A stretch of DNA of 64,000 nucleotides from Betaproteobacteria bacterium (GTDB lineage Bacteria > Pseudomonadota > Gammaproteobacteria > Burkholderiales > SG8-39), in assembly GCA_016195915.1 (NCBI GenBank), contig JACPYS010000031.1, positions 1-64,000 of the forward strand, read 5' to 3'. The translations under genes and the position numbers were made by a program. Shown here piece by piece: positions 1 through 64,000 of the stretch. Under the pieces are notes generated by a model. It was not told where the DNA came from and ran no database searches. It worked only from the letters and a program-made list of their open reading frames with translations. The stretch's first letter is position 1, and each line of letters begins with the position of its first letter.

Positions 1-703
1 CGAGGAACAACCGGCGAATCTCGGGGTCGGCGGCGAGTGCGCGCGCCGGACTGGAGCGCGAGACCTGGCCCAGCATCATGACGATGCCGTGGTCCGCGGT
101 TTCCAGCGCCGCAAGCGCATTTTGTTCGACCATCAGCACCGCCATGCCTTGCGCGGCGAGCGACTTGATGGTGACGAACAGATCTTCTGCCGCGATTGGC
201 GACAGCCCGACCGACGGCTCGTCGAGCAGCAGCACCTTCGGGCTCATCATCAACGCGATGGCGAGCGCAAGCACCTGGCGTTGGCCGCCTGAGAGGCTGC
301 GCGCCGGGGCGCGCGCCTTTGCGGCCAGGACCGGAAAGCGCTCCAGTTGCGCCGCGACCCGCCGCTTCACTTGCCGCGGCGCGAGATATGCCCCGATCTC
401 CAGGTTCTCCCGCACCGTCATCGAACCGAAAACGTTGCGCTCCTGCGGCACGAAGCCTACGCCCGCGGTCGCGATGCGCACCGGATCGCCGGCCGGCAGC
501 GCCACCGCATCGAGTTCGACCCCGCCGCGGCGCGCCGGAACCAGGCCGGCGAGGATCTTGAGCAGCGTCGATTTGCCCGCGCCATTCGGCCCGACGATCA
601 CGGTCAGTTCGCCGCCCGCGACCGTCAGATCCACGCCGCGGACGATATCCTCGCCATCGCCGTAGCCGCCGACAAGGCCGGTTGCATTCAGGCGAGTCGT
701 CAT
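1..703 (-). CDS. livF: Branched-chain amino-acid type ABC transporter ATPase LivF (partial)
   Basis: Cytoplasmic ATPase of a HAAT-family (LivFGHMJK) importer; the C-terminus runs off the left edge. The first codons read MTTRLNATGLVGGYGDGEDI, followed by a Walker A GPNGAGKST. Further in are a Q-loop region (V/ERNVFGSMTV-like) and a Walker B/D-loop (LLLDEPSVGLSP). The start ATG at 703 lies one base beyond the stop of livG, so the two are co-transcribed. The permeases and binding protein must lie outside the window. The transported substrate cannot be read from the ATPase. Confidence 0.9.
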   Translation of the reverse strand, partial: MTTRLNATGLVGGYGDGEDIVRGVDLTVAGGELTVIVGPNGAGKSTLLKILAGLVPARRGGVELDAVALPAGDPVRIATAGVGFVPQERNVFGSMTVRENLEIGAYLAPRQVKRRVAAQLERFPVLAAKARAPARSLSGGQRQVLALAIALMMSPKVLLLDEPSVGLSPIAAEDLFVTIKSLAAQGMAVLMVEQNALAALETADHGIVMMLGQVSRSSPARALAADPEIRRLFL

Positions 704-704
704 G

Positions 705-1460
705 TCAATGCCGCTTGCCGAGGTAGGCATCCTGAACCCGCACGTCCAATGCGATCGCCTCGAAGCTGCCGCGCGTCAGGAACCTGCCTTCGGCCATCAC
801 GATCACTTCATCGCACAGGGTGCGCACCAAGGGCATGTCGTGCTCGATCAGCAGGATGGTCAAGCCTTCATCGCGGAGCTGTGCCAGGTGTCCGGCGATC
901 TCCTGGCGCAAGCTCGGGTTCACGCCTGCCATCGGTTCATCGAGCAGGATCATGCGCGGCTCCGCAAGCAGCGCGCGCCCGATCTCGAGCAGCTTCTTCT
1001 GGCCGCCCGATATCTGCGTGACCAGATGATCCGCTACGTGCTCGAGTTTCAGCCGCTTTGCCACCCGCCACGCCGTGTCGACGAGTTCGCTTTCGCGGCG
1101 GCGCGCCATTGCTCCTGGCAGCAGCGCCTGCATCAGCCCCTCGCCGGGCTGGCGCCGGCCGTAGAGCAGCAGATGGTCGAATACCGACATGCGCGGGAAT
1201 CCGCGCGCCAGTTGGAACGTTCGCACCATGCCCAGCGCAGCGACTTCGTGCGGCGCCATGCCGGAGAGATCGATGCCGTCGAAGCGCGCGCGTCCGCTGC
1301 TCGGCGGCAGGAGCCCCGAGACGCAGTTGAACAGCGTGGTCTTACCGGCACCGTTGGGACCGATCAGTCCGGTGATGCGCCCGGGCGCGACCGCGAAACT
1401 CGCGCCATCGAGCGCGGTCAAGCCGCCGAACTTCCTGACCAGCCCCTCGACCGCGAGCAT
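705..1460 (-). CDS. livG: Branched-chain amino-acid type ABC transporter ATPase LivG
   Basis: 251-residue ABC ATPase, usual LivG length. Walker A GPNGAGKTT near residue 36, signature ISGGQKK near 150, Walker B RMILLDEP followed by MAGVNP near 175, and the switch His in LLIEHDM. The C-terminal tail with the DAYLG motif is typical of LivG. It pairs with livF directly downstream (one-base gap). The amidohydrolase upstream ends 5 bases before this start, so that enzyme may act on the imported compound; this is inferred from position. Confidence 0.92.
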   Translation of the reverse strand: MLAVEGLVRKFGGLTALDGASFAVAPGRITGLIGPNGAGKTTLFNCVSGLLPPSSGRARFDGIDLSGMAPHEVAALGMVRTFQLARGFPRMSVFDHLLLYGRRQPGEGLMQALLPGAMARRRESELVDTAWRVAKRLKLEHVADHLVTQISGGQKKLLEIGRALLAEPRMILLDEPMAGVNPSLRQEIAGHLAQLRDEGLTILLIEHDMPLVRTLCDEVIVMAEGRFLTRGSFEAIALDVRVQDAYLGKRH

Positions 1461-1465
1461 GCGGC

Positions 1466-2719
1466 TCAGGCGGCCAGCCGATTGACGGCGAAACGGCCGT
1501 TTTGCATGACTGCCGCCAGGTGCTTGCCATCGTTCGCGAGGACGCTGATATCGCGCAACGGATCGCCATCGAGCACCAGCAGGTCGGCCAGCGCGCCGGG
1601 CGCGATCACGCCGAGCCGGCCTTCCATGCGCACCACCTCGGCCGCGACCAGAGTTGCCGACTGGATCGCCGCCAAATTACCCAGTACATCGGCGCGAATC
1701 CGGAACTCCTCGCACTGGAGCCGATGCGATTCGCCCAGCAAATCGGTGCCGAATGCCATCTTGACCCCGGCTGCCTTGAAAATCGCGAGTGAGGCCAGTC
1801 CGCCGCGGCGCGCGGCCTCGATCTTGGCAACCGACTCGGGTGGCAGGCCCAGCTTCGCACCCTCGGTGGCGAGCGCCTCGTAGGTCACCAGCGTCGGCAC
1901 CGCATACGCGCGGTGCTCGGCCATCATGCGCGCGGCCTCGGCATCGACCAGATTGCCGTGCTCGATGCTGCGCACGCCGCACCTGACCGCCCGGCTGATC
2001 GCGCGCGCGGTGTAGGCATGCGCCATGACGTAGGTATCGGCATTGCCGGCCTCCTCGACGATGGCGCGGATCTCGTCTTCGGAATAACCCAGATAGTGAA
2101 TCGGATCGTTGGGGGAGGCGACACCGCCCGAGGCCATGATCTTGATCTGGTTGGCACCCTTTTGAATTTCCTCGCGCACCGCCAGGCGGCAGGCATCGAC
2201 ACCGTCGACCACCCGCGCGAGGGCGCCGACCCTGAAGCTGCAGGCGCAGGGTTCGATGACGTCGCTGCGGGGGCGGAAGTCTCCGTGACCGCCGGTTTGC
2301 GACAGCGCGCGGCCGGAACTGAAAATGCGCGGGCCCTTGATCACGCCGGTCGCGGTGGCCTGTGCGAGGCTCCAGTCTGCGCCGCCTGCGTCCCGGATGG
2401 TGGTGAAGCCGCGCTTGAGCATGCCTTCGAGAATCGGCACCGCGCGCAGGGCCGCGAAGATATTGGGCTGATTGGCGTTCAGCCCGAGGTTGTAGTGCGC
2501 TGCAAGCGCGTGCACGTGGCAGTCGATCAGCCCGGGCATCAGCGTGCGGCCCTTGAGGTCGATCACCTGCACGGGGTTTGCCTTCGAATCGTTCGCCGCG
2601 ATCGGCCGGTCCGAGACTTCGCGGATGGTGGCATCCTCTACGAGGACCTCGAAGCCATCCAGAAGTTCCGGTCGGCTGGGATCGAGGAGCCGGGCGTTGC
2701 GAAACAGGATTTGGGGCAT
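1466..2719 (-). CDS. Amidohydrolase family protein (imidazolonepropionase/prolidase-like)
   Basis: Metal-dependent hydrolase, 417 residues. Seen: MPQILFRNARLLDP start, the metal motif IDCHVHA after GRTLMPG, the presumed carboxylated Lys in IKIMASGG, His ligands in VMAHAYT and SIEHGN, and the Asp ligand in FGTDLLG. The C-terminal strand (GALADLLVLDGDPL) is the usual composite beta-sandwich. The start at 2719 is chosen by family homology because upstream in-frame sequence is antisense to the radical SAM gene; no good ribosome-binding site is visible. It sits 5 bases before livG. The substrate, a cyclic or linear amide, is unknown. Confidence 0.85.
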   Translation of the reverse strand: MPQILFRNARLLDPSRPELLDGFEVLVEDATIREVSDRPIAANDSKANPVQVIDLKGRTLMPGLIDCHVHALAAHYNLGLNANQPNIFAALRAVPILEGMLKRGFTTIRDAGGADWSLAQATATGVIKGPRIFSSGRALSQTGGHGDFRPRSDVIEPCACSFRVGALARVVDGVDACRLAVREEIQKGANQIKIMASGGVASPNDPIHYLGYSEDEIRAIVEEAGNADTYVMAHAYTARAISRAVRCGVRSIEHGNLVDAEAARMMAEHRAYAVPTLVTYEALATEGAKLGLPPESVAKIEAARRGGLASLAIFKAAGVKMAFGTDLLGESHRLQCEEFRIRADVLGNLAAIQSATLVAAEVVRMEGRLGVIAPGALADLLVLDGDPLRDISVLANDGKHLAAVMQNGRFAVNRLAA

Positions 2720-2801
2720 TGGTGGAGGGGCTGAATTGCGTGAGAGTGTGATAATGCCAGATGCAGAGGTGGCGGCCTCGGTTTCGCGCATACTATGAAC
2801 C

Positions 2802-4073
2802 ATGCTTGCACCAACGGCTCGATTGACCGAATTCGACACCCTGCCGTTCTGGCACGAGGCCGACCTGCGCGGCCGGATGGAGTGGTATCGCGCCGTCGCC
2901 GCGAATCGCCTGCCGGCGAAATTCCGTATCTGCGCGAGTCTTCCCGCAGGCGTCGCCTTGGACGCGCCGGAAGACGAACTCTGGCGCGCACTCGATGCCG
3001 GGACAGAACGTTTTCTCGCCTTGAAGGAGCACATCCGCACGGGCGCCCCGCTTCCAGGCGATTGTCCGCGCACGAGCCTGCTCGAGTTGATCGCCGAACT
3101 CGCCCGGCGAATGCTCGCGCACTGCAACTTCTGCCGCTGGAACTGCCGCGTGGACCGCACGCGCGGCGAAAAGCTCGGCGCCTGCAAGCTCGCCGCGGGG
3201 ACGCGCGTGTCGAGCTATTTCCACCATGGCGGTGAGGAGTTGGTCTACCGCGGCACGCACGGCTCTGGCACGATCTTCTTCACCTCGTGCAACATGCGCT
3301 GCGCGTTCTGCCAGAACGGCGACATCTCGACCGACCGGCTGAACGGCGAGGAAGCCACGGCGCGCACGCTCGCGACGATGGCCTGGGTGTTGCGTCTGGA
3401 GGGCTGCCACAACATCAACTGGGTCGGCGGCGATCCGACGATTCACCTGCACAGCATTCTCGAAGCGATTGCGCTGCTGCCCGGATTGGAGCCCTCCAGG
3501 GACGACCTCGATGCCGCGCTTTCGGCCAAGGCCGACCGGTTTGCCGCGTTCGCCCCGGGGCGCGAGCACATGCTGTTCGAAGGCGGCTTCAACGCGCCGA
3601 TGCTCTGGAACTCGAACTTCTTCATGACCGACGAGACGATGAAGCTGCTGCGCCTCACCATGGATGTATGGCTGCCGGACTTCAAGTTCGGGCCGGGGCG
3701 CTGCGCGATCGAGCTTGCGCGCACCGGGTGGTATTGGGACACCTTGACGCGCAATCTCCTGCTGTTGCGTGAGTGGGGGGAGGACTTCACGATCCGCCAT
3801 CTCATCATGCCGGACCACGTCGAGTGCTGCACGGCGCCCGTGCTCGACTGGATCGCTACGCACATGCGCGAGGCACCGGTGAACATCATGGACCAGTACC
3901 ATCCGGACAACTATTGCGCGCCCGGTGATGCGAAGTTCATGGAACGCTACCGGCCGCTCGCGCGCCGGCCGCGGCGCGAGGAGATTCTCGCCGCCTACCG
4001 CCACGCCCGGGAGCGTGGCCTGCGTTTCGAATCGCTTTCCTACGAGCGCAGCAAGACGGGCGTCATGCTCTGA
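2802..4073 (+). CDS. Radical SAM protein, PflX/COG1313-like
   Basis: 423 residues. The SAM-binding cluster motif is CNMRCAFC (CX3CX2C) near residue 166. Before it lies the PflX-type Cys motif HCNFCRWNCRVDR...GEKLGACKL, known from glycyl-radical-activase-like proteins of unknown target. A segment near residues 225-265 (LEPSRDDLDAALSAKADRFA and following) looks longer than in short PflX proteins. Its 3' end overlaps the convergent phosphoribosyltransferase gene by 11 bases. No glycyl-radical enzyme gene lies nearby, so the target is unknown. It is divergent from the amidohydrolase. Confidence 0.82.
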   Translation: MLAPTARLTEFDTLPFWHEADLRGRMEWYRAVAANRLPAKFRICASLPAGVALDAPEDELWRALDAGTERFLALKEHIRTGAPLPGDCPRTSLLELIAELARRMLAHCNFCRWNCRVDRTRGEKLGACKLAAGTRVSSYFHHGGEELVYRGTHGSGTIFFTSCNMRCAFCQNGDISTDRLNGEEATARTLATMAWVLRLEGCHNINWVGGDPTIHLHSILEAIALLPGLEPSRDDLDAALSAKADRFAAFAPGREHMLFEGGFNAPMLWNSNFFMTDETMKLLRLTMDVWLPDFKFGPGRCAIELARTGWYWDTLTRNLLLLREWGEDFTIRHLIMPDHVECCTAPVLDWIATHMREAPVNIMDQYHPDNYCAPGDAKFMERYRPLARRPRREEILAAYRHARERGLRFESLSYERSKTGVML

Positions 4074-4743
4074 CGATCAATCCGGCGAGGATCGCCGCGA
4101 CTTCGTCCTCGCTCAGGTCGTACCAGCGCTCGTAGGCGTCGGCCACGGCAAAGCGCGAGCCGCTGCGCAGGTTAGCGCAATACACCGCGTCAACGATGAC
4201 CGAAATATTTTCAACCGAACGTGCGCTCCCCGTCGGCACCGCGATCACGATCCGGCCTGGGTCCAGCCGACGCAACCCGCTCACCGCGGCGCGCATGGTC
4301 GAGCCGGCGGCGATGCCGTCATCCACCACGATCGCCGTGCGTCCCTCGAGCTCGAACGCGGAACGCCCGCTGCGCAGTCGAGCGAGCCGGCGCTCGACTT
4401 TGGCGCGCGCCACGGCGGCCGCACTCTCGACGTCCGCTTCAGACAATCCAAATCGCCGCACGTCCTGCGGGTCCACCCACACGCTGCCGTCGAACGCGAC
4501 GGCGCCAAAACCGGATTCGGTGGTCCAGGGAAGCAGCATCTTGCTCACCGGCAAGACATCGAGCGCGAGGCCCAGCAGCGCCGCGATCTCTGCGGCCACC
4601 GGTACTCCACCGGCCGGGATCGCGAGTACCACGGCCCCGCTCGCGCGGTAATCCTCGAGCAGCCGGGCAAGCGCGCGGCCGGCAGCGGCGCGATCGCGGA
4701 ACACTGGCGCACGATCCCGCAGTTCCGGGCAATCGCGAATCAT
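4063..4743 (-). CDS. Phosphoribosyltransferase-domain protein
   Basis: 226 residues of the type I PRTase fold. The PRPP-binding loop is IVVDDGIAAGSTMRAA, preceded by a PAGGVPVAAEIA segment and LDVLPVSKM. Such stand-alone PRTases (annotated as putative phosphoribosyltransferase) often lie next to histidine phosphatases or hydrolases. The start ATG overlaps the stop of the sixA-like gene (ATGA), so they are translationally coupled. Base substrate is unknown. The 3' end overlaps the convergent radical SAM gene by 11 bases. Confidence 0.85.
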   Translation of the reverse strand: MIRDCPELRDRAPVFRDRAAAGRALARLLEDYRASGAVVLAIPAGGVPVAAEIAALLGLALDVLPVSKMLLPWTTESGFGAVAFDGSVWVDPQDVRRFGLSEADVESAAAVARAKVERRLARLRSGRSAFELEGRTAIVVDDGIAAGSTMRAAVSGLRRLDPGRIVIAVPTGSARSVENISVIVDAVYCANLRSGSRFAVADAYERWYDLSEDEVAAILAGLIVRA

Positions 4744-5207
4744 TGCGCGAGCAGTTCCGGCCGAAGCATCCAGACGATCACCCACCGTCCCGCAGCGTCG
4801 CGCTCGAGGCAGACGGCGCTCCCCGGTTGGAACGCGACCAGCGGCGGCTCCTCCCGACCCGTCACGAGCAAAGCCACCATGCGGCCGACGAACGGCAGGT
4901 GACCGGCAAGCAGAGAGTCTTCGGTCCACGCGCGGGCGCGTTCCGCGACCGGCGCGACCGGATCGTTCGGGTTGATGCACTCGAGCACCTCGGGCGCAAT
5001 CCGCGGCGCCACGCGTCCGGCCAGGATCTCCGCGGTTTGCCGCGCGCGCGTCTTGCCGCTGTGAACGACGCGCGCGACGCGCACGCTGCGCGCGCCCAGG
5101 AGGCTCGCAAGTCGCTCGACGTCGGATCGTCCCCGCGGCGTCAACTCGCGCTCCGGGCTCACGGATTCCGGCTGCGCTTCTCCGTGCTGCACCAGATAAA
5201 GTCTCAT
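4740..5207 (-). CDS. sixA: Phosphohistidine phosphatase SixA-like
   Basis: 155 residues, typical SixA length. The catalytic RHG box appears as MRLYLVQHGEA: His-Gly kept, Arg replaced by Gln as in other SixA proteins (LVQHGEA in many). A second His lies in the LLAGHLPFVGRM segment. SixA removes phosphate from HPt histidines in phosphorelays. It is coupled by ATGA overlap to the phosphoribosyltransferase gene. Whether it acts on a phosphorelay or a small molecule cannot be told from sequence. Confidence 0.85.
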   Translation of the reverse strand: MRLYLVQHGEAQPESVSPERELTPRGRSDVERLASLLGARSVRVARVVHSGKTRARQTAEILAGRVAPRIAPEVLECINPNDPVAPVAERARAWTEDSLLAGHLPFVGRMVALLVTGREEPPLVAFQPGSAVCLERDAAGRWVIVWMLRPELLAQ

Positions 5208-5219
5208 GGCGCACCTCCG

Positions 5220-5642
5220 TCAGTTTTTCGCCTTCCGGTCTCCTGGTACAGCAAACACCGCACTCGCCCGCGCAATGCGCTCCCCGGCGGCAACGATGTA
5301 ACAGTTCGCAAACACCAACCGGCTACCGACCTTCTGCACGTCCACGTGCGATTCGAGCCAATCGCCCTCGTTCGCGCTGCCCGCATAGTCGATCGTCAGG
5401 CTCGCGGTCACGAGACTCCGGGGTGGATCGTGCATGAAGCCGATCGTGTAGCCGAGCGACGTGTCGGCGAGCGTCGCGAGCACGCCGCCGTGCACGAGGC
5501 CGCGCGTGTTGCAGTGCTTGCGCTCGGCGCGCAAGCCGATCACGCGCTTTGCGCCTTCGCCCTTGGTGTAAAGCGGCCCGATCAGCGCGGTGAACGGGCT
5601 GATGCGAGCGAACGGAGTAAATCCCGGAGGGGACTCTTTCAT
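5220..5642 (-). CDS. PaaI-family hotdog thioesterase
   Basis: 140-residue hotdog-fold acyl-CoA thioesterase. The family motif NTRGLVHGGVLATLADTSLG carries the catalytic region (HGG and the D of ADTSLG), followed by LTIDYAGSANEGDWLES and a closing beta strand. Last gene of the mutase operon: its ATG overlaps the CoA-transferase stop by four bases. A likely role is releasing CoA from the product or a dead-end thioester of the pathway; the substrate is inferred only. Confidence 0.88.
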   Translation of the reverse strand: MKESPPGFTPFARISPFTALIGPLYTKGEGAKRVIGLRAERKHCNTRGLVHGGVLATLADTSLGYTIGFMHDPPRSLVTASLTIDYAGSANEGDWLESHVDVQKVGSRLVFANCYIVAAGERIARASAVFAVPGDRKAKN

Positions 5643-6763
5643 GCTTTCGCCCCAAGGAGTTCCGCGCCGTGCTCGCCGAGCAACGGCGGTGCTGAAAACT
5701 TCGTTTGCTGCCCCGCGATCCGCACCGGGTTGCCGATTCCGCGGAGCGGGCCCGCGTCGGTGTCGATCGTGATCACCATCTCACGCTCCTTCGCGAGCGG
5801 TGAGGCGAGCGCCTGTTCGAGCGTTTCGATCGGTGCGACCACCACGCCGAGCGGCGCAAGGCGCTCCACCCAGGACGCCGTGGTGTCGCCTTGTAGCACC
5901 GGTTCGAGCGCCGCGATGACCGCCTCGCGGTTTTCGCGCCGCGCGTGCATGGTGGCGAAGCGCGCATCGGCGATCCATTCCCTTTTGCCGGCCTCGGTGC
6001 AGAACCGGCGCCAGAAGTCGTCATGCGAGATGAACAGCGTCACCCAGCCGTCCGCGGTCTGGAAGATCTGCGCGGGCACCACGTAGGGGTGAGCGGAGCG
6101 GGGATAGCGCTGTGCCGGCTCGCCTGCATTGAGCCACGCGCCCGCGAGGTAGTTCAGTTGCGAGAGCATCACGTCGAACATGGAAATGTCGCATTGCCCC
6201 CCCTTGCCTTCAGCCAGTTTCGCAGCGAGCGCGAACGCGCCCATGATGCCCGCGGAGTTGTCCACGGCGGAGTAGCCGGTCTTGGTGGGCGGAGCGCCGG
6301 GATCGCCGGTGATCGCCATCACGCCGGTAAGTGCCTGGATCACGTAATCATAGGCCGGGCGCTCCGCGTGGCTGCCCTCGAGGCCGTATCCGGTGAGCGC
6401 GATGCAGGCGATGGCCGGGTTGAACTGCTTGAGCGCATCGTAGGTCAGACCGAGCTTCCTGATCGCCGCGGGGCGCAGATTAGTGATGAGCCCCTGCGAA
6501 CTCGCGACGAGCGCGTGCAGCGAGTTTCGACCATCGGCCGAGGCGAGGTCGAGCACCACGCTTTTCTTGCCGCGGTTGAGGCTCGCGAAATAGGCGTTGT
6601 GCGGGCCGATTGAATGGGGACTGACGCGCCGTGCGATGTCGCCCTCGGGCGGTTCGATCTTGATCACCTCCGCGCCGAGGTCGGCGAGCAGCATGCCGCA
6701 GTACGGCCCTGCGAGCATGTGCGCGACCTCGAGAATTCGGTAGCGTGAGAGCGGGCCGTTCAT
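5639..6763 (-). CDS. Class III CoA-transferase (CaiB/BaiF family)
   Basis: 374 residues. The N-terminus has the family signature LEVAHMLAGPYCGMLLADLGAEVIKIE. The catalytic Asp region is YSAVDNSAGIMGAF, and the central segment with FASLNRGKKSVVLDL is typical. These enzymes move CoA between carboxylic acids and act as catabolic activators. The gene overlaps its neighbours by ATGA at both ends, so it belongs to the B12-mutase operon. It may activate the acid that the mutase rearranges (inference). Confidence 0.9.
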   Translation of the reverse strand: MNGPLSRYRILEVAHMLAGPYCGMLLADLGAEVIKIEPPEGDIARRVSPHSIGPHNAYFASLNRGKKSVVLDLASADGRNSLHALVASSQGLITNLRPAAIRKLGLTYDALKQFNPAIACIALTGYGLEGSHAERPAYDYVIQALTGVMAITGDPGAPPTKTGYSAVDNSAGIMGAFALAAKLAEGKGGQCDISMFDVMLSQLNYLAGAWLNAGEPAQRYPRSAHPYVVPAQIFQTADGWVTLFISHDDFWRRFCTEAGKREWIADARFATMHARRENREAVIAALEPVLQGDTTASWVERLAPLGVVVAPIETLEQALASPLAKEREMVITIDTDAGPLRGIGNPVRIAGQQTKFSAPPLLGEHGAELLGAKA

Positions 6764-7161
6764 CGGATTTTTGCTGCGAGTTCGTCGATCACCGCTGCGA
6801 GCGGCATGTCGCTGGTGAATACGCCTCCGGCGCCCGCATCGAGCAGAAGTGCCCGGTCATCGGGGGGAATGGTGCCGCCGACGAACACGGGGATGTCCTG
6901 CGCGCCAGCCGCCTTCAGGCCCGCTACCACCTCGCGCGTGAGTTCCTTGTGGCTGCCCGACAGGACCGACAGGCCAACGGCGTCCACGTCTTCGTCCACC
7001 GCCACGCGTACGATATACGCGGGCGATTTGCGCAATCCCGTGTAGATCACTTCGGCACCCGCATCGCGCAGCGCGAGCGCGATGACTTTCGCACCGGCGT
7101 CGTGACCGTCGAGCCCCGGTTTCGCGAGCAGGATGCGTTTTCCGAGCAGCGGTGTACTCAC
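6760..7161 (-). CDS. B12-binding small subunit of acyl-CoA mutase
   Basis: 133 residues, the size of stand-alone cobalamin-binding subunits such as IcmB/HcmB. The cobalamin signature DGHDAGAKVIA gives the lower axial His (DxHxxG: D-G-H-D-A-G), followed by VGLSVLSGSH and the GGTIPPDD...GAGGVF segment that closes the nucleotide pocket. It begins 4 bases inside the end of the large subunit gene. Together they form an adenosylcobalamin-dependent mutase split into two chains. Confidence 0.93.
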   Translation of the reverse strand: MSTPLLGKRILLAKPGLDGHDAGAKVIALALRDAGAEVIYTGLRKSPAYIVRVAVDEDVDAVGLSVLSGSHKELTREVVAGLKAAGAQDIPVFVGGTIPPDDRALLLDAGAGGVFTSDMPLAAVIDELAAKIR

Positions 7162-8750
7162 AGATTCACCGGTTCCTGGAACTCACCCCAGAGGGACTTC
7201 AGCCGCGTGACCATTTCGCCCACCGTGACGTAGGCGTGGCAGCAGTCCACGAGCCAGGGCATGAGGTTCTCGGAGTCCCTGGCGGCGGCTTCGGCGAGGC
7301 GATCGAGCGCATTCGCGGCGGCGGCCGCATCGCGCGTCTGCTTCACGGCTGCAAGTTTCTCCAGCACCTTGTCTGCGATCTCGGGGTCGAGCCGGAACAC
7401 CTCGCCGTAGCTGTCGGTCTGGTCCTCGCGCCGGTAGCGGTTCTGCCCGACGACCACGCGATTCCCCGCATCCGTGGCGCGTTTTCTCTCCAGCGCGCGA
7501 CGCGCGATGCGGCCCTGCAGCCAGCCGTTCTCGATCGCCTTGATCACGCCGCCGTAGTCGTCGATCTCCCGCATCACCTGCAGGATCTCTTTCTCCATGC
7601 GGTCGGTGAGCCATTCCACATAGTAGCTGCCGCCCAGGGGATCCACCGTCGCCGCGATGCCGCTTTCGTGCTGCACGATCTGCTGCGTGCGCAATGCGAT
7701 CTCAGCGGAGAACTCGGTGGGGATCTGGAACGCCTCGTCGTAGGCGCAGGTGAAAATCGACTGTGCGCCGCCGAGCACCGCAGCGATGTTCTCGATCGCC
7801 ACGCGTACGATGTTGTTGTAGGGCTGCGCGGAGGTGAGCGACGAGCCGCCGCACACCACGCCGAAACGGAAGTGCAGCGCCTTCTCGTCGGTCACGCCGT
7901 AGCGCTCGCGCAGCAGCTTCGCCCACACGCGCCGCCCGGAGCGGAACTTGCACGCCTCCTCGAACAGGTCCATGTGGACGTAGAAGAAGAACGACAGCCG
8001 GCGCGCGAACTTCGCCACGTCTCCGCCGCGCCGGATCAGTTCGTCCACGTAGGCGAAGCCGTTGGCGAGCGTGTAGGACATCTCCTCGACCGCGGTGCAC
8101 CCCGCATCGCGCACGTGCGCGCCGGCAATGGAGATCGAGTTGAAACGCGGGGTCACCTGGTTGGAGTAGAGGATCGAATCGGCGATCAGCCGCATCGAGG
8201 GAGGTACCGGGAATATCCAGGTGCCGCGCGCCACGTATTCCTTGAGGATGTCGTTCTGGATGGTGCCGGTCAGCTTCGCGCGCGGAATGCCCTGCTTGTC
8301 CGCTGCCGCGAGGTACATCGCGTAGATGATCGCCGCGGTCCCGTTTATGGTGAACGAGGTCGAGATCGAACCGAGGTCGATCCCTTCGAACAGCGTTTCC
8401 ATCTCCGAGAGCGAGAACAGCGACACGCCGACCTTGCCGATCTCGGGCCGCGCCATCGGGTCGTCCGGGTCGTAGCCGCACTGGGTCGGAAGATCGAGCG
8501 CCACCGACAGGCCGGTCTGGCCTTCCTTAAGCAGGAACTTGTAACGCTGGTTGGACTCCTCCGCCGAACCGAAACCGGAGTACTGCCGGATGGTCCAGGG
8601 CCGGCCGCGAAAACCGTCGGCAAAGATGCCGCGCGTGAACGGATAGGCTGCGGGCGGTTCGAGGTCCGCGCGGGCGAGCATGTCGCTGGTGGCTACGACG
8701 GGCACCTCGATGCCCGAAGGGGTGGTGAAATTCGGGGTGCCGGCATTCAT
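7158..8750 (-). CDS. Methylmalonyl-CoA-mutase-like large subunit (split type)
   Basis: 530-residue catalytic chain lacking the B12 domain. By position, Y57 (QYSGF), T163/Q165 (GTIQND), R175 (VARG) and H212 (GAHVRDAG) match Tyr89, Thr195/Gln197, Arg207 and His244 of Propionibacterium methylmalonyl-CoA mutase, with identical spacing. Keeping the Tyr and Arg that bind the free carboxylate argues against isobutyryl-, 2-hydroxyisobutyryl- or pivalyl-CoA mutase. The residue before the His is Ala211 where methylmalonyl-CoA mutase has Tyr243, so the pocket is altered. A related dicarboxylyl-CoA substrate such as ethylmalonyl-CoA is possible. It overlaps iclR and the B12 subunit by four bases each. 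No meaB-type chaperone is nearby. Confidence 0.9.
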   Translation of the reverse strand: MNAGTPNFTTPSGIEVPVVATSDMLARADLEPPAAYPFTRGIFADGFRGRPWTIRQYSGFGSAEESNQRYKFLLKEGQTGLSVALDLPTQCGYDPDDPMARPEIGKVGVSLFSLSEMETLFEGIDLGSISTSFTINGTAAIIYAMYLAAADKQGIPRAKLTGTIQNDILKEYVARGTWIFPVPPSMRLIADSILYSNQVTPRFNSISIAGAHVRDAGCTAVEEMSYTLANGFAYVDELIRRGGDVAKFARRLSFFFYVHMDLFEEACKFRSGRRVWAKLLRERYGVTDEKALHFRFGVVCGGSSLTSAQPYNNIVRVAIENIAAVLGGAQSIFTCAYDEAFQIPTEFSAEIALRTQQIVQHESGIAATVDPLGGSYYVEWLTDRMEKEILQVMREIDDYGGVIKAIENGWLQGRIARRALERKRATDAGNRVVVGQNRYRREDQTDSYGEVFRLDPEIADKVLEKLAAVKQTRDAAAAANALDRLAEAAARDSENLMPWLVDCCHAYVTVGEMVTRLKSLWGEFQEPVNL

Positions 8751-9499
8751 GTCCTTGCCTCCACTGCTCTACAGGTTTTGAGCAGGTGCTTCACGTGCGC
8801 CTGCAGATTCGCGTCGATGCGTTGCGCGGGTCCGGCGACGCCGATGGCGTAGGTTTCGCCGGCGATGCGGATCGGAGCCGCGATGGCGTGCACGTCCGGC
8901 ACGTTCTCGCCGCGCGTCATGGTCCAGCCGCGCGCCACGGCCGCGGCGAGGTCTTTCTCCAGGGCGCTGCGCCGGGTAATCGTAGTCGGGGTGATGCGCG
9001 CCAGCTTGATCCGGTCGAGCGCGGCGTCGCGCTCGGCGGCGGGCATCGCGCCGAGCAGGGCCTTGCCGATCGAGCTGGAGTAAAGCGGTTTCAGGTCGCC
9101 GGCCTGGGCGCTGTAGCGGATCGAATGCCGCGATTCGATGACGTTCAGGTACACGACCATCAGTTCGAGGCGTTTGCCGAGAACCACCGTTTCGCCGGTT
9201 GACGCAGCCAGGCCTTCGAGGAACGGCGCGACGCGTTCGAGCAGCGGGTCATGCGCAGCGATCGCACGCGCCTTCTCCAGCCAGCGCAGCGTAGGGTAAT
9301 AACCCTTGCGTGGCCCCAGCGCATACAGGTAGCCACGAGACTCGAGCGTGCGCACCAGGCCATGGCAGGCCGACACCGGAATCGACATGCGGCGCGCCAG
9401 TTCCGAAAGCGCCAGCGGCTCGCAGGCGCTCGCGTAGGCCTCGAGTATCCGGATGGTGCGTTCGGCGCTCTTGACGGGCATCGGCGGGCTTTTGTTCAT
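8747..9499 (-). CDS. IclR-family transcriptional regulator
   Basis: 250 residues. The N-terminal winged helix-turn-helix spans VKSAERTIRILEAYAS to LVRTLESRGYLYALGPRKGY. The C-terminal effector domain has the family segment YSSSIGKALLGAMP and the DVHAIAAPIR...GVAG region. It is second in the mutase operon and overlaps both neighbours by ATGA, so it is probably autoregulated with the pathway. A palindrome just downstream of the operon -10 box (10332-10347) is the candidate binding site. Confidence 0.92.
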   Translation of the reverse strand: MNKSPPMPVKSAERTIRILEAYASACEPLALSELARRMSIPVSACHGLVRTLESRGYLYALGPRKGYYPTLRWLEKARAIAAHDPLLERVAPFLEGLAASTGETVVLGKRLELMVVYLNVIESRHSIRYSAQAGDLKPLYSSSIGKALLGAMPAAERDAALDRIKLARITPTTITRRSALEKDLAAAVARGWTMTRGENVPDVHAIAAPIRIAGETYAIGVAGPAQRIDANLQAHVKHLLKTCRAVEART

Positions 9500-10269
9500 G
9501 CACCTTCGTCGGTGTATGGAACCTGCTCCTCGGTCATCTCCCAGATGAAGCGCGCGGCCGGATCGAGCTGCTCTTCGCGTATGTGCCCGACCAGCCCCGC
9601 GGACCGGCTTACGACTGCGATTCCGCGCATGACCTCCTGCGGGATGCCGATTTCCCCGAGCAGCGCCGCGACGGCGCCGGTGGCGTTGATCGTGAGGTGC
9701 CTGCCGTAGACTTCATCGACGTCAGCGGCAAGCAGTCGCAGCGCGCGGATGTGCTTTCCCGGCACACCCGCTTCCTCGGCGAGACCGAGCAGGCGCGGCG
9801 AGCGCGGATCGTCGGGCTTGTGGATGGGATGTCCAAACCCCGGGATCGGGCGCTTCGCGGCGCGGTGGCGTTGCGCCACCTGCTTCGCGCGCGACGCCTC
9901 GCCCTCGGGCGCGGCGAGGATTTCCTCGAGCAGCCTGGCGCAGCCTTCCATGGTGCCGATAAAGGTGCTGCCTACCCCGAGCAGTCCGGCGGCCACCGCG
10001 GCCTGAACCGCCTCGGGGCACGAGTTGTAGATCATGCGCGTGGCGATCACGGACGGGGTCAGGCCGTGCTCCATCAGGGTCACCAGCACTGCGTCGAGGA
10101 TGCGCGTTTGCGCCGCGTCCGGCCGTTTTCCGAGCAGCTGGAAATACATCATTTCCGTGAACGTCAGCTTGCCGATCAGTTCGTCGACCAGGTTTGCGCC
10201 GCGCACGTAGATCGCGTCCGTGGTGTGATACGAGATGCGGGTCTTCGGGATTCGATCGCGTCTGCTCAT
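9496..10269 (-). CDS. Citrate-synthase-family protein (citryl-CoA lyase-like)
   Basis: 257 residues, much shorter than citrate synthase (about 430) and matching the small citryl-CoA-lyase-like subgroup. Seen: N-terminal RISYHTTDAIYVRGANLVDE, the active-site segment IPGFGHPIHKPDDPR with its His, and a C-terminal VSRSAGLVGHIREE. The family cleaves or forms C-C bonds between acetyl-CoA and oxoacids. First gene of the mutase operon; start ATG at 10269 chosen because translation further upstream enters the promoter. Actual substrate is unknown; citramalyl- or methylcitryl-CoA types are possible. Confidence 0.82.
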   Translation of the reverse strand: MSRRDRIPKTRISYHTTDAIYVRGANLVDELIGKLTFTEMMYFQLLGKRPDAAQTRILDAVLVTLMEHGLTPSVIATRMIYNSCPEAVQAAVAAGLLGVGSTFIGTMEGCARLLEEILAAPEGEASRAKQVAQRHRAAKRPIPGFGHPIHKPDDPRSPRLLGLAEEAGVPGKHIRALRLLAADVDEVYGRHLTINATGAVAALLGEIGIPQEVMRGIAVVSRSAGLVGHIREEQLDPAARFIWEMTEEQVPYTDEGA

Positions 10270-10331
10270 GTTGCATGCCTCCGTTGCATGGCCGGCCAGC
10301 GCGGGGCGCGGCCGGGTCGGATCCTGCAAAG

Positions 10332-10379
10332 TTTCACGAATGTGAAAATCATTGTGCCTGCTTGATAAGAACGGGTCAA
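10332..10379 (-). promoter_or_regulatory. Promoter and palindromic operator of the mutase operon
   Basis: Read on the minus strand: a -35 box TTGACC (10379-10374), a 17-base gap, and a -10 box CACAAT (10356-10351). Immediately downstream lies TTTCAC-GAAT-GTGAAA (10332-10347), a perfect 6-base inverted repeat with a 4-base spacer. It covers the expected transcription start at about 10344. An IclR-type regulator is encoded in the operon, so this is its likely operator (inference). About 63 bases of leader follow before the ATG at 10269. Confidence 0.6.
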
Positions 10380-10439
10380 CTGCCACGCTGCCCGAACCCC
10401 CGCGCGCAGGCAGTAAATAGGGACCCTGCGGCGGCATGC

Positions 10440-11216
10440 CTACTTGCGGTTTTCGCGCTCGAGAATTCCCCGCGCGGCGGCCCAGTGATCGTCGTGGCAC
10501 CAGGCGGCGGCGAACAATTCCCGGTCGCGACCGTCAATCGCCGTACGCGTGAGCCCGAGCTTGCGGGCGGCGGCCTGCCATTTGAACGCGCGCATGACCT
10601 GCGGTTTTTGCTTCAGCCACGCGGCGATCTGGCGTTCGACGAACGCGCCGAATGTTTCGCCTTCTGGAGCGACCGCATCGACCAATCCCGCCGCCATCGC
10701 TTCGGCGGCGCCGAGCACCGGCGCGCCGGCAAGTAGCATGAGCGCCCGGGCCGGACCGATGATGCCGGCCAGATCGTTGCCGCCGCCCCAGGCGGTCGGG
10801 ATATTGAGCGTGCCCTGCACAAACCCGATTTTTGCGTGCGCGGCGGCGATGCGCAGGTCACAGGCGACCGCAAGCTCCGCACCCCCGCCCAGCGCCACGC
10901 CGTTCAATGCGGCGACCACTGGCACCGGGAAATTGCGTATCGCATTGAATGCGCCGTTGCCGAGATCGGACAACGCGCGCGCCTGGTCGAGGCCTTGCAC
11001 TTGTTCGAGGTCGCGCAGGTCCCCGCCGGCGGCGAAGCTCTTGTCACCGGCGCCGGTGAGCACGGCGAGCGCAATGCGTTCGTCCGCCGCGTGGGCTTCG
11101 AAAATCCCGCGCAGGCGCGCGAGTGCGGCGCGAGACAGGGGATTCCTCTTCTCGGGGCGATTGAGGGTGACCCGCAGCAATGCGCCTTCGGTCGATACGA
11201 GAACATCGTCGCTCAT
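10440..11216 (-). CDS. Enoyl-CoA hydratase/isomerase family protein
   Basis: 258 residues of the crotonase fold. Oxyanion-hole segments are KSFAAGGDLRDLE and GVALGGGAELAVACDLRIA. The usual catalytic Glu pair is not obvious: the second region reads FVQGTLNIPTAWGGGNDLAG, so the reaction may not be simple hydration. ATG at 11216 is preferred over upstream starts because GGAG stands five bases before it. It is divergent from the SDR gene and ends 61 bases before the mutase promoter. Confidence 0.85.
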   Translation of the reverse strand: MSDDVLVSTEGALLRVTLNRPEKRNPLSRAALARLRGIFEAHAADERIALAVLTGAGDKSFAAGGDLRDLEQVQGLDQARALSDLGNGAFNAIRNFPVPVVAALNGVALGGGAELAVACDLRIAAAHAKIGFVQGTLNIPTAWGGGNDLAGIIGPARALMLLAGAPVLGAAEAMAAGLVDAVAPEGETFGAFVERQIAAWLKQKPQVMRAFKWQAAARKLGLTRTAIDGRDRELFAAAWCHDDHWAAARGILERENRK

Positions 11217-11307
11217 GGGGTCTCCGGAAAGATTGCTGTGCGCGGGAATTCGCATCATAGTGAAATATGCCACGCGACCTTAGAATGGCTGCCTCATTTC
11301 CACTGGC

Positions 11308-12024
11308 ATGGCGATGAAACTCGACTTCTCGGGGCAGGTGGTGGCAATCACGGGTGCCGCGCGCGGCCTGGGCGCGGCAGCAGCCAGCGCATTCGCGAGT
11401 GCCGGCGCGAGCGTGGCGGTGATGGACATCGATCCCGGCGTGCCCTATCCGATGGACGTGACCGACGAAGCCTCGGTGGAAGCGGCGTTCGCGAAGCTGA
11501 TCGCGCAACATGGCCGGGTGGATGTGTTGGTGAACAGCGCCGGCATCGCGGTGCGCCATCCCGCCACCGAGATCTCGATGCAGGATTGGCAGCGGGTGCA
11601 GGACGTCAACGTGAAAGGCACATTCCTGTGCTCGCGCAGCGTTGCACGGCAGATGAAGAAGCAGGGCGGCGGTGCAATCGTGAACCTCGCGTCGGTGATG
11701 GGATTTTCAGGTGGGATTTTTCCCAACGCTTCGTATCAGGCATCGAAAGGTGCCGTGGTGAACCTGACGCGCGCGCTTGCCCTGGAGTGGGCTGAAGACA
11801 GGATTCGCGTCAATGCGGTGGCGCCGACCTTCGTTCGCACGGACCTGACCGCGCCGGTATTCTCCAACCCCGATGTGCTGAAGGCGGTGATGCGGCACAC
11901 GCCGCTCGGAGCGTTGCCCGAACCCGGCGACATCGCCAACGCGATCGTGTTTCTCGCCAGTGCGGCAGCGAAGTTCATTACCGGGGTGACGCTCCCGGTG
12001 GACAGCGGCTACCTCGCGCGCTGA
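11308..12024 (+). CDS. Short-chain dehydrogenase/reductase
   Basis: 238-residue classical SDR. Cofactor motif TGAARGLG near residue 15, NSAG near 84, catalytic Ser in NLASVMG, and YQASK with Tyr and Lys near 147-151. The acidic residue in VMDID after the second strand suggests NAD(H) preference. Likely a 3-oxoacyl or secondary alcohol dehydrogenase. It is divergent from the enoyl-CoA hydratase with about 90 bases between, so the two may share control. Start ATG 11308; a second Met two codons later is possible. Confidence 0.9.
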   Translation: MAMKLDFSGQVVAITGAARGLGAAAASAFASAGASVAVMDIDPGVPYPMDVTDEASVEAAFAKLIAQHGRVDVLVNSAGIAVRHPATEISMQDWQRVQDVNVKGTFLCSRSVARQMKKQGGGAIVNLASVMGFSGGIFPNASYQASKGAVVNLTRALALEWAEDRIRVNAVAPTFVRTDLTAPVFSNPDVLKAVMRHTPLGALPEPGDIANAIVFLASAAAKFITGVTLPVDSGYLAR

Positions 12025-12030
12025 ACATAA

Positions 12031-12058
12031 GTACAGGGGAACCCAGGTTCCCCCGTAC
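12031..12058. terminator. Strong hairpin between convergent genes
   Basis: GTACAGGGGAACC, a CA loop, then GGTTCCCCCGTAC: 13-base arms with one A/C mismatch. It lies between the end of the SDR gene (plus) and the end of the PafA-like gene (minus). There is no T-run on either side, so it may act as a bidirectional transcript-end or mRNA-stabilising hairpin, not a classic intrinsic terminator. Confidence 0.5.
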
Positions 12059-12071
12059 CCCTTCCTGATGT

Positions 12072-13727
12072 CTAGCGCGCCGGTAGCGGCAGCGGAGTGC
12101 CTTCGGAAGCAGCGGGCGCGCTCACTCCGATCAGCCGGGCAAGGGTCGATGCGATGTCGGCCACCTCGACGCGCGCATCCACCTGGCCGGCGCCGATCCA
12201 GCCCGGCCCCCAGAACATGATCGGCACATTGGTGTCGTAGGGATGCGGTGATCCGTGGGTCGAGGCGCCGCGCGTTCCGCCGATCCAATACGGCTTGAGG
12301 ATGACCTCCAGGTCCGCCGAGAGGTCGCGATAAAACGTATTGCGAACCTGCGCCAGGTACGGGGTATCGGCCGGAAGGCTCGATCCTTCGAGATCGCTGC
12401 GAGTGAAGACGGCCGCGATGCCGGGCTGGCCCAGCAGGATCCTGCGTCCCTCCGCTTCGAGCGAGCGTCGATCGACGCCGCTTTTTGCGATCAGCGCATC
12501 GTCGAGCATCACCCCCGAGGCCGACCAAAAGCGAACCCAGCGCCCCGCGCCGAATTTCTCCACCAGACCGGCATTCAGCTGGGCCATCGTCTGCGAAAGG
12601 TTCACACGCCCGGCATCGCGGCGGAGCGTCTTGCTGTATTCGGGTGCCGGCGTGAAGCCGTGGTCGGCGGTGAGCACCGCGACGTAGTTGTCCCTGCCCA
12701 CGGACCGGTCGAGGTCCTGGAAAAATGCCTCGAGCATGCGATCGACCCACAGCAGATGGTCCTGCGACAGGCGCGACTCGGCTCCCCAACCGTGGTTAAT
12801 GTAATCGTGGCCCGACAGGCTGATCGAAAGAATGTCCGTGACGTTGTCCTGCCCGAGCCCTTCGCCCGCAATCGCGGCGCGAGCGAAATCGAGCGTGAGT
12901 TGGTCTGCGAACGGGCTGGGCAGCAGCGAGCCGTAGAAACCCGGGCCCGGTTGATCGCCGGATCCGAGCAGCTTGGGCAGCTTTCCGCCGGGCGCGAACC
13001 AGGGCTGCTCATCCGGAACCGAGCGCGCGTAGGCGGACTCCGGCAGCAGCGGCGTCCAGCTTTTCTTGAAGTAGCGCTCGGCAGGCTTGGCCGCGTTGAA
13101 TTCCTTCACCCAGGCCGGGTGTGCCTTCATGTAGTAGGTGCTGGTCGAAAATTGCCCCGTCGCGGACATGTACATGTAGGCGGTGCCCGTCTTGCCCCCG
13201 AGCATGATCGCGCCGCGGTCCTTGCCGGAAATGGCGATCACCCGTGCCGCAGGATGCGTGCGCCGCAGCACATCGCCCACGGTCTCCACCTGCAGGTTGC
13301 GCGGACTGGTGCCGGCGAGCTGGGGTGTCTTGTTCTCCAGATAGGTGTATTCGGCGTCGGATGCGCAATAGACCGGCTGGCCGCTGGCGCGGTCGTGCCA
13401 TTCGTTGCCGATGATGCCGGTGCGGTGCGGATACGCGCCGGTGAGCATGACCGCGTGGCCGGCGCAGGTGACGGTGAACGAATGACCGTAGTGCGCATTG
13501 GAAAACCACGCGCCGCGATCGAGGAAACGCCGCAGGCCGTCCGGAGCGAGTTGATCGCGAAAATCCGTCACCTGCCACTGCGGCGCGCCATCGAGGACGA
13601 GGAACACCACCAGCTTCGGGGGAGGCGGCGCTCCGGGTTCGGTGGTGACGCAGCCGGCGGATAACAGCGAGGCAAGGAAAAGGGCGAACAGGATCGCGGC
13701 GAAGCGCGGATGGGCGGTCGGTTTCAT
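12072..13727 (-). CDS. PafA-like alkaline phosphatase lipoprotein
   Basis: 551 residues. An N-terminal hydrophobic signal ends in the lipobox LSAGC (Cys26), so it is probably membrane-anchored in the periplasm. Alkaline-phosphatase superfamily residues: Asp46 (LVLDGAP), nucleophile Thr87 (VTCAGH), Asn108 (GIIGNEW), SLSGHDYINHG and TADHGF metal sites, and a late THGSPHPYD site. K169 and R171 in GKDRGAI match the Lys/Arg pair that marks PafA-type phosphate-irrepressible monoesterases. The Thr-to-Asn spacing of 21 equals that in PafA. Role: phosphate release from organic phosphomonoesters. It is monocistronic and convergent with the SDR gene. Confidence 0.85.
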   Translation of the reverse strand: MKPTAHPRFAAILFALFLASLLSAGCVTTEPGAPPPPKLVVFLVLDGAPQWQVTDFRDQLAPDGLRRFLDRGAWFSNAHYGHSFTVTCAGHAVMLTGAYPHRTGIIGNEWHDRASGQPVYCASDAEYTYLENKTPQLAGTSPRNLQVETVGDVLRRTHPAARVIAISGKDRGAIMLGGKTGTAYMYMSATGQFSTSTYYMKAHPAWVKEFNAAKPAERYFKKSWTPLLPESAYARSVPDEQPWFAPGGKLPKLLGSGDQPGPGFYGSLLPSPFADQLTLDFARAAIAGEGLGQDNVTDILSISLSGHDYINHGWGAESRLSQDHLLWVDRMLEAFFQDLDRSVGRDNYVAVLTADHGFTPAPEYSKTLRRDAGRVNLSQTMAQLNAGLVEKFGAGRWVRFWSASGVMLDDALIAKSGVDRRSLEAEGRRILLGQPGIAAVFTRSDLEGSSLPADTPYLAQVRNTFYRDLSADLEVILKPYWIGGTRGASTHGSPHPYDTNVPIMFWGPGWIGAGQVDARVEVADIASTLARLIGVSAPAASEGTPLPLPAR

Positions 13728-13805
13728 GGCGCAAGTCTAGGGTGCGAATGCCGCGCGGGCAACAGCGGCGCCGCGCGAGGCACTGAGGCTTGCCGGGGAT
13801 TGCGG

Positions 13806-13826
13806 ATGCGCGTAGCCTATGCGCAT
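13806..13826. promoter_or_regulatory. Candidate CcdA operator (two ATGCGC half sites)
   Basis: ATGCGCGT at 13806-13813 and the perfect palindrome ATGCGCAT at 13819-13826, 13 bases apart, 35 bases upstream of the ccdA start. The same ATGCGCAT word occurs twice upstream of the broken ccdA copy at 41160. CcdA-type antitoxins repress their own operon, so these are probable autoregulatory sites (inference). Confidence 0.5.
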
Positions 13827-13860
13827 ACCAGACCCACAGAAAACGACGCAGGAGGCAATC

Positions 13861-14103
13861 ATGGGCGGACGCGACTCGCTCGCCGGCAAGCGGCCGGCAA
13901 ATCTCACCATCAGCGCGAAGCTGCTCGACAAGGCCAGGAACCTGAAGATCAATCTCTCGCAGACTCTCGAGGAGCGCCTGACGCAGCTTGTTCGCGAGGC
14001 GGAGGCCGAGGAATGGCTCGCCGCGAATCGCAAGGCCATTGACGCCTACAACGCGCGCGTGGAGCGCGATGGCGTCTGGAGCGACAAACTCAGGGATTTC
14101 TGA
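13861..14103 (+). CDS. ccdA: Type II antitoxin, CcdA family
   Basis: 80 residues. The ribbon-helix-helix DNA-binding part reads RPANLTISAKLLDKARNLKI with NLSQTLEERL. The C-terminal toxin-binding tail EWLAANRKAIDAYNARVERD is typical CcdA. ATG 13861 is preferred since AGGAGG stands five bases upstream. It overlaps ccdB by one base (TGATG), giving coupled translation. Confidence 0.9.
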   Translation: MGGRDSLAGKRPANLTISAKLLDKARNLKINLSQTLEERLTQLVREAEAEEWLAANRKAIDAYNARVERDGVWSDKLRDF

Positions 14104-14417
14104 TGGCACGCTTCGAGGTGCGCACAAACCTGAACCGGGCGACCCGCGCGCGGGTCCCCTACCTCCTGGAACTCCAGGCGGACATGCTGTCGGCACTCGA
14201 CACCCGTCTGGTCGCTCCGCTCGTTCCGGCGGCCGAATTCGGTCCCGCGGCAACACGCCTGAACCCGGGATTCCGTATCGGCAATCGCAATCTCGTGATG
14301 GATACCGCACTCATGGCCGGGGTACCGCGGAAGCTGCTCGGCGAGCGGATCGTTTCGCTTGTCGAGCGTTCGGCTGACATCCTTGGCGCGGTCGATCTTC
14401 TCGTCTCGGGGATCTGA
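14103..14417 (+). CDS. ccdB: Type II toxin, CcdB family
   Basis: 104 residues, the length of F-plasmid CcdB (101). Seen: ARFEVRTNLNR N-terminus, PYLLELQADMLSALDTRLVAPL core, and a C-terminus ...GAVDLLVSGI. CcdB poisons DNA gyrase; in the F-plasmid protein the last residues Trp-Gly-Ile are needed. Here Trp is replaced by Ser while Gly-Ile remain, as may be common in chromosomal relatives. Gyrase poisoning is therefore uncertain. Confidence 0.88.
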   Translation: MARFEVRTNLNRATRARVPYLLELQADMLSALDTRLVAPLVPAAEFGPAATRLNPGFRIGNRNLVMDTALMAGVPRKLLGERIVSLVERSADILGAVDLLVSGI

Positions 14418-14525
14418 CCTCCCGGCCCATACGCTGGAGCTGCTGCTGCGTGCAGATGACGTGATCGCGTGAGGGTAGTGTGTGGGTAGACAACGCCAAT
14501 CGGGTGCGCTAGAGTCGCGCCGCCC

Positions 14526-14909
14526 ATGACGCCAAGACGCCGCACGCTTCCTGCCTGGCTCGCGATCTTCGCGCTTTCGCTGCACGCGCTGTGGCCCCTG
14601 ATCGCGCAGGCCAGGCCGAAGATTCCGGGGATGCTCATTCACGTCTGCGCGATGGACGGGCGCTCGCAGTTCATCGAACTTGCGGCGGAAGGAACCCCGC
14701 TCGAGAAGCGCTCGAGCGCCCAGCATGAGCATTGCAAGATGTGCGTGGTCGGCGCCGATCGCGTCGCCGTCCTGCATCCTGTGGCGATTGCCGCACTGGT
14801 CGTTCCGTCGGATTGGAGCGGGGCGCCGATCGTCTCTGCCGTAGCAACACCTCCCCGATCACATTCTCATCCGCCCGCGTATCCACGGGCGCCTCCCGCA
14901 GCCTCCTGA
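14526..14909 (+). CDS. DUF2946-family protein with HxxC-x2-C motif
   Basis: 127 residues. An N-terminal hydrophobic stretch (AWLAIFALSLHALWPLIAQA) is a signal or anchor. The metal-type motif QHEHCKMCVVG follows at about residue 74, then a Pro/His-rich tail. DUF2946 proteins usually accompany copper proteins, as here (Sco and two PCu(A)C downstream). Probable periplasmic copper-related protein; exact function unknown. Confidence 0.75.
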   Translation: MTPRRRTLPAWLAIFALSLHALWPLIAQARPKIPGMLIHVCAMDGRSQFIELAAEGTPLEKRSSAQHEHCKMCVVGADRVAVLHPVAIAALVVPSDWSGAPIVSAVATPPRSHSHPPAYPRAPPAAS

Positions 14910-14984
14910 GTTCTGCCGTATGGCCGATGCACGCGAGCTGACGCGCTCGCATCTGCCCGTCCCGATCTGATGCAGGAGCTTGCC

Positions 14985-15605
14985 ATGCCGAGCGTATTCA
15001 GGGTCGCCATCGATTTGAAGAAGCCGCTGTTCGGACTGCTGTTGGCGTCGGTCGCCGCGCTCACTGCGTGCGACGGTTCGCGGCCCCGGTTCTCGTCCAT
15101 CGACCTGACGGGCGCGAGCTTTGGACGCGAGTTTCGCCTCAGCGATCCCGATGGCAAGGAGCGCGCGCTTGCCGATTTTCGCGGCAAGGTCGTGATGGTG
15201 TTCTTCGGGTTTGTGCAATGCCCGCAGGTTTGCCCGACGGCGCTCGCGCGCGCGGGCGCGGTGCGCGAAATGCTGGGCGCCGGCGGAAAAAAGGTGCAAG
15301 TCATCTTCATTACCGTCGATCCGGAGCGGGATACGCCGGAGATCCTGAAGGCGTACACCGCAGCGTTCGACCCGGGTTTCCTCGCGCTGTACGGAGACCT
15401 CGAGCGAACCAAGGCCGTCGCGGCGGAGTTCAGGGTGTTCTACAACAAGGTGCCGACCGGCAGTTCCTACACGATGGACCACAGCGCCCTGACCTACGTG
15501 TTCGATGCGCAAGGGCGCCTGCGGCTTGGCGTGAACCACACCAGTTCCGCCGAAGAACTCGCCGCCGATGTGCGCACGCTCATGAGTACCTATCCAAGTT
15601 CATAG
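14985..15605 (+). CDS. SCO1/SenC-family copper chaperone lipoprotein
   Basis: 206 residues from the ATG at 14985, chosen because AGGAG stands six bases upstream; an in-frame ATG at 14970 is the alternative. A short signal ends in LTAC, a lipobox. The thioredoxin-like domain has the copper motif FVQCPQVCPTA and the distant His in TMDHSALTYV. Sco proteins deliver Cu(I) to the CuA site of cytochrome c oxidase. It is followed after 12 bases by a PCu(A)C gene, which fits a shared CuA assembly role. Confidence 0.92.
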   Translation: MPSVFRVAIDLKKPLFGLLLASVAALTACDGSRPRFSSIDLTGASFGREFRLSDPDGKERALADFRGKVVMVFFGFVQCPQVCPTALARAGAVREMLGAGGKKVQVIFITVDPERDTPEILKAYTAAFDPGFLALYGDLERTKAVAAEFRVFYNKVPTGSSYTMDHSALTYVFDAQGRLRLGVNHTSSAEELAADVRTLMSTYPSS

Positions 15606-15617
15606 AACGGAATAACC

Positions 15618-16070
15618 ATGAAACGGCTGCTTTTCGCATCACTTGTTGTCGCAGCGGCCTCCGCGGCATTCGCGCAGTTGACGGTCAAGGAACCCTGGGT
15701 TCGCGCCACGGTGCCGCAACAGATGGCCACCGGGGCCTTCATGCAGATCACATCGCCGACAGACACGCGCTTGGTGGAGGTGCGCACGCCGGTCGCGGGC
15801 GTGGCCGAGATTCACGAGATGGCGATGGAGAAGGACGTGATGAAGATGCGCGCCGTTGCGGGGCTCGCTCTGCCCGCCGGAAAGACGGCGGAACTCGAGC
15901 CAGGCGGCTACCACGTGATGCTGTTGGGGCTGAAAGGGCAGGTCAAGGAAGGCGAGACGGTGCCCGTCACCCTGGTGCTCGAAGGCAAGGATGGCAAGCG
16001 CGAGACGATCGAGATCAAAGCGCCGGTCAGGCCGCTCGCGACGCCTGCGGGCGGTTCAACGAAGAAATGA
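15618..16070 (+). CDS. Periplasmic copper chaperone PCu(A)C
   Basis: 150 residues with a signal peptide (MKRLLFASLVVAAASAAFA). The cupredoxin-like domain carries the copper set H(M)X10MX21HXM: EIHEMAMEKDVMKMR ... GGYHVMLLGL. It loads copper on Sco or directly on cytochrome oxidase. First of two adjacent PCu(A)C genes; the sequences are clearly related but divergent, suggesting an old tandem duplication. Confidence 0.93.
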   Translation: MKRLLFASLVVAAASAAFAQLTVKEPWVRATVPQQMATGAFMQITSPTDTRLVEVRTPVAGVAEIHEMAMEKDVMKMRAVAGLALPAGKTAELEPGGYHVMLLGLKGQVKEGETVPVTLVLEGKDGKRETIEIKAPVRPLATPAGGSTKK

Positions 16071-16081
16071 GGGAGACCGCA

Positions 16082-16555
16082 ATGAAAAGATCCGTGCGTG
16101 CAGTGCTCGGCGCTTTGATTCTGGCTGCATCGGCCAGCGCAATCGCGCTCGAGTACAAGAAAGGTGATTTGCGCATCGACAATCCGTGGACGCGCGCCAC
16201 CGCTGGCGGCCAGACGGTTGCGGCCGGATACCTCGAAATTGTGAATGCGGGCAAGGCAGCCGATCGCGTGATCGGCGCCTCCACGCCGGCAGCCGAGCGC
16301 ATCGAACTGCACGTGGTTGGCCTCGAAGGCGAGGTGATGAGGATGCGCGAGGTGAAATCCTTCGAAGTGCCCGCCGGAGGAAGGATGGAACTCAAGCCGC
16401 GCGGGCCGCACATGATGATCATGGGTATCAAGCGCGCGTTCAAGAAGGACGAGCGCATTCCGGTAACGCTCAGGTTCGAGAAGGCGGGCGACGTGGCCAT
16501 CGAGCTGCTGGTCGGTGGAATCGACGCACCAACCGATGGCAAACATAAACATTGA
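16082..16555 (+). CDS. Second periplasmic copper chaperone PCu(A)C
   Basis: 157 residues. The signal peptide reads MKRSVRAVLGALILAASASA. The copper ligands appear as ELHVVGLEGEVMRMR and GPHMMIMGIK, so the first His-Met pair is His-Val here, a change from the neighbour. The C-terminus ends in the His/Lys stretch DGKHKH, possibly an extra metal site. It starts 11 bases after the first copy. Same proposed role in CuA assembly. Confidence 0.92.
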   Translation: MKRSVRAVLGALILAASASAIALEYKKGDLRIDNPWTRATAGGQTVAAGYLEIVNAGKAADRVIGASTPAAERIELHVVGLEGEVMRMREVKSFEVPAGGRMELKPRGPHMMIMGIKRAFKKDERIPVTLRFEKAGDVAIELLVGGIDAPTDGKHKH

Positions 16556-16667
16556 TGTGTATCTGTCCGCGTTACGCAAGAACTGAGCGCAGGAGCCCTG
16601 GTGCGCACGCCGTTTCGATCGCGGTTCCAGTGTGGTTACACGCCGTCTCGGGAGCGCTGTTTGCCCT

Positions 16668-16874
16668 TCATTCGTAGCTGAAGCCCGCGGCGAATTCTTC
16701 CATCCGTTGCAGTTCGTCCTCGGTGATTTCACCAAGTTGCCATCGCAGCCGCGCGATCTCGCGCATCGCTTCGGCCCGCGCCTGTTTGTTCGAAAGAAGG
16801 TCGAGCTTTCTCTGCGCCGCTTCGAGCCGCAGGCGCAGCACCGCGGGATCAGCGGAATCCGGAACGGAGGTCAT
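16668..16874 (-). CDS. Small hypothetical protein, probable coiled coil
   Basis: 68 residues, charged and helical: VLRLRLEAAQRKLDLLSNKQ and REIARLRWQLGEITEDELQR suggest a short coiled coil. No known domain recognised. It overlaps the upstream ferredoxin gene by ATGA, making it the last gene of the large ferredoxin/oxidoreductase run. It could be a small subunit or assembly factor of that complex. Confidence 0.6.
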   Translation of the reverse strand: MTSVPDSADPAVLRLRLEAAQRKLDLLSNKQARAEAMREIARLRWQLGEITEDELQRMEEFAAGFSYE

Positions 16875-17149
16875 GGCGAAGTTTGCGTTTGAACCGGCGT
16901 GAGCCGCAGCGGCGCCGCGCCGCGGCTGGCCAGCGAGCGCATCTTGACCAGATAGCTTTCGCGCGCCGGTGCGCAGGCGTTCACCGGGCAAGCGTACACG
17001 CAGCGCGGAAGCGGGAAATAGCCGTCGCATTCGACGCAGACGCCTGCGTCGATCGTGAACTGGCTCGGTCCCGGTGCGATTGCGCGTACCGGGCACTCGT
17101 ACTCGCACGCGCTGCAGTTGATGCATTCACAGGAAATCATGTAGGCCAT
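16871..17149 (-). CDS. 2[4Fe-4S] ferredoxin, YfhL/Alvin type
   Basis: 92 residues. The first cluster motif is CINCSACEYECP. The second is CVECDGYFPLPRCVYACP, with the eight-residue insert between the second and third Cys that marks Allochromatium-type ferredoxins. A 35-residue C-terminal tail has no cysteines. It starts 11 bases after the FAD oxidoreductase and likely exchanges electrons with it or with the 2-oxoacid oxidoreductase. Confidence 0.9.
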   Translation of the reverse strand: MAYMISCECINCSACEYECPVRAIAPGPSQFTIDAGVCVECDGYFPLPRCVYACPVNACAPARESYLVKMRSLASRGAAPLRLTPVQTQTSP

Positions 17150-17160
17150 GCGCCAATGCC

Positions 17161-18447
17161 TCAGTTGACGGGCTGGTGAAATACGCCCGCGAGTCCGGAT
17201 GCAGCCACGCGCGTGGCGATGGCCGCCTTGTCGGTGGTGTACAGGCCGCGTGCCTTCATGCGCTCGAAATAGACTGCGCCGGAGAACGTGTACTTCTCGC
17301 GCATGCCCTCTTCGGTCTGCATGCGTTGCCTCACGTAAGAGACGGCGTCACCGACGGCAAGGCTGTCGGGGAGTTCGAGCAACTCCCTGCCGGCGCTCTT
17401 GCGAACCGCGTTGTGGCCTGCGAGCGCACCGGTAACGATGGCCTCCGTGTGCCCCACCAGCAGACCCGCCTTCTCGCCGCCGCAGAACAAGTTGTCGACC
17501 TCGCCCTGGACCTGCATCGCATCATCCCGCGGTGACAGCGCGGCGAAGCGCATCGAGTTGCCCACCGTGCCGGCGTAGGGATCGTCGTAGCGCACGTTTC
17601 CCAGACCCGGGACCTGCTGCAACTGGTCGAGCGGGAGGTGCGAAGTCATCAGCTTCACGCGGCCGGTATCGAGCAGGATGACGTTCTGCGCGTATTCGGC
17701 GGACGCGTATTGCTGGCAGCACTTGGCGCCGAGCTTTTCCTCATGCACCAGGTGGCGCGACATCGGGATCACCAGTACCCCCTTTTCCTCAAGTTCCCTG
17801 ACGAGGCCCGGATCGACGGATTCCTTGCCGAACTCGCAGGAGCCGCTCATCGCGCCGATCGAGCCGTCCGCTTTCTTCCCTTGCTTCTCCGCGATGCCGG
17901 CGAGTCCGGTGAGGCTCACGCGCGGGCCGAAGGTCGGGCAGCGCGCGATACACATCACGCAGCCATTGCCGAATTCGGTGCAGAAGCTCTGCGGGCCGAA
18001 GGAGCCCGTCGTGTCGATGAACACATCGGCCTCGACCGCCGTCGCGTTCTCCAGGCTGATCGCCGTGATCGAGCCATTGCGGCGCGATAGTCCGGCAACG
18101 CGGCTCAGCAACCAGATTTCCACACCGCGCTCGAGCAGGCAATCCCTGACCGCCTTCTCAATGAAGGATACGTCGTACAGCGAGGCGTGCTTGTGCCCGG
18201 GGAATTCGATATCGCGGTGGCGGGTGGTGCGGTCACATACCTCGAACAGCGTGCCCGCACCGAGCGCGATCATCTCCTCGGCCGCCGTGTAGCGGCCGTT
18301 ATTGCGCATGATGCCGCCGACAAGGCCGGTGCCGAGGAGGCTGTCCGCGCGCTCGAGCACAATGACTTCCCGGGCGCCCGCCTGGCGCGCCGCGAGGGCG
18401 GCTGCGCATCCCGCCCAACCGCCACCTACAATGACAACCCTAGACAT
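17161..18447 (-). CDS. FAD-dependent oxidoreductase with Cys-rich motif
   Basis: 428 residues. N-terminal Rossmann motif VVIVGGGWAGCAAALAARQA followed by VIVLERAD. Around residue 160 is DTTGSFGPQ, then a cysteine motif GCVMCIARCP (CX2CX3CP), with further Cys in GSCEFG and KCCQQY, suggesting an Fe-S cluster or disulfide site. ATG 18447 has GGAGG five bases upstream. It overlaps the beta-prime/gamma fusion gene by 8 bases. Role unknown; it may link the ferredoxins to NAD(P) or a quinone, or process an intermediate. Confidence 0.75.
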   Translation of the reverse strand: MSRVVIVGGGWAGCAAALAARQAGAREVIVLERADSLLGTGLVGGIMRNNGRYTAAEEMIALGAGTLFEVCDRTTRHRDIEFPGHKHASLYDVSFIEKAVRDCLLERGVEIWLLSRVAGLSRRNGSITAISLENATAVEADVFIDTTGSFGPQSFCTEFGNGCVMCIARCPTFGPRVSLTGLAGIAEKQGKKADGSIGAMSGSCEFGKESVDPGLVRELEEKGVLVIPMSRHLVHEEKLGAKCCQQYASAEYAQNVILLDTGRVKLMTSHLPLDQLQQVPGLGNVRYDDPYAGTVGNSMRFAALSPRDDAMQVQGEVDNLFCGGEKAGLLVGHTEAIVTGALAGHNAVRKSAGRELLELPDSLAVGDAVSYVRQRMQTEEGMREKYTFSGAVYFERMKARGLYTTDKAAIATRVAASGLAGVFHQPVN

Positions 18448-19696
18448 GGACGCCTCCTGTGATTGCCGCGCGCGTAGCGGCATAGCCGGCGGCGCAGGCG
18501 GCGCGATTCTTTTCCGCGATCGCGCGCGGAACATGCGCAGCCATGCTGCGCGAAAGGGATTCGAGGGATACCGCGTCGGTGAGCGCAGCCACGCAACCCA
18601 GGGACACGATACCCGCCGCGATGGGCTTGCCGGTGTGCTCGCGGGCAAGCGCGGTGATCGGCACCGCGATCGCGCCGGCGGGCAAGCTCGAAACTTCGGC
18701 CGGATCGATGATCACGCGCGCACCAGGTTTGAGGTCCTTCGCAAACCGGTTGGCCGCGCCCTGGCTCAGCACGATGAGCGCGTCCGGATGGTCGGCTGCG
18801 GGGTAGGTGATCGGATCGCTGCTCATCACGACGTCGACCACGCTCGGGCCGCCGCGTGTAGCCGATCCGTAGTCGCCGCGCTGCGTCGCCCACAGGCCTT
18901 CGTGGAAACCCGCGGCCTCGCTCAACACGGTCCCGGCGAGCTTGACGCCATGCCCGCCAAGCCCGGCGATGCGCACCTCGAACCGCGGCACGACGTGCGT
19001 CGGCGATCTGGCCGGCGCCGCGCGCGCCTGACTGCCTGCCACTGCGAGGCGAAGGAGCGGTTTGGTCCATTCCCGGTAAGCATCAAAGTATTCAGGCCAC
19101 GCGTTCTCGCTCAGGACGCCCATCTGCAGCTGCGCGCCGGCCGTGACGCCGATCACCGAGAACCCCGGTGTATCGATCGCCCGGTGAAGCAGATGCGCGA
19201 GTTGGTCCGGATCCTCGAGGTCGGCTCGAGCGACGAAGGACGCACCGAGGGCGGACGCCCATTCGAGCGGGCGCGATGCAGTTTCCAATTCGCGCTGGTA
19301 TGCCGGCATGTCCCAGCCGGCGCGATCCATTGAATCGACCGCCGCCGCGGCGGTAACTTCCGCACGCAACAAGAGTAGCGTCATGCCGATATTGCGACGC
19401 GCGGCGTGGATCAGATGGTTGGTTCCAAGCGTGATGCTGTCCGCGCTCATGATCAGCACCAGCGGAGTGTTCGGCTTTGCCGCGCGCAGGCCGATCGCCA
19501 GCGCGATGTTGCGCCCTGGCGGTCCCTGGATAAACGAGAGCGGGGCGGCACCCTCGCGTCCGGAACGCTGGTAAGGAAGATCCGGCAGGCTCGATAGCAC
19601 GATCGGCGGCTCGCGGTTCGCGTCGAGCCCCATTAGCGTGCAGATGCTGTCCAGCAGCAATTGCCAGGTTGTCGCGAAGCGACGATCGTAGCTCAT
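18440..19696 (-). CDS. 2-oxoacid:ferredoxin oxidoreductase, fused pseudo-beta plus gamma subunit
   Basis: 418 residues in two parts. Residues about 1-215 resemble the TPP beta subunit encoded nearby (TLGTNHLIHAARRNIGMTLL versus SIGGNHLVHAMRRNIGLTAV), but GDGD is replaced by SAD, the NN and YGLTGGQ parts are gone, and the CPGCG motif is absent. It should not bind TPP. Residues about 235-418 are a gamma subunit: RIAGLGGHGVKLAGTVLSEAA, QRGDYGSATRGGPS. The gene overlaps korA-like by ATGA. The pseudo-beta part may be structural. Confidence 0.85.
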   Translation of the reverse strand: MSYDRRFATTWQLLLDSICTLMGLDANREPPIVLSSLPDLPYQRSGREGAAPLSFIQGPPGRNIALAIGLRAAKPNTPLVLIMSADSITLGTNHLIHAARRNIGMTLLLLRAEVTAAAAVDSMDRAGWDMPAYQRELETASRPLEWASALGASFVARADLEDPDQLAHLLHRAIDTPGFSVIGVTAGAQLQMGVLSENAWPEYFDAYREWTKPLLRLAVAGSQARAAPARSPTHVVPRFEVRIAGLGGHGVKLAGTVLSEAAGFHEGLWATQRGDYGSATRGGPSVVDVVMSSDPITYPAADHPDALIVLSQGAANRFAKDLKPGARVIIDPAEVSSLPAGAIAVPITALAREHTGKPIAAGIVSLGCVAALTDAVSLESLSRSMAAHVPRAIAEKNRAACAAGYAATRAAITGGVHV

Positions 19697-20829
19697 GCGG
19701 CCAACCTTGAAACCTTCATGATCGCGGCGAGAATCTGCTCCGGCGTAATCGCGAGACCGTCGGCACGGTTCACACCCTCGACTGCGGCCCGCCCGCCCGC
19801 GAGGCGTTCGACCTCGAGGCGTATCTGGCCGAGGTTCATTTCGGGGACGATGATGCGCTCCACACGGCCTGCGAGTTCACGCATCGCCTTCTCGGGGAAC
19901 GGCCAGATCGTGAGCGGCTTGAACAGACCCGCCCTGGTGCCTTGCGCCCGCGCCAGGGTGACCGCATGCGCGGCGGCGCGCGCGGTTCCGCCATAGGCGA
20001 CAAGCGCGATTTCGGCGTCATCGAGGAGTGCCTCTTCCCACTGCAAAATTTCGTCGAGGTGCGCATCGATCTTGCTGGTCATGTGGCGCCACCAGCGGCT
20101 CACGACTTCGGCATCCTCTGTCGGAAAGCCATGCTCGTCGTGCAACAGTCCCGTGACGTGGTAGCGGTACTCTCGGCCGAACGGCGCGAGCGGCGCTACG
20201 CCGCCCTCGGTGAAGGCGAATGGCTTGTAGGCTTCGGGCGATTCGGCAGGCAGCGGACGGTTCACCACCTGCGGTGTGTCGGGCAGTTCGACCTTCTCCT
20301 TCAACTGCGCGACGATGGCGTCCATCAGCACGATCACCGGCGTGCGGAACTTTTCGGCGAGATTGAATGCGCGCACCGTAAGAACATACGCCTCCTGCAC
20401 GCTGCTCGGCACCAGCACGATGATGGGATGATCGCCGTGCGTGCCCCAGCGCGCCTGCATCACGTCGCCCTGCGCGGCCTTGGTCGGCAGCCCGGTGCTC
20501 GGCCCGACGCGTTGCACGTTGATGACGACGCACGGAATCTCGCTCGCCACCGCGAAGCCGAGGTTCTCCTGCATCAGGGAAAACCCCGGTCCGCTGGTGG
20601 CGGTGGCGCTCTTCAGGCCACCGAGCGATGCGCCGATGATCGCGGCCATGCTTGCAATCTCGTCCTCCATCTGGATGAACACGCCGCCCACTTCGGGCAG
20701 CCGGCCCGAGAGGATCTCCGCGATCTCGGTCGAAGGGGTAATCGGGTAGCCGGCGTAGAAGCGGCAGCCGGCGGCGATCGCGCCCTCGGCCGCGGCTTCG
20801 TTACCGTGCATGAATGAGACTCGGGACAT
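19693..20829 (-). CDS. 2-oxoacid:ferredoxin oxidoreductase alpha subunit (KorA-like)
   Basis: 378 residues. Family segments: GNEAAAEGAIAAGCRFYAGYPITPSTEIAE, EDEIASMAAIIGASLGG, TATSGPGFSLMQE, and a domain II region with KFRTPVIVLMDAIV. Length and order match 2-oxoglutarate:ferredoxin oxidoreductase alpha chains. ATG 20829 overlaps the ferredoxin gene by 29 bases; ATG 20811 is a shorter option. Together with the beta, ferredoxin and gamma parts it forms a complete enzyme turning a 2-oxoacid into acyl-CoA. The lysine-like genes upstream suggest 2-oxoadipate to glutaryl-CoA (inference). Confidence 0.9.
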   Translation of the reverse strand: MSRVSFMHGNEAAAEGAIAAGCRFYAGYPITPSTEIAEILSGRLPEVGGVFIQMEDEIASMAAIIGASLGGLKSATATSGPGFSLMQENLGFAVASEIPCVVINVQRVGPSTGLPTKAAQGDVMQARWGTHGDHPIIVLVPSSVQEAYVLTVRAFNLAEKFRTPVIVLMDAIVAQLKEKVELPDTPQVVNRPLPAESPEAYKPFAFTEGGVAPLAPFGREYRYHVTGLLHDEHGFPTEDAEVVSRWWRHMTSKIDAHLDEILQWEEALLDDAEIALVAYGGTARAAAHAVTLARAQGTRAGLFKPLTIWPFPEKAMRELAGRVERIIVPEMNLGQIRLEVERLAGGRAAVEGVNRADGLAITPEQILAAIMKVSRLAA

Positions 20830-21058
20830 CGGCGATCTCGCTTTCGGGTTCGGGGGGAATGACTTCGATGGCAAAATCCGGGCAGTGGCGCTCGCAGGCC
20901 TTGCAGTTGACGCAGCGCTCGATCGCGTTCGCGAGCGGGTAGCCCTGCGCATCCGGGAAAAGCACCTGCTGCGGGCACCAGGCAATGCACAGGCCGCAGG
21001 CCTTGCACAGTTCCCGATACAGGTTGATTCGATAGATGCCTCGCGCAACGATGTCCAC
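20801..21058 (-). CDS. 2[4Fe-4S] ferredoxin (delta) subunit of the oxidoreductase
   Basis: 85 residues with two standard motifs, CKACGLCIAWCP and CVNCKACERHCP. Such delta chains shuttle electrons from the TPP beta chain to free ferredoxin. It lies between the beta and alpha genes (16-base gap upstream, overlap downstream), the normal korDABC-type grouping. Confidence 0.93.
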   Translation of the reverse strand: MDIVARGIYRINLYRELCKACGLCIAWCPQQVLFPDAQGYPLANAIERCVNCKACERHCPDFAIEVIPPEPESEIADVPSLIHAR

Positions 21059-21074
21059 GTCCGGGTTCTCCGCG

Positions 21075-21980
21075 TCACGCCCGCGCGCGGGCCTTTTGTT
21101 CGAGCATCGCGTAATAGCGGCTGCTGTAGTCGCGCGATCCGTGGCGCTCGAAAATCACGCCGCGTGGCACGCGCGGGTCCTGGTGCACGCCTTGCGCGGT
21201 GGCGGTGCTGACCGGGGTGGCGGGCGACCCGGCGGAAGTGAGCCGCAACGGCGCTGCCGCGCGCCTGAGCAGAACCGGATTCACGCGTCGCGTCTGCTCC
21301 TCCATGCTCTTCATCATCTGCGACGCATCGCCGAGTTCGTTCATGCGTCCGTAGAGAACATGACAGTTGCTGACGACCTCGACCAAAGCGAAGCCGGAAA
21401 CACCCATCGCCCGCTCGATCAACCTGGTCAGCGCTGCGGTTTGATTCACCGTGGCGCGAGCGTAAAACGCAGCGCCCGCGGCACGTGCCAGGGTCTCGAG
21501 ATTCATCGGACGCTCGAACGATCCGGACGCCGCGGTGCTCGTGCGTCCGCCGACGGGCGTGGTGGGTGACGATTGACCGCCGGTCAATCCATACACCGCG
21601 TTGTTGACCACGACGGCCGTGAGCCCGATGTTGCGACGCATGGCGTGGACCAGGTGGTTGCCGCCGATCGACATCGAATCGCCGTCTCCCATCACCACGA
21701 TGACCGACATGTCCGGGCGCGCCATCTTGAGACCCGTGGCGAACGCCGGTGCGCGGCCGTGCGTGGTGTGCAGGGTGTTGAAGTCGGCGTAACCGGACAT
21801 GCGGCCGGTGCAGCCGATGCCCGACACCATTGCCACATTGTTCTTGTCGAGCCCGCGGAAATGCACTGCCTGGGCGATCGAACTCATCACGATGCCCAGG
21901 CCGCAGCCTGGGCACCAGGTCGTCGGAAACGCCTGCGGGCGGAGGTATTCGCGCAGGATAAAGGAGTTCTGCAGTTTCAT
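21075..21980 (-). CDS. 2-oxoacid:ferredoxin oxidoreductase beta subunit (KorB-like)
   Basis: 301 residues. TWCPGCGLGI supplies cluster/TPP-proximal Cys, SGIGCTGRMSGY follows, and the TPP motif is intact: VMGDGDSMSIGGNH ... VVVNNAVYGLTGGQ. The C-terminal half is that of 2-oxoglutarate or 2-ketoisovalerate type beta chains. It starts 20 bases after the aldehyde dehydrogenase stop and is the catalytic partner of the alpha chain. Confidence 0.93.
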   Translation of the reverse strand: MKLQNSFILREYLRPQAFPTTWCPGCGLGIVMSSIAQAVHFRGLDKNNVAMVSGIGCTGRMSGYADFNTLHTTHGRAPAFATGLKMARPDMSVIVVMGDGDSMSIGGNHLVHAMRRNIGLTAVVVNNAVYGLTGGQSSPTTPVGGRTSTAASGSFERPMNLETLARAAGAAFYARATVNQTAALTRLIERAMGVSGFALVEVVSNCHVLYGRMNELGDASQMMKSMEEQTRRVNPVLLRRAAAPLRLTSAGSPATPVSTATAQGVHQDPRVPRGVIFERHGSRDYSSRYYAMLEQKARARA

Positions 21981-22000
21981 GGTTTGAATCTCCGCCCGGC

Positions 22001-23542
22001 CTAGCCGAATTCAAATCTCACGCCCTGCGCCAACGGCATTGCGTTTGAAAAGTTTATTGTATTCGTCGCCCGCCGCATGTAGGCCTTCCACGCATCGCTG
22101 CCCGCTTCGCGGCCGCCACCCGTTTCCTTCTCGCCGCCAAATGCGCCGCCGATCTCCGCTCCGCTCGGTCCGATGTTCACGTTGGCGATACCGCAATCGC
22201 TGCCGCTGGAAGACAGGAACAGTTCTGCTTCGCCGAGGTCCCTGGTAAAAATGGCGGACGCGAGCCCTTGCGGCACGTCGTTGTGTATTGCAACGGCATC
22301 GGTGATCTCGCGATATGCCATGACATAGAGAATCGACGCAAAGGTCTCCGTCCTCACGATCTCTGTCTGGACGCCCATCTCGCAGATCGCGGGTGCGGCG
22401 TAGAACGCGCCCGGCGCGCCGGGAAACTCCCTGCGTTCGCCTCCGAACACGGTGCCGCCCTGCTCGCGCGCGCGATCCAGCGCCGCGCGCATGCCGGCGA
22501 ACGCCTGTTCGTCAATGAGCGGTCCGAGCAGCACGCCGGATTCGAGCGGATTTCCGATCCGCAGATTTCGATACGCCAGCTTCAGCCGTTCAACCAGCCT
22601 GTCGCGAAGGGATTCGTGCACGATCAGACGGCGCAGGGACGTGCATCTCTGCCCCGCGGTCCCGACGGCCGCAAACACGATGGCGCGCACGGCGAGATCG
22701 AGGTCCGCACTCGGCGCCACGATCGCGGCGTTGTTTCCTCCGAGTTCCAGAATCGAACGGCCAAATCGCGAGGCGACGCGCGACGCAACGGCGCGCCCCA
22801 TGCGTGTGCTGCCCGTCGCGCTGATCATCGGCACGCTCGCACTGTCCGCCAAGGCGATCGATGGTCCGGAATCTCCAAGCACGAGCGTACTCAATGGGCG
22901 TGGCAGGTGCGGAAATCCCGATAGCGTTCGCTCCAGCAGCGCCTGGCAGGCGAGCGCGCTCAGGCAGGCCTTTTCCGACGGCTTCCAGACCAGCGTGTTC
23001 CCGCAAACCAACGCAAGCGCGGCGTTCCATCCCCAGACTGCGACGGGAAAATTGAATGCTGTAATGACGCCGCAGACGCCGAGCGGATGCCAAGTCTCCA
23101 TCATTCGGTGTCCGGGCCGTTCGGATGCGATGGTCAGCCCGTAGAGCTGTCGCGACAGGCCGGCCGCAAAAACGCAGATGTCGATCAGCTCCTGTACTTC
23201 ACCCAGCCCCTCGGAAAGAATCTTTCCGGTCTCGATCGAGATCAGCTCGCCGAGCGCCGCCTTGTGATCGCGCACCGACTGCCCGAAACTGCGCACCACT
23301 TCCCCGCGGGCAGGCGCCGGGGTGGCGCACCACGGCACAAAGGCGAGACGCGCATTTTCGATCGCCTGCCCAAGCTCTTGCGGCGATGCCGCCCGGAGCG
23401 TGCATATCGTTTCCCCCGTGACCGGCGTGCGCGAGCGCAGCCCATCGCCCGCTACGCTGCGGAGATCGACGCCGAGCTGCCCGAGCAATGAGCGCGCGCG
23501 CTCAGGCAGCGCGCCTGGATCCGGCAACTGTTCCTGGCGCAT
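22001..23542 (-). CDS. Aldehyde dehydrogenase, ALDH7/piperideine-6-carboxylate dehydrogenase type
   Basis: 513 residues from ATG 23542; a Met at 23566 is an alternative. Motifs: TAFNFPVAVWGWN, ATGSTRMG, catalytic ELGGNNA Glu and GTAGQRCTSLRR Cys, and the C-terminal NIGPSGAEIGGAFGGEKETG that is characteristic of antiquitin/ALDH7 proteins. This class oxidises 2-aminoadipate semialdehyde (in equilibrium with piperideine-6-carboxylate) to 2-aminoadipate. Its 5' end overlaps the lysine-dehydrogenase-like gene by 41 bases, supporting consecutive steps. Confidence 0.9.
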   Translation of the reverse strand: MRQEQLPDPGALPERARSLLGQLGVDLRSVAGDGLRSRTPVTGETICTLRAASPQELGQAIENARLAFVPWCATPAPARGEVVRSFGQSVRDHKAALGELISIETGKILSEGLGEVQELIDICVFAAGLSRQLYGLTIASERPGHRMMETWHPLGVCGVITAFNFPVAVWGWNAALALVCGNTLVWKPSEKACLSALACQALLERTLSGFPHLPRPLSTLVLGDSGPSIALADSASVPMISATGSTRMGRAVASRVASRFGRSILELGGNNAAIVAPSADLDLAVRAIVFAAVGTAGQRCTSLRRLIVHESLRDRLVERLKLAYRNLRIGNPLESGVLLGPLIDEQAFAGMRAALDRAREQGGTVFGGERREFPGAPGAFYAAPAICEMGVQTEIVRTETFASILYVMAYREITDAVAIHNDVPQGLASAIFTRDLGEAELFLSSSGSDCGIANVNIGPSGAEIGGAFGGEKETGGGREAGSDAWKAYMRRATNTINFSNAMPLAQGVRFEFG

Positions 23543-24635
23543 TCGCCTTTTCCTCGTTGATGGCATAGTGGCGGCCGAACCGGTTGCCGAGAAACATGTC
23601 AAGCGAAGCCTGTTCCTGGCGCACGAAGCCGCGGTCCGGGATCTTTCCCGCGACCATCAGATCGACCATCGCGCAGATCCCGGCAGCCGTGGTGAGCTGA
23701 ATTGCCGAAAGCAGCTTCCCGTTCACCTCCCTGGCGTAGACTTTTCGGACAAATGTTTCCTGCGTCAGGCGAGCGTTCTTCTGTCCGGTCACCGTGACGA
23801 AGATGAGAACGAGATCCTGCGTGGTCATTGGAATCGCCGCCTCGAGGACGTCCTTCAGGACGCCTCGATGCAGGCCGAGCCGCAGATCGCGAATGAGGAC
23901 CTTCACGATGTCGCGGTGTCCGGGATACCGGACCGTCTTGTAGTTCAGGTTCTCGACGCTTCCCGCAAGGGATTCGCAGAGCGTACCGAGTCCGCCGGAG
24001 GTGTTGAAGGCCTCATAGGTCACGCCGTCCAGCGAGAACTCCTCGGCTTCCTCGAGCGCCTGCACCTCGCGCAGCGTCCCGTCGACGATGGCCTCGCAGG
24101 GATTGCAGTATTCATTGATCAAGCCATCGGTGCTCCACGTCAGGTTGTATTTCAGCGCGTTGCTCGGATAGATCGGCAGCGCTCCAACCCGCATCTTTAC
24201 ATCCCTGAGGGAATCGAAATGCCGCGCCGCGCTGTTGGCCGCAATCGAGATGAAACCCGGGGCGAGGCCGCACTGCGGAACGAAGGCGGTCTGGGCTCCC
24301 AGTGCGAGTTGCTTCACCGCGCGCGTACTCTCGACATCTTCGGTCAGATCGAAATAGTGCACCCCGGCTTGTTTGGCCGCACTCGCGATCAGTGGGGTCA
24401 GATGGTACGGGCACGCCGAAATCACGAATTGCTGATTCTCGAGAAGCGGCACGAGTTCCGCTGCCGAGGCGAGAACGCAGGCGCGAGTACGGAATCCCTG
24501 GTCGCGAAAAACGCGCAGGCGCTCCGGGTCCTGGTCGATGATCGTCAGCGCATAGTCGCCCGTCTCATCGAGAAGAGCCACGACGGCTTCGCCGATCTTC
24601 CCCGCACCCGCCAACGTCAATCTGGTCCTTTCCAT
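23502..24635 (-). CDS. Saccharopine-dehydrogenase-family protein, lysine 6-dehydrogenase-like
   Basis: 377 residues, close to L-lysine 6-dehydrogenase of Geobacillus (about 385). N-terminal NAD(P) motif LTLAGAGKIGEAV. Shared segments with that family: AGVHYFDLTED, FVPQCGLAPGFISI, VGALPIYPSN, STDGLINEY, EAFNTSGGLGTL and LNYKTVRYPGH. Such enzymes oxidise the epsilon-amino group of lysine, or act on saccharopine. ATG 24635 has GGAG seven bases upstream. The next gene would oxidise its cyclised product. Confidence 0.83.
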   Translation of the reverse strand: MERTRLTLAGAGKIGEAVVALLDETGDYALTIIDQDPERLRVFRDQGFRTRACVLASAAELVPLLENQQFVISACPYHLTPLIASAAKQAGVHYFDLTEDVESTRAVKQLALGAQTAFVPQCGLAPGFISIAANSAARHFDSLRDVKMRVGALPIYPSNALKYNLTWSTDGLINEYCNPCEAIVDGTLREVQALEEAEEFSLDGVTYEAFNTSGGLGTLCESLAGSVENLNYKTVRYPGHRDIVKVLIRDLRLGLHRGVLKDVLEAAIPMTTQDLVLIFVTVTGQKNARLTQETFVRKVYAREVNGKLLSAIQLTTAAGICAMVDLMVAGKIPDRGFVRQEQASLDMFLGNRFGRHYAINEEKANAPGTVAGSRRAA

Positions 24636-24671
24636 GTCAATACTCCGTTCTCGGTGGATCATCAGGCTCGC

Positions 24672-25025
24672 TTACGGGCTCCCGCCCGATAGACGCTCGC
24701 CGGCCGCAGCCACTGCCGATTTCGCGGCAGGGGGCTGCCACGAAACGCTGACGGCGCCGCTGATGAAAGTCTGGCACGCCATGCGATAGCCGTTCGCCAG
24801 GTCATCCTCCGACAGGTGCTTGCGCTCCTTGGCTTTGACCGCGTCCGTGTGCTCCAGACCCTGCTCGATTCTGCACTTGCAGGTTCCGCAGAGGCCGGCG
24901 CCGCATTTGAACGGAATGCCTCCTTTCTCGCGCAGCGATACTCGCAGGATGTTGCTGTTCTCCGGCGCGGAAACGACCTTGCCGCCATTGGTAATGAAGG
25001 TGACGGTGATCATCGAATGCGGCAT
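24672..25025 (-). CDS. [2Fe-2S] plant-type ferredoxin
   Basis: 117 residues. Cluster motif CGAGLCGTCKC (CX4CX2C) near residue 41 with the fourth Cys in YRMACQTF near 83, normal for xylene-monooxygenase-type ferredoxins. The last 25 residues are an Ala/Gly-rich tail. Second of two [2Fe-2S] ferredoxins in this run. No reductase or Rieske oxygenase is present; the diiron oxidase across the divergent promoter is a possible acceptor (inference). Confidence 0.9.
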   Translation of the reverse strand: MPHSMITVTFITNGGKVVSAPENSNILRVSLREKGGIPFKCGAGLCGTCKCRIEQGLEHTDAVKAKERKHLSEDDLANGYRMACQTFISGAVSVSWQPPAAKSAVAAAGERLSGGSP

Positions 25026-25065
25026 GGACGAACGGCTGGAGCATGCGTTTGCATGGGGCTGCCGG

Positions 25066-25359
25066 CTAGCGCTTCACCAGCGAGATATCCATGTCGCCGA
25101 AGTGCATGAGCCCTTCGAGCTCATGCCTCGCCTGTTCGACCGTCTCGAACTTCGGCAGGAACTTGGAGGGGACGCGATTCACGAGCGGAGGAGAGGACTC
25201 GTCCACGATGGTGATTTTCGCTTCGGCCTTCAGTTCTGCGATGACGAAATGGGCCCTCTTGCGTCCGCAGAAAATGTAGTCGTACGCCTCGACCGGCAAC
25301 AAGGCTTCGCCGAGTTCGGTCCTGAACTGTCCGGGCTTGCTGGTCAATATCACGTACAT
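25066..25359 (-). CDS. Unknown 97-residue protein between two ferredoxins
   Basis: Not recognised. The sequence is soluble and mixed alpha/beta: MYVILTSKPGQFRTELGEAL, IFCGRKRAHFVIAELKAEAK, TIVDESSPPLVNRVPSKFLP, ending MDISLVKR. One Cys only, so no cluster of its own. Its start overlaps the upstream ferredoxin gene by 10 bases and the second ferredoxin follows after 40, so it is cotranslated with them. It may be a small electron-transfer or oxygenase accessory protein. Confidence 0.7.
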   Translation of the reverse strand: MYVILTSKPGQFRTELGEALLPVEAYDYIFCGRKRAHFVIAELKAEAKITIVDESSPPLVNRVPSKFLPKFETVEQARHELEGLMHFGDMDISLVKR

Positions 25360-25688
25360 GGGTACGTCTCAGCCGGTATGCTGTTTGCGGGCGGGACATC
25401 GTCCTGGGCCAGTTCCAGATCGTGATTGATCCACAGTTGGCACGCCAGTCGATAACCCTGTTCCAGTTTGGCTCCCAGGAGTTTTTTCTCCTTCCAATTG
25501 GGCTCGGGAAGATATTCGCCACCGCTGATGATCCTGCTCGCGCACTTGGCGCATTTGCCCATTCCGCAACCGTACGAAAGGTTCGGATAGGGAAACTGCC
25601 GGATGCCGGCTCTGACGACGAGGTTGGTGTTCTCCTTGACGTCACCGTGATAGACCTGGCCACCCTTGTGAAGGACGATTTTCGGCAT
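25350..25688 (-). CDS. [2Fe-2S] ferredoxin, first gene of the leftward run
   Basis: 112 residues from ATG 25688, which has AAGGGG about five bases upstream. Cluster motif GCGMGKCAKC (CX4CX2C) with the last Cys in YRLACQLW. The insert with GGEYLPEPNWKEKKLLGAK between third and fourth Cys is longer than in plant ferredoxins. It faces the divergent promoter region shared with the diiron oxidase operon. Confidence 0.88.
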   Translation of the reverse strand: MPKIVLHKGGQVYHGDVKENTNLVVRAGIRQFPYPNLSYGCGMGKCAKCASRIISGGEYLPEPNWKEKKLLGAKLEQGYRLACQLWINHDLELAQDDVPPANSIPAETYPCT

Positions 25689-25754
25689 TTGGCCCCTTCT
25701 GCAGTGATCCCATCGCGCTCGCAGTAGTTTGTTTTCAGCAGTGAGAATTCCTAT

Positions 25755-25948
25755 CAACGTATACAATATACTAAATTTTCCGTGAGATCAAGTGAGTTAA
25801 CGAATGCGCCGTGGACGTTCACGCCGTCCCAGGTCCATACGGATGGATGCATACTTATCCGTTAGTAAACAAATTGGTACGAATACATTATAGAATCGTT
25901 ATAAGTTTCCTGGCCAACCGTTGACATGAGACAACATTAGTATACTAT
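25755..25948. promoter_or_regulatory. Divergent promoter region with GTATAC-cored operators
   Basis: AT-rich, unlike its surroundings. Plus strand: -35 TTGACA (25921-25926), 16 bases, -10 TACTAT (25943-25948). The perfect palindrome TAGTATACTA (25938-25947) covers this -10. On the other side, CGTATACAAT and CAATATACTA overlap at 25758-25773, near a weaker minus-strand promoter (TTGATC at 25791-25786, TATATT at 25770-25765, gap 15). GTATAC-centred palindromes suit FadR/FCD-type GntR repressors, and one is encoded at the end of the rightward operon. Binding is inferred. Confidence 0.6.
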
Positions 25949-25982
25949 ATCCGCATTGACCACCACCTGAGAGGAGCCGCGA

Positions 25983-26753
25983 ATGTCTCAGCTAATGAAC
26001 CAGGATGATTTCCGGACCGCGCTCGAAAACGCCATCAAGGGCAAGAGCGCCAACAAGGCGCCGTTCAGCGTTGCCTGGGCCAGCGGCAAGCTCACCCGCG
26101 CACACCTGGCGCGCTGGGCGGAGAACCACTATCACTACGTTGGTCCGTTTGCCGAGTATCTGGCGTATGTGTACGCCAAGATGCCCGCGCGTTACATCGA
26201 GGCCAAGGACTTCCTGCTGCAGAACATGTACGAGGAAGAGATCGGCGGCGACCGCCATACCGATTTGCTGATCCGTTTTGCCGAGGCCTGCGGCACCACC
26301 CGCGCGCGCGTCATCGACCCCGAGAACATGTCGGCGACCACTCGCGGCCTGCAAAGCTGGTGCTATGCCGTTGCCATGCGCGAAGACCCCATCGTCGCCG
26401 TCGCCGGCCTGGTGGTCGGCCTGGAGTCGCAGGTCCCGTCGATCTACCGCAGACAGACCCCGACGCTGCGGGAGAAGTACAAGTTCACCGATGAAGAAGT
26501 CGAGTTCTTCGACCTGCACATCGTCTCGGACGAGATCCACGGGGAGCGCGGTTACCAGATCGTCCTGGCGCACGCGGACACACCCGAACTGCAACGACGC
26601 TGCCTGAATATCTGCGAGGTGGGTGCCCAGATGCGACTGCTCTACACCACCGCCCTCTACCACGACTACGTGGCGAAGGAGATCCCGCTGGCCGAACTCG
26701 ACATGGCCGGGAAAGACATTCCGAGCGCTGAACGCGAACTGCTCCAGGCATGA
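25983..26753 (+). CDS. Heme-oxygenase-like diiron oxidase (HDO; PqqC/TenA superfamily)
   Basis: 256 residues, all-helical. Ligand pattern E85-x6-H92, E148, H179-x3-D183-x2-H186 matches the six diiron ligands of CADD-type HDOs (E81, H88, E142, H174, D178, H181) with the same spacing within each motif, so it should be an O2-activating diiron enzyme and not PqqC. Known members hydroxylate, decarboxylate or fragment amino acids and fatty acids (e.g. SznF, UndA, BesC). GAGGAG lies upstream of ATG 25983. It is the first gene of its operon and overlaps the next by ATGA. Confidence 0.85.
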   Translation: MSQLMNQDDFRTALENAIKGKSANKAPFSVAWASGKLTRAHLARWAENHYHYVGPFAEYLAYVYAKMPARYIEAKDFLLQNMYEEEIGGDRHTDLLIRFAEACGTTRARVIDPENMSATTRGLQSWCYAVAMREDPIVAVAGLVVGLESQVPSIYRRQTPTLREKYKFTDEEVEFFDLHIVSDEIHGERGYQIVLAHADTPELQRRCLNICEVGAQMRLLYTTALYHDYVAKEIPLAELDMAGKDIPSAERELLQA

Positions 26754-28210
26754 ACGCGGCGCTCGTCGAGGAGTTCCGGAACCTCATTGACGGCGAGTGG
26801 ATCCGGAGCGCGACGGGAAAGACGTTCGACAACGTCAATCCCGCGGATACACGCGACATCGTGGGCCGGTTTCAGGCATCTTCCCCCGCGGATGCCAATG
26901 CGGCCGTAGAAGCGGCGTCGTCGGCATTCGAGGGATGGAAACGAACGCCGATATCCAGGCGTGCCGGAGTGCTTCAGCGTGCGGCGGACTATCTCGAGGC
27001 CAATGCCGCGAAGTTTGCCGAGGATCTGACCCGGGAAGAAGGCAAGTCCCTGGGCCTGAGCAAAGACGAAGTCCTGCGCTCGGCGCAGACGCTGAGGTTC
27101 TACGCGATCGAAGGACAATCCTTTTCCGGCGAAACCTTTCCCAACGACGATACGCAGATGCTCGTCTACAGCCTAAGGGAGCCGTTGGGCGTGGTGTGCG
27201 TCATCACGCCGTGGAATTTTCCGATTTCGATTCCTTCAAGAAAGATCGCACCGGCGCTGATTACCGGAAATACGGTGATCTTCAAACCTTCCTCGGATGC
27301 CCCCTTGATCGGATACCGGCTCACCGAAGCGATGGTCAAGGCAGGAATGCCGAAAGGAGTGTTCAATTTCGTCACCGGGAGGGCCGTCGATGTCGGCCCG
27401 ACGATCACCGAGTCGCCCGCCGTTCGTGCCGTGTCGTTTACCGGCTCGAGCGCGGCCGGCGAACACATCCATCGCTCGGTCACCTTGACGACGCGCACGC
27501 AATTGGAGCTTGGCGGCAAGAACCCCCTGATCGTCATGGAAGATGCCGATCTCGACGAGGCGGTCGATCTGGCGGTCAAGGGAGGCCTGTCCTTGACCGG
27601 TCAAGCCTGCACGGGCACCAGCCGCGTCCTGGTGATGGCCGCGGTCAAGGCGCGATTCACCGAAAGACTTCTCGCCAGGGTCAAGGCACTGAAAATCGGC
27701 AGCGGGATGTCGAGCGGAATGGATATCGGCCCGCTTGCCACGCCGAAGCAACTTGAAACCGTACTGGCGTATATCGAAATCGGAAAGCGGGAAGCGACCC
27801 ACCTCTGCGGCGGCGAACGTTTAAGGGGCGAAGCCTTCGAGCGAGGTTACTACGTGACTCCCGCGATCTTCACCGACGTCACGCAGACGATGCGCATTGC
27901 CCGCGAAGAGATATTCGGACCGGTGCTTTCGATCATCGAAGCCGTCAGTTACGAAGACGCAATCGCCAAGGCAAACGACACCGAATACGGATTGTCGGCC
28001 GCAATTGCAACGCGCAATCCGCGCTACATGCACAGGTTCGCGCAGGACATCCAGGCGGGCACCGTGAAGATCAACAGGACCACCACGGGAAATCTCGTCA
28101 ACGCGCCATTCGGCGGCCTGAAACGCTCCAGCACCTCGACATTTCGCGAGTCCGGACGCACCGGCCTGGAGTTCTACACCCAGATCAAGACGGTCTATCA
28201 GGGCTGCTGA
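26750..28210 (+). CDS. Aldehyde dehydrogenase, 2-oxoglutarate-semialdehyde/succinate-semialdehyde type
   Basis: 486 residues. Motifs: VITPWNFPISIPSRKIAPAL, SFTGSSAAG, catalytic Glu in QLELGGKNP and Cys in GQACTGTSR, EEIFGPVL. The closest pattern is 2-oxoglutarate semialdehyde dehydrogenase. It overlaps the diiron oxidase gene by four bases, so it probably oxidises an aldehyde that the oxidase forms or that arises one step later. Confidence 0.9.
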   Translation: MNAALVEEFRNLIDGEWIRSATGKTFDNVNPADTRDIVGRFQASSPADANAAVEAASSAFEGWKRTPISRRAGVLQRAADYLEANAAKFAEDLTREEGKSLGLSKDEVLRSAQTLRFYAIEGQSFSGETFPNDDTQMLVYSLREPLGVVCVITPWNFPISIPSRKIAPALITGNTVIFKPSSDAPLIGYRLTEAMVKAGMPKGVFNFVTGRAVDVGPTITESPAVRAVSFTGSSAAGEHIHRSVTLTTRTQLELGGKNPLIVMEDADLDEAVDLAVKGGLSLTGQACTGTSRVLVMAAVKARFTERLLARVKALKIGSGMSSGMDIGPLATPKQLETVLAYIEIGKREATHLCGGERLRGEAFERGYYVTPAIFTDVTQTMRIAREEIFGPVLSIIEAVSYEDAIAKANDTEYGLSAAIATRNPRYMHRFAQDIQAGTVKINRTTTGNLVNAPFGGLKRSSTSTFRESGRTGLEFYTQIKTVYQGC

Positions 28211-28229
28211 GCGGAAAGGGACGAGAACC

Positions 28230-28709
28230 ATGAAAACCGTTTTGAAGCTGGAACTTGCGGAAGCGCGTTGCATGGTACATGCCGCTTTTCGCAAGGCCGA
28301 GGAAATCGGGGTTACGGAAACGGTCTGCATCGTCGATGACGGCGGTTGCCCGATTGCCCTCGAGCGCATGAACGGCGCGCGTATTACCGGTCCGCAGATT
28401 GCGTGGAACAAGGCGTTTACCGCCGCCGGACACAAGCGCTCCACGCACCTGTTCAACCAGCCGCCCAATGGGCCCGCCCTTCCCGGCAATGAGGCATTCG
28501 GGATTCAATGGAGCTTCGAGGGAAAATTTGCGGTCTTCGTCGGCGGCTTTCCGATCGTGGTGAATGGGGAAGTCGTCGGAGGCATCGGCTTGAGCGGCGG
28601 AAATGGCGAACAGGACACCCAATGCGGGATCGCTGCCTTGCAGGCGCTGAACGACCTGCTGTCGCCGCAGAACCATGCGGTCATGGTCGAAGTCGATATC
28701 AAGAAGTGA
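28230..28709 (+). CDS. GlcG/HbpS-family (DUF336) protein
   Basis: 159 residues. Family segments: LELAEARCMVHAAFRKAEEI, VCIVDDGGCPIALERM, and the Gly-rich VNGEVVGGIGLSGG followed by EQDTQCGIAALQAL. HbpS members bind heme; most catabolic-cluster members (GlcG, PduO C-domain type) are uncharacterised or bind corrinoid or heme. Located 19 bases after the aldehyde dehydrogenase. Function in this pathway unknown. Confidence 0.85.
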   Translation: MKTVLKLELAEARCMVHAAFRKAEEIGVTETVCIVDDGGCPIALERMNGARITGPQIAWNKAFTAAGHKRSTHLFNQPPNGPALPGNEAFGIQWSFEGKFAVFVGGFPIVVNGEVVGGIGLSGGNGEQDTQCGIAALQALNDLLSPQNHAVMVEVDIKK

Positions 28710-28804
28710 GAAATCACGCGTCTGGTAGCGACAGGCATTGGAACTCAAAACTCTTTTCGACCGAAGTCTGAAAGCGATTTCCATTCACACGAGGAGGACA
28801 TGAT

Positions 28805-29764
28805 ATGAAGCAGTGCGTTCTTTCCCTGATTGCGGCCTGCCTGCTTGCGGCGGCCGTGCCCGCGCAATCCCAACAGTACCCGGTCAAGCCCGTTCGGGTC
28901 ATCGTCAGCACCGTGCCCGGGCCACTGGATACTTTCGCGCGGATGGTCTGCGACAAGATCGCCGCTTCGCTGAAGCAGCCACTGGTGATCGAAAATCGCG
29001 CCGGAGCAGGCGGCAATATCGCAACCGAGTTGGTTGCCAAGTCGCCGGCGGATGGCTACACGTTGCTGTTTGCGATCGATACCACGTTCACCGTCAATCC
29101 GTCGGTCTACAAGACGCTGCCCTTCGATCCGGCGAAGGACTTCGCCACCATCTCCGTGCCGGTCATCTACGGCCAGTTGCTTGCGGTGCATCCCTCGGTA
29201 CCCGCCCAATCGGTTGCCGAACTCGTTGCCCTGGCCAAGCAGAAGAAGCTGACCTACGCCTCCGGTGGCAACGGAACCCCAAGTCATCTGTCGTCCGCCT
29301 ATTTCCTCGCCACGGCAGGCATCGACATGACTCACGTCCCCTACAAGGGCACCGGGCAGTCGGTGATCGACGTGGTGGCGGGGCAGGTCGATACCATCTT
29401 TGCCGTCGTGACCGGCGTGCTGCCGCAGGTGAAGGCGGGCAGGCTGCGCGCCCTCGGCATTTCGAGCGCCAAGCGCTCCGCCCTTGCACCCGATGTTCCG
29501 ACCATAGCGGAATCGGGCTACAGCGGATTCGATGTTTCCTTCGCATACGCGCTGATGGCTCCGGCAGGCACGCCCGATGAGATCGTGCAGTCGCTCAGCC
29601 GCGAGGTGCAGCGCGCCCTGGCGCAACCCGATGTGCAGGAGAAGAACCGGACTTTCGATTACGTCGTGACCGGCATGGATCCCAAACAGTCGGCCGCGTG
29701 GCTGAGGGAGAACCGCGAGCGCTGGGCAGGCGTAGTGCAGCGCGCCGGCATCTCCGCCAACTGA
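28805..29764 (+). CDS. Bug-family tripartite tricarboxylate transporter receptor
   Basis: 319 residues with a signal peptide (CVLSLIAACLLAAAVPAQSQ). Bug features: YPVKPVRVIV, VIENRAGAGGNIATE, SPADGYTLLF, DMTHVPYKGTGQSV, LAPDVPTIAESGY. It is a periplasmic binding protein for a carboxylate-bearing ligand. No TctA/TctB membrane genes lie in the window, as is usual for the many orphan Bug genes of Burkholderiales. GAGGAGGACATGAT places the start. Confidence 0.93.
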   Translation: MKQCVLSLIAACLLAAAVPAQSQQYPVKPVRVIVSTVPGPLDTFARMVCDKIAASLKQPLVIENRAGAGGNIATELVAKSPADGYTLLFAIDTTFTVNPSVYKTLPFDPAKDFATISVPVIYGQLLAVHPSVPAQSVAELVALAKQKKLTYASGGNGTPSHLSSAYFLATAGIDMTHVPYKGTGQSVIDVVAGQVDTIFAVVTGVLPQVKAGRLRALGISSAKRSALAPDVPTIAESGYSGFDVSFAYALMAPAGTPDEIVQSLSREVQRALAQPDVQEKNRTFDYVVTGMDPKQSAAWLRENRERWAGVVQRAGISAN

Positions 29765-29797
29765 GCAGCCTTGAACCGCGAGAGGGTTAGCGTTGCG

Positions 29798-30520
29798 ATG
29801 AACGATACTGAACAGAACGCCGGAGAAGGCGCCGTCGCGCAGAAGGTTCTGGTGGGGCAGCGACATACCTCTCTGAGTGCTCTCGTAGCCGACGAGCTGC
29901 GGCGGGCGATCCTCACCCACAGGATGCAACCAGGCGAGCGGCTGGTTGAAGACAAGCTCTCGGCCGATCTCGGCGTTTCGCGGGTTCCGATCAGGGAGGC
30001 GCTGCGCGTGCTCGCGAGCGAGGGTCTGGTGGAGGTTCAGCCGCGGCGGGGAGCTTCGGTCGCCGCGTTTACGGACGAAATCGTGCGGGACATGGTGGAA
30101 TCGCGCGCGATGCTGGAAGGCGTGAATGCCAAGCTTGCTGCCCGCATTCGTGATCCGCAGATCCTCGCGGAGCTGACCGTGGTGCTTGCCAAGGGCAGGG
30201 CCGCGGCGGAACGCGCCACCCTCGAAGAGTTGATCGGGCTGAACGGTCAATACCACGATCTGCTCGCCAAGGCGGGGCGTAACAGGGTATTGCGCGAAAT
30301 CATGCGTGGCCTTCGCGAGCGGACCGCCTTGCTCTTTTCCGGGGTGAGGACCGTGTCGCGCGCTCGCGAGGAGTGGGAAGAGCACGCCCAGATCCTGGCG
30401 GCGATCGTGGAGGGTGACGAAGAGCTCGCCGGGCTGCTGGCGACTCGCCACGTGCGCCGTGCGGCTGAGGCTGCTCTTGCCAATTTGCCGCAGGCACGTG
30501 AGTTGCGGCGCGTGGAATAG
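29798..30520 (+). CDS. GntR-family (FCD-domain) transcriptional regulator
   Basis: 240 residues from ATG 29798; a TTG at 29771 would add nine. The winged helix part is LSALVADELRRAILTHRMQPGERLVEDKLSADLGVSRVPIREALRVL. The FCD effector domain follows (MVESRAMLEGVNAK, HDLLAKAG, EWEEHAQILAAI) with His residues for a metal. Last gene of the diiron-oxidase operon and the probable regulator of the GTATAC sites upstream. Confidence 0.92.
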   Translation: MNDTEQNAGEGAVAQKVLVGQRHTSLSALVADELRRAILTHRMQPGERLVEDKLSADLGVSRVPIREALRVLASEGLVEVQPRRGASVAAFTDEIVRDMVESRAMLEGVNAKLAARIRDPQILAELTVVLAKGRAAAERATLEELIGLNGQYHDLLAKAGRNRVLREIMRGLRERTALLFSGVRTVSRAREEWEEHAQILAAIVEGDEELAGLLATRHVRRAAEAALANLPQARELRRVE

Positions 30521-30548
30521 ATCTGCTGCCGGAGTTCCTGTTTGATTT

Positions 30549-31478
30549 TCAGTACCCCGCTTCGACATCCACCAGCGCGAGCGGCGTCAGCCCGTTGCGC
30601 AAGCGGTTGATGTTCTCCACGACCATCGCCGTCGCCGTGCGCGGTTCGGTGAGGGCAGCGGTATGCGGGGTCATGAATACGCCCGGGTGCGTCCAGTAAC
30701 GGTGCTCCACGGGAAGCGGCTCGGTCTCGAACACGTCCAGATAGGCCCGCGCAACCTGCCCGGAATCGAGCGCCGCGAGCAGATCCTCATCCACCACATG
30801 CGCACCGCGCGCGACGTTGATGACAGCGCCGCCCCTCGGCATCAGCGCCAGCGTGGCTGCATTCAGGATGCCGCGCGTCTCCGGAGTCAGCGGCAGGAGG
30901 CACACCACGACGTTGCAGACGGGCAGCATCCGTGCGAGCCCTTCCGAGCCCGCGCAGCTCTCGACCCCGATCACGCTCTTCGGCCGGCGGCTCCAGCCGC
31001 GCACCCTGAAGCCGAACGAGCGCAGCATCGGGCCCGCCTCGCCGCCGAGTTCCCCCAGCCCGAGCAGGCCGACGGTCCGGTCCGCAGCCATGGATTGCGG
31101 CAGCCTGTTCCACTCGCGCGCGGACTGCTGACGCCGGTAGACGTAATGGTGGCGATGGAAATCGATCACGTGCGAGAGCACGCTCTCGCACATCGCCGCA
31201 ACCATGCCCCGGTCGATGCAGCGCGCAAGCGGCACGTGGCGCGGCAGGTCATCTTGGGCGAGCAGCCCATCCACGCCCATCCACAGCGACTGGACAAGCT
31301 TGAGGTTCGGCAGCCGTGCCAGCGCGCCGGCGGGGGGCACGGCGACGAACGCAATGTCGATCGCCGCCGGATCGCCGATCTCGGGCCAGACGAAGAAGCG
31401 CTCCTGCGGCAGCGCCTTTTCGAGCAGCGGAAGCCAGCGATCGGGACTCTCGATCGTGGAGAGAAACGCAACGTTCAT
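30549..31478 (-). CDS. D-2-hydroxyacid dehydrogenase, GhrA-like
   Basis: 309 residues. It shares with glyoxylate/hydroxypyruvate reductase A the segments VGLLGLGELGGEAGPMLRSF, CLLPLTPETRGIL, INVARGAHVVDEDLLAALDS and TPHTAAL, plus the C-terminal end ...EAGY. Catalytic Arg (NVARG), Glu (FETEPLP) and His (TPHTA) are present. ATG 31478 overlaps the broken Bug gene by four bases, so they were one transcript. Reduces or oxidises a 2-oxoacid/2-hydroxyacid. Confidence 0.9.
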   Translation of the reverse strand: MNVAFLSTIESPDRWLPLLEKALPQERFFVWPEIGDPAAIDIAFVAVPPAGALARLPNLKLVQSLWMGVDGLLAQDDLPRHVPLARCIDRGMVAAMCESVLSHVIDFHRHHYVYRRQQSAREWNRLPQSMAADRTVGLLGLGELGGEAGPMLRSFGFRVRGWSRRPKSVIGVESCAGSEGLARMLPVCNVVVCLLPLTPETRGILNAATLALMPRGGAVINVARGAHVVDEDLLAALDSGQVARAYLDVFETEPLPVEHRYWTHPGVFMTPHTAALTEPRTATAMVVENINRLRNGLTPLALVDVEAGY

Positions 31479-32214
31479 CAGTCTTCGGGCTTGAAGCCGG
31501 AGGCGCGGATCACCGGCCCCCACTTGTCATAATCGGCCCTGTGGATCGCGGCGAGTTCCGCCGGACCCAACCCGGTAGGCTCGAGAAACAGGTTGGCGAG
31601 TCTTTCCTGCATGTCGGCCGCGCGGATGCCGTCCACCGCGGCCTTCGAGAGCTTTGCCACCAGTTCAGGCGGCGTGCCGGCAGGCGCGTAGAGCGCATAC
31701 CAGGCGCTGCCTTCGATGTCGTAGCCCAGTTCCCTGAACGTGGGCACTTCGGGCAGGAAGCGCGAGCGCTTTCCGCCCGACGCGGCCAGCGCGCGCGCCT
31801 TGCCGGATTTGTGCAGCTGCGCGATGTCGGAGAGCACCACCGAGGCGGCGGAGATCTGCCCCCCCACCAGCGCCTGTAACGAAGGAGCGGTTCCCTTGAA
31901 CGGCACGTGGTTCATCTCGATGCCGGCGGTGCGCGCGAACATCACCGCGAAAAAATGCGGCAGGCTGCCCGCGCCCGCAGAAGCGTAATCGCCCATTCTC
32001 GGGTCCTTTTTCACCAGTTCCACGTAGTCCCTCAACGTGGCGGCGGGCACGCTCGCGTTCACCGCCAGGCCGAGGTCGAAATTCGCCAGGTGCGCGAAAG
32101 CGTGTCGCTGGTGGCACCCGGGGGGTAGCCGAGCACGATCCTGACGACACGGTCCTGGGCCCCGGCAGGCAGCGCCACGGCAAGGAACACTGCAAGCATC
32201 ATGGCGCGAAACAT
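31478..32214 (-). pseudogene. Bug-family receptor, internal deletion with frameshift
   Basis: The signal peptide and N-terminus are in one frame (MFRAMMLAVFLAVALPAGAQ, VRIVLGYPPGATSDTLSR), ending near 32100. The rest is in another frame (FAHLANFDLGLAVNASVPA to RASGFKPED). About 70-75 residues between them that other Bug proteins have (ENRPGAGG, PDGYTLL region) are missing. The full span is 737 bases where about 960 are normal, so the loss is not a multiple of three. No functional protein is expected. Assembly error is the alternative. Confidence 0.85.
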
Positions 32215-32278
32215 GGACTCTCCATACGGGCCGCCGGGTGGGCTGCGATGGTAGCATTCCACCAGGAGGATACCGACC

Positions 32279-33139
32279 ATGCCGATCCGGAACTTCAATG
32301 AAAAGACGCTCACCGCGGAGGTGCTCGCGCGCCTGCACGCCACCTCCGATCCGCGCCTCAAGCAGGTGATGACGAGTTTCGTCAAGCACTTGCACGCATT
32401 CGTGCGCGAGGTGAGGCCCACGCCCGAAGAATGGTTTCGCGGCATCGAGTTCCTCACGGAAACGGGCAAGTGGTGCGACGACAAGCGCCAGGAATACATC
32501 CTGCTATCGGACACCATCGGCGTTTCGATGCTGGTGGATTTCATCAATTACGGAGATACGAAGAACGCGACCGAGTCCACGGTCCTGGGGCCGTTCTTCG
32601 TGGAGGGCGCGCCGGAGTTGCCCATGGGGGAAACCATCGCGAAGCCTGGCACGCCCGGCGAGCCGTGCACCATGCGCGGCAGTCTCAAAGACACCAAAGG
32701 CAAGCCGGTGGCGAACGCGGTGATCGACGTCTGGCAGGGGGCCGGCGACGGCTTCTACGATGTGCAGAAACAGGAGGGAATGAATCTGCGCGCGCGCTTT
32801 CGCACCGGCGCCGATGGCAAGTTCTGGTTCCGCTGCGTGCGTCCGGTGAGTTACCCGGTGCCCAACGACGGGCCGGTGGGAAAGATGCTGGTGGCGACCG
32901 GGCGCCACCCGATGCGTCCCGGGCATCTTCATTTCAAGTTCACCGCACCCGGTTGCGCGACGCTGGTCACGCACCTGTTCGTGAAGGGCGACAAGTACCT
33001 CGATTCGGACGCCGTGTTCGGCGTGAAGAATTCGCTGGTGGTGAATTTCAGGAAGGCGAAGAGCGGCGAGTACCAGGCGAACTACGACTTCGTTTTGTTG
33101 CCGGAGAAGCGCACGCGACCCGCGCGCAAGCGCAGGTGA
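32279..33139 (+). CDS. Intradiol ring-cleavage dioxygenase (catechol/hydroxyquinol type)
   Basis: 286 residues. An N-terminal helical dimer domain (LKQVMTSFVKHLHAFVREVR, TEWFRGIEFLTETG region) precedes the beta-barrel. Fe(III) ligands appear as Tyr in GDGFYDVQ, Tyr in RPVSYPVPNDGPVG, and His pair in MRPGHLHFKF. The dimer domain places it with catechol or hydroxyquinol 1,2-dioxygenases, not with protocatechuate dioxygenase. It opens aromatic diols to muconate-type acids. First gene of a plus-strand operon. Confidence 0.92.
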   Translation: MPIRNFNEKTLTAEVLARLHATSDPRLKQVMTSFVKHLHAFVREVRPTPEEWFRGIEFLTETGKWCDDKRQEYILLSDTIGVSMLVDFINYGDTKNATESTVLGPFFVEGAPELPMGETIAKPGTPGEPCTMRGSLKDTKGKPVANAVIDVWQGAGDGFYDVQKQEGMNLRARFRTGADGKFWFRCVRPVSYPVPNDGPVGKMLVATGRHPMRPGHLHFKFTAPGCATLVTHLFVKGDKYLDSDAVFGVKNSLVVNFRKAKSGEYQANYDFVLLPEKRTRPARKRR

Positions 33140-34071
33140 GCAGCGTGGTGAATCCGGTCCGCAGCGTGCTCCTGCACGGCTACGGCGTGATGGGCTCAGG
33201 GGTGGCCAAGACCTTTGCCGCGGCGGGCTTCGAGACCCTGGTGCGATCGGGCCGCGCTGCGCAGTTGCGCGACCTGCCGCCCGAGGTGCGTGCGAGCACG
33301 GCGCTGCCCGAAAAGTGTCCGGACCTGATCCTGGAACTGGCACCCGAGGAGATCGAGGTCAAGCGCAAGGTATTTCGCGAAATCGAGGCGAAGTACGGCA
33401 GCGCGGATTTCCTGCTCGCCACCGGCACATCGGGGTTGGACCTCAACGTGCTGGCCGATGGTCTCGCGCGACCCGAACGGCTGATCGCGATCCACTACTA
33501 CATGCCGGCCGAAACCATCGCGCTGGTGGAGGTGATGGCAGGCCCCGCGGCGCCGCGCGACGCGGTCGATCGTGCGGCCGAGGCGCTCGAGCGCACGGGA
33601 AAGCAGCCCCTGCGCATCTACCAGCCGGTGGTCGGCTTCATCGTCAACCGGCTTCAGCACGCGATGCTGCACGAGGCCTACTGGATGATCACCGAAGGCA
33701 TCGCCACGGTGGCGGACGTCGATTTCGCCGCCACCGCGATGCTCGGTCCGCGCATGTGCGCAAGCGGCCTGTTGCTGCAAAAGGACATCAGCGGGCTGAA
33801 GGTGAACCGCGATGCGCAGCGCGCCATCGTGCCGCACCTGTTCCACAACAACCGGCCCAACCCGCTGCCGGGCGAACTCGTCGAGAAGGGCGAGACCGGC
33901 CTCGCCGCACGCAAGGGTCTTTACAACTGGGAGGGGCTCGATCCGCAGGAGGTGCGCCGCACCGCCGCGCGGGAACTCGGCAAAATCCTCTCGTTGCTCG
34001 AGCAGGAGACGTTTCCGGCGATGAAACGCCTGCAACCGAAGGACCGCGCACACCGCAAGGAATCCGCATGA
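33136..34071 (+). CDS. 3-hydroxyacyl-CoA dehydrogenase-like NAD-binding protein
   Basis: 311 residues from GTG 33136, which overlaps the dioxygenase stop by four bases; GTGs at 33145 and 33148 are alternatives. NAD motif LLHGYGVMGSGVAKTFAAAG; catalytic His region AIHYYMPAETIALVEVM and GFIVNRLQ. The protein is shorter and more divergent than FadB-type, closer to lambda-crystallin/gulonate dehydrogenase forms. Probably oxidises a hydroxyacid from ring cleavage. Confidence 0.82.
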   Translation: MSSVVNPVRSVLLHGYGVMGSGVAKTFAAAGFETLVRSGRAAQLRDLPPEVRASTALPEKCPDLILELAPEEIEVKRKVFREIEAKYGSADFLLATGTSGLDLNVLADGLARPERLIAIHYYMPAETIALVEVMAGPAAPRDAVDRAAEALERTGKQPLRIYQPVVGFIVNRLQHAMLHEAYWMITEGIATVADVDFAATAMLGPRMCASGLLLQKDISGLKVNRDAQRAIVPHLFHNNRPNPLPGELVEKGETGLAARKGLYNWEGLDPQEVRRTAARELGKILSLLEQETFPAMKRLQPKDRAHRKESA

Positions 34072-35156
34072 AACCGCCGTTTCGCGCCGACCAGGTCGGC
34101 AGCCTGTTGCGCCCCGCCGAACTGCATGACGCGCGTGCGAAAGCGAAGCGCGGCGAAATCTCCGCCGCGAAACTGCGCGAAGCCGAGGACAGCGCGATCC
34201 GCGATGCCGTTGCCCGCCAGGAGGCGGTCGGGTTGCAGTCGATCACCGATGGCGAGTTTCGCCGCGACTGGTGGCACGTGGACTTCCTCGCCGGATTCGA
34301 CGGTGTGGAGTCGTACGCCGCTCCGCTCGTGGTCGGCTTCAAGAACACCGAAGAGCAGCCGCTGATGCTGCGCATCACCGGAAAAGTCCGCCGCACGCGG
34401 CCGGTATTCGTGGACTCCTTCAAGTTCATGAAGCAGGCGACCCTTCGCACGGCCAAGCAGACCATACCCGCCCCTGCGATGCTCCACATGCGCCCGGGGC
34501 GTGCCGGTATCAGCCGCAAGGCCTACCCGGACCTCGAGGAGTTCTGGCGCGATGTGGCGCAGGCCTACCGCGCCGAGATTCGCGACCTGGCCGCGGCCGG
34601 GTGCACCTACCTGCAGCTCGACGACACCAGCTTTGCCTACCTCTGCGACGAAAAATTCCGCGCCAGCATGCGCGAGCGCGGCGACGATCCGGATCAGCTG
34701 GTCCGCACCTATGCCGCAGCGCTCAGCGCGGCGGTGGCTGAACGTCCGCCGGGCATGGCGATCACGATGCACACCTGCCGCGGAAACTTCAAGAGCACCT
34801 GGGTCGCTTCCGGCGGTTACGAACCGGTGGTCGAGGCGCTGTTTTCGGCCGCAGTGGACGGCTTCTTCATGGAATTCGACAGCGACCGCGCGGGCGATTT
34901 TGCTCCGTTGCGGTTCGTGCCGAAGGGAAAAAAAGTGGTGCTGGGCCTGGTGACCACCAAACAGGGGCAACTGGAGGACAAGGAGACGCTCAAGCGACGG
35001 ATCGACGCGGCGGCGAAGTACGTACCGCTCGAGGACCTTTGCGTGTCGCCACAGTGCGGCTTTTCGAGCACGCACCACGGCAACGCGCTATCGCACGAGG
35101 AGCAGTGGAGGAAGCTCGAGCGGATCGTCGAGGTGGCGGGAGAACTCTGGCGATGA
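34068..35156 (+). CDS. MetE C-terminal-like (cobalamin-independent methionine synthase family) protein
   Basis: 362 residues, only the catalytic C-terminal half of MetE. Start DQVGSLLRP matches the family; ITDGEFRRDWWHVDFL follows. Zn ligands are suggested by ITMHTCRGNFK (His, Cys) and SPQCGFSS (Cys). Such stand-alone forms are usually methyltransferases of unknown donor. ATG overlaps the previous stop. In an aromatic operon a demethylation role is conceivable but unproven. Confidence 0.85.
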   Translation: MKPPFRADQVGSLLRPAELHDARAKAKRGEISAAKLREAEDSAIRDAVARQEAVGLQSITDGEFRRDWWHVDFLAGFDGVESYAAPLVVGFKNTEEQPLMLRITGKVRRTRPVFVDSFKFMKQATLRTAKQTIPAPAMLHMRPGRAGISRKAYPDLEEFWRDVAQAYRAEIRDLAAAGCTYLQLDDTSFAYLCDEKFRASMRERGDDPDQLVRTYAAALSAAVAERPPGMAITMHTCRGNFKSTWVASGGYEPVVEALFSAAVDGFFMEFDSDRAGDFAPLRFVPKGKKVVLGLVTTKQGQLEDKETLKRRIDAAAKYVPLEDLCVSPQCGFSSTHHGNALSHEEQWRKLERIVEVAGELWR

Positions 35157-35186
35157 GCCGGATTTCATGAACGGCGGGGAGCGCTA

Positions 35187-36131
35187 GTGCAGACCCGCAT
35201 CACGCACCTGCTGGGAATCCGGTATCCGATCATCCAGGCGGGGATGAGCTGGGCTTCGAGCAATTCGGCGCTTCCGATTGCCGTATCCAATGCGGGCGGC
35301 CTGGGGGTGATCGCCGCAGGACCGATGCGCATCGAGGAACTCCACCGGTCGCTCGCCGAGATCATCCTGGGGACCAGCAAACCCTGGGGCATCAACGTCC
35401 CTCTCCACAACGAGCGTTCGGCGGAATTTCTCGACGCGGCTTTCGAGGCGCGCGCGCCGGTGCTGATCGCGTCGCAGGGAGGTCCGAAGGAACAGCTCGC
35501 GCGGTTCCACTCGATCGGCACCAGGTGGCTGCACGTCGTGACTTCGCTCGAGCACGCGAAGAAGGCCGAGGCCGCCGGCGTGGATGCACTCGTCGCGGTT
35601 GGTGTGGAGGCTGGCGGCCATCCCGCTCCGAGCGAAGTCTCCACGCTGGTGCTGGTGAGAAAGCTCGCGCGCGAGTGCCGGCTGCCGATCGTCGCGAGCG
35701 GCGGCGTGGCCGACGGCGCGGGCGTCGCAGCGCTGCTCGCGCTGGGAGCAGACGCCGTGGAACTGGGCACCGTGTTTATCGCCACGCCGGAGGCGAACGT
35801 GCACGAGAACTACAAGCGCGCAGTGCTTGCCGCGGGAATCGACGGCAGCACGCTGGTCGCGCGCGGCAGACTTCCGATCCGCCAGCTTAAGAATTCGTTT
35901 TCCGCAAAATACGAAGCAGCGGAGCGTGCGGGTATGCCGGCCGATGAACTCGGGGCGATTTTCAACTCCGCGAGCCTCAAGCAGGCCGCGCTCGATGGCG
36001 ACGTGGATTGGGGAAAAGTGGAGGCGGGCCAATCGGCGGGGTTGGTGGACGAAATCCGGCCCGCGGCGGAAGTGATGCGGCGCCTGGTCCTCGAGCTCGA
36101 AGCGGCGCGCTACCGGCTGGCATCGCTATGA
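35187..36131 (+). CDS. Nitronate monooxygenase / FMN enoyl-reductase family protein
   Basis: 314-residue TIM-barrel flavoprotein. Seen: IRYPIIQAGMSWAS, VSNAGGLGVIAAG, PWGINVPL, ALVAVGVEAGGHPA, IVASGGVADGAGVAALLALGADAVELGTVF. The AGGH region with its His is near the catalytic site of nitronate monooxygenases; FabK-like enoyl reductases share it. It lies in the dioxygenase operon and overlaps the enoyl-CoA hydratase by ATGA. Confidence 0.88.
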   Translation: MQTRITHLLGIRYPIIQAGMSWASSNSALPIAVSNAGGLGVIAAGPMRIEELHRSLAEIILGTSKPWGINVPLHNERSAEFLDAAFEARAPVLIASQGGPKEQLARFHSIGTRWLHVVTSLEHAKKAEAAGVDALVAVGVEAGGHPAPSEVSTLVLVRKLARECRLPIVASGGVADGAGVAALLALGADAVELGTVFIATPEANVHENYKRAVLAAGIDGSTLVARGRLPIRQLKNSFSAKYEAAERAGMPADELGAIFNSASLKQAALDGDVDWGKVEAGQSAGLVDEIRPAAEVMRRLVLELEAARYRLASL

Positions 36132-36865
36132 GCGAGCTCGTGCTGAGCGAGAGCCACGGGCGCGTGCGCGTGCTTACGCTCAACCGGCCGGACAAGCTCA
36201 ACGCGCTCAACACCGCGCTGACCGAAGCCCTGGTCGCGTGGCTCGAGGAGGCCGATCGCGATGACGCGGTGTCGGTGGTGATTTTCACCGGAGCAGGGCG
36301 CGCGTTCTGTGCCGGGGCCGACATCGGCGAATTCGCGGACCTCACTCCGGACCATGCCGCGCGCGTGGAGCATCGCGCGCAACTGACGCTGCGCTCGCAC
36401 CTGGTTTTTTCGCGTATGAAAAAGCCGGTGATCGCGGCGGTACGCGGTGCCGCAATGGGCGGCGGCGCGGGGCTCGCGCTCGCCTGCGACCTGGTGGTTG
36501 CGAGCGAAAACGCCAGGTTCGCGTACCCCGAGATCAAGCACGGCATTCTGCCCTCGATCGTCATGACCAATCTCACGCGCCAGGTGGGGCGCAAGGCGGC
36601 GTTCGAACTGGTGAGTACCGGCGAGGCGATTTCGGCGGCGCGCGCGTTCGAACTCGGCGCGATCAACAAGGTGGTGCCGGACGAAAAGCTCATGGAGGCG
36701 ACGATGGCGCTCGCCCAGACGCTCGCGGGCTACAAGTACGAGGCGCTGTTCGCGATCAAGCAGCTGTTCCACAAGGTCGTTGATGTGCCGCTGGCCGAAG
36801 GGCTCGAGGAGGGCCGCAAGTCGAATGTTGCGATGCGGGCGATGTACGGTGCCGGGACCCGCTGA
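36128..36865 (+). CDS. Enoyl-CoA hydratase/isomerase family protein
   Basis: 245 residues. Oxyanion segments AFCAGADIGEFADL and GAAMGGGAGLALACDLVVA; then YPEIKHGILPSIVMTNLTRQVG with Glu at one usual catalytic position. Cotranslated with the flavin enzyme. Probably hydrates or isomerises a CoA intermediate of the operon's pathway. Confidence 0.9.
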   Translation: MSELVLSESHGRVRVLTLNRPDKLNALNTALTEALVAWLEEADRDDAVSVVIFTGAGRAFCAGADIGEFADLTPDHAARVEHRAQLTLRSHLVFSRMKKPVIAAVRGAAMGGGAGLALACDLVVASENARFAYPEIKHGILPSIVMTNLTRQVGRKAAFELVSTGEAISAARAFELGAINKVVPDEKLMEATMALAQTLAGYKYEALFAIKQLFHKVVDVPLAEGLEEGRKSNVAMRAMYGAGTR

Positions 36866-36877
36866 AGGCGGGGGGCG

Positions 36878-37744
36878 ATGTTCGGCGGTCTGCGGCTGTT
36901 GACTCCCGGTGAGGTTCCGTTCGACCGGTTGCAGGTATTTCGGTATTCCCCGCTATCGAGAATTCTCGCGACGGTCATCTCGGGAGCAATTGTGCTGTGC
37001 TGCATCTGGATCGGCTGGCGCGGCGGCATCGCACTCGGGAAGGAAGGGGCGATCCCCGGGTTCATCGCCTGGTGGGTGGCATTCTGGATCGGAATCTATT
37101 TCCTGTTCGTCGCCGCCGACCTGCGCAAGATTCTGCGGCCGCAGGCCTGGCTGGCTGTGGCGGGCGAAGACGGCGTCTTTCTGAAGTGGCGCTCCTACCT
37201 GAATGCGCACTGGGGCAGCGGCGATGTCCAGGTGGTATTCATTCCCTATCGTGCCATCGCTGGCGCAGGGGCGCATGCGCGCACCTGGCTCACGCGCGGT
37301 GAGCGCGAGGGCGGGTCGCGGGAAGAGCGCCACTCGTTCGTCGAGCTTCGCCTCGCCGAGCAGGTGGATACCACCGAACTCGCGAAGCGCCTCGCCGAGG
37401 AGCGCGACGGCCGCCCTTCGGGTATCAAGCAGAAATCGCGCTGGGGCCACTTTCCGGTTTCGGTCGAGCCGGAAAATGTGCTGCGCATCGAGTGGCGCGC
37501 GCGGCCCGGGACCGGCGCATTCATCGACATCCTGAGAGGCCATGGCATTGCGATCGAGCAGACCCGGACCTCGCGGTCCGATCTCAGGGATCCGGCCGAT
37601 CCCGCGCAGCTTGCGGAACTAGCGCGGCGCGGCGATACCATGACACTGATTCGCGTGCTGCGCACCCAGCGCGACATCAGCCTCGCCGACGCGAAGACCC
37701 GGGCTGATGCGATGATTCGGGAGGCGCGGGGTGGAGGGATCTGA
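36878..37744 (+). CDS. Hypothetical membrane protein with cytoplasmic C-domain
   Basis: 288 residues. Two transmembrane helices near the N-terminus (ILATVISGAIVLCCIWIGW and IAWWVAFWIGIYFLFVAA) are followed by a PH-like beta-rich region (LAVAGEDGVFLKWRSYLNAH). The C-terminus (DTMTLIRVLRTQRDISLADA) resembles ribosomal L7/L12-type short helical repeats. No known function. It follows the enoyl-CoA hydratase by 12 bases and abuts the vapC stop. Confidence 0.7.
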   Translation: MFGGLRLLTPGEVPFDRLQVFRYSPLSRILATVISGAIVLCCIWIGWRGGIALGKEGAIPGFIAWWVAFWIGIYFLFVAADLRKILRPQAWLAVAGEDGVFLKWRSYLNAHWGSGDVQVVFIPYRAIAGAGAHARTWLTRGEREGGSREERHSFVELRLAEQVDTTELAKRLAEERDGRPSGIKQKSRWGHFPVSVEPENVLRIEWRARPGTGAFIDILRGHGIAIEQTRTSRSDLRDPADPAQLAELARRGDTMTLIRVLRTQRDISLADAKTRADAMIREARGGGI

Positions 37745-38161
37745 TCAGCGTTCGAACCACTTCACGAGTTCGAAGCGCTTGCCTCTCCTCAGTCGGAAGT
37801 CGGTGAAGTCTCGGATATCCACTGTCAGTATGGCCCGGCAACCGGTCTTCTCCGCAAGCCAGACGATTGACGCATCGGCGAAGTCGATATCACGGTCGGC
37901 GTACTTGCGGATGAGGTTCCCAATATCCGGGTAGGCCGATGTCGGGACTTCCGCGACTGAAACGGCGCCTCGCTGGATCCATTCGAACAGCCGGGCTTTG
38001 CCGTCGGGATCGAGGAAAAAGCAGGTTTCGACGACCACTGGTGCCACAGTGAGGAGAGGATGTCGATTGTTCCTGAGAAATTCGCGCGCCGGTGCGCGCA
38101 GCCGCTCGGCGGGGCGGAAAAGCGGGACAAGAAAACCGGTGTCGACGATGACGCCGGTCAC
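37745..38161 (-). CDS. vapC: PIN-domain toxin, VapC-like
   Basis: 138 residues. Acidic PIN residues: Asp7 (VIVDTGFL), Glu45 (VVVETCF), Asp93/Asp96 (DIDFADASIV), and Asp in LTVDIRDF. VapC toxins cut tRNA or rRNA. ATGA overlap with the antitoxin. The last 45 bases (coding RRGKRFELVKWFER) have an imperfect copy at 41202-41258. Confidence 0.9.
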   Translation of the reverse strand: MTGVIVDTGFLVPLFRPAERLRAPAREFLRNNRHPLLTVAPVVVETCFFLDPDGKARLFEWIQRGAVSVAEVPTSAYPDIGNLIRKYADRDIDFADASIVWLAEKTGCRAILTVDIRDFTDFRLRRGKRFELVKWFER

Positions 38162-38430
38162 TTTTCACCCATCGATTTGCGCTTCTTCCCACGGAAGTGT
38201 TCCCGCAGCAGCCGCCTGCTGTGCCGCGCGATATCCTCGGTGGGCGCAGCATCGGTGTGCGGCCCGAACAGATCCTTGCCCAGGTCGTAGGCGCTCGGTT
38301 TCTGCGCGTTTGCGGAGAGCAAGTCAATAAGCGCCTGCTTCACGGCCTCGCTCTTGGTGATACGGCGCTTTGCGCAGTATTCAGCGAGTTCCTGCTCTAC
38401 GCGACCGGGCAGGCGAACGGTGAGAGTCAT
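38158..38430 (-). CDS. vapB: Ribbon-helix-helix antitoxin of the vapC gene
   Basis: 90 residues from ATG 38430 (GGAG upstream). RHH DNA-binding part: MTLTVRLPGRVEQELAEYC with TKSEAVKQALIDLL. The C-tail (DLFGPHTDAAPTEDIARHSR) should hold the toxin. Upstream start at 38463 is rejected because RHH proteins begin at MTLTVRL. Confidence 0.85.
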   Translation of the reverse strand: MTLTVRLPGRVEQELAEYCAKRRITKSEAVKQALIDLLSANAQKPSAYDLGKDLFGPHTDAAPTEDIARHSRRLLREHFRGKKRKSMGEK

Positions 38431-38574
38431 TGGCGATCTCCGCTCGAATACCCTGTCTTCCACGAGGTCCGCCGCTTGCGCGCGTGCCCGCGAACGCTGG
38501 CGCGTAATGCCGCTTTGATGTTTCCGGACACGTCGGATCCGTCGCCTTTGTCCCCGCCGATGAACGGTTGGCGC

Positions 38575-38718
38575 TCATCGTGCGCTCCTGCCCGCGGGCG
38601 CCCGCAGCAACTCCTCCAGCGCCCGCTGCACCGCCTCGCTCTTGGTGAGGCGGTGCTTGACGCAGTATTCAGCCAGCTCCTGTTCGACGCGCGGGGGCAG
38701 GCGCACGGTCAGGGTCAT
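38575..38718 (-). CDS. Orphan ribbon-helix-helix antitoxin, short
   Basis: 47 residues: MTLTVRLPPRVEQELAEYCV, KHRLTKSEAVQRALEELL, then RAPAGRSAR. It is a near-duplicate of the adjacent VapB over the RHH region but lacks the toxin-binding tail. Its stop overlaps an ATG at 38578 (ATGA), the way a toxin gene would start. The frame after it has no PIN sequence, so the partner has been lost. GGAG stands upstream of the start, so it may still be made. Confidence 0.75.
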   Translation of the reverse strand: MTLTVRLPPRVEQELAEYCVKHRLTKSEAVQRALEELLRAPAGRSAR

Positions 38719-38732
38719 GCGGGGTCTCCAGT

Positions 38733-38761
38733 GTAATACAGTGCACGACGAATTGTATTAC
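38733..38761. promoter_or_regulatory. Inverted repeat upstream of the orphan antitoxin
   Basis: GTAATACA (38733-38740), 13 bases, TGTATTAC (38754-38761): perfect 8-base arms, 15 bases ahead of the antitoxin start. The placement fits an autoregulatory operator for the RHH protein. It is AT-rich and contains possible -10 sequences. Confidence 0.45.
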
Positions 38762-39198
38762 TGCAGGCTCAGGCCGCCAAGCGCTCATTCAGCCCGTCCG
38801 GGATCACGAAGTTGGTCGGTGACGCAGCGCTTCCTGGAAGCACTTCGAGGGGAAGCGGACATCTCTACGGACTGCCAATCCGGCGTTTCGGGTTCGCGCT
38901 CCGATCGGGGAGCCACCTAGCAGCATTACCGGGCACCGCTGCAGACCGCGGAGAAAATTCCTCGCCCTTATCGCTTCGCTCGACAGATGCTTCTGTTGGA
39001 ATGCGAGAACTTTCGCTGCCGAGGGAGTAGTATCTTCTCGGTTCTTGTATCCGCAGACCCTCGTGTCGCGCCAACGGGGGCAGCCGAGGATCCGGGACAA
39101 CGCGCGTAACGGAAGCTATTTACCATGTCTAAAGGTTTACTTTACCGGCGCAAGACTCGCAGAGTGATAATTTTGAGTCTCATCCCTGAGGAGCCGTC
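38762..39198. other. Non-coding stretch with a tRNA-like fragment
   Basis: About 440 bases with no gene I can support. It holds the tRNA-Asn-like 3' half described separately. The rest has short open frames with no ribosome sites or recognisable product. The composition looks mixed, and it follows the duplicated antitoxin, so it is probably recombined debris. Confidence 0.5.
38868..38915 (+). other. tRNA-Asn-like 3' half (remnant)
   Basis: An anticodon arm CGGA-CTGCCAA-TCCG, a short variable region, a T-arm TCGGG-TTCGCGC-TCCGA, an acceptor strand TCGGGGA, discriminator G and CCA follow in canonical geometry. CGGACTG..AATCCG and TCGGGGAGCCA are as in bacterial tRNA-Asn, but the anticodon reads GCC. 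The expected 5' acceptor (TCCCCGA) and a normal D-arm are absent upstream. It looks like a 3' fragment left at an integration site. Confidence 0.45.
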
Positions 39199-39450
39199 AT
39201 GCGCATCCGCAGAATCAGCTATGCCAGGTACCGCCGCAACATTCCCTTCTGTGAGCGTCAAGCAAAAGGCGAGGAAATTCACCTGACGCAACTGGGAAAT
39301 ATTGTCGGAATCTTGTTTGGCGAACCATTTCCAGAGGAACCTCAGGTTGGTTCAATGCCCGGTCGCGGCAAGGTTATCTGGCGGACGCCCCACATCACGT
39401 CCTCAAGTTCGAATCAAAATGTAGCGCTCACCCGTTCTCGTGCCCCCTAA
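39199..39450 (+). CDS. Hypothetical protein, 83 residues
   Basis: Starts MRIRRISYARYRRNIPFCER with GAGGAG well placed upstream. The first 50 residues are mixed (GEEIHLTQLGNIVGILFGEP) and the end is Ser-rich. No domain recognised. It lies in the less GC-rich patch and could be a decayed or accessory gene. Confidence 0.4.
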   Translation: MRIRRISYARYRRNIPFCERQAKGEEIHLTQLGNIVGILFGEPFPEEPQVGSMPGRGKVIWRTPHITSSSSNQNVALTRSRAP

Positions 39451-39531
39451 GCAAAAGCGCGGCGGCAGGCCAACGCACCTATCCCATAAGAGCGACAAAC
39501 TGTTTGCCCGCCGACGCCGGCGGCCGATCCC

Positions 39532-40110
39532 ATGGATACGCGCCAGATTCAACTGAATGACTTGATACTTGCCTACCTCAGGTATAAAAATTGGATGGAC
39601 TACGACACGGTGCATTCGGCCTTCTGCGCCGAGGAAATTATTGTGATGCAGGCACTCTTCGGGACGGCGTATATCAAGGTGCCGGCCGCTTTGATTACTG
39701 CAAGCTACGAGGAGCTACTGGCTTGCATGGACAAACGTCAAGCCACGCTGAGAATGCAAACTGATGCAGTTTACTCGTCCACCTATGAAGATCAGATCGA
39801 CGATATTCTCAAGGAACTGGAGAAATCCGCACTCAAATCTGAACTCCATTATTTCACTGCGCTTCATGAGGCAACTATGCGAACCGCTGCGAGTGCTCGG
39901 TGGGATATTGAGCAGGAATCGGGAAAGTTGGCTCTCGATAAAGAACCACTTGAAGATTACTACGAGAAATCGGATGAGGCGACTATTGAACGCATCCGGA
40001 CCCTCATCATTGCCGAACACCCTGAAATCGAATCGATGAGTTTTCCTGTCGAGAAACTTCGTGACATGGGACTGCCAAAGCAACCTCCAGAGCCGGTTGG
40101 ATGGACTTAG
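39532..40110 (+). CDS. Hypothetical protein, 192 residues, likely acquired
   Basis: Acidic, soluble and mostly helical: MDTRQIQLNDLILAYLRYKN, YEDQIDDILKELEKSALKSE, EESGKLALDKEPLEDYYEKS-type segments. No recognised domain. Codon use is visibly less GC-rich in third positions than in neighbours, a sign of transfer. No strong ribosome site is seen. It stands alone, and the frame antisense to it is less protein-like. Confidence 0.5.
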   Translation: MDTRQIQLNDLILAYLRYKNWMDYDTVHSAFCAEEIIVMQALFGTAYIKVPAALITASYEELLACMDKRQATLRMQTDAVYSSTYEDQIDDILKELEKSALKSELHYFTALHEATMRTAASARWDIEQESGKLALDKEPLEDYYEKSDEATIERIRTLIIAEHPEIESMSFPVEKLRDMGLPKQPPEPVGWT

Positions 40111-40351
40111 TCGAGTGCCGCCTCTGGCAGCCAGGATCGCGAGAAGACCATGCAGCTGCAATGAAGGCAAGAAAGAGAGGATCGTGCCAACTCTTACACG
40201 TCCGATGGAAATCTGCGGGGCAGGCGGGTCCCGGCGCGTAGCGCGAAGAAATCCGGGGCCAAGCGCCGGTAGGAAGCCCACCGGAATGCACGGGAGTAAC
40301 GGTTGCGGGCGGGCGAACATCGCCTCAAACACCGAAATTCGGACACGCTGC

Positions 40352-40807
40352 CTACTTTCTGGGAGTGAGGCCCCGATCTCGGCCATCCCAAACCCAATTC
40401 GACCCTTTTTTGATTTCCCTTTGTCCGCCTGTACCATCATTCTTGATGACAAATCGTATTTCTCCGCAACCTCGCAGGTGAGGCACAATCGTAATGGTCG
40501 TTGTCGTTTCCGTCCTAATCACTGTTGCTTCCAGTTCGTTCCTAAAACAGATGTCGAGTCGGCCCGCTACCATCCTGAAAATCGCTTTTCCGCCGCGGTC
40601 TTCAACATTAATATAGCCGGGCGTGTCCCGTTCGCCGGGCAGCCGTGTATCACTAAGCCTACTACCACCGGAATAAGTCTGATATTCCCAACTCTGTGCA
40701 CACGCCTTAGTCGCAGCGAAAGTGATTGACGCGGCAACCGCTACAGCGAATACCCACCCGGCGACACGGAAGGATTGTTCACTCGTGCCGGAACTTGATG
40801 TGCTCAT
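40352..40807 (-). CDS. Hypothetical secreted protein
   Basis: 151 residues. An N-terminal signal with hydrophobic core (VAGWVFAVAVAASITFAATKACA) suggests export. The mature part is polar (YINVEDRGGKAIFRMVAGRL, IRTETTTTITIVPHLRGCGE) with two Cys. AGGAG lies seven bases before ATG 40807. No known family. Located in the accessory patch. Confidence 0.55.
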   Translation of the reverse strand: MSTSSSGTSEQSFRVAGWVFAVAVAASITFAATKACAQSWEYQTYSGGSRLSDTRLPGERDTPGYINVEDRGGKAIFRMVAGRLDICFRNELEATVIRTETTTTITIVPHLRGCGEIRFVIKNDGTGGQREIKKGSNWVWDGRDRGLTPRK

Positions 40808-40974
40808 AGAGTTCTCCTGTCAGCGCTGACGCAGTCAATTGAAGAATCAGTTGGTTTGGGTTTGCAGAAATTGATCTCCGTAGAGATATCGCCGAATCGG
40901 TTTCTTGCAATCGATTCTTAGCCCAACCAATATGTTCCGCTGTTACGACGTGTTGTTACCTGGCCCTCGTGACG

Positions 40975-41160
40975 CTAACACAGAGGCCACGGATTTGCGA
41001 AATCAATAGGACTGGCACGCCGGAGCAGCTTGCCGGATAAGGCACGGGTAATCGTCCACTGAACGATTCTCCGGCCGCCACTTCCGATCGAAACCCGGTA
41101 TTCGTTCAGGGTCAGGCTGACGGGACGCTTGGGCGCTTCCGGGTCGTAGCGGACGTTCAT
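40975..41160 (-). pseudogene. ccdA-type antitoxin remnant
   Basis: The frame begins MNVRYDPEAPKRPVSLTLNE, the typical N-terminus of chromosomal CcdA antitoxins, then diverges into sequence with no CcdA features (YRVSIGSGGRRIVQWTITRA). The toxin-binding half and ccdB are absent. Two ATGCGCAT words stand upstream, as at the intact ccdAB locus. Confidence 0.65.
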
Positions 41161-41172
41161 AGGGTTCCTCCA

Positions 41173-41191
41173 ATGCGCATGATATGCGCAT
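41173..41191. promoter_or_regulatory. Paired ATGCGCAT words upstream of ccdA remnant
   Basis: ATGCGCAT at 41173-41180 and 41184-41191, each an 8-base palindrome, 11 bases apart and 13 bases from the remnant start. The same word precedes the intact ccdA at 13819. It is a probable antitoxin operator that outlived the gene. Confidence 0.5.
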
Positions 41192-41201
41192 CCGACGCAA
41201 T

Positions 41202-41258
41202 TCAATTTCCAAACCACTTCACCGGATCGAACCGCTTGCCTTTCCTCAAACGATTCAG
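41202..41258 (-). pseudogene. VapC C-terminal remnant
   Basis: Minus-strand frame reads LNRLRKGKRFDPVKWFGN then TGA, matching the end of the intact VapC (RLRRGKRFELVKWFER). The DNA is about four-fifths identical to 37747-37790 in the same orientation. Only this tail survives; it overlaps the end of the GGDEF gene. Together with the intact copy it forms an imperfect direct repeat around the accessory patch. Confidence 0.65.
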
Positions 41259-42526
41259 GCAGAGAGGGTGTTGGACTGCTCCGCGGGCGCCGCGACTACC
41301 ATCCGATTGCGGCCGTTCGCCTTGGCACTCTTCGCCGCAGCGTCAGCCGAATGCAGCATCGTATCCCAGCTCTCGCCGTGCTCGCCGTAGACGGCGACGC
41401 CGATACTCACCGTCACCGGATTCTTGACCGCCGCGCGGGGTGACGCCTGGCGCTCGATTTCCTGCCGTATCCGGTCCGCCGTACCGGTCGCGCCTTCGTC
41501 GCGCGCACCGGGCATCAAAAGCACGAATACGTCGCCTTCGAGGCGGCCGATCATGTCGTAATTGCGGATCATGCCGCGCAGGATTTCAACGATCGTCACC
41601 AGCACGCGGTCCCCGGCCGCCTGCCCGTGCGCATCGTTGACCCGCTGCAACCGGTCGATGTTGATGAGCAGGAGCGCAAAACGCGAATCGGACCTGCGCT
41701 TGGTCCGTGCAATTTCCCGCTCGAAATAGTGAACGAAGGCCGGACGGTTGAGCGCGCCCGTCAGCCGATCCAGCGACACGAGCTGCCGCATGCGGAAGTG
41801 GATGCGCTCCGTGACCACCCACAGCAGCAGGATGGTGCCAAGCAGGAGGCCGGCAATGAGCCCGACCAGCATCACCGCGTCGGCCACGTCCGGCTCGGAA
41901 TCAGCGCCTGATTCGGCATGCGCCAGCATGAACGCGCCGTGCATCACCAGGGATACGCCGAACAGCCCGAAGATGATCCCGATCATGCGCAACGGGAGCC
42001 CTTCGCGCAGCTCCTTGCCCTGGTCGAAGCCGTAAGCCACCCTGCAAGCGAGAAATCCCGTCATCCCCATGCCCGCAAGGTGGCGCAGCCACCCTTCCAC
42101 CGGCACCGCGTAGAGTACAACCAGCGCGAGCACGAAAGCTCCGAGCAGCACCCAGCCGGTGACGTCGCGCCTTGCGTCATCGACGCTCGACCGGGCGCTG
42201 GCCTGAGCGAACGTCAGGGCGAGCCCCACGAGCCCCAGTCCCAAGACCTGCGATGCGATTACGGGGACGTAACCCCGCAGGCTGATGAGCACCAGCCCGC
42301 AGGCGAGGGCGACCAGACCTGCGCCCCAGAACCGGCAGGGCCGCATATGCGCCTGGCCCGGGCTGAACGCGAGCGACACCGGTCCGAGCACGCTGCAGAC
42401 CACGATGGTCGCGACCTGCAGAGTTCTGATGTCGAGGTACAGAGGGCCTCCCTTCCCGCGAGATTGACTTGCCTCATACTCCGGAATAGATTCTACAGCG
42501 CGTCCTTTGCGGCGATTTGAATCCAT
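41255..42526 (-). CDS. Membrane GGDEF-domain protein with degenerate active site
   Basis: 423 residues from ATG 42526. Six or more membrane helices fill the first two thirds (VATIVVCSVLGPVSLAF, GWVLLGAFVLALVVLYAV, AVMLVGLIAGLLLGTILLLW). The GGDEF domain begins VSLDRLTGALNRPAFVHYFE; the signature is EGDVF, not GGDEF, so cyclase activity is unlikely. RNYD, five residues before it, is the c-di-GMP inhibitory-site motif RxxD. It may be a c-di-GMP receptor. Divergent from and overlapping the next gene's 5' end. Confidence 0.85.
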   Translation of the reverse strand: MDSNRRKGRAVESIPEYEASQSRGKGGPLYLDIRTLQVATIVVCSVLGPVSLAFSPGQAHMRPCRFWGAGLVALACGLVLISLRGYVPVIASQVLGLGLVGLALTFAQASARSSVDDARRDVTGWVLLGAFVLALVVLYAVPVEGWLRHLAGMGMTGFLACRVAYGFDQGKELREGLPLRMIGIIFGLFGVSLVMHGAFMLAHAESGADSEPDVADAVMLVGLIAGLLLGTILLLWVVTERIHFRMRQLVSLDRLTGALNRPAFVHYFEREIARTKRRSDSRFALLLINIDRLQRVNDAHGQAAGDRVLVTIVEILRGMIRNYDMIGRLEGDVFVLLMPGARDEGATGTADRIRQEIERQASPRAAVKNPVTVSIGVAVYGEHGESWDTMLHSADAAAKSAKANGRNRMVVAAPAEQSNTLSA

Positions 42527-43521
42527 TGCGCTTGGAATCAGCAGCCCGGAAACTTTTGGATCTTGCTCAAAACGCCCGCATGATCGCGGGCGTTTTGTTT
42601 CTCGTCGTCCAATTGGGCGGTTGCGCGCTGCTGCTGCCGCAGACCGAAGCCTTGCGCGAAGCCTGGCCTGCCGGTCTTCCCCCGCGTGTCGATCTCGATC
42701 GCGTTCCGTTCTTTCCCCAGGAGGACTATCAGTGCGGTCCCGCGGCGCTGGCCACCGCACTATCCGATCTTGGTGCCAGGGTCACTCCCGAGGACCTTGT
42801 AGCACAGGTCTATCTGCCGGCACGGCAGGGGAGCCTTCAAGTCGAGATGCTCGCCGCCCCGCGCCGGTATGGCATGGTGTCTTACCAGCTGACGCCGCGG
42901 TTCGAAGACCTGCTGCGCGAGGTGGCCGCCGGCACGCCGGTCGTCGTGCTGCAGGATTACGGCGTATGGCCGGTTTCCATCTGGCATTACGCGGTCGTCG
43001 TGGGCTACGACTACACGAAGGGCGAACTGGTGCTGCGCTCGGGTGAGAAGCGCACGCTGTCCATGCCGTTCGCGGTTCTCGAGTACACGTGGAAGGAGAG
43101 CGGCTACTGGGCGATGGTCGTGGTTCCGCCGGAGCGCATCCCGGCCACGGCCACGGAATCGGGTCATCTCACGGCGATCGCAGCGATGGAGCGCCTCGGC
43201 AACCCGCCGGCCGCGATCAAGGCGTATTCCACGTTTCTTCGTCGCTGGGCGGATAACCTCACCGCGGCCATCGGGCTGGCGAACGGCCACTACGCTCTTG
43301 GCGAGATCCGGGAGGCTGAACGGGTGTTGCGGCAGGCCGCCGAGCGCCACCCGGATTCCGCGGCCGTACTGAACAATCTTGCGCAAACCCAGTCGGACCA
43401 GGGCCGCAACGAAGAAGCGCTGGGGACGATCGAACGCGCGATCGCGCTCAAGGGGCCGTTCCTCGCGGCAGCGCGGGAGACCCGTGAATTGATCCTGCGG
43501 CGAATGAGAAAGGCCGATTGA
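42517..43521 (+). CDS. C39-like cysteine peptidase lipoprotein with TPR repeats (PA2778 type)
   Basis: 334 residues from ATG 42517, or 313 from ATG 42580. A hydrophobic segment ends in a lipobox (FLVVQLGGC). The bacteriocin-peptidase-like domain has FFPQEDYQCGPAALATAL (Cys), ISIWHYAVVVGYD-type His region (WPVSIWHYAVVVG) and an Asp. The C-terminal third is tetratricopeptide-like (AIGLANGHYALGEIREAERV, AVLNNLAQTQSDQGRNEEAL). Probably an outer-membrane or periplasmic protease of unknown target. The second start codon lies in the loop of a perfect hairpin. Confidence 0.8.
   Translation: MNPLRLESAARKLLDLAQNARMIAGVLFLVVQLGGCALLLPQTEALREAWPAGLPPRVDLDRVPFFPQEDYQCGPAALATALSDLGARVTPEDLVAQVYLPARQGSLQVEMLAAPRRYGMVSYQLTPRFEDLLREVAAGTPVVVLQDYGVWPVSIWHYAVVVGYDYTKGELVLRSGEKRTLSMPFAVLEYTWKESGYWAMVVVPPERIPATATESGHLTAIAAMERLGNPPAAIKAYSTFLRRWADNLTAAIGLANGHYALGEIREAERVLRQAAERHPDSAAVLNNLAQTQSDQGRNEEALGTIERAIALKGPFLAAARETRELILRRMRKAD
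42568..42597. terminator. Perfect 12-bp hairpin over a candidate start codon
   Basis: CAAAACGCCCGC, loop ATGATC, GCGGGCGTTTTG: 12 paired bases with a U-rich right side, looking like an intrinsic terminator. It is inside the 5' coding part of the C39 gene, with the ATG at 42580 in the loop, and upstream of the divergent GGDEF gene. It could be an attenuator or translation block. Confidence 0.6.
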
Positions 43522-43581
43522 AGCACATCGTCTAGAATTGCCCGCCGCGATTCCAGGGAAAAGCGATTGCCCAACGCATCG

Positions 43582-44652
43582 ATGAATTTCTCGCAGACCT
43601 ATGACGAGGCGCGCGGCAGGTTTCTGTCTGCCGCGGCATCGCTCGGCATCGCGCCTGAGCGCCATATCCACCCTTCGGCACGCGGACACGACGGCGAGAC
43701 GCTGTCGATGGACGTCGCGGTGATTGGCGACGCGAAGGCTGCAAAGCTCCTCATCCTCACCTCGGGCACGCACGGCGTCGAAGGCTACTGCGGTTCCGGC
43801 GCGCAGCTTGCGTTGCTCGGCGATCCGGCATTTCTCGCGCACGCGCGCGAAACCGGCGTGACGGTAGTGTTCGTCCATGCGGTGAACCCGTACGGGTTTT
43901 CGCACTGGAGCCGCACCAACGAGGACAACATCGACCTCAATCGCAACTTTCTCGATCACGCGAAACCTTATCCGCCGCATGCGGCCTATGCCGAAGTTCA
44001 CGCGCTGCTCGTGCCACGCAGCTGGCCGCCGGATGCGGCCACCGAGGCCGCAATTGCAGAGTTCATCGACCAACGCGGAATGCGCGCATATCAGCAGGCA
44101 GTTTCCGGCGGGCAGTACGCATTTGCGGACGGGCTGTTCTTTGGCGGCAACGCGCCTTCCTGGAGCAACCGCACGGTGCGAACGTTGCTGCGCGGGTTTG
44201 CGCCGAACGCGCGCGAGGTGTTCTGGATCGATTTCCACACCGGACTCGGTCCCTACGGTCATGGCGAGCTGATCCATGCCGCGCGCGACGATGCGGCGGA
44301 ACTCGCGCGCGCCAAGGCGGTGTGGGGCGACAAGGTCACCTCGGTCTACGACGGAAGCTCGACCTCGGCGCGGCTCGATGGCCTGCTGGCCTGTTCCGCG
44401 TACGAGGAATTGCCGCAGGCGCGATACACGGGTATCGCAATCGAATACGGCACGCTGCCGCAGCCGCAGGTGTTGCTCGCCCTGCGGGCGGAAAACTGGT
44501 TGCGTCTGCATCCTGAGGCTGACGCCTCATTGCGCGCCGCAATCACGAAGCAATGCCGCGACGCGTTCTACTGCGATGCCGACGACTGGAAGGCGACGAT
44601 TGTGGAGCAGGCGCGCAAATGCGCGGAGGACGCGCTCGGCGCTGCGGGTTGA
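43582..44652 (+). CDS. DUF2817 / M14-like zinc hydrolase
   Basis: 356 residues from ATG 43582; a TTG at 43567 with AGGGA upstream is an alternative. Zinc carboxypeptidase-type motif SGTHGVEGYCGSG (HxxE), NEDNIDLNRNF, IDFHTGLGPYG (third His) and catalytic Glu in AIEYGTLP. DUF2817 proteins are uncharacterised metallohydrolases related to succinylglutamate desuccinylase and carboxypeptidases. Convergent with the aldolase gene. Confidence 0.85.
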   Translation: MNFSQTYDEARGRFLSAAASLGIAPERHIHPSARGHDGETLSMDVAVIGDAKAAKLLILTSGTHGVEGYCGSGAQLALLGDPAFLAHARETGVTVVFVHAVNPYGFSHWSRTNEDNIDLNRNFLDHAKPYPPHAAYAEVHALLVPRSWPPDAATEAAIAEFIDQRGMRAYQQAVSGGQYAFADGLFFGGNAPSWSNRTVRTLLRGFAPNAREVFWIDFHTGLGPYGHGELIHAARDDAAELARAKAVWGDKVTSVYDGSSTSARLDGLLACSAYEELPQARYTGIAIEYGTLPQPQVLLALRAENWLRLHPEADASLRAAITKQCRDAFYCDADDWKATIVEQARKCAEDALGAAG

Positions 44653-44657
44653 TGTCT

Positions 44658-45428
44658 TTAGCGCGTGCCGGCCTCGTCCTGTGGGTCGCGAAAACCCGCG
44701 GTGGCAGCCGCGAATCCACGCAACGCCAGGTCGATGTCGGTGGCGACGACGACCATCCGGTAGCCTTCGTCGCGCCGGATTCGGGCCGCTTCGGCTGAGC
44801 CGGTGAAAATGCCGCAGGGAACACCGGCCGCCTCGCTGGCACGGAGGATCGCGGCGCAGGCCTCAACGTGTCCGGCGTGCGTCGGTGCCACGCCAAGAGA
44901 AAGCGCGAGATCGCCAGTGCCGATGAATACCATATCGACCCCTTCGGTTCCGGCGATCGCGCCGGACTGGGCGAGTCCCGCGCGGGTTTCGATCATCAGT
45001 ATCGTCGCGATCGCATTTGCGCCCGCCACGTAGCCGGCGAAATCCTGCAACGGCCGCACGCCGCCACCCGAGCGTAGCCCGAGCGGCGGATAGCGGGCGT
45101 AGCGCAGCGCCTGCGCGGCCTCCTCCGCTGACTCGATGAGCGGAACGATCACGCCCTCGGCGCCGGCATCGAGCGCCGTGCCGATAGCGAGCGCCGAATT
45201 TTCGGCGACCCGCACGAGTACCGGGATCTCGCGCGGCACGAGGCCGATCGCGGCCTCCAGTTCGCGCCGCTCCCACAAGCCGTGCTGCTGGTCGAGCACG
45301 AGCGCGTCGGGTCGCGCGCGCGCAGCGAGTTCGGTGATCGCCGCGCTGCCGAGCGCGAGCCACACCGCGCCGAGGCAGCCGCTCCCGGCAAGGCGTGGCT
45401 TAAGCGTCGGGTGCCGCGGGTCGAACAT
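44658..45428 (-). CDS. HpcH/HpaI aldolase family protein
   Basis: 256 residues. The class II pyruvate aldolase pattern includes ALVLDQQHGLWE, VLVRVAENSALAIGTALDAG, MIETRAGLAQ (metal Glu) and VFIGTGDLALSLG (metal Asp). These cleave 4-hydroxy-2-oxoacids or citramalyl-type esters to pyruvate plus aldehyde or acid. Divergent from the TRAP operon, which may import its substrate. Confidence 0.9.
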   Translation of the reverse strand: MFDPRHPTLKPRLAGSGCLGAVWLALGSAAITELAARARPDALVLDQQHGLWERRELEAAIGLVPREIPVLVRVAENSALAIGTALDAGAEGVIVPLIESAEEAAQALRYARYPPLGLRSGGGVRPLQDFAGYVAGANAIATILMIETRAGLAQSGAIAGTEGVDMVFIGTGDLALSLGVAPTHAGHVEACAAILRASEAAGVPCGIFTGSAEAARIRRDEGYRMVVVATDIDLALRGFAAATAGFRDPQDEAGTR

Positions 45429-45461
45429 GGATCATGATCCGGCTTGTGAGCGAAGTTCATA

Positions 45462-45471
45462 TCGTATACAG
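45462..45471. promoter_or_regulatory. GTATAC-cored site between aldolase and TRAP genes
   Basis: TCGTATACAG resembles the GntR-type palindromes seen at 25758 and 25938. It stands 34 bases from the aldolase start and 94 from the TRAP receptor start. One position breaks the symmetry, so support is weak. Confidence 0.3.
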
Positions 45472-45564
45472 TCTTCGAGACGCCAGCCAAACTCACGCAA
45501 AGTCCGCGGCTGGATTGCAGGTCCGGCGCCGGCACGTCAGGCGAACTTCTCTAGAGGGGCAATC

Positions 45565-46557
45565 ATGCAACCTAAACGTCGCGCGATGATCTGCGGTAGC
45601 GCAGCGGTGGCCGTCACCGGCTTTCCGCTCAGGGCACTGGCGCAGGAAGTGAGCATCAACGCCGTGCATTTCACGCCGGCGCAGGTCAGCTATGCGAAGA
45701 GTTTCCTGAAGTACGTCGACAAGGTCAACCAGCGCGGCAAGGGCGTGATCCAGATCAAGGTGCGCGGCGGGCCCGAGATCATCCCGTTCACGCAACTCGG
45801 CGAGGCGCAGAAGAACGGCCTGATCGACATGATCGATCACCCCGCCGGCCCTTACCTGAACCTGGTGCCCGAGGGCGAGGTGTTCTCCGCCACGACGAAA
45901 AAGCCGTGGGAACTGCGCGCCAACGGCGGCTTCGCGCTGATCAACGAAATCTACGCGAAGAAAGGCAACGCCCATGTACTCGCGCACGTCGATGGCGGCG
46001 CGGGATTTCACATCTTCACCACCGAGGAGCCGGCGCGCACCGCCGACGGCGGGGTCGATTTCAGCAAGCTCAAGATCCGCAGCGGCGCGCTGTACCGCGA
46101 CTTCCTCGAAAGCCTCGGCGCCGGCGTTGTCGTACAGGGGCCGGGCGAGGTCTACACATCGCTGGAACGCGGGCTGGTCAACGCCAACGCGTACACCGTG
46201 CTCGGCTACCAGGGCTTCGGCTGGCACAAGTTCACCAAGTACCGCATCGACCCCAGTTTCTTCCAGACCGACGTGCTGATCAGCATGAACAAGGCCCGGT
46301 GGGACGGCCTCCCGGAGGCCGCGAAGCGCATCCTGCAGGAAGTTGCGCTGGAGCACGAGCGCGAGAGTGTCGAGGTGAATCTCAAGGCGACCGAGGACGA
46401 AGGCCGGCAGATGATCGCGGGTGGCATGAAAGTGGTCGAGTTGACCGGCGCGGCGCGCGCGGCCTACCTCGAGAAAGCGTCCCGCGTCAGCTGGGAGCGG
46501 ATGCAAAAGCGCGACCCGGGCTCGGTCGCCGCGCTGCGCCAGAAGTTCGGCAACTGA
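45565..46557 (+). CDS. TRAP transporter substrate-binding protein (DctP family)
   Basis: 330 residues with a twin-arginine-like N-terminus (MQPKRRAMICGSAAVAVTGF). DctP-fold segments: INAVHFTPAQVSYAKSFLKY, VIQIKVRGGPEIIPFTQLGE, KLKIRSGALYRDFLESLGA with the ligand-binding Arg, and ANAYTVLGYQGFGWHKF. It delivers an organic acid to the DctQM permease encoded next. GAGGGG precedes the start. Confidence 0.9.
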   Translation: MQPKRRAMICGSAAVAVTGFPLRALAQEVSINAVHFTPAQVSYAKSFLKYVDKVNQRGKGVIQIKVRGGPEIIPFTQLGEAQKNGLIDMIDHPAGPYLNLVPEGEVFSATTKKPWELRANGGFALINEIYAKKGNAHVLAHVDGGAGFHIFTTEEPARTADGGVDFSKLKIRSGALYRDFLESLGAGVVVQGPGEVYTSLERGLVNANAYTVLGYQGFGWHKFTKYRIDPSFFQTDVLISMNKARWDGLPEAAKRILQEVALEHERESVEVNLKATEDEGRQMIAGGMKVVELTGAARAAYLEKASRVSWERMQKRDPGSVAALRQKFGN

Positions 46558-46580
46558 TCGGCACCGCTGCGGCCGCCGCC

Positions 46581-47090
46581 GTGGAGCGCCTGTTCGACGC
46601 GAGCGGCCGCATCGCGCAGGCGCTCGCGGTGCTCACGAAAATTCTGCTGGCGGCGATCGTGCTGCTGGTGTGCGCCGACGTCGCCGCGCGCAATCTTTCC
46701 CGTCCGATGGCGTGGAGCGTAACGCTTACCGAGTACCTGCTGGTCTACATCACCTTCCTGCCGATGCCGGCGCTGGTCCGCGGCAAAGGTCACGTCTGCG
46801 CGGACTTCATCCGCACGGCTCTGCCAGGGCGACTGCGGCGCGGCATCGAGCGCGGCGTGTACCTGCTGTGCCTGGCGATCTGCCTGTACCTGGGCGGCAT
46901 CGCGCTGAGCAGCGCGCTCGCCACGATGAGGAGCGGCGCGTACGAGGTGCGCAGCTTCGACATGCCGCGCTGGCTGATCTTCGCTCCGATGGCGATCGGG
47001 CTCTGGCTGTCGGCGCTGGAATTCCTGCGCTACCTGGTCGGACGCGATTCGATCTACGCCATCGACGTGCGCGAGATGGAAGGCTTCTGA
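46581..47090 (+). CDS. TRAP transporter small permease (DctQ family)
   Basis: 169 residues from GTG 46581. Four membrane helices: LTKILLAAIVLLVCADVAAR, VTLTEYLLVYITFLPMPALV, VYLLCLAICLYLGGIALSSA and WLIFAPMAIGLWLSALEFLR. The NLSRPMAWSVTLTEYLL segment is the DctQ signature. It starts 23 bases after dctP-like. Confidence 0.88.
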   Translation: MERLFDASGRIAQALAVLTKILLAAIVLLVCADVAARNLSRPMAWSVTLTEYLLVYITFLPMPALVRGKGHVCADFIRTALPGRLRRGIERGVYLLCLAICLYLGGIALSSALATMRSGAYEVRSFDMPRWLIFAPMAIGLWLSALEFLRYLVGRDSIYAIDVREMEGF

Positions 47091-47094
47091 GGGC

Positions 47095-48405
47095 ATGGAC
47101 TGGGCGCTCGCGCTCGCGGTGCTGATCGGCCTGATCCTTGGGCTGATGGGCGTCGGCGTGCCCGTTGCATTCGCGTTTTTCACCGCCAACATCGTCGGCC
47201 TGTTCCTCTACATGGGCGGGCAGACGGGCGTGACGCAGATGGTGACGAATTTCGGCGACGCGGTGTCGATCTACGCCCTGACCCCGATGCCGTTGTTCCT
47301 CATCATGGGGAGCCTGTTCTTTCGATCGGGGCTCGGCGACGGCGTGTTCCGCGCCATCGACATGTGCATTGGAGACTTGCGAGCGCGCCTGTCCTACCTG
47401 GTGGTTCTGGCGGGCGCGGTGTTCGCGGCGCTCTCGGGCTCGAGCCTCGCGAACACCGGCATGATGGGTTCCGCGATGGTGCCCGAGATGCTGCGCCGCG
47501 GGTACCGGCCGCACATGGTCTACGGCCCGATCCTCGGCGCGGGCGGGCTGGCCGTGATCATCCCGCCGTCGTCACTCGCGGTGCTGCTCGGCTCGCTGGC
47601 GCAGATCGATGTCGGAGCGCTGCTGATCGCGGGATTCCTGCCGGGGCTGCTGCTGACCGCGCTGTACATCGTGCTGATTTCCGTTCAGGCGGCAATCGAC
47701 ACGAACGCGGCGCCGCAGTATGCAGCGCCGCACACCAGCCTGCGCGACAAGCTGCGCGCAATTCTCGCCAACGTCGTGCCGATGGGGGTGATCGTGTTTC
47801 TGGTCGTCGGCACGATCATCCTCGGCATCGCGTCGCCCACCGAGTCTGCCGCGCTCGGCTGCATCGGCGTGATTGGGCTGTTGCTGGCCTACCGGCGCTT
47901 TTCGTGGAGCGTGGTGTGGAAGTCGCTCGACGACGCGATGAAGGTCACCGGGATGACGTTCCTGATCATCGCTGCCTCGACCACCTTCGCCCAGGTGCTG
48001 GCGTTCTCCGGAGCGTCGCACGGCATGATCGAGTGGTTCGTCTCGTTCAATTGGACCCCGTTTGCGATGCTCCTCGTGATGGTCGGCGTGATCCTGCTGC
48101 TCGGCATGTTCATGGATCAGCTGTCGATGATGCTGATCACACTGCCGATCTTCTTCCCGATCGCCAACTCGCTCGGATTCGATCCGGTCTGGTTCGGGCT
48201 GATCCTGCTGCTTTCCTACGAAATCGGATTCACCACACCGCCGTTCGGGCTGCTGCTGTTCGTGATGATTGGCGTCGCGCCCAAGGGCACCACGCTGGCG
48301 ACGGTTTCGCTCGCCGCGCTTCCCTACATCCTGTGTACCATCCTGCTGGTGGGACTGATCATCGTGTTTCCGCCGATCGCGCTGTGGCTGCCACGGTTGA
48401 TGTAG
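47095..48405 (+). CDS. TRAP transporter large permease (DctM family)
   Basis: 436 residues with about 12 membrane helices. DctM signatures: MGVGVPVAFAFFTANIVGLF, GLGDGVFRAIDMCIGDLRAR, FAALSGSSLANTGMMGSAMV, and the C-terminal FLMDQLSMMLITLPIFFPIA-like FMDQLSMMLITLPIFFPI. It forms the sodium-coupled channel. Its stop overlaps the GTG start of the next gene (TAGTG), so transport and catabolism are coupled. Confidence 0.93.
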   Translation: MDWALALAVLIGLILGLMGVGVPVAFAFFTANIVGLFLYMGGQTGVTQMVTNFGDAVSIYALTPMPLFLIMGSLFFRSGLGDGVFRAIDMCIGDLRARLSYLVVLAGAVFAALSGSSLANTGMMGSAMVPEMLRRGYRPHMVYGPILGAGGLAVIIPPSSLAVLLGSLAQIDVGALLIAGFLPGLLLTALYIVLISVQAAIDTNAAPQYAAPHTSLRDKLRAILANVVPMGVIVFLVVGTIILGIASPTESAALGCIGVIGLLLAYRRFSWSVVWKSLDDAMKVTGMTFLIIAASTTFAQVLAFSGASHGMIEWFVSFNWTPFAMLLVMVGVILLLGMFMDQLSMMLITLPIFFPIANSLGFDPVWFGLILLLSYEIGFTTPPFGLLLFVMIGVAPKGTTLATVSLAALPYILCTILLVGLIIVFPPIALWLPRLM

Positions 48406-51400
48406 TGCGCCGCGTCAGCCTCGAGGACAAGTACCGCGCCGAGGGCGGCGCGGTGTACCTCTCGGGCACGCAGGCGCTGGTGCGGCTTCTGCTCGAGCAG
48501 CAGTGGCGTGATTCGCGCGCCGGTTTCAACACCGCGGGCTACGTCTCGGGCTATCGCGGATCGCCGCTCGGTGGTGTCGACTTCGCCCTGTGGCAGGCCG
48601 AAGCGCTGCTCAAGACTGCGCAGATCCGCTTCGAGCCGGGGCTGAACGAGGAACTCGCGGCGACCATGGTTCATGGCAGCCAGCAGGTCGGCGCGATCGG
48701 CGGTGCACGCGTCGACGGCGTGTTCGGCCTGTGGTATGCGAAGAACCCGGGAGTGGACCGCTCCGGCGACGCACTCAAGCACGCCAATGCGGCCGGCACC
48801 GCGGCGCTTGGCGGGGTGCTCGCCGTTTCCGGCGACGACCCCGGCGCAACCTCGTCTTCGATCGCGAACCAGTGCGACCACGCGTTCATATCGGCATCTA
48901 TTCCGGTGCTCGCACCGGCGAGCGTCGCCGAGATCCTCGACTACGGCCTGGTCGGCTACGGCCTGTCGCGCTACGCCGGGGTCTGGGTCGCGCTGAAGAC
49001 CGTGGCCGACGTAATCGAGAGCAGTGCCTCGATCCTCGTCAGTGCTATGCGCACGCCGCTCGTGCTGCCTTCGGACATTGAGCGGCCGGCCTCCGGCTGG
49101 GGCATGCGCTGGCCCGACAGCCGCTGGGACCAGGACGCGCGGCTGCTCGGGCAGCGACTGCCCGCGGCGCGCGCGTACGCGCGCGCGAACCGGCTCGACC
49201 GTGTGGTCTTCGGCGCGGCGCGGCCGCGTTACGGCATCGTCAGCGCCGGCAAGGCAGCCAACGACGTGCGTGACGCGCTGTCCCTGCTCGGCATCGACGC
49301 GGCTGCCGCCGAGTCGCTCGGACTCGCGCTCTACAAGGTCGGCATCGTCTGGCCGCTCGAGCCGCTCGGATTGCGCGAATTCGCCGAAGGGCTCGACGAG
49401 GTCTTCGTCGTCGAGGAGCGCCGAGCGATCATCGAAACGCAAGTGAAGGAGCAGGCCTACCATTGGCCGGCCGCACGCCGGCCGTGCGTGGTCGGCAAGA
49501 CCGACGAGGCCGGCGCGCCGCTGCTGCCGGAGGGCGGGGTACTGACGCCAGCGTTAGTGGCGCAAGCGCTCGGCCGGCGACTCGCGCGGCTCGGCGCCCC
49601 CGCGGAACTGGTGCAGCGCGCCGCCGCCTTTGGCGTACCCGCGTCGCAACCCCCGGAGCCCGAACTCATCCGCAGCCCGCACTTCTGCGCCGGCTGTCCG
49701 CATGCGCGCTCGACCCGCGTGCCCGAGGGCAGCCTCGCAATGGCCGGCATCGGCTGCCATTCGCTGCGCCTGGGCATGCCCGATGCGAAGACGATGTTCA
49801 TGGTGCAGATGGGTGGCGAAGGCAGCAACTGGCTCGGCGCCGCGCCGTTCGTCGAGCGCGGGCACGTGTTTCAGAACCTCGGCGACGGCACCTACACCCA
49901 TTCCGGGTCGCTCGCAGTGCGCGCGGCGGTGGCGGCAGGCGCGCGCATGACGTTTCGCATCCTCTACAACGGTGCGGTGGCGATGACCGGCGGACAGCCC
50001 GCCGAAGGCGCGCTGACGGTGGGCCAGATCACGCACCAGTTGCGCGCGGAGGGCGTGGCACGGATCGTCGTCGTCAGCGAGGAGCCGCGGCGTTTGTCCG
50101 GCGGCGTTGCACCCGGGATCGAGGTTTTCGGCCGCGACGACCTGGAGCGGATCGAGCGCGAACTGCGCGAAGTTCCGGCAGTGACCGCACTCGTGTACGA
50201 CCAGCTGTGCGCGATCGAGAAGCGCCGCCAGCGCAAGCGCGGCAGCCTGGTGCCGATCGCGGCGCGCGTGTTCATCAACGAGCGTGTCTGCGAAGGCTGC
50301 GGCGACTGTGTCGAGCAGTCGCAGTGCGCGGCGCTCCTTCCCGTGGACACCGCGTTCGGCCGCAAACGCCGCGTCGACCAGTCCGGCTGCAACGCCGATC
50401 TTTCCTGCCTGGACGGTTTCTGCCCGAGTTTCGTCACGCTGGAGGGCGCGCGCCCGCGGGCGCTGCCCGCAGCCGAGCTCGAGCTCACGGACGTACCCGA
50501 TCCGATACTGCCCCCGCTGCGGGAAGCCGGCGAGATCGTCGTCACGGGCATCGGCGGTGCCGGCGTGATCACGGTTGGCGCGATCATCGGCATGGCGGCG
50601 CACCTCGAGGGCTTCGGCTGCAGCGTGCTCGACAACACCGGCATCGCGCGCAAGGGTGGCGCGGTGTCGACCCACATTCGGCTGGCCGAACATCCCGGTG
50701 AGTTGCACGGCAGCCGCATCGCCGATGCGCAGGCCACGCTGATGATCGGCGGCGATCTGGTGGTGAGCGCCGAATCGGCGACCCTGGCCAAGCTGGAACG
50801 CGGCCGCACGCGCGTGGTGCTCAACGCCGATGCGGTGCCGACGCTCAATCAGCGCCTCGATCCGTTCGCGGAGTTCGACACGGCACCTCTTCGACAGGCC
50901 GTTGTACGGGCGGTGGGCGACGACTCGATACTCGCATTAAGCGCCACCGTGTACGCCGAGCGTCTGCTTGGCGATGCGATCTACGCCAACCTGGTGCTGC
51001 TCGGCGCGGCATGGCAACGCGGCACGCTTCCATTGTCCCGCGCCGCAATCGGACGCGCGATCGAGCTGAACGGCAACGCGGTGGCGACGAATCGGCGCGC
51101 ATTCGATCTCGGGCGTCTGGCGGCGCACGATCCTGCGCGCATCGATACCGCGCTTGCTCCGTCCACCGCGGAGCACAACGTGCTCGCGGAGAACCTGGAC
51201 GGACGGGTCGCGCAGCGTGTTGCCTGGCTCACCGCGTACCACGACGAGGCCTATGCGCAGCGCTATGCCGCGCGCGTGGCGACGGTACGCGCGGCGGAAG
51301 CCGGTTGCGGTGTTGCCGGCGACGCGCTCAGTTGTGCGGTCGCCGACGGCTACTACCGTTTGCTCGCGATCAAGGACGAATACGAGGTCGCGCGCCTGTA

Positions 51401-51827
51401 AACCGATGGCGAATTCCGGCGCGAACTCGCGCAACGCTTCGAGGGCCCCTTGCGGCTGCACTATCACCTGGCGCCGCCGTTGCTCTCACGCGTCGATCCG
51501 CGCACCGGGCGAGCACGCAAGCGCAGCTTCGGCCCCTGGCTCGAGCCGGTGCTTGCTCTGCTCGCGCGCTGCCGCCGCGTGCGCGGCAGTTGGTTGGACC
51601 CGTTCGGCTACAGCGCCGAGCGACGGCTCGAGCGGCGCCTGATCGTCGACTACGAACGTTGGCTCGATGCCGCGACGGCCGGTCTCACGGCGCAGCGCCA
51701 TGCGCTGGCGGTCGAACTCGCCGCGCTGCCTGCGCAGATGCGCGGCTTCGGCCCGGTGAAAGCGGCCAACGTCGCCGTGGCGCAGCGCCGCGCGGCAGAG
51801 ATCGTCGCCGCATTTGGCACGGCCTGA
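48405..51827 (+). pseudogene. Indolepyruvate-type ferredoxin oxidoreductase, in-frame TAA
   Basis: Single-chain IorAB-like enzyme starting at GTG 48405. N-terminal pyrimidine domain (GGAVYLSGTQALVRLLLEQQ), TPP part intact (NLGDGTYTHSG ... YNGAVAMTGGQP), an Fe-S motif CEGCGDCVEQSQC with more Cys, and a gamma part (VVTGIGGAGVITVGAIIGMA). After YEVARL comes TAA (51399-51401). The same frame then continues with TDGEFRRELAQRF and LHYHLAPPLLSRVDP to 51827, the C-terminal domain relatives have. Relatives have Tyr there, one base from TAA. The truncated chain has 998 of 1140 residues. Confidence 0.85.
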
Positions 51828-51838
51828 GGAGGGCGCGC

Positions 51839-53248
51839 ATGACGACCGCCATCCCTGCCAACGCGCGGCGCTATGGCATCGTCGACGCCGGATTCATCGA
51901 AAGACTGCGCGCGTTCGCCGGCGAGCGTGTGATCACCGCAACGGCGGTACTCGAGCAGCACGGGCGCGACGAGTCCTACCACCCCGGCCATGCGCCAGAC
52001 GCCGTGATCCGGGTGGCATCGACCGAGGAGGTCAGCGCCACGCTGCAGCTGTGTTCGCAACACTGCATCCCGGTGGTGCCTTACGGCGCAGGTACCTCGC
52101 TTGAAGGCCATATCGCGGCGGTGCACGGTGGCGTGTGCATCGACCTGTCGACGATGGACCAGGTGCTGCATATCCGCGCTCCGGACCTCGACGCGAGCGT
52201 GCAGCCCGGCGTCAGCCGCGAAGCGCTGAACCGTCAGCTGCGCGACACGGGACTGTTCTTCCCGATCGATCCGGGCGCCAATGCCACCCTCGGCGGCATG
52301 GCCGCGACGCGCGCCTCGGGTACCAACGCGGTGCGCTACGGTACGATGCGCGAGAACGTGCTTGCACTGACCGTCGTGCTTCCGTCGGGTAACGTGATCC
52401 GCACCGGCACGCGGGCGCGCAAGTCGTCCTCGGGCTACGACCTCACGCGCCTGTTCGTCGGCTCCGAAGGGACGCTGGGCGTGATCACCGAACTCACCGT
52501 CCGCTTGTACGGTGTGCCCGAGACAATTTCCGCTGCGGTGGTGCCGTTTGCCGACGTTCCCGGCGCGGTGCAGGCGGTGATCGAAGTGATGCAGCTCGGC
52601 ATCCCGGTGTCGCGCATCGAGTTCCTCGACGAACTGATGATGCAGGCCATCAACCGCTACAGCAAGCGCACCTTTCCGCAACGCCCGACGCTGTTCCTCG
52701 AGTTCGGCGGTATGCCGGCCGCTGTCGCCGAGCAGGTGGCGGCGGTGCGCGGGATCTGCGCCGAGCACGGCGGCGCCGACTTCCAGTGGGCCAGCGACGC
52801 CGCCGAGCGCGCGCAACTTTGGGACGCGCGCCACAAGGCCGCCTACGCGGCGATGGCGCTGCGCCCCGGCGCCCGCAACTGGGCCACCGACGTCTGCGTG
52901 CCGATCTCACGCCTCGCCGAGTGCATCGCGCTCGCGCGCGAAGACGCTGCGAAGGCGCCATTCCCTACCATGGTCGTCGGCCACGTCGGGGACGGCAATT
53001 TCCACCTGCCGATGCTGGTCGACGGCGACGCTCCAGCTGAAGTGGTGGCCGCGCGAGCGCTCAATGATCAGGTGGTGCGCCGTGCGCTGGCGATGGACGG
53101 CACCTGCAGCGGCGAGCACGGCATTGGCCTGGGCAAGATGGAGTTCCTGCTCGCCGAGCACGGTAGCGAGGCGATCGGCGTGATGCGCGCCATCAAGCAC
53201 GCGCTCGATCCGCTTTGCATCATGAATCCGGGCAAGATGTTCGCCTGA
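51839..53248 (+). CDS. FAD-linked D-lactate dehydrogenase / glycolate oxidase GlcD-like
   Basis: 469 residues. FAD-binding PCMH part: VVPYGAGTSLEGHIAAVHGG, GLFFPIDPGANATLGGMAAT, TGTRARKSSSGYDLTRLFVG, GSEGTLGVITELTVRL. C-terminal part: VVGHVGDGNFHLPMLVD and CSGEHGIGLGKMEFL with metal His. Length fits cytochrome-linked D-lactate dehydrogenase (LDHD). It oxidises a 2-hydroxyacid to a 2-oxoacid, which the upstream ferredoxin enzyme could then decarboxylate. Confidence 0.92.
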   Translation: MTTAIPANARRYGIVDAGFIERLRAFAGERVITATAVLEQHGRDESYHPGHAPDAVIRVASTEEVSATLQLCSQHCIPVVPYGAGTSLEGHIAAVHGGVCIDLSTMDQVLHIRAPDLDASVQPGVSREALNRQLRDTGLFFPIDPGANATLGGMAATRASGTNAVRYGTMRENVLALTVVLPSGNVIRTGTRARKSSSGYDLTRLFVGSEGTLGVITELTVRLYGVPETISAAVVPFADVPGAVQAVIEVMQLGIPVSRIEFLDELMMQAINRYSKRTFPQRPTLFLEFGGMPAAVAEQVAAVRGICAEHGGADFQWASDAAERAQLWDARHKAAYAAMALRPGARNWATDVCVPISRLAECIALAREDAAKAPFPTMVVGHVGDGNFHLPMLVDGDAPAEVVAARALNDQVVRRALAMDGTCSGEHGIGLGKMEFLLAEHGSEAIGVMRAIKHALDPLCIMNPGKMFA

Positions 53249-53263
53249 TCCGGAGTTTTTTCG

Positions 53264-54052
53264 ATGACCACTCGCCATTTCATCGATGTGCCGGCCGGCA
53301 CGATCCACTGCGCGATCGAAGGCACCGGTCGGCCGGTGCTGCTGCTGCATCAGACCCCGCGCTCGTGGGACGAATACCGCGACGTGCTGCCGCTGCTCGG
53401 CCGGAATTTCCAGGCGATCGCGATGGACACCATCGGTTTCGGCGACTCGTCCAAGCCGCCGCTGGGGCACGATTCAATCGAGCATTGGGCCGAGGTCGCG
53501 ATGAGTTTGGTCGACGCGCTTGGCATCGCGCGGCTTTCGGTAGTCGGCCATCACACCGGCGCGGTGATTGCGACCGAGATCGCCGCGGCGTATCCGGAGC
53601 GCATCGAAGCCGCAGTGCTTTCGGCCTCGGCGCTGGTCGACGAAGGTTTTCGTGCCCGTCATGCGAAGCCCTCTCGGGTCGACAACGTGGTGCGCAAGCC
53701 GGATGGATCGCACCTCACCGAGTTGTGGCGGATCCGCAAACCCTGGTACCCCGAGGGCGACATCGATCTGCTCGAGCGTTTCGTCGTCGACGCAGTGAAG
53801 GCCGGGCCGCGCGCGGTCGAGGGTCACGCGGTGGTTGCGCGCTACGTCATGGAAGCGCGCCTTCCGTTGATACGCTGTCCGGTGCTGGTGATCGCGCCTA
53901 CCGCCGATCCGCATGCCCACCCGGCGGCACGCCCGCTGGCTGAGCGAATCGCCGGCAGCCGCTATGTCGAGGTGGAGGGCGGCATGGTGCCGCTGCCCGA
54001 CCAGATGCCCGAGCTTTTCGCCGAGGCGGTGACGGAGTTCCTGCTTCGATGA
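53264..54052 (+). CDS. Alpha/beta hydrolase with His at the nucleophile position
   Basis: 262 residues of the alpha/beta fold: VLLLHQTPRSWDEYRDVLPL (oxyanion region), IAMDTIGFGDSSKP, elbow VVGHHTGAVIATEIAAAYP, acid region LVIAPTADPHAHPA. The elbow reads GHHTG where GxSxG is normal, so the usual Ser is replaced by His; catalysis may differ or be lost. Last gene of the TRAP operon. Confidence 0.85.
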   Translation: MTTRHFIDVPAGTIHCAIEGTGRPVLLLHQTPRSWDEYRDVLPLLGRNFQAIAMDTIGFGDSSKPPLGHDSIEHWAEVAMSLVDALGIARLSVVGHHTGAVIATEIAAAYPERIEAAVLSASALVDEGFRARHAKPSRVDNVVRKPDGSHLTELWRIRKPWYPEGDIDLLERFVVDAVKAGPRAVEGHAVVARYVMEARLPLIRCPVLVIAPTADPHAHPAARPLAERIAGSRYVEVEGGMVPLPDQMPELFAEAVTEFLLR

Positions 54053-54178
54053 GGTGGGGCGCCGGTGTCTCGAAAGTTCAAATAAAGTACATAGATTCAT
54101 TAAGTTGTATTTGATGTTGCGTTGCAGCATCGACGGGCGTACATTGATCGCCCTCGGGTGGCGAAACGGAGCGTCCAA

Positions 54179-56062
54179 TTGGAGCAGACCTTCCATAACG
54201 GCAAGTCGTCGATTGCTGTCCTGACGCTCGCGGCGCTCGGAGTCGTCTACGGCGACATCGGTACCAGCCCCCTCTACGCCTTCAAGGAGGCCTTCAGCGG
54301 CACGCACGGGCTGCCTCTCACCGAAGCCAATGTGCTAGCGGTGCTGTCGATGATGTTCTGGTCGATCACGCTGATCGTGTCGGTGAAATACGTCAGTCTC
54401 GTCCTGCGCTTCGACAACGGCGGTGAGGGCGGCATCCTCGCGCTTCTCGCATTCGCCTCGCGCCTGACGCGCAAACGACCGCAACTGGCGTGGTCCGTGG
54501 CGGTGGTCGGGACCTTCGGTGCGTCGTTGTTTTTTGGCGATGCGATCATTACGCCCGCGATTTCCGTGCTCTCGGCGGTCGAGGGATTGTCGGTGGCGAC
54601 GCCAGCGTTCGAGCGCTGGGTGGTGCCGATCACAATCGCGGTGCTCGTGTGGCTGTTCGCGATTCAGAGGCACGGTACCGGAGCGATGGGCAGGCTGTTT
54701 GGTCCGATCACCGTGGTCTGGTTCATTGCCATTGCGTCGCTTGGCGCGGAGTCGATCGCGCAGACGCCAGCGGTGCTCGCCGCGTTCGATCCGCGCCACG
54801 CTTTCGGCTTCGCCATGCACTCGCCGGGCCTCACTTTCCTGGTACTCGGCGCCGTGTTCCTCGCTCTCACCGGGGCGGAGGCGCTCTATGCCGACATGGG
54901 TCACTTCGGGCCGATACCGATCCGTCTTGCCTGGTTCGGCCTGGTATTCCCGGCACTGATGCTCAATTACTTCGGCCAGGGCGCACTCGTGCTGCGCGAC
55001 CCGGCGGCGATGAAGAACCCGTTCTACCTGCTCGCGCCGCCGGAGCTGCTGATGCCGATGGTGTTGCTCGCCACGGCGGCGACGGTGATCGCCTCGCAGG
55101 CGACGATCTCGGGCGCTTTTTCGGTGACGCAACAGGCGACGCGCCTCGGCTACCTGCCGCGCGTGCCGACGCGGCACACTTCCGAGACCGAACGCGGACA
55201 AATTTACATCCCGCAGGTGAACTGGATGATGCTGGTACTGGTGATCCTGCTGGTGCTCGGATTCAAGTCTTCGAGCGCGATTGCCTCCGCCTACGGTATT
55301 GCGGTATCAGGCACGATGGTGCTCACCACGGTCCTTATCGGCGTGGTCGCCCTTTCGCTACCGCGCCGTCCGAATCCCTTGTTCCTTGCGTTGCTGGCCG
55401 CGATCGGCGTTGCGGAACTGGTATTTTTTGCAGCCAACCTGACCAAGTTCACCGACGGGGGCTGGTTCCCGCTGGCCTGCGGCCTGGCCGTGTTCGTGAT
55501 GCTGACGACGTGGAAGCGCGCGGAAACGGTGCTGGCGGCGCACGAAGCCGATGCACGCGTTCGCATCGAGGAATTCACGAAGCTGTTCGGTTCCGAGATT
55601 CCGCGCGTGCCGGGGACTGCGGTGTACCTGTCGCCCGATCCTGAATCAGTGCCCCGGGTGCTTCTGCACAACCTGAAACACTACAAGGTGCTGCACGAGC
55701 GCGTGGTGTTTCTGACCATCCTGAATGCGGATGTGCCGCGGGTTGCGAACCTGGAGCGCGCGGCGCTGAACGTGATCGTACCCGGACAGGTGTACCAGGC
55801 CACGCTGCTCTACGGTTTCATGGAGGAACCCGACGTGCCTAAAGAGCTGGCGCTGTTCAAGCGCCTGGCACTCGAAATCGACCCGGCGCAGGTCACGTTC
55901 TTCCTCGGCAAGGCCACCATCGCGAAAGCGGCGAAGCGAGGGTGGTTCACCTGGCGCAGGGAATTGTTCGGCTGGATGCAGCGCAACAGCCCCGCGACCG
56001 CCGAATACTTCAAGCTGCTGCCCGAGCGCGTGGTGGAACTCGGGACTCGCATCCGGCTGTAA
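54179..56062 (+). CDS. kup: Potassium uptake protein Kup
   Basis: 627 residues from TTG 54179, preferred since GGAG lies seven bases before it; GTG 54158 and TTG 54122 are alternatives. Signature VVYGDIGTSPLYAFKEAFSG, FWSITLIVSVKYVSLVLRFDN, GEGGILALLAF, then about 12 membrane helices and a cytoplasmic C-domain (VFLTILNADVPRV, FFLGKATI). Kup is a proton-coupled K+ importer, size as in E. coli (622). Confidence 0.92.
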   Translation: MEQTFHNGKSSIAVLTLAALGVVYGDIGTSPLYAFKEAFSGTHGLPLTEANVLAVLSMMFWSITLIVSVKYVSLVLRFDNGGEGGILALLAFASRLTRKRPQLAWSVAVVGTFGASLFFGDAIITPAISVLSAVEGLSVATPAFERWVVPITIAVLVWLFAIQRHGTGAMGRLFGPITVVWFIAIASLGAESIAQTPAVLAAFDPRHAFGFAMHSPGLTFLVLGAVFLALTGAEALYADMGHFGPIPIRLAWFGLVFPALMLNYFGQGALVLRDPAAMKNPFYLLAPPELLMPMVLLATAATVIASQATISGAFSVTQQATRLGYLPRVPTRHTSETERGQIYIPQVNWMMLVLVILLVLGFKSSSAIASAYGIAVSGTMVLTTVLIGVVALSLPRRPNPLFLALLAAIGVAELVFFAANLTKFTDGGWFPLACGLAVFVMLTTWKRAETVLAAHEADARVRIEEFTKLFGSEIPRVPGTAVYLSPDPESVPRVLLHNLKHYKVLHERVVFLTILNADVPRVANLERAALNVIVPGQVYQATLLYGFMEEPDVPKELALFKRLALEIDPAQVTFFLGKATIAKAAKRGWFTWRRELFGWMQRNSPATAEYFKLLPERVVELGTRIRL

Positions 56063-56067
56063 GCGAA

Positions 56068-56337
56068 TCAGTCGACGAAGAACGGCGTTTCGCCTTCTCC
56101 CTGCAGCACGATGTCCATCCGATAGGCGATTGCGTCCGCAGGCGCACGCTCGAGTTGCGCGGGCCGAAGGATCAGCCGCTCGCGCACATCGGCCTCCGGA
56201 ACCGCGTTGAGCACCGGGTCCTGCGCGTTGGCTGCTTCGTCCGGAAAAAACAGCGTCGTCACCAGCCGCCGCATTAGTCCCGAACTCATGATCGCGACGT
56301 CAATGTGCGGCGCGCGTTGCAATCCCGTCAGTGGAAT
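56068..56337 (-). pseudogene. Duplicated 3' end of pcaG
   Basis: Codes for APHIDVAIMSSGLMRRLVTT through GETPFFVD, nearly the same as the last 80 or so residues of the intact pcaG at 58932. The DNA match runs from the stop to about AATCCCGTCAGTGGA (56337), where similarity ends abruptly. The N-terminal half and its iron ligands are absent. It lies in direct orientation with the intact gene, with the ABC receptor and M20 genes between. Confidence 0.85.
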
Positions 56338-56382
56338 GGAGAAATCGGCCGGCTGTCGGCCAAGCGGACGCCCGTCGACTCG

Positions 56383-57354
56383 TTACTGAATGACCTCGTC
56401 CGCCCTCAGCAGCAACTCCTTCGGAACGGTGATGCCAAGCGCCTTGGCAGTCTTGCGATTGACAATCAGTTCGAGAATATTGGGTTGCTCAACCGGTAAC
56501 TCGCTCGGCTTAGCCCCTTTGAAGATCTTGTCGACATAGATCGCCGCCCGTCGGAAGTAGGCCGCGTAGTCTTGGCCATAGCTGATCAGAAGACCGGCCT
56601 CAGCAAGGATGCGTGAGGACGCGATCGACGGTAGGCGATGTTTGAGCGCCAATTGCGCAATTCGCTGCGCTTGGTTACCTAGAAAACCATCAGGCAGTAC
56701 GATCAGGCTGTTAACACGTTTCTGCGACATAGTGTTAAACGCGCGCTCAATTTCGGTCGCGCTGGCGGCGTCCAACGGAAATACGTCAATCCCAACCGTT
56801 TGCGCTGCGACCCGAATGTTTCTGAGGTGGATCGGATAGGTTGGATTGTTAGGATTCCCAAGTACGGCGATCCGGGACACGCCGGGGACCACAATCTTTC
56901 CAAACTCGAGCCACTTCGTCGATGTATCGGTTGTGGCGAGCGACAGCCCCGTTACATTTCCTCCAGGGCGTGCCAACGTGGCGACAATACCGGTGCCGAC
57001 CGGATCGCCCACGGTTCCCATCACAATGGGGATGGTGGTCGTTGCCTTCTGCGCCGCCCTAGTGGCGGGAGTCGACCCGGTGACGAGAACATCTGGTCTT
57101 CTATCGATCAGATCAGTCGCAAGCGTGGGGAGGTGCTCGTACTTTCCGTTCGCAAAACGCCATTCAATGCTCAGATTCCTTCCTTCCACGTAACCGAGTT
57201 CGCGCATCCCTCGCGTGAAATCGGCGTGGAACGGTTCACGCCCCTCGCCGGCGAGAAACCCGACGCGCCAGACTTTGCCCGGCTGTTGCGCGAACAGGTC
57301 GACCGGCGCGACGCCCAGTGCAAGCAGTGCAACTACCGTTTCTCTCCTGTCCAT
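56383..57354 (-). CDS. ABC transporter substrate-binding protein (ABC_sub_bind family)
   Basis: 323 residues with a signal region (VVALLALGVAPVDLFA). Family segments: WRVGFLAGEGREPFHADFTR, RGMRELGYVEGRNLSIEWRF, IPIVMGTVGDPVGTGIVATL, ARPGGNVTGLS and SLIVLPDGFLGNQAQRIAQL. No permease or ATPase genes nearby. Base composition appears less GC-rich than its neighbours, and it sits between the pcaG duplicates, so it may have moved in. Ligand unknown. Confidence 0.85.
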   Translation of the reverse strand: MDRRETVVALLALGVAPVDLFAQQPGKVWRVGFLAGEGREPFHADFTRGMRELGYVEGRNLSIEWRFANGKYEHLPTLATDLIDRRPDVLVTGSTPATRAAQKATTTIPIVMGTVGDPVGTGIVATLARPGGNVTGLSLATTDTSTKWLEFGKIVVPGVSRIAVLGNPNNPTYPIHLRNIRVAAQTVGIDVFPLDAASATEIERAFNTMSQKRVNSLIVLPDGFLGNQAQRIAQLALKHRLPSIASSRILAEAGLLISYGQDYAAYFRRAAIYVDKIFKGAKPSELPVEQPNILELIVNRKTAKALGITVPKELLLRADEVIQ

Positions 57355-57621
57355 CGGGTCCTCCCCCGATCGTCACGAAGCAGCGCAAGCACCGGGATTG
57401 GTGGGCGCGGAGCCCTGGTCAATCCAAGTCGGTCGTCAGTCTACGCCCGCAGCGTCCGCTCAGGGTCCGGACTGTGTGAAAACGCGAGCCTCCGGTTTTT
57501 CCGTCATTCGAAAGTTGGCATAGCGATTTCTACAACGCAATCTTACGTTGTCGCGATCCGCAATCGCAGGCCAACCAAAGAAGCGGCGCCGGTGCTCAAA
57601 GAACTCCGCCGGCGGCCATGT

Positions 57622-58899
57622 CTATTCTCCCCGCGCAAAGTCCATGATCATCCGCACCGTAAGGTACAGGCGCGGCTCGATCGAGTCGATCTAAATGTAT
57701 TCGGCATCGTTCGAGTGCGCACCGAAGCCACGCAGCCCGAAGCGCTCGATGACGGGCCCTTTCGCTTTCAGTGCAGCGAATGCTGCGTCGGTGCCGCCGC
57801 CTTCGGCGATGGTGCCGATCGTCAGTTCCTTGCCGATCTCGGCGTAAATGCACTGGGCGTGTCCTGCGAGTGCCTCGGAAGCGGGTGTCATTTCGAGCGG
57901 CGGGCGGCGGCGCTCGAACACCATCGTAACCTTGGTGTCCGGAATGAGTTGGTTCTTGATCCGCTCACGCACTTTCTGCTCGATGCCGTCATAGTCCGAG
58001 ACGCGCAGCACGCGCACGTCGGCGGTCGCGGTCGCAATGGCCGGAATTACGTTGCGGTTGGTGCCGGCGCTGGACACCGTCCAGTTCATTTTGAGCCCCG
58101 TCGCCGGATCCGACAGATCCCGTGTCTGGAGAATCTGGTTCGACAGCTCGTAGAGCGCATTGCGTCCGAGTTCGGGTGAAGAGCCCGCGTGCGAGGCCTT
58201 TCCCTCGACATGGAGCACGACCGCGCCGATGCCTGCCGTGGTGAGCGACAGTCGATCCGAATCAACGCGCGAGGATTCGAAAGAATAGACCGCATCGGCT
58301 TCGCTGCCGAGCTTCGTCAGCAGGGAGCGCGAGCCTGCGGAGCTGACTTCCTCGTCGGCGTTGATGAGCACCGTCAGTTCACCATAATTTGTGAAATTCA
58401 TCGCCTTGAGCATGGCGAGCGCGTGCAGTATCACCGCGATGCCTTGCTTGTCGTCGGCGATGGCAAGTCCATAGGCCCGGTTGCCGTCGATGCGAAAAGC
58501 TTGCTTGGCGAGCATGCCGCGCAGATAGACCGTATCCATGTGCGCGATCAGCAGAATCTTCTTTGTGCCGTTGCCCGTGAAACGTGCGAGCACCATCTTG
58601 CCGATCTGCTTGGGCGTGTCGACCATGCGGTAGATTTCGGGACCAGCCTCGATCTGCTCGGCTTTGCCACCCAGCGCGCGCAAGCGGCCCGCGATCAGGT
58701 TCGCGATCTGGTCGAGCCCCTCGCGATCGCCGCTGCCCGATTCGATCGACACAAGGTCCTTCAGCGTATCGAGCAGCGGCGCCTTTTCCCTTGCCGCGAG
58801 CGAAGCCACCGGTTCGAGGGGTGCAGCGAAGGCGGCTGGCGCAAATTCCGAGCAAACGAACAGCGCGGCCACGAAACCGCCCGCGACAAGTCTCCTCAT
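57622..58899 (-). pseudogene. M20 peptidase (glutamate carboxypeptidase-like), in-frame TAG near the end
   Basis: 402 residues to the first stop, from ATG 58899 with AGGAGG upstream. Signal region, then KILLIAHMDTVYLRG (metal His/Asp), GLAIADDKQG, INADEEVSS (catalytic/metal Glu), GIGAVVLHVEGKASHAGSSP, and FGAHSNDAEYI. TAG at 57693-57691 follows EYI, but the frame continues IDSIEPRLYLTVRMIMDFAR to a TAG at 57624-57622, the normal C-terminus with a metal-proximal helix. Loss of the last 22 residues may abolish folding. Confidence 0.8.
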
Positions 58900-58931
58900 G
58901 GCTTCCTCCTGATCGAACATTGCCTCAAGAA

Positions 58932-59543
58932 TTAATCGACGAAGAACGGCGTTTCGCCGTCACCCTGCAGAACGATATCCAGCCGGTATGCGGTCGCGTC
59001 CGCCGGCGCGCCTTCGAGCTTTGCCGGCTTGAGGATCAGCCGCTCGCGCACATCGGCTTCGGGAATCGCGTTGAACACCGGGTCCTCGGCGTTGGCCGGC
59101 TCGTCCGGAAAAAACAGCGTCGTCACCAGCCGCCGCATTAGTCCCGAACTCATGATCGCGACGTCGATGTGCGGCGCACGCCGAAATCCCGTCAGTGGAT
59201 CGGTGTAGCCACCGGGTTTCACGGTGACGAAATCGTACCAGCCCGCATCGTCGGAGGAGCGCCGGCCCCAGCCCATGAAGTTCGGGTCCGCGTGCGAGTG
59301 CCGCGGGTCGTTCGGGTGATTAAAACATCCGCCGGCGTCGGGCTGCCAGATTTCGACCATGCAGTTCCATCGCGGCACGCGTTCCGCTTCGTAGATATTT
59401 CCGCCGATGTAAATTTTCTGCCCCTGCGCTCGTTTCGCGGGATCGTCCACGAATGTCAGGTCGTAATCTCCTTCGCCGAAAAAACGCGCTGGGAAGAACG
59501 GACCGACGGTGTGGCTCGGCGTAGGCGTACGTTTTTTCACCAC
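58932..59543 (-). CDS. pcaG: Protocatechuate 3,4-dioxygenase alpha subunit
   Basis: 203 residues from GTG 59543. Segments: TPSHTVGPFFPARFFGEGDY, VEIWQPDAGGCFNHPNDPRH, TVKPGGYTDPLTGFRRAPHI and the C-terminal VRERLILKPAKLEGAPADAT. As is normal for alpha chains, some iron ligands are missing. With pcaH it cleaves protocatechuate to 3-carboxymuconate. It starts two bases after the pcaH stop. Confidence 0.88.
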   Translation of the reverse strand: MVKKRTPTPSHTVGPFFPARFFGEGDYDLTFVDDPAKRAQGQKIYIGGNIYEAERVPRWNCMVEIWQPDAGGCFNHPNDPRHSHADPNFMGWGRRSSDDAGWYDFVTVKPGGYTDPLTGFRRAPHIDVAIMSSGLMRRLVTTLFFPDEPANAEDPVFNAIPEADVRERLILKPAKLEGAPADATAYRLDIVLQGDGETPFFVD

Positions 59544-59545
59544 GC

Positions 59546-60262
59546 TCAGAACCCCATCGGCGTGGCGCGGTGACCGCGCACCACGAGGTCGTGTTCGAAA
59601 CCGACCGCGTCTGCACGCTCGAGCTGCATCATCGGTATCCACTTCGCCACCAGCCGTTCGCGGCCTTTCTCGTCGGGCACCGCGTTGAGCAGCAGGTCGG
59701 CGGCATTGAGCGGCTCGCCCGGAAAATACATCTGCGTGATAAGCCGGCTCATGAAGCCTTCGCCGAAAATGGAGAAGTGGATGTGCGGCGGGCGCCACCA
59801 GCGCGCCGCGTGGTTGGGCACCGGATAGGCGCCGGGCTTGATGCTCAGGAACGCATAGCGCCCTTCCTGATCGGTGAGGCAGCGTCCGGAACCGAGAAAG
59901 TTCGGATCGTGCGGCGCCGGGTTCTGGCTGTCGGCCTTGTGCGCGTAACGGCCGGCGGCGTTGGCCTGCCAGAGCTCGATCACCGAACCGCGCACCGGCA
60001 TGCCGTCTTCGTCGAGTAACCGGCCCGTGACCCAGATCAGCTGGCCCATGGCGCGGGCGCCATTGTTTACTCGAGACAGATCGTTCATGCCGGTCTTGAG
60101 CTTTCGCGCGAGGTTGAGCGGTCCGGTAATTTCGGTCAGCGTCACAGGCCGCTTGTACGGCGGGCGGCTGGGCGAGCGCAGCAGTGACTCCCTGTACTGT
60201 GCGATGCGTATCACGGGCTGGCTCGGTTCGTCGTAAGCTTCGAAGAAGTTGGGCGTGGTCAT
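59546..60262 (-). CDS. pcaH: Protocatechuate 3,4-dioxygenase beta subunit
   Basis: 238 residues. Typical N-terminal YRESLLRSPSRPPY; Fe(III) ligands: Tyr in AAGRYAHKADSQNPAPHDPNF and in KPGAYPVPNHAARWWRPPHI-type region, His pair RPPHIHFSIFG. RLITQMYFPGEPLN follows. ATG 60262 overlaps the upstream muconate-cycloisomerase-like stop (ATGA). Catalytic chain of the dioxygenase. Confidence 0.92.
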   Translation of the reverse strand: MTTPNFFEAYDEPSQPVIRIAQYRESLLRSPSRPPYKRPVTLTEITGPLNLARKLKTGMNDLSRVNNGARAMGQLIWVTGRLLDEDGMPVRGSVIELWQANAAGRYAHKADSQNPAPHDPNFLGSGRCLTDQEGRYAFLSIKPGAYPVPNHAARWWRPPHIHFSIFGEGFMSRLITQMYFPGEPLNAADLLLNAVPDEKGRERLVAKWIPMMQLERADAVGFEHDLVVRGHRATPMGF

Positions 60263-61344
60263 GGTTGAACGGCGTATCGGTCGATGGCGCTCCAATCGAT
60301 CAGTGTGGCAAGATCGGCGACCTCAGGCAACTCGATCCTGCCATCTGCTATGCGCAGCTCCGCGTTGAGCACCTGCTCGCGCATTTCGAGATAGAAGCTC
60401 TGCTCGGCGGGCGTGATCGGATTCGCGGGTGCAAACTGCAGGCTGATCAGGGTTCCGAGCGCGCTTTCGGCGTACAGGCCCAGCGCCACCCGCTGCCCGC
60501 GCAATGCGGCGCTCGCCGCGATGGCGCGCGACTCCGACAGACCGACGCGCCCCGGCTTGACCGACAGCGCCCGCGCGCCACGCTCGAGGAACAGCGATGC
60601 GTCGCGCGTGGACGTGCAGGCATTGTCTACCAGGATCGGAATCGGGCTTTCACGCTGGAGGCGCTCGAATCCGGCATCCGGCGCGAGAGGGCAGGGATCC
60701 TCGGCCACGGTGACACCCGCATCGGCGATGGCGCGAACGTAGGCCGCAGCGTGCTCCGTCGGATAGGCCCCGTTGGCGTCCACCGTAAGCTGCACGCGCT
60801 CGCCGACCGCTGCGCGGATTCCTGCGAGGGCCCGCAGGTCGGTATCCAGACCCTGGCCGCCCTTGACCTTGAGAGTCGGAAAGCCGTAGCGTGAAATGAC
60901 CTCCGCGGCCTCCCTCGCCATGGCGTCAGGCGGCTGGCGTGTCACGGCCCAGGTGAGTTCGACCAAGCGCGGTCCGCCCCACAGCTTCCAGAGCGGCATG
61001 TTTGCCGCGCAAGCTCGCAGCGTCCAGCAGGCGTTGTCCACAAGCGCTTTCGCAAGACGGCACTCCTGTACCGGCGCGATCGCCCGTGCGACGGCGCTTT
61101 GGTCCGCGAGATCGATACCCTTCAGGCGCGGAATCAGCAGGTCTTCGAGTTGCGCTGCAAGCGATCGCGGCGATGCGCCGGACCAGGTGGCCTTGACTGT
61201 ACCCTCGGCAAAGCCGCGAGCGCCGCTGTCGGCAACCAATTCGAGCAGCGCGAACAGGCCGCCGTCCTCGAGCGCATTGGCCCAGCGCACCTCGCGCATG
61301 TAGGGCAGGCGGTAGAAGCGCAGGGTCGAGGAGGCGAGTTGCAC
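60259..61344 (-). CDS. Muconate-cycloisomerase-like enolase-superfamily protein
   Basis: 361 residues from GTG 61344 (GGAG ten bases upstream). Enolase-superfamily residues: KVKGGQG (KxK), LTVDANGAYP (Asp), VAEDPCPL (Glu), ILVDNAC (Asp) and LSVKPGRVG (second Lys). The MLE subgroup lactonises muconates. Directly before pcaHG it may act on carboxymuconate, but pcaB in the usual pathway belongs to another family, so the exact step is uncertain. Confidence 0.83.
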   Translation of the reverse strand: MQLASSTLRFYRLPYMREVRWANALEDGGLFALLELVADSGARGFAEGTVKATWSGASPRSLAAQLEDLLIPRLKGIDLADQSAVARAIAPVQECRLAKALVDNACWTLRACAANMPLWKLWGGPRLVELTWAVTRQPPDAMAREAAEVISRYGFPTLKVKGGQGLDTDLRALAGIRAAVGERVQLTVDANGAYPTEHAAAYVRAIADAGVTVAEDPCPLAPDAGFERLQRESPIPILVDNACTSTRDASLFLERGARALSVKPGRVGLSESRAIAASAALRGQRVALGLYAESALGTLISLQFAPANPITPAEQSFYLEMREQVLNAELRIADGRIELPEVADLATLIDWSAIDRYAVQP

Positions 61345-61409
61345 GCGGCGCAGTCTCCGGCAGCGCGCGGCCGCCGTCAATGGACCCGGCACGGTAAGAT
61401 ACGCGCGCC

Positions 61410-61796
61410 ATGCCCAAGAACCTCAGTGCGGGAGAGAAAAACGTCCTTGGCGGCGAACTGATGGCGTGCAGCTACGCCCCGCTCACGGGTTTTTTCCGCG
61501 ACGGATGCTGCGGCACGCGAGGGGAACACGGCGTGGCGCACCTCGTTTGCGTGCGAGTCAGCGCGGCATTTCTCGAATTCAGCGTGGACATGGGAAACAA
61601 TCTCGTCACGCCTCGTCCGGAGCTGCGCTTTCGCGGCCTCCGGGCCGGCGACCGCTGGTGTCTGCACGTGCTTCGCTGGGTCGAGGCCTGGGAAGCGGGC
61701 AAGGCGCCGAAGGTCGTTCTCGAAGCGACCCACGAAGACGTGCTGCGCTACGTTCCGCTTTCCGCGCTCAAACGCCACGCGCTCGAGCTCGACTAG
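61410..61796 (+). CDS. DUF2237-family protein
   Basis: 128 residues with the family pattern NVLGGELMACSYAPLTGFFR, DGCCGTRGEHG, NNLVTPRPELRFRGLRAGDR and VVLEATHEDVLRYVPLSALK. Conserved Cys pair GCCGT suggests a metal or redox site. Function unknown across bacteria. Two bases before the CoA-transferase, so probably co-transcribed. Confidence 0.88.
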   Translation: MPKNLSAGEKNVLGGELMACSYAPLTGFFRDGCCGTRGEHGVAHLVCVRVSAAFLEFSVDMGNNLVTPRPELRFRGLRAGDRWCLHVLRWVEAWEAGKAPKVVLEATHEDVLRYVPLSALKRHALELD

Positions 61797-61798
61797 CC

Positions 61799-62983
61799 AT
61801 GCGCCCGCTCGATTCGCTTCTCATTCTGGATCTGTCACGCGTGCTGGCTTGCCCGTTCGCTTCGATGATCCTCGCCGAGCTGGGCGCAACCGTCATCAAG
61901 GTGGAGCAGCCGGGCGCCGGCGATGAAACGCGATCGTTCGAGCCGCAGCTTGCCAGGGACAGCGCCTATTACTTCGCCTGCAACCGCAGCAAGCAGTCGG
62001 TCACGGTCAATTTCCGAAAACCCGAAGGTCAGGCGATCGTGCGGGAACTTGCGGCGCAGGCCGACGTGCTGGTGGAGAATTTTCCGGTGGGTACGCTCGC
62101 GCGCAGCGGGCTCGATTACGCGGCGCTGAAGGCCCTCAATCCGCGGCTGGTGTATGTGTCGTGCACCGGCTTCGGCCAGACCGGTCCTTACGCACACAAG
62201 AAGGGCTACGATACGGTGTTCCAGGCGATGGGCGGAATCATGAGCCTCACCGGCGAGCGCGGCGGCGCGCCGGTGAAACCGGGGCTGCCGGTCGCGGACC
62301 TCGGCTCGGGTCTGTGGGTGGCGATCGCGATACTCGCCTCGCTCGCGGGGCGCGGGAAGACGGGCACGGGCTGCCGCGTCGATTTCTCGATGCTCGACGG
62401 GCAGGTGAGCCTGCTCACGCTGGCGGCTGCACGATATTTCGCGCTCGGCGAGGTGCCAGCGAGGCTGGGCACGGAGCATCCCGGCCGCGTGCCCTCGGCG
62501 ACGTTCAAGTGCCGGGACGGGCGCTACGCCCACGTCACGGCGAGCGACCAGCATTGGGGTCCGCTGTGCGAGGCGCTGGACCTGGCGCAGTGGGGATCGG
62601 ATGCGCGTTTCGCGGGCAACGCTCTGCGCGTCGAATTCCGCGACGAGGTCATGCGCGGCTTGACGAACGCGATCGGCGGCCTCGCGCGCGCCGAACTGAT
62701 CGCCAGACTCGATGCCGCCGAAGTCCCGGTCGGCCCGGTGAATGACGTCGCCGAGATTCTCAATGATCCTCATGTCGCGGCAAGGGGGCTGGTGGGTGAA
62801 TTCGAGTATCCCGGCGTCGGGCAATTCCGCGGCCTCGGACTTCCCTACAAATTCGAGGGATACGACGACCCTCGCGTCGGCGCGCCACCCGCACTGGGCG
62901 AACATACCGAATCGGTCCTGAGCGCGCGCCTCGGCTATAGCTTCGAGCGCATTGCCGGCCTGCGCGCGCAGAAGGTGATCTGA
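61799..62983 (+). CDS. Class III CoA-transferase (CaiB/BaiF family)
   Basis: 394 residues. Signature DLSRVLACPFASMILAELGA with VIKVEQPGAGD. Catalytic Asp in PVADLGSGLW; also VENFPVGTLARSGLDY and FGQTGPYAHKKGYD. Overlaps the enoyl-CoA hydratase by one base (TGATG). It probably activates an acid as CoA ester in the pathway that continues beyond the window. Confidence 0.92.
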   Translation: MRPLDSLLILDLSRVLACPFASMILAELGATVIKVEQPGAGDETRSFEPQLARDSAYYFACNRSKQSVTVNFRKPEGQAIVRELAAQADVLVENFPVGTLARSGLDYAALKALNPRLVYVSCTGFGQTGPYAHKKGYDTVFQAMGGIMSLTGERGGAPVKPGLPVADLGSGLWVAIAILASLAGRGKTGTGCRVDFSMLDGQVSLLTLAAARYFALGEVPARLGTEHPGRVPSATFKCRDGRYAHVTASDQHWGPLCEALDLAQWGSDARFAGNALRVEFRDEVMRGLTNAIGGLARAELIARLDAAEVPVGPVNDVAEILNDPHVAARGLVGEFEYPGVGQFRGLGLPYKFEGYDDPRVGAPPALGEHTESVLSARLGYSFERIAGLRAQKVI

Positions 62984-63732
62984 TGAATGCCGTCCTGGTT
63001 CTTGCGAGCGACGGGGTTGCGCACGTGATCCTCAACCGGCCGGAGAGCCGCAACGCCCTCAATTTGCAGATGTGCGAAGAACTGGAGACGGCGATGCGCC
63101 GCCTGGCCGTGGACGAATCCGTTCGCGTGGTGATCGTGCGAGCGCACGGCCCGGTGTTTTGCGCGGGTGCCGACCTGAAGGAGCGCCAGGGCATGAACGC
63201 CGCGCAGACGCGTGCGCGGCGCATCAAGGCTTTCGAGGCCTACGCGGCGATCGAATCGTTTCCCAAGCCGGCGATCGCCGTGGTGCAGGGCGCCTGCGTG
63301 GGATCGGGCTGCGAAATCGCAGCGGCCTGCGACTTCATCTATTGCTCCGCAAGTGCGAGGTTCAAGACTCCGGAAACACTGTGGGGAACGGTGGGCGCGA
63401 CGCAGCGCCTGCCGCGCATCATCGGCAAGCGGCTCGCCAAGGAGATGCTCTACACGGGGCGCGTTCTGACCGCGGACGAGGCGCTCGATGCCGGGCTGGT
63501 GAATCGCGTGGTGGCCGAGGACAAGGTGCTCGAGGCGGCGCTCGAGGCCGCCCAGGTGATGGCCAAGGCGCCGGCGAGAGCGGTCGCGCTCGCCAAGCGC
63601 TGTGTCGACCGCGGCATGGAGCTCGATCGCAAGGGCGCGCTCGCGCTGGAGATGGAGGCGATCGACGAAAATCTGGCCTCGGCCGACTGGAAGAGCAATA
63701 TCGAAGTATTCGGGAAGAACCCGAAACAATGA
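62983..63732 (+). CDS. Enoyl-CoA hydratase/isomerase family protein
   Basis: 249 residues. Oxyanion segments PVFCAGADLKERQGM and GACVGSGCEIAAACDFIY, and FKTPETLWGTVGATQRLPRI with one catalytic-position Glu. Third crotonase-fold gene of the window. It is coupled to genes on both sides. Confidence 0.9.
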   Translation: MNAVLVLASDGVAHVILNRPESRNALNLQMCEELETAMRRLAVDESVRVVIVRAHGPVFCAGADLKERQGMNAAQTRARRIKAFEAYAAIESFPKPAIAVVQGACVGSGCEIAAACDFIYCSASARFKTPETLWGTVGATQRLPRIIGKRLAKEMLYTGRVLTADEALDAGLVNRVVAEDKVLEAALEAAQVMAKAPARAVALAKRCVDRGMELDRKGALALEMEAIDENLASADWKSNIEVFGKNPKQ

Positions 63733-64000
63733 GCGAGGCTCCAGCCTGGCTTGCGGAAGAAACACCGCCGCCGCAGCGGACGCTTGCGCAGGTGCTGCGC
63801 GTGCAGGCCGTTGCTCGTGCCGAAGGCGATGCATTGGTAGCCGGGGGCAAACGGCTCTCCTACCGCAAACTCGAGGAGCAGAGCGGGTGCATGGCGCGCT
63901 CGATGCTGGCGCTGGGGGTCAAGCGCGGCGAGCACATCGGGATTCTGATGGGCAATACGCTGGAATGGGTGCTGCTGTTCTTTGCCGCGGCGAGGATCGG
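63729..64000 (+). CDS. Acyl-CoA synthetase (AMP-binding), partial
   Basis: First 90 residues only; the gene runs off the right edge. MSEAPAWLAEETPPPQRTLA, GKRLSYRKLEEQSGCMARSM and GEHIGILMGNTLEWVLLFFA are the typical N-terminal part of ANL-family ligases. Its start overlaps the hydratase stop by ATGA. Confidence 0.85.
   Translation, partial: MSEAPAWLAEETPPPQRTLAQVLRVQAVARAEGDALVAGGKRLSYRKLEEQSGCMARSMLALGVKRGEHIGILMGNTLEWVLLFFAAARI

Follow-up and report, generated by a model that had tools for sequence, protein, structure and literature searches.

An HDO with all six metal ligands and conserved ferredoxin, orphan and DUF336 partners: a candidate multicomponent monooxygenase system

The locus described here bears on how haem-oxygenase-like dimetal oxidases/oxygenases (HDOs) are supplied with electrons: what kind of enzyme is the putative dimetal oxygenase that it encodes, and which proteins work with it? 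In published passages of a review (PMC13108848), HDOs figure chiefly as biosynthetic enzymes, of which about a dozen have been validated. Part of a study of mangotoxin biosynthesis (PMC13185094) presents MboAB as possibly the first case of an HDO characterised together with a dedicated redox partner. The window analysed here (the whole stretch of 64,000 nucleotides) carries an HDO within a conserved gene set from which likely electron donors can be named, along with an orphan protein and a DUF336 protein that co-occurs strictly with the HDO (Table 1). Laboratory strains exist in genera that have this set, such as Cupriavidus and Bradyrhizobium.

Table 1. Features of the window discussed in the text, with coordinates and strand
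Feature	Position	Strand	Description
L-piperidine-6-carboxylate dehydrogenase	22001..23602	-	NF050084 764.8 bits, cut-off 730; start uncertain (TTG listed)
Saccharopine-dehydrogenase-fold protein	23502..24662	-	ORF start 9 bases beyond Fd1 stop
Fd1	24672..25025	-	[2Fe-2S] ferredoxin; Pfam Fer2 5.1e-13
sm97	25066..25359	-	97-aa orphan protein between both ferredoxins
Fd2	25350..25688	-	[2Fe-2S] ferredoxin, CxxxxCxxC; ATG 25688 is the likelier start
Second GTATAC palindrome	25759..25764	.	Divergent intergenic region, before likely Fd2 start
Palindrome TAGTATACTA	25938..25947	.	Putative GntR operator; its GTATAC core is 37 bases upstream of the HDO
HDO	25983..26753	+	256 aa; putative dimetal oxygenase, from Pfam PF14518, ligand conservation and fold
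Aldehyde dehydrogenase (ALDH)	26750..28210	+	Overlaps HDO stop by 4 bases (ATGA)
HbpS-like DUF336 (EfgA/GlcG family) protein	28230..28709	+	159 aa; Pfam PF03928 5e-33
TctC-type solute-binding protein	28805..29764	+	Tripartite carboxylate transporter; Pfam PF03401 8.3e-68
GntR/FCD-family regulator	29771..30520	+	Pfam GntR 1.1e-17, FCD 4.3e-22

The HDO frame starts with ATG and has GAGGAG directly upstream. The sequence-only reading had claimed that this protein keeps six diiron ligands with the spacing seen in CADD, and that PqqC lacks them; both claims are borne out, the second for relatives that we take to be of PqqC type. E85, H92, E148, H179, D183 and H186 are all found at the positions claimed, and an HMMER alignment with CADD (1RCW, E 9.5e-16) pairs them with E81, H88, E142, H174, D178 and H181, which we take to be the metal ligands of CADD. 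E148 and its counterpart E142 sit in aligned ESQVP and ESQIP motifs, and the ligand spacing is 7/56/31/4/3 in the HDO versus 7/54/32/4/3 in CADD. The ligand alignment comprised the window HDO, 79 close orthologs and further relatives, with a row obtained for 51 of 53 loci (none for L101 and L105). All six ligands, a set of three His and three carboxylates as in HDOs, are invariant in the 79 close orthologs, which were drawn from the top 80 of 487 matches, and in 12 further ortholog rows that possibly overlap with these 79. They are retained as well in two remoter relatives, of 44% and 32% identity. In contrast, none of the six is present in any of the 19 rows of a deep clade, where the columns read H, G, F, R, A and D. 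These rows carry no annotation, and we take them to be of PqqC type because they form one deep clade and a solved PqqC, 5vrc, has the same R, A and D in the columns of residues 179, 183 and 186 of the window HDO. Conservation in orthologs and relatives, together with absence from the PqqC-type clade, argues that the ligand set is not due to chance. E84 and E86 are likewise invariant in alignment A1, which holds the HDO of 48 of the 79 loci plus the window; either might be a candidate for the extra, seventh Glu ligand of the 3H/4C subset of HDOs (SznF type). Judged from its residues, the HDO is likely an O2-using two-metal enzyme with every expected metal-binding position in place, although its metal content is something that we infer. 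The O2-dependent oxidation of an amino acid or acid that had been proposed for it is possible by analogy with the habits of the family.

The same reading held that an automated 'PqqC-like' label would be wrong, and this stands in part. The NCBIfam PqqC equivalog TIGR02111 fails on the HDO (50 bits, cut-off 240), and two plasmid orthologs are annotated 'iron-containing redox enzyme family protein'. Pfam PF14518 (Haem_oxygenas_2) matches at 2.4e-35 (122.4 bits). However, PF03070 (TENA/THI-4/PQQC), a broad model that spans the wider superfamily, also passes (6.8e-10, 39.5 bits, cut-off 22), so a pipeline relying on it could misname the protein. PqqC and TenA-type reactions are called metal-independent in the review passages (PMC13108848). 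Identity as a PqqC is ruled out by the ligands, none of which occurs in the PqqC-type rows, and by the TIGR02111 score.

The fold is consistent with this assignment. A comparison of the predicted structure with CADD and UndA had been proposed, and the AlphaFold model of the HDO, built from alignment A1 (mean pLDDT 86.0), matches both. Its less confident parts hold two of the ligands, E85 (block 81-90, pLDDT 63) and E148 (block 141-150, pLDDT 77). The model is predicted to have the haem-oxygenase helical-bundle fold, with matches that include CADD, UndA, FlcD, HrmI, BesC and PolF. The top Foldseek match is FeII/MnII CADD (E 1.8e-7; TM 0.72/0.86, with 0.86 on the target; rmsd 2.7). VIA-align Z scores are 25.0 for PqqC, 24.0 for CADD 1RCW (rmsd 2.0, 209 aligned), 21.7 for UndA, 21.2 for FlcD, 21.1 for HrmI and 19.2 for BesC. 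PqqC and CADD are thus tied, and the subfamily is not decided by the fold alone. Together, the sequence and fold alignments with metal-bound CADD imply that the six residues would gather around two metals.

Could the HDO then be a self-sacrificing p-aminobenzoate (pABA) synthase of the CADD/PabS family? CADD of C. trachomatis and NePabS share the six ligands, the E-x6-H spacing, the ESQxP motif and the fold with the window HDO, and the best PDB sequence matches of the HDO are the 4-aminobenzoate synthases 9pj4 and CADD 1RCW (E 1.6e-16 and 9.5e-16). In CADD, according to part of PMC11965152, Tyr27 is cleaved and Lys152 supplies the amine. At the corresponding positions all 79 orthologs have Ser (S29) and Gln (Q158), whereas Tyr and Lys both occur in 15 of 15 rows of a sister clade, which also retains the six ligands; we call this clade pABA-synthase-like because all 15 rows have the pair. 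The NCBIfam CADD model TIGR04305 likewise fails on the HDO (93.6 bits, cut-off 200). In the tree, 29 rows of HDO orthologs form a clade of their own (100/99), the sister-clade rows with Tyr and Lys, 15 in number, form another (97/86), and the PqqC-type rows are apart, so the phylogeny that had been suggested separates the orthologs from both groups. This tree took a random sample of 18 from the 79 orthologs; rows L110, L111, L140, L141 and L142 were omitted, the last three of which duplicate genes already included; the 32% and 44% relatives are on long branches of unsure placement, and the bootstrap had not settled. The HDO thus differs from CADD and NePabS in lacking the sacrificed Tyr and Lys, in its clade and in its catabolic-type neighbours. 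We reject pABA synthesis on the missing Tyr and Lys (S29, Q158) and give it next to no chance.

The larger result concerns the gene neighbourhood, which has a conserved triad of two ferredoxins with an orphan protein, sm97, between them. Near the HDO in 79 loci, tblastn at set thresholds detected Fd2 in 78, sm97 in 77 and Fd1 in 76, and the three are contiguous, on one strand and in constant order in 76. Each is present in all 59 loci whose flanks exceed 6 kb on each side of the HDO. Among the genes scanned, Fd2 adjoins the HDO on the same strand in 46 loci and is divergent, as in the window, in eight. The 79 loci derive from the best 80 of 487 matches, so that all these neighbourhood counts describe close orthologs. 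The Fd2 frame as listed begins with TTG at 25766, but judging from where homolog alignments begin, the ATG at 25688 is more likely the true start. Beyond the close orthologs, no ferredoxin match was found in the 16-kb stretch that holds the HDO of the 44% relative (genome G139).

Co-occurrence across genomes shows the same partnership. Among 399 genomes of the order to which the window belongs, ten have an HDO of at least 79% identity, and the next matches (E up to 1e-15) reach at most 33%; among 398 genomes of the phylum, the sole intermediate HDO is the relative just mentioned, at 46% by that search and 44% by tblastn. sm97 occurs in nine of the 399 genomes, all within the ten that have an HDO ortholog, and in none of the 389 others (Fisher p 1.6e-17). 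A DUF336 ortholog (at least 76% identity) is found in the same ten genomes as the HDO ortholog, the next best match being 42% (Fisher p 4e-20); both p values disregard the kinship of the genomes. In one of the ten (G723) the DUF336 gene and the HDO are on different contigs. The genome without sm97, when the ten were searched, is G558. It has the HDO, Fd2, Fd1 and the DUF336 protein, with Fd2 and Fd1 side by side, and sm97 is therefore not strictly required.

sm97 belongs to an orphan family whose fold is predicted with confidence. Its AlphaFold model (mean pLDDT 93.8), from an alignment (A2) that covers 49 of the 78 loci with sm97 plus the window, has seven strands and one helix. We found no Pfam match at 0.01 and, when the threshold was loosened to 5, TacA1 alone at E 0.2, which we take as chance. 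No PDB sequence match was found either, and structure searches gave a best Foldseek E of 0.26 and a best VIA Z of 4.1 over 1000 chains chosen by Foldseek; given that choice of chains, a known fold is possible. Small proteins that tune diiron oxygenases occur in other systems, and this analogy suggests that sm97 may be an effector.

The other constant partner is the DUF336 protein, whose PF03928 match (114.3 bits, cut-off 25) places it in the same family as EfgA, HbpS, GlcG and NahX. Its PDB matches are, in order, 2a2l (2.5e-20), the PduO-type protein 5cx7, NahX 9jth and, in fourth place, EfgA 6bws. A homolog is present in 74 of the 79 loci and in 58 of the 59 with flanks longer than 6 kb on each side. 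Also, in the 44% relative, a DUF336 protein (56%) and a GntR regulator (58%) are beside the HDO. EfgA binds formaldehyde, with K57, S114 and D121 implicated, in the available part of PMC8153426. These residues align with K61, S122 and D129 of the window protein, a mapping that assumes that the chain numbering is that of the paper plus 20. The kept residues say little on formaldehyde, because the set is common in the family; the same source describes it as largely conserved across DUF336 proteins. In the same part of PMC8153426, DUF336 genes are placed in glycolate, propanediol and chloroaniline clusters, some are said to be in catabolic clusters that produce aldehydes, and EfgA is described as having no conserved gene context. 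The window-type protein, in contrast, is tied to one oxygenase.

Other neighbours recur less regularly. In the 79 loci we counted GntR in 70, a putative permease in 57, ALDH in 54, a BenC-like reductase in 32, an ornithine-cyclodeaminase family gene in 29, a TauE-family gene in 24, an amidase in 21, TctC in 16 and a gamma-glutamyltranspeptidase-like gene in six. The ALDH figure includes that of L005, a full-length protein of 44% identity below the bit threshold. ALDH was not found in 25 of the 79 loci and a clustered reductase not in 47, some loci being short. The reductase has Fer2, FAD and NAD domains; the window cluster lacks a reductase gene, and homologs of 34-42% are found elsewhere in its genome. 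The putative permease (524 aa) owes its name solely to its hydrophobic sequence, as Pfam gave no match for it up to E 5, and it offers no clue to the substrate. An annotated example of the set is the record of Caballeronia sp. SBC2, which lists two 2Fe-2S proteins flanking a hypothetical protein, the HDO, an ALDH and a heme-binding protein, then a further 2Fe-2S protein (the reductase, by tblastn), an ornithine cyclodeaminase family protein, an MFS protein and GntR.

Some loci and flanks differ in content. In four loci from MAGs, two of Acetobacteraceae and two of Rhodospirillales (L064, L072, L078 and L080), ALDH gave no match, and the HDO is surrounded by a molybdenum-hydroxylase-type gene, an NCBIfam PRK04334 protein and a thioesterase-like gene, each family having been scanned on one representative. 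Around the HDO of the 44% relative (L141), seven ORFs were scanned and an SDR was the sole Pfam match, giving no clue to a substrate. In the window itself, a second ORF that looks TctC-like and shares tblastn places with such genes is at 31478-32395 (-). At 32279-33139 (+) there is a catechol-1,2-dioxygenase-like gene that scores below its cut-offs.

Twelve ORF clusters are common to at least 20 loci: the HDO, ferredoxins, sm97, GntR, DUF336, ALDH, reductase and amidase, plus the ornithine-cyclodeaminase family, the TauE family, MFS and the putative permease, with rarer neighbours (fewer than 20 loci) mostly unannotated. Mean pairwise identity in the same loci is 87% for the HDO (minimum 80%; 300 random pairs, and biased upwards since the loci were picked by HDO similarity), 80% for DUF336, 73% for ALDH and 57-68% for Fd1, Fd2, sm97 and GntR. 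These figures bear on whether the HDO is biosynthetic, acting in desaturation, C-C cleavage or N-oxygenation as BesC, PolF and HrmI do, with the ferredoxins merely regenerating the diferrous site. According to the review passages (PMC13108848), characterised HDOs serve in the biosynthesis of natural products and cofactors, and the second oxidation by MboA needs the Fe2S2/flavin reductase MboB (PMC13185094, in part). However, no synthetase, ligase or peptide-tailoring gene is among the 12 clusters, and the conservation of the HDO over Alpha- and Betaproteobacteria would be unlike that of most natural-product clusters. We therefore regard a biosynthetic role as unlikely.

Two further alternatives draw on the neighbours. 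Stress protection, as a non-catabolic role, would follow the example of Acinetobacter baumannii DtpC, a predicted HDO that part of PMC13232832 ties to desiccation and oxidative stress; yet DtpC is cotranscribed there with the catalase gene katE, whereas ferredoxins, ALDH, an FCD-type GntR and transporter-like genes recur here, and we think the chance of such a role slimmer than that of any other reading save pABA synthesis. The TauE-family gene raises the other possibility, a desulfonating or heteroatom-removing HDO that turns R-CH2-SO3- into an aldehyde and sulfite, with export by TauE/SafE. In several loci (for example L013 and L041) this gene stands beside the ALDH and ornithine-cyclodeaminase-family genes, but 55 loci gave no TauE match, the window HDO has no such gene next to it that we could see, and the TauE/SafE family exports other anions too. 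Desulfonation has a slim chance, hardly better than that of stress protection.

A palindrome, too, is conserved. In 71 of the 79 loci a GTATAC lies no more than 400 bases ahead of the HDO, versus five of 289 upstream regions of control ORFs from the same loci, these controls being mechanically picked ORFs of at least 150 aa, more than 2.5 kb from core genes, rather than annotated genes. In 200 first-order Markov simulations, at most eight of 79 loci had it (mean 2.9). In six of the eight loci without it the motif stands instead ahead of the putative permease gene, which in turn comes before the HDO, and the remaining two (L032, L071) have none in the stretches searched. Two are present at the 44% relative. 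The 64-kb window has three, not unusual in total, of which two are within the HDO/Fd2 intergenic region. The natural reading is that GTATAC would be a GntR operator.

We propose that the HDO is the oxygenase component of a multicomponent monooxygenase, working in a catabolic pathway that its substrate induces and in which an aldehyde is released, a reading to which we give a little less than even odds (about 45%). The genetics of the partnered system are solid among close orthologs, and the mechanism is a proposal. The conserved partner genes, the most informative evidence and one that the sequence-only reading had left unmentioned, are the reason for proposing catabolism with a dedicated electron supply, and the DUF336 partner together with the ALDH is the main reason for proposing an aldehyde product. 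A carboxylate-type substrate would be imported by TctC, the putative permease or MFS, and the GntR/FCD regulator would be released from the GTATAC operators on binding substrate or product. Electrons from NAD(P)H might pass via a BenC-type reductase, clustered in part of the relatives and encoded elsewhere in the window genome, and the two [2Fe-2S] ferredoxins would then deliver them to the dimetal site, with sm97 perhaps as a docking or effector protein. The HDO would activate O2 and hydroxylate or cleave the substrate next to a heteroatom to give an aldehyde. The DUF336 protein may bind or process this aldehyde, and ALDH or another oxidase would convert it to an acid for central metabolism. 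We count the four MAG loci that have a molybdenum-hydroxylase-type gene and lack an ALDH match in favour of this scheme. The ALDH gives no clue to the substrate; its nearest NCBIfam models, alpha-ketoglutaric semialdehyde and 2,5-dioxovalerate dehydrogenases, are below cut-off. Taken together, the cluster points to a degradation pathway not yet described, rather than to antibiotic or cofactor synthesis.

How does this system compare with known ones? The HDO is a new member of a known superfamily, and the partnered system is a new form of HDO system. The general plan is that of soluble multicomponent monooxygenases of the methane and toluene type, which combine an oxygenase of ferritin-like fold with a ferredoxin, a reductase and possibly a small effector; the window oxygenase has the haem-oxygenase fold instead, and no effector of those enzymes is among the listed structure matches of sm97. 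MboA/MboB is alike in that an HDO has a dedicated [2Fe-2S]-containing electron donor. MboB, however, is one flavin/Fe2S2 reductase, whereas the window type has two separate ferredoxins and an orphan protein, outside a peptide cluster, and a BenC-like reductase accompanies it in only part of the loci. UndA, BesC, PolF, HrmI and FlcD share the fold and the HDO ligand pattern; the portions of literature compared mention neither a ferredoxin triad nor a DUF336 partner for these enzymes, which does not prove absence. PqqC shares the fold, and the PqqC-type rows lack the six ligands. We recognised no description of an HDO-ferredoxin-sm97 cluster in the open-licence PMC literature, judged mostly from listings. 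That this is the first multicomponent HDO monooxygenase, with two dedicated ferredoxins, a new class of small effectors represented by sm97, an obligate DUF336 aldehyde partner and a place in carbon catabolism, and hence a haem-oxygenase-fold analogue of the ferritin-fold multicomponent monooxygenases, is a bolder claim, which we hold to be doubtful though well worth entertaining. The findings suggest a catabolic role for the HDO family and a role for DUF336 proteins in aldehyde-releasing pathways.

In the window, Fd1 is followed on the same strand by a run of lysine-type genes (19693-24662, -), for which a 2-oxoadipate route is possible. The saccharopine-dehydrogenase-fold protein has its longest strong PDB match to PH1688 (residues 3-262), and we take it to be lysine 6-dehydrogenase-like. 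An HDO that releases lysine from a modified form of it, or that acts as a lysine oxidase, with these genes completing the route in the window genome, would fit their closeness to Fd1 and the L-piperidine-6-carboxylate dehydrogenase, which passes its NCBIfam cut-off; BesC, too, acts on a lysine derivative in the review passages (PMC13108848). The 2-oxoacid:ferredoxin oxidoreductase-like beta subunit, on the other hand, is below every NCBIfam cut-off listed, and tblastn detected no counterpart of these three genes beside any of the 79 other HDOs, so that they look like a local addition and a lysine link is at best local. We consider this link very unlikely, if less so than desulfonation, and on the same tblastn result we do not take lysine catabolism to be what the conserved system does.

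The ortholog clade intersperses sequences from Alpha- and Betaproteobacteria, a mixing that suggests transfer between lineages. Two loci carry two opposite HDO copies in one cluster: L026 (5903-6631, -, and 10001-10729, +) and L077 (10001-10735, +, and 18910-19644, -). Within each pair the proteins are identical, while six of 729 and 13 of 735 bases differ, which suggests gene conversion or strong constraint. Genome G558 also has an HDO paralog (L142; 7041-7688, -) of 33% identity with all six ligands, which has Thr and Met at the places of the CADD Tyr and Lys and whose neighbours include several TctC-like genes and a 3-hydroxyisobutyrate-dehydrogenase-type gene.
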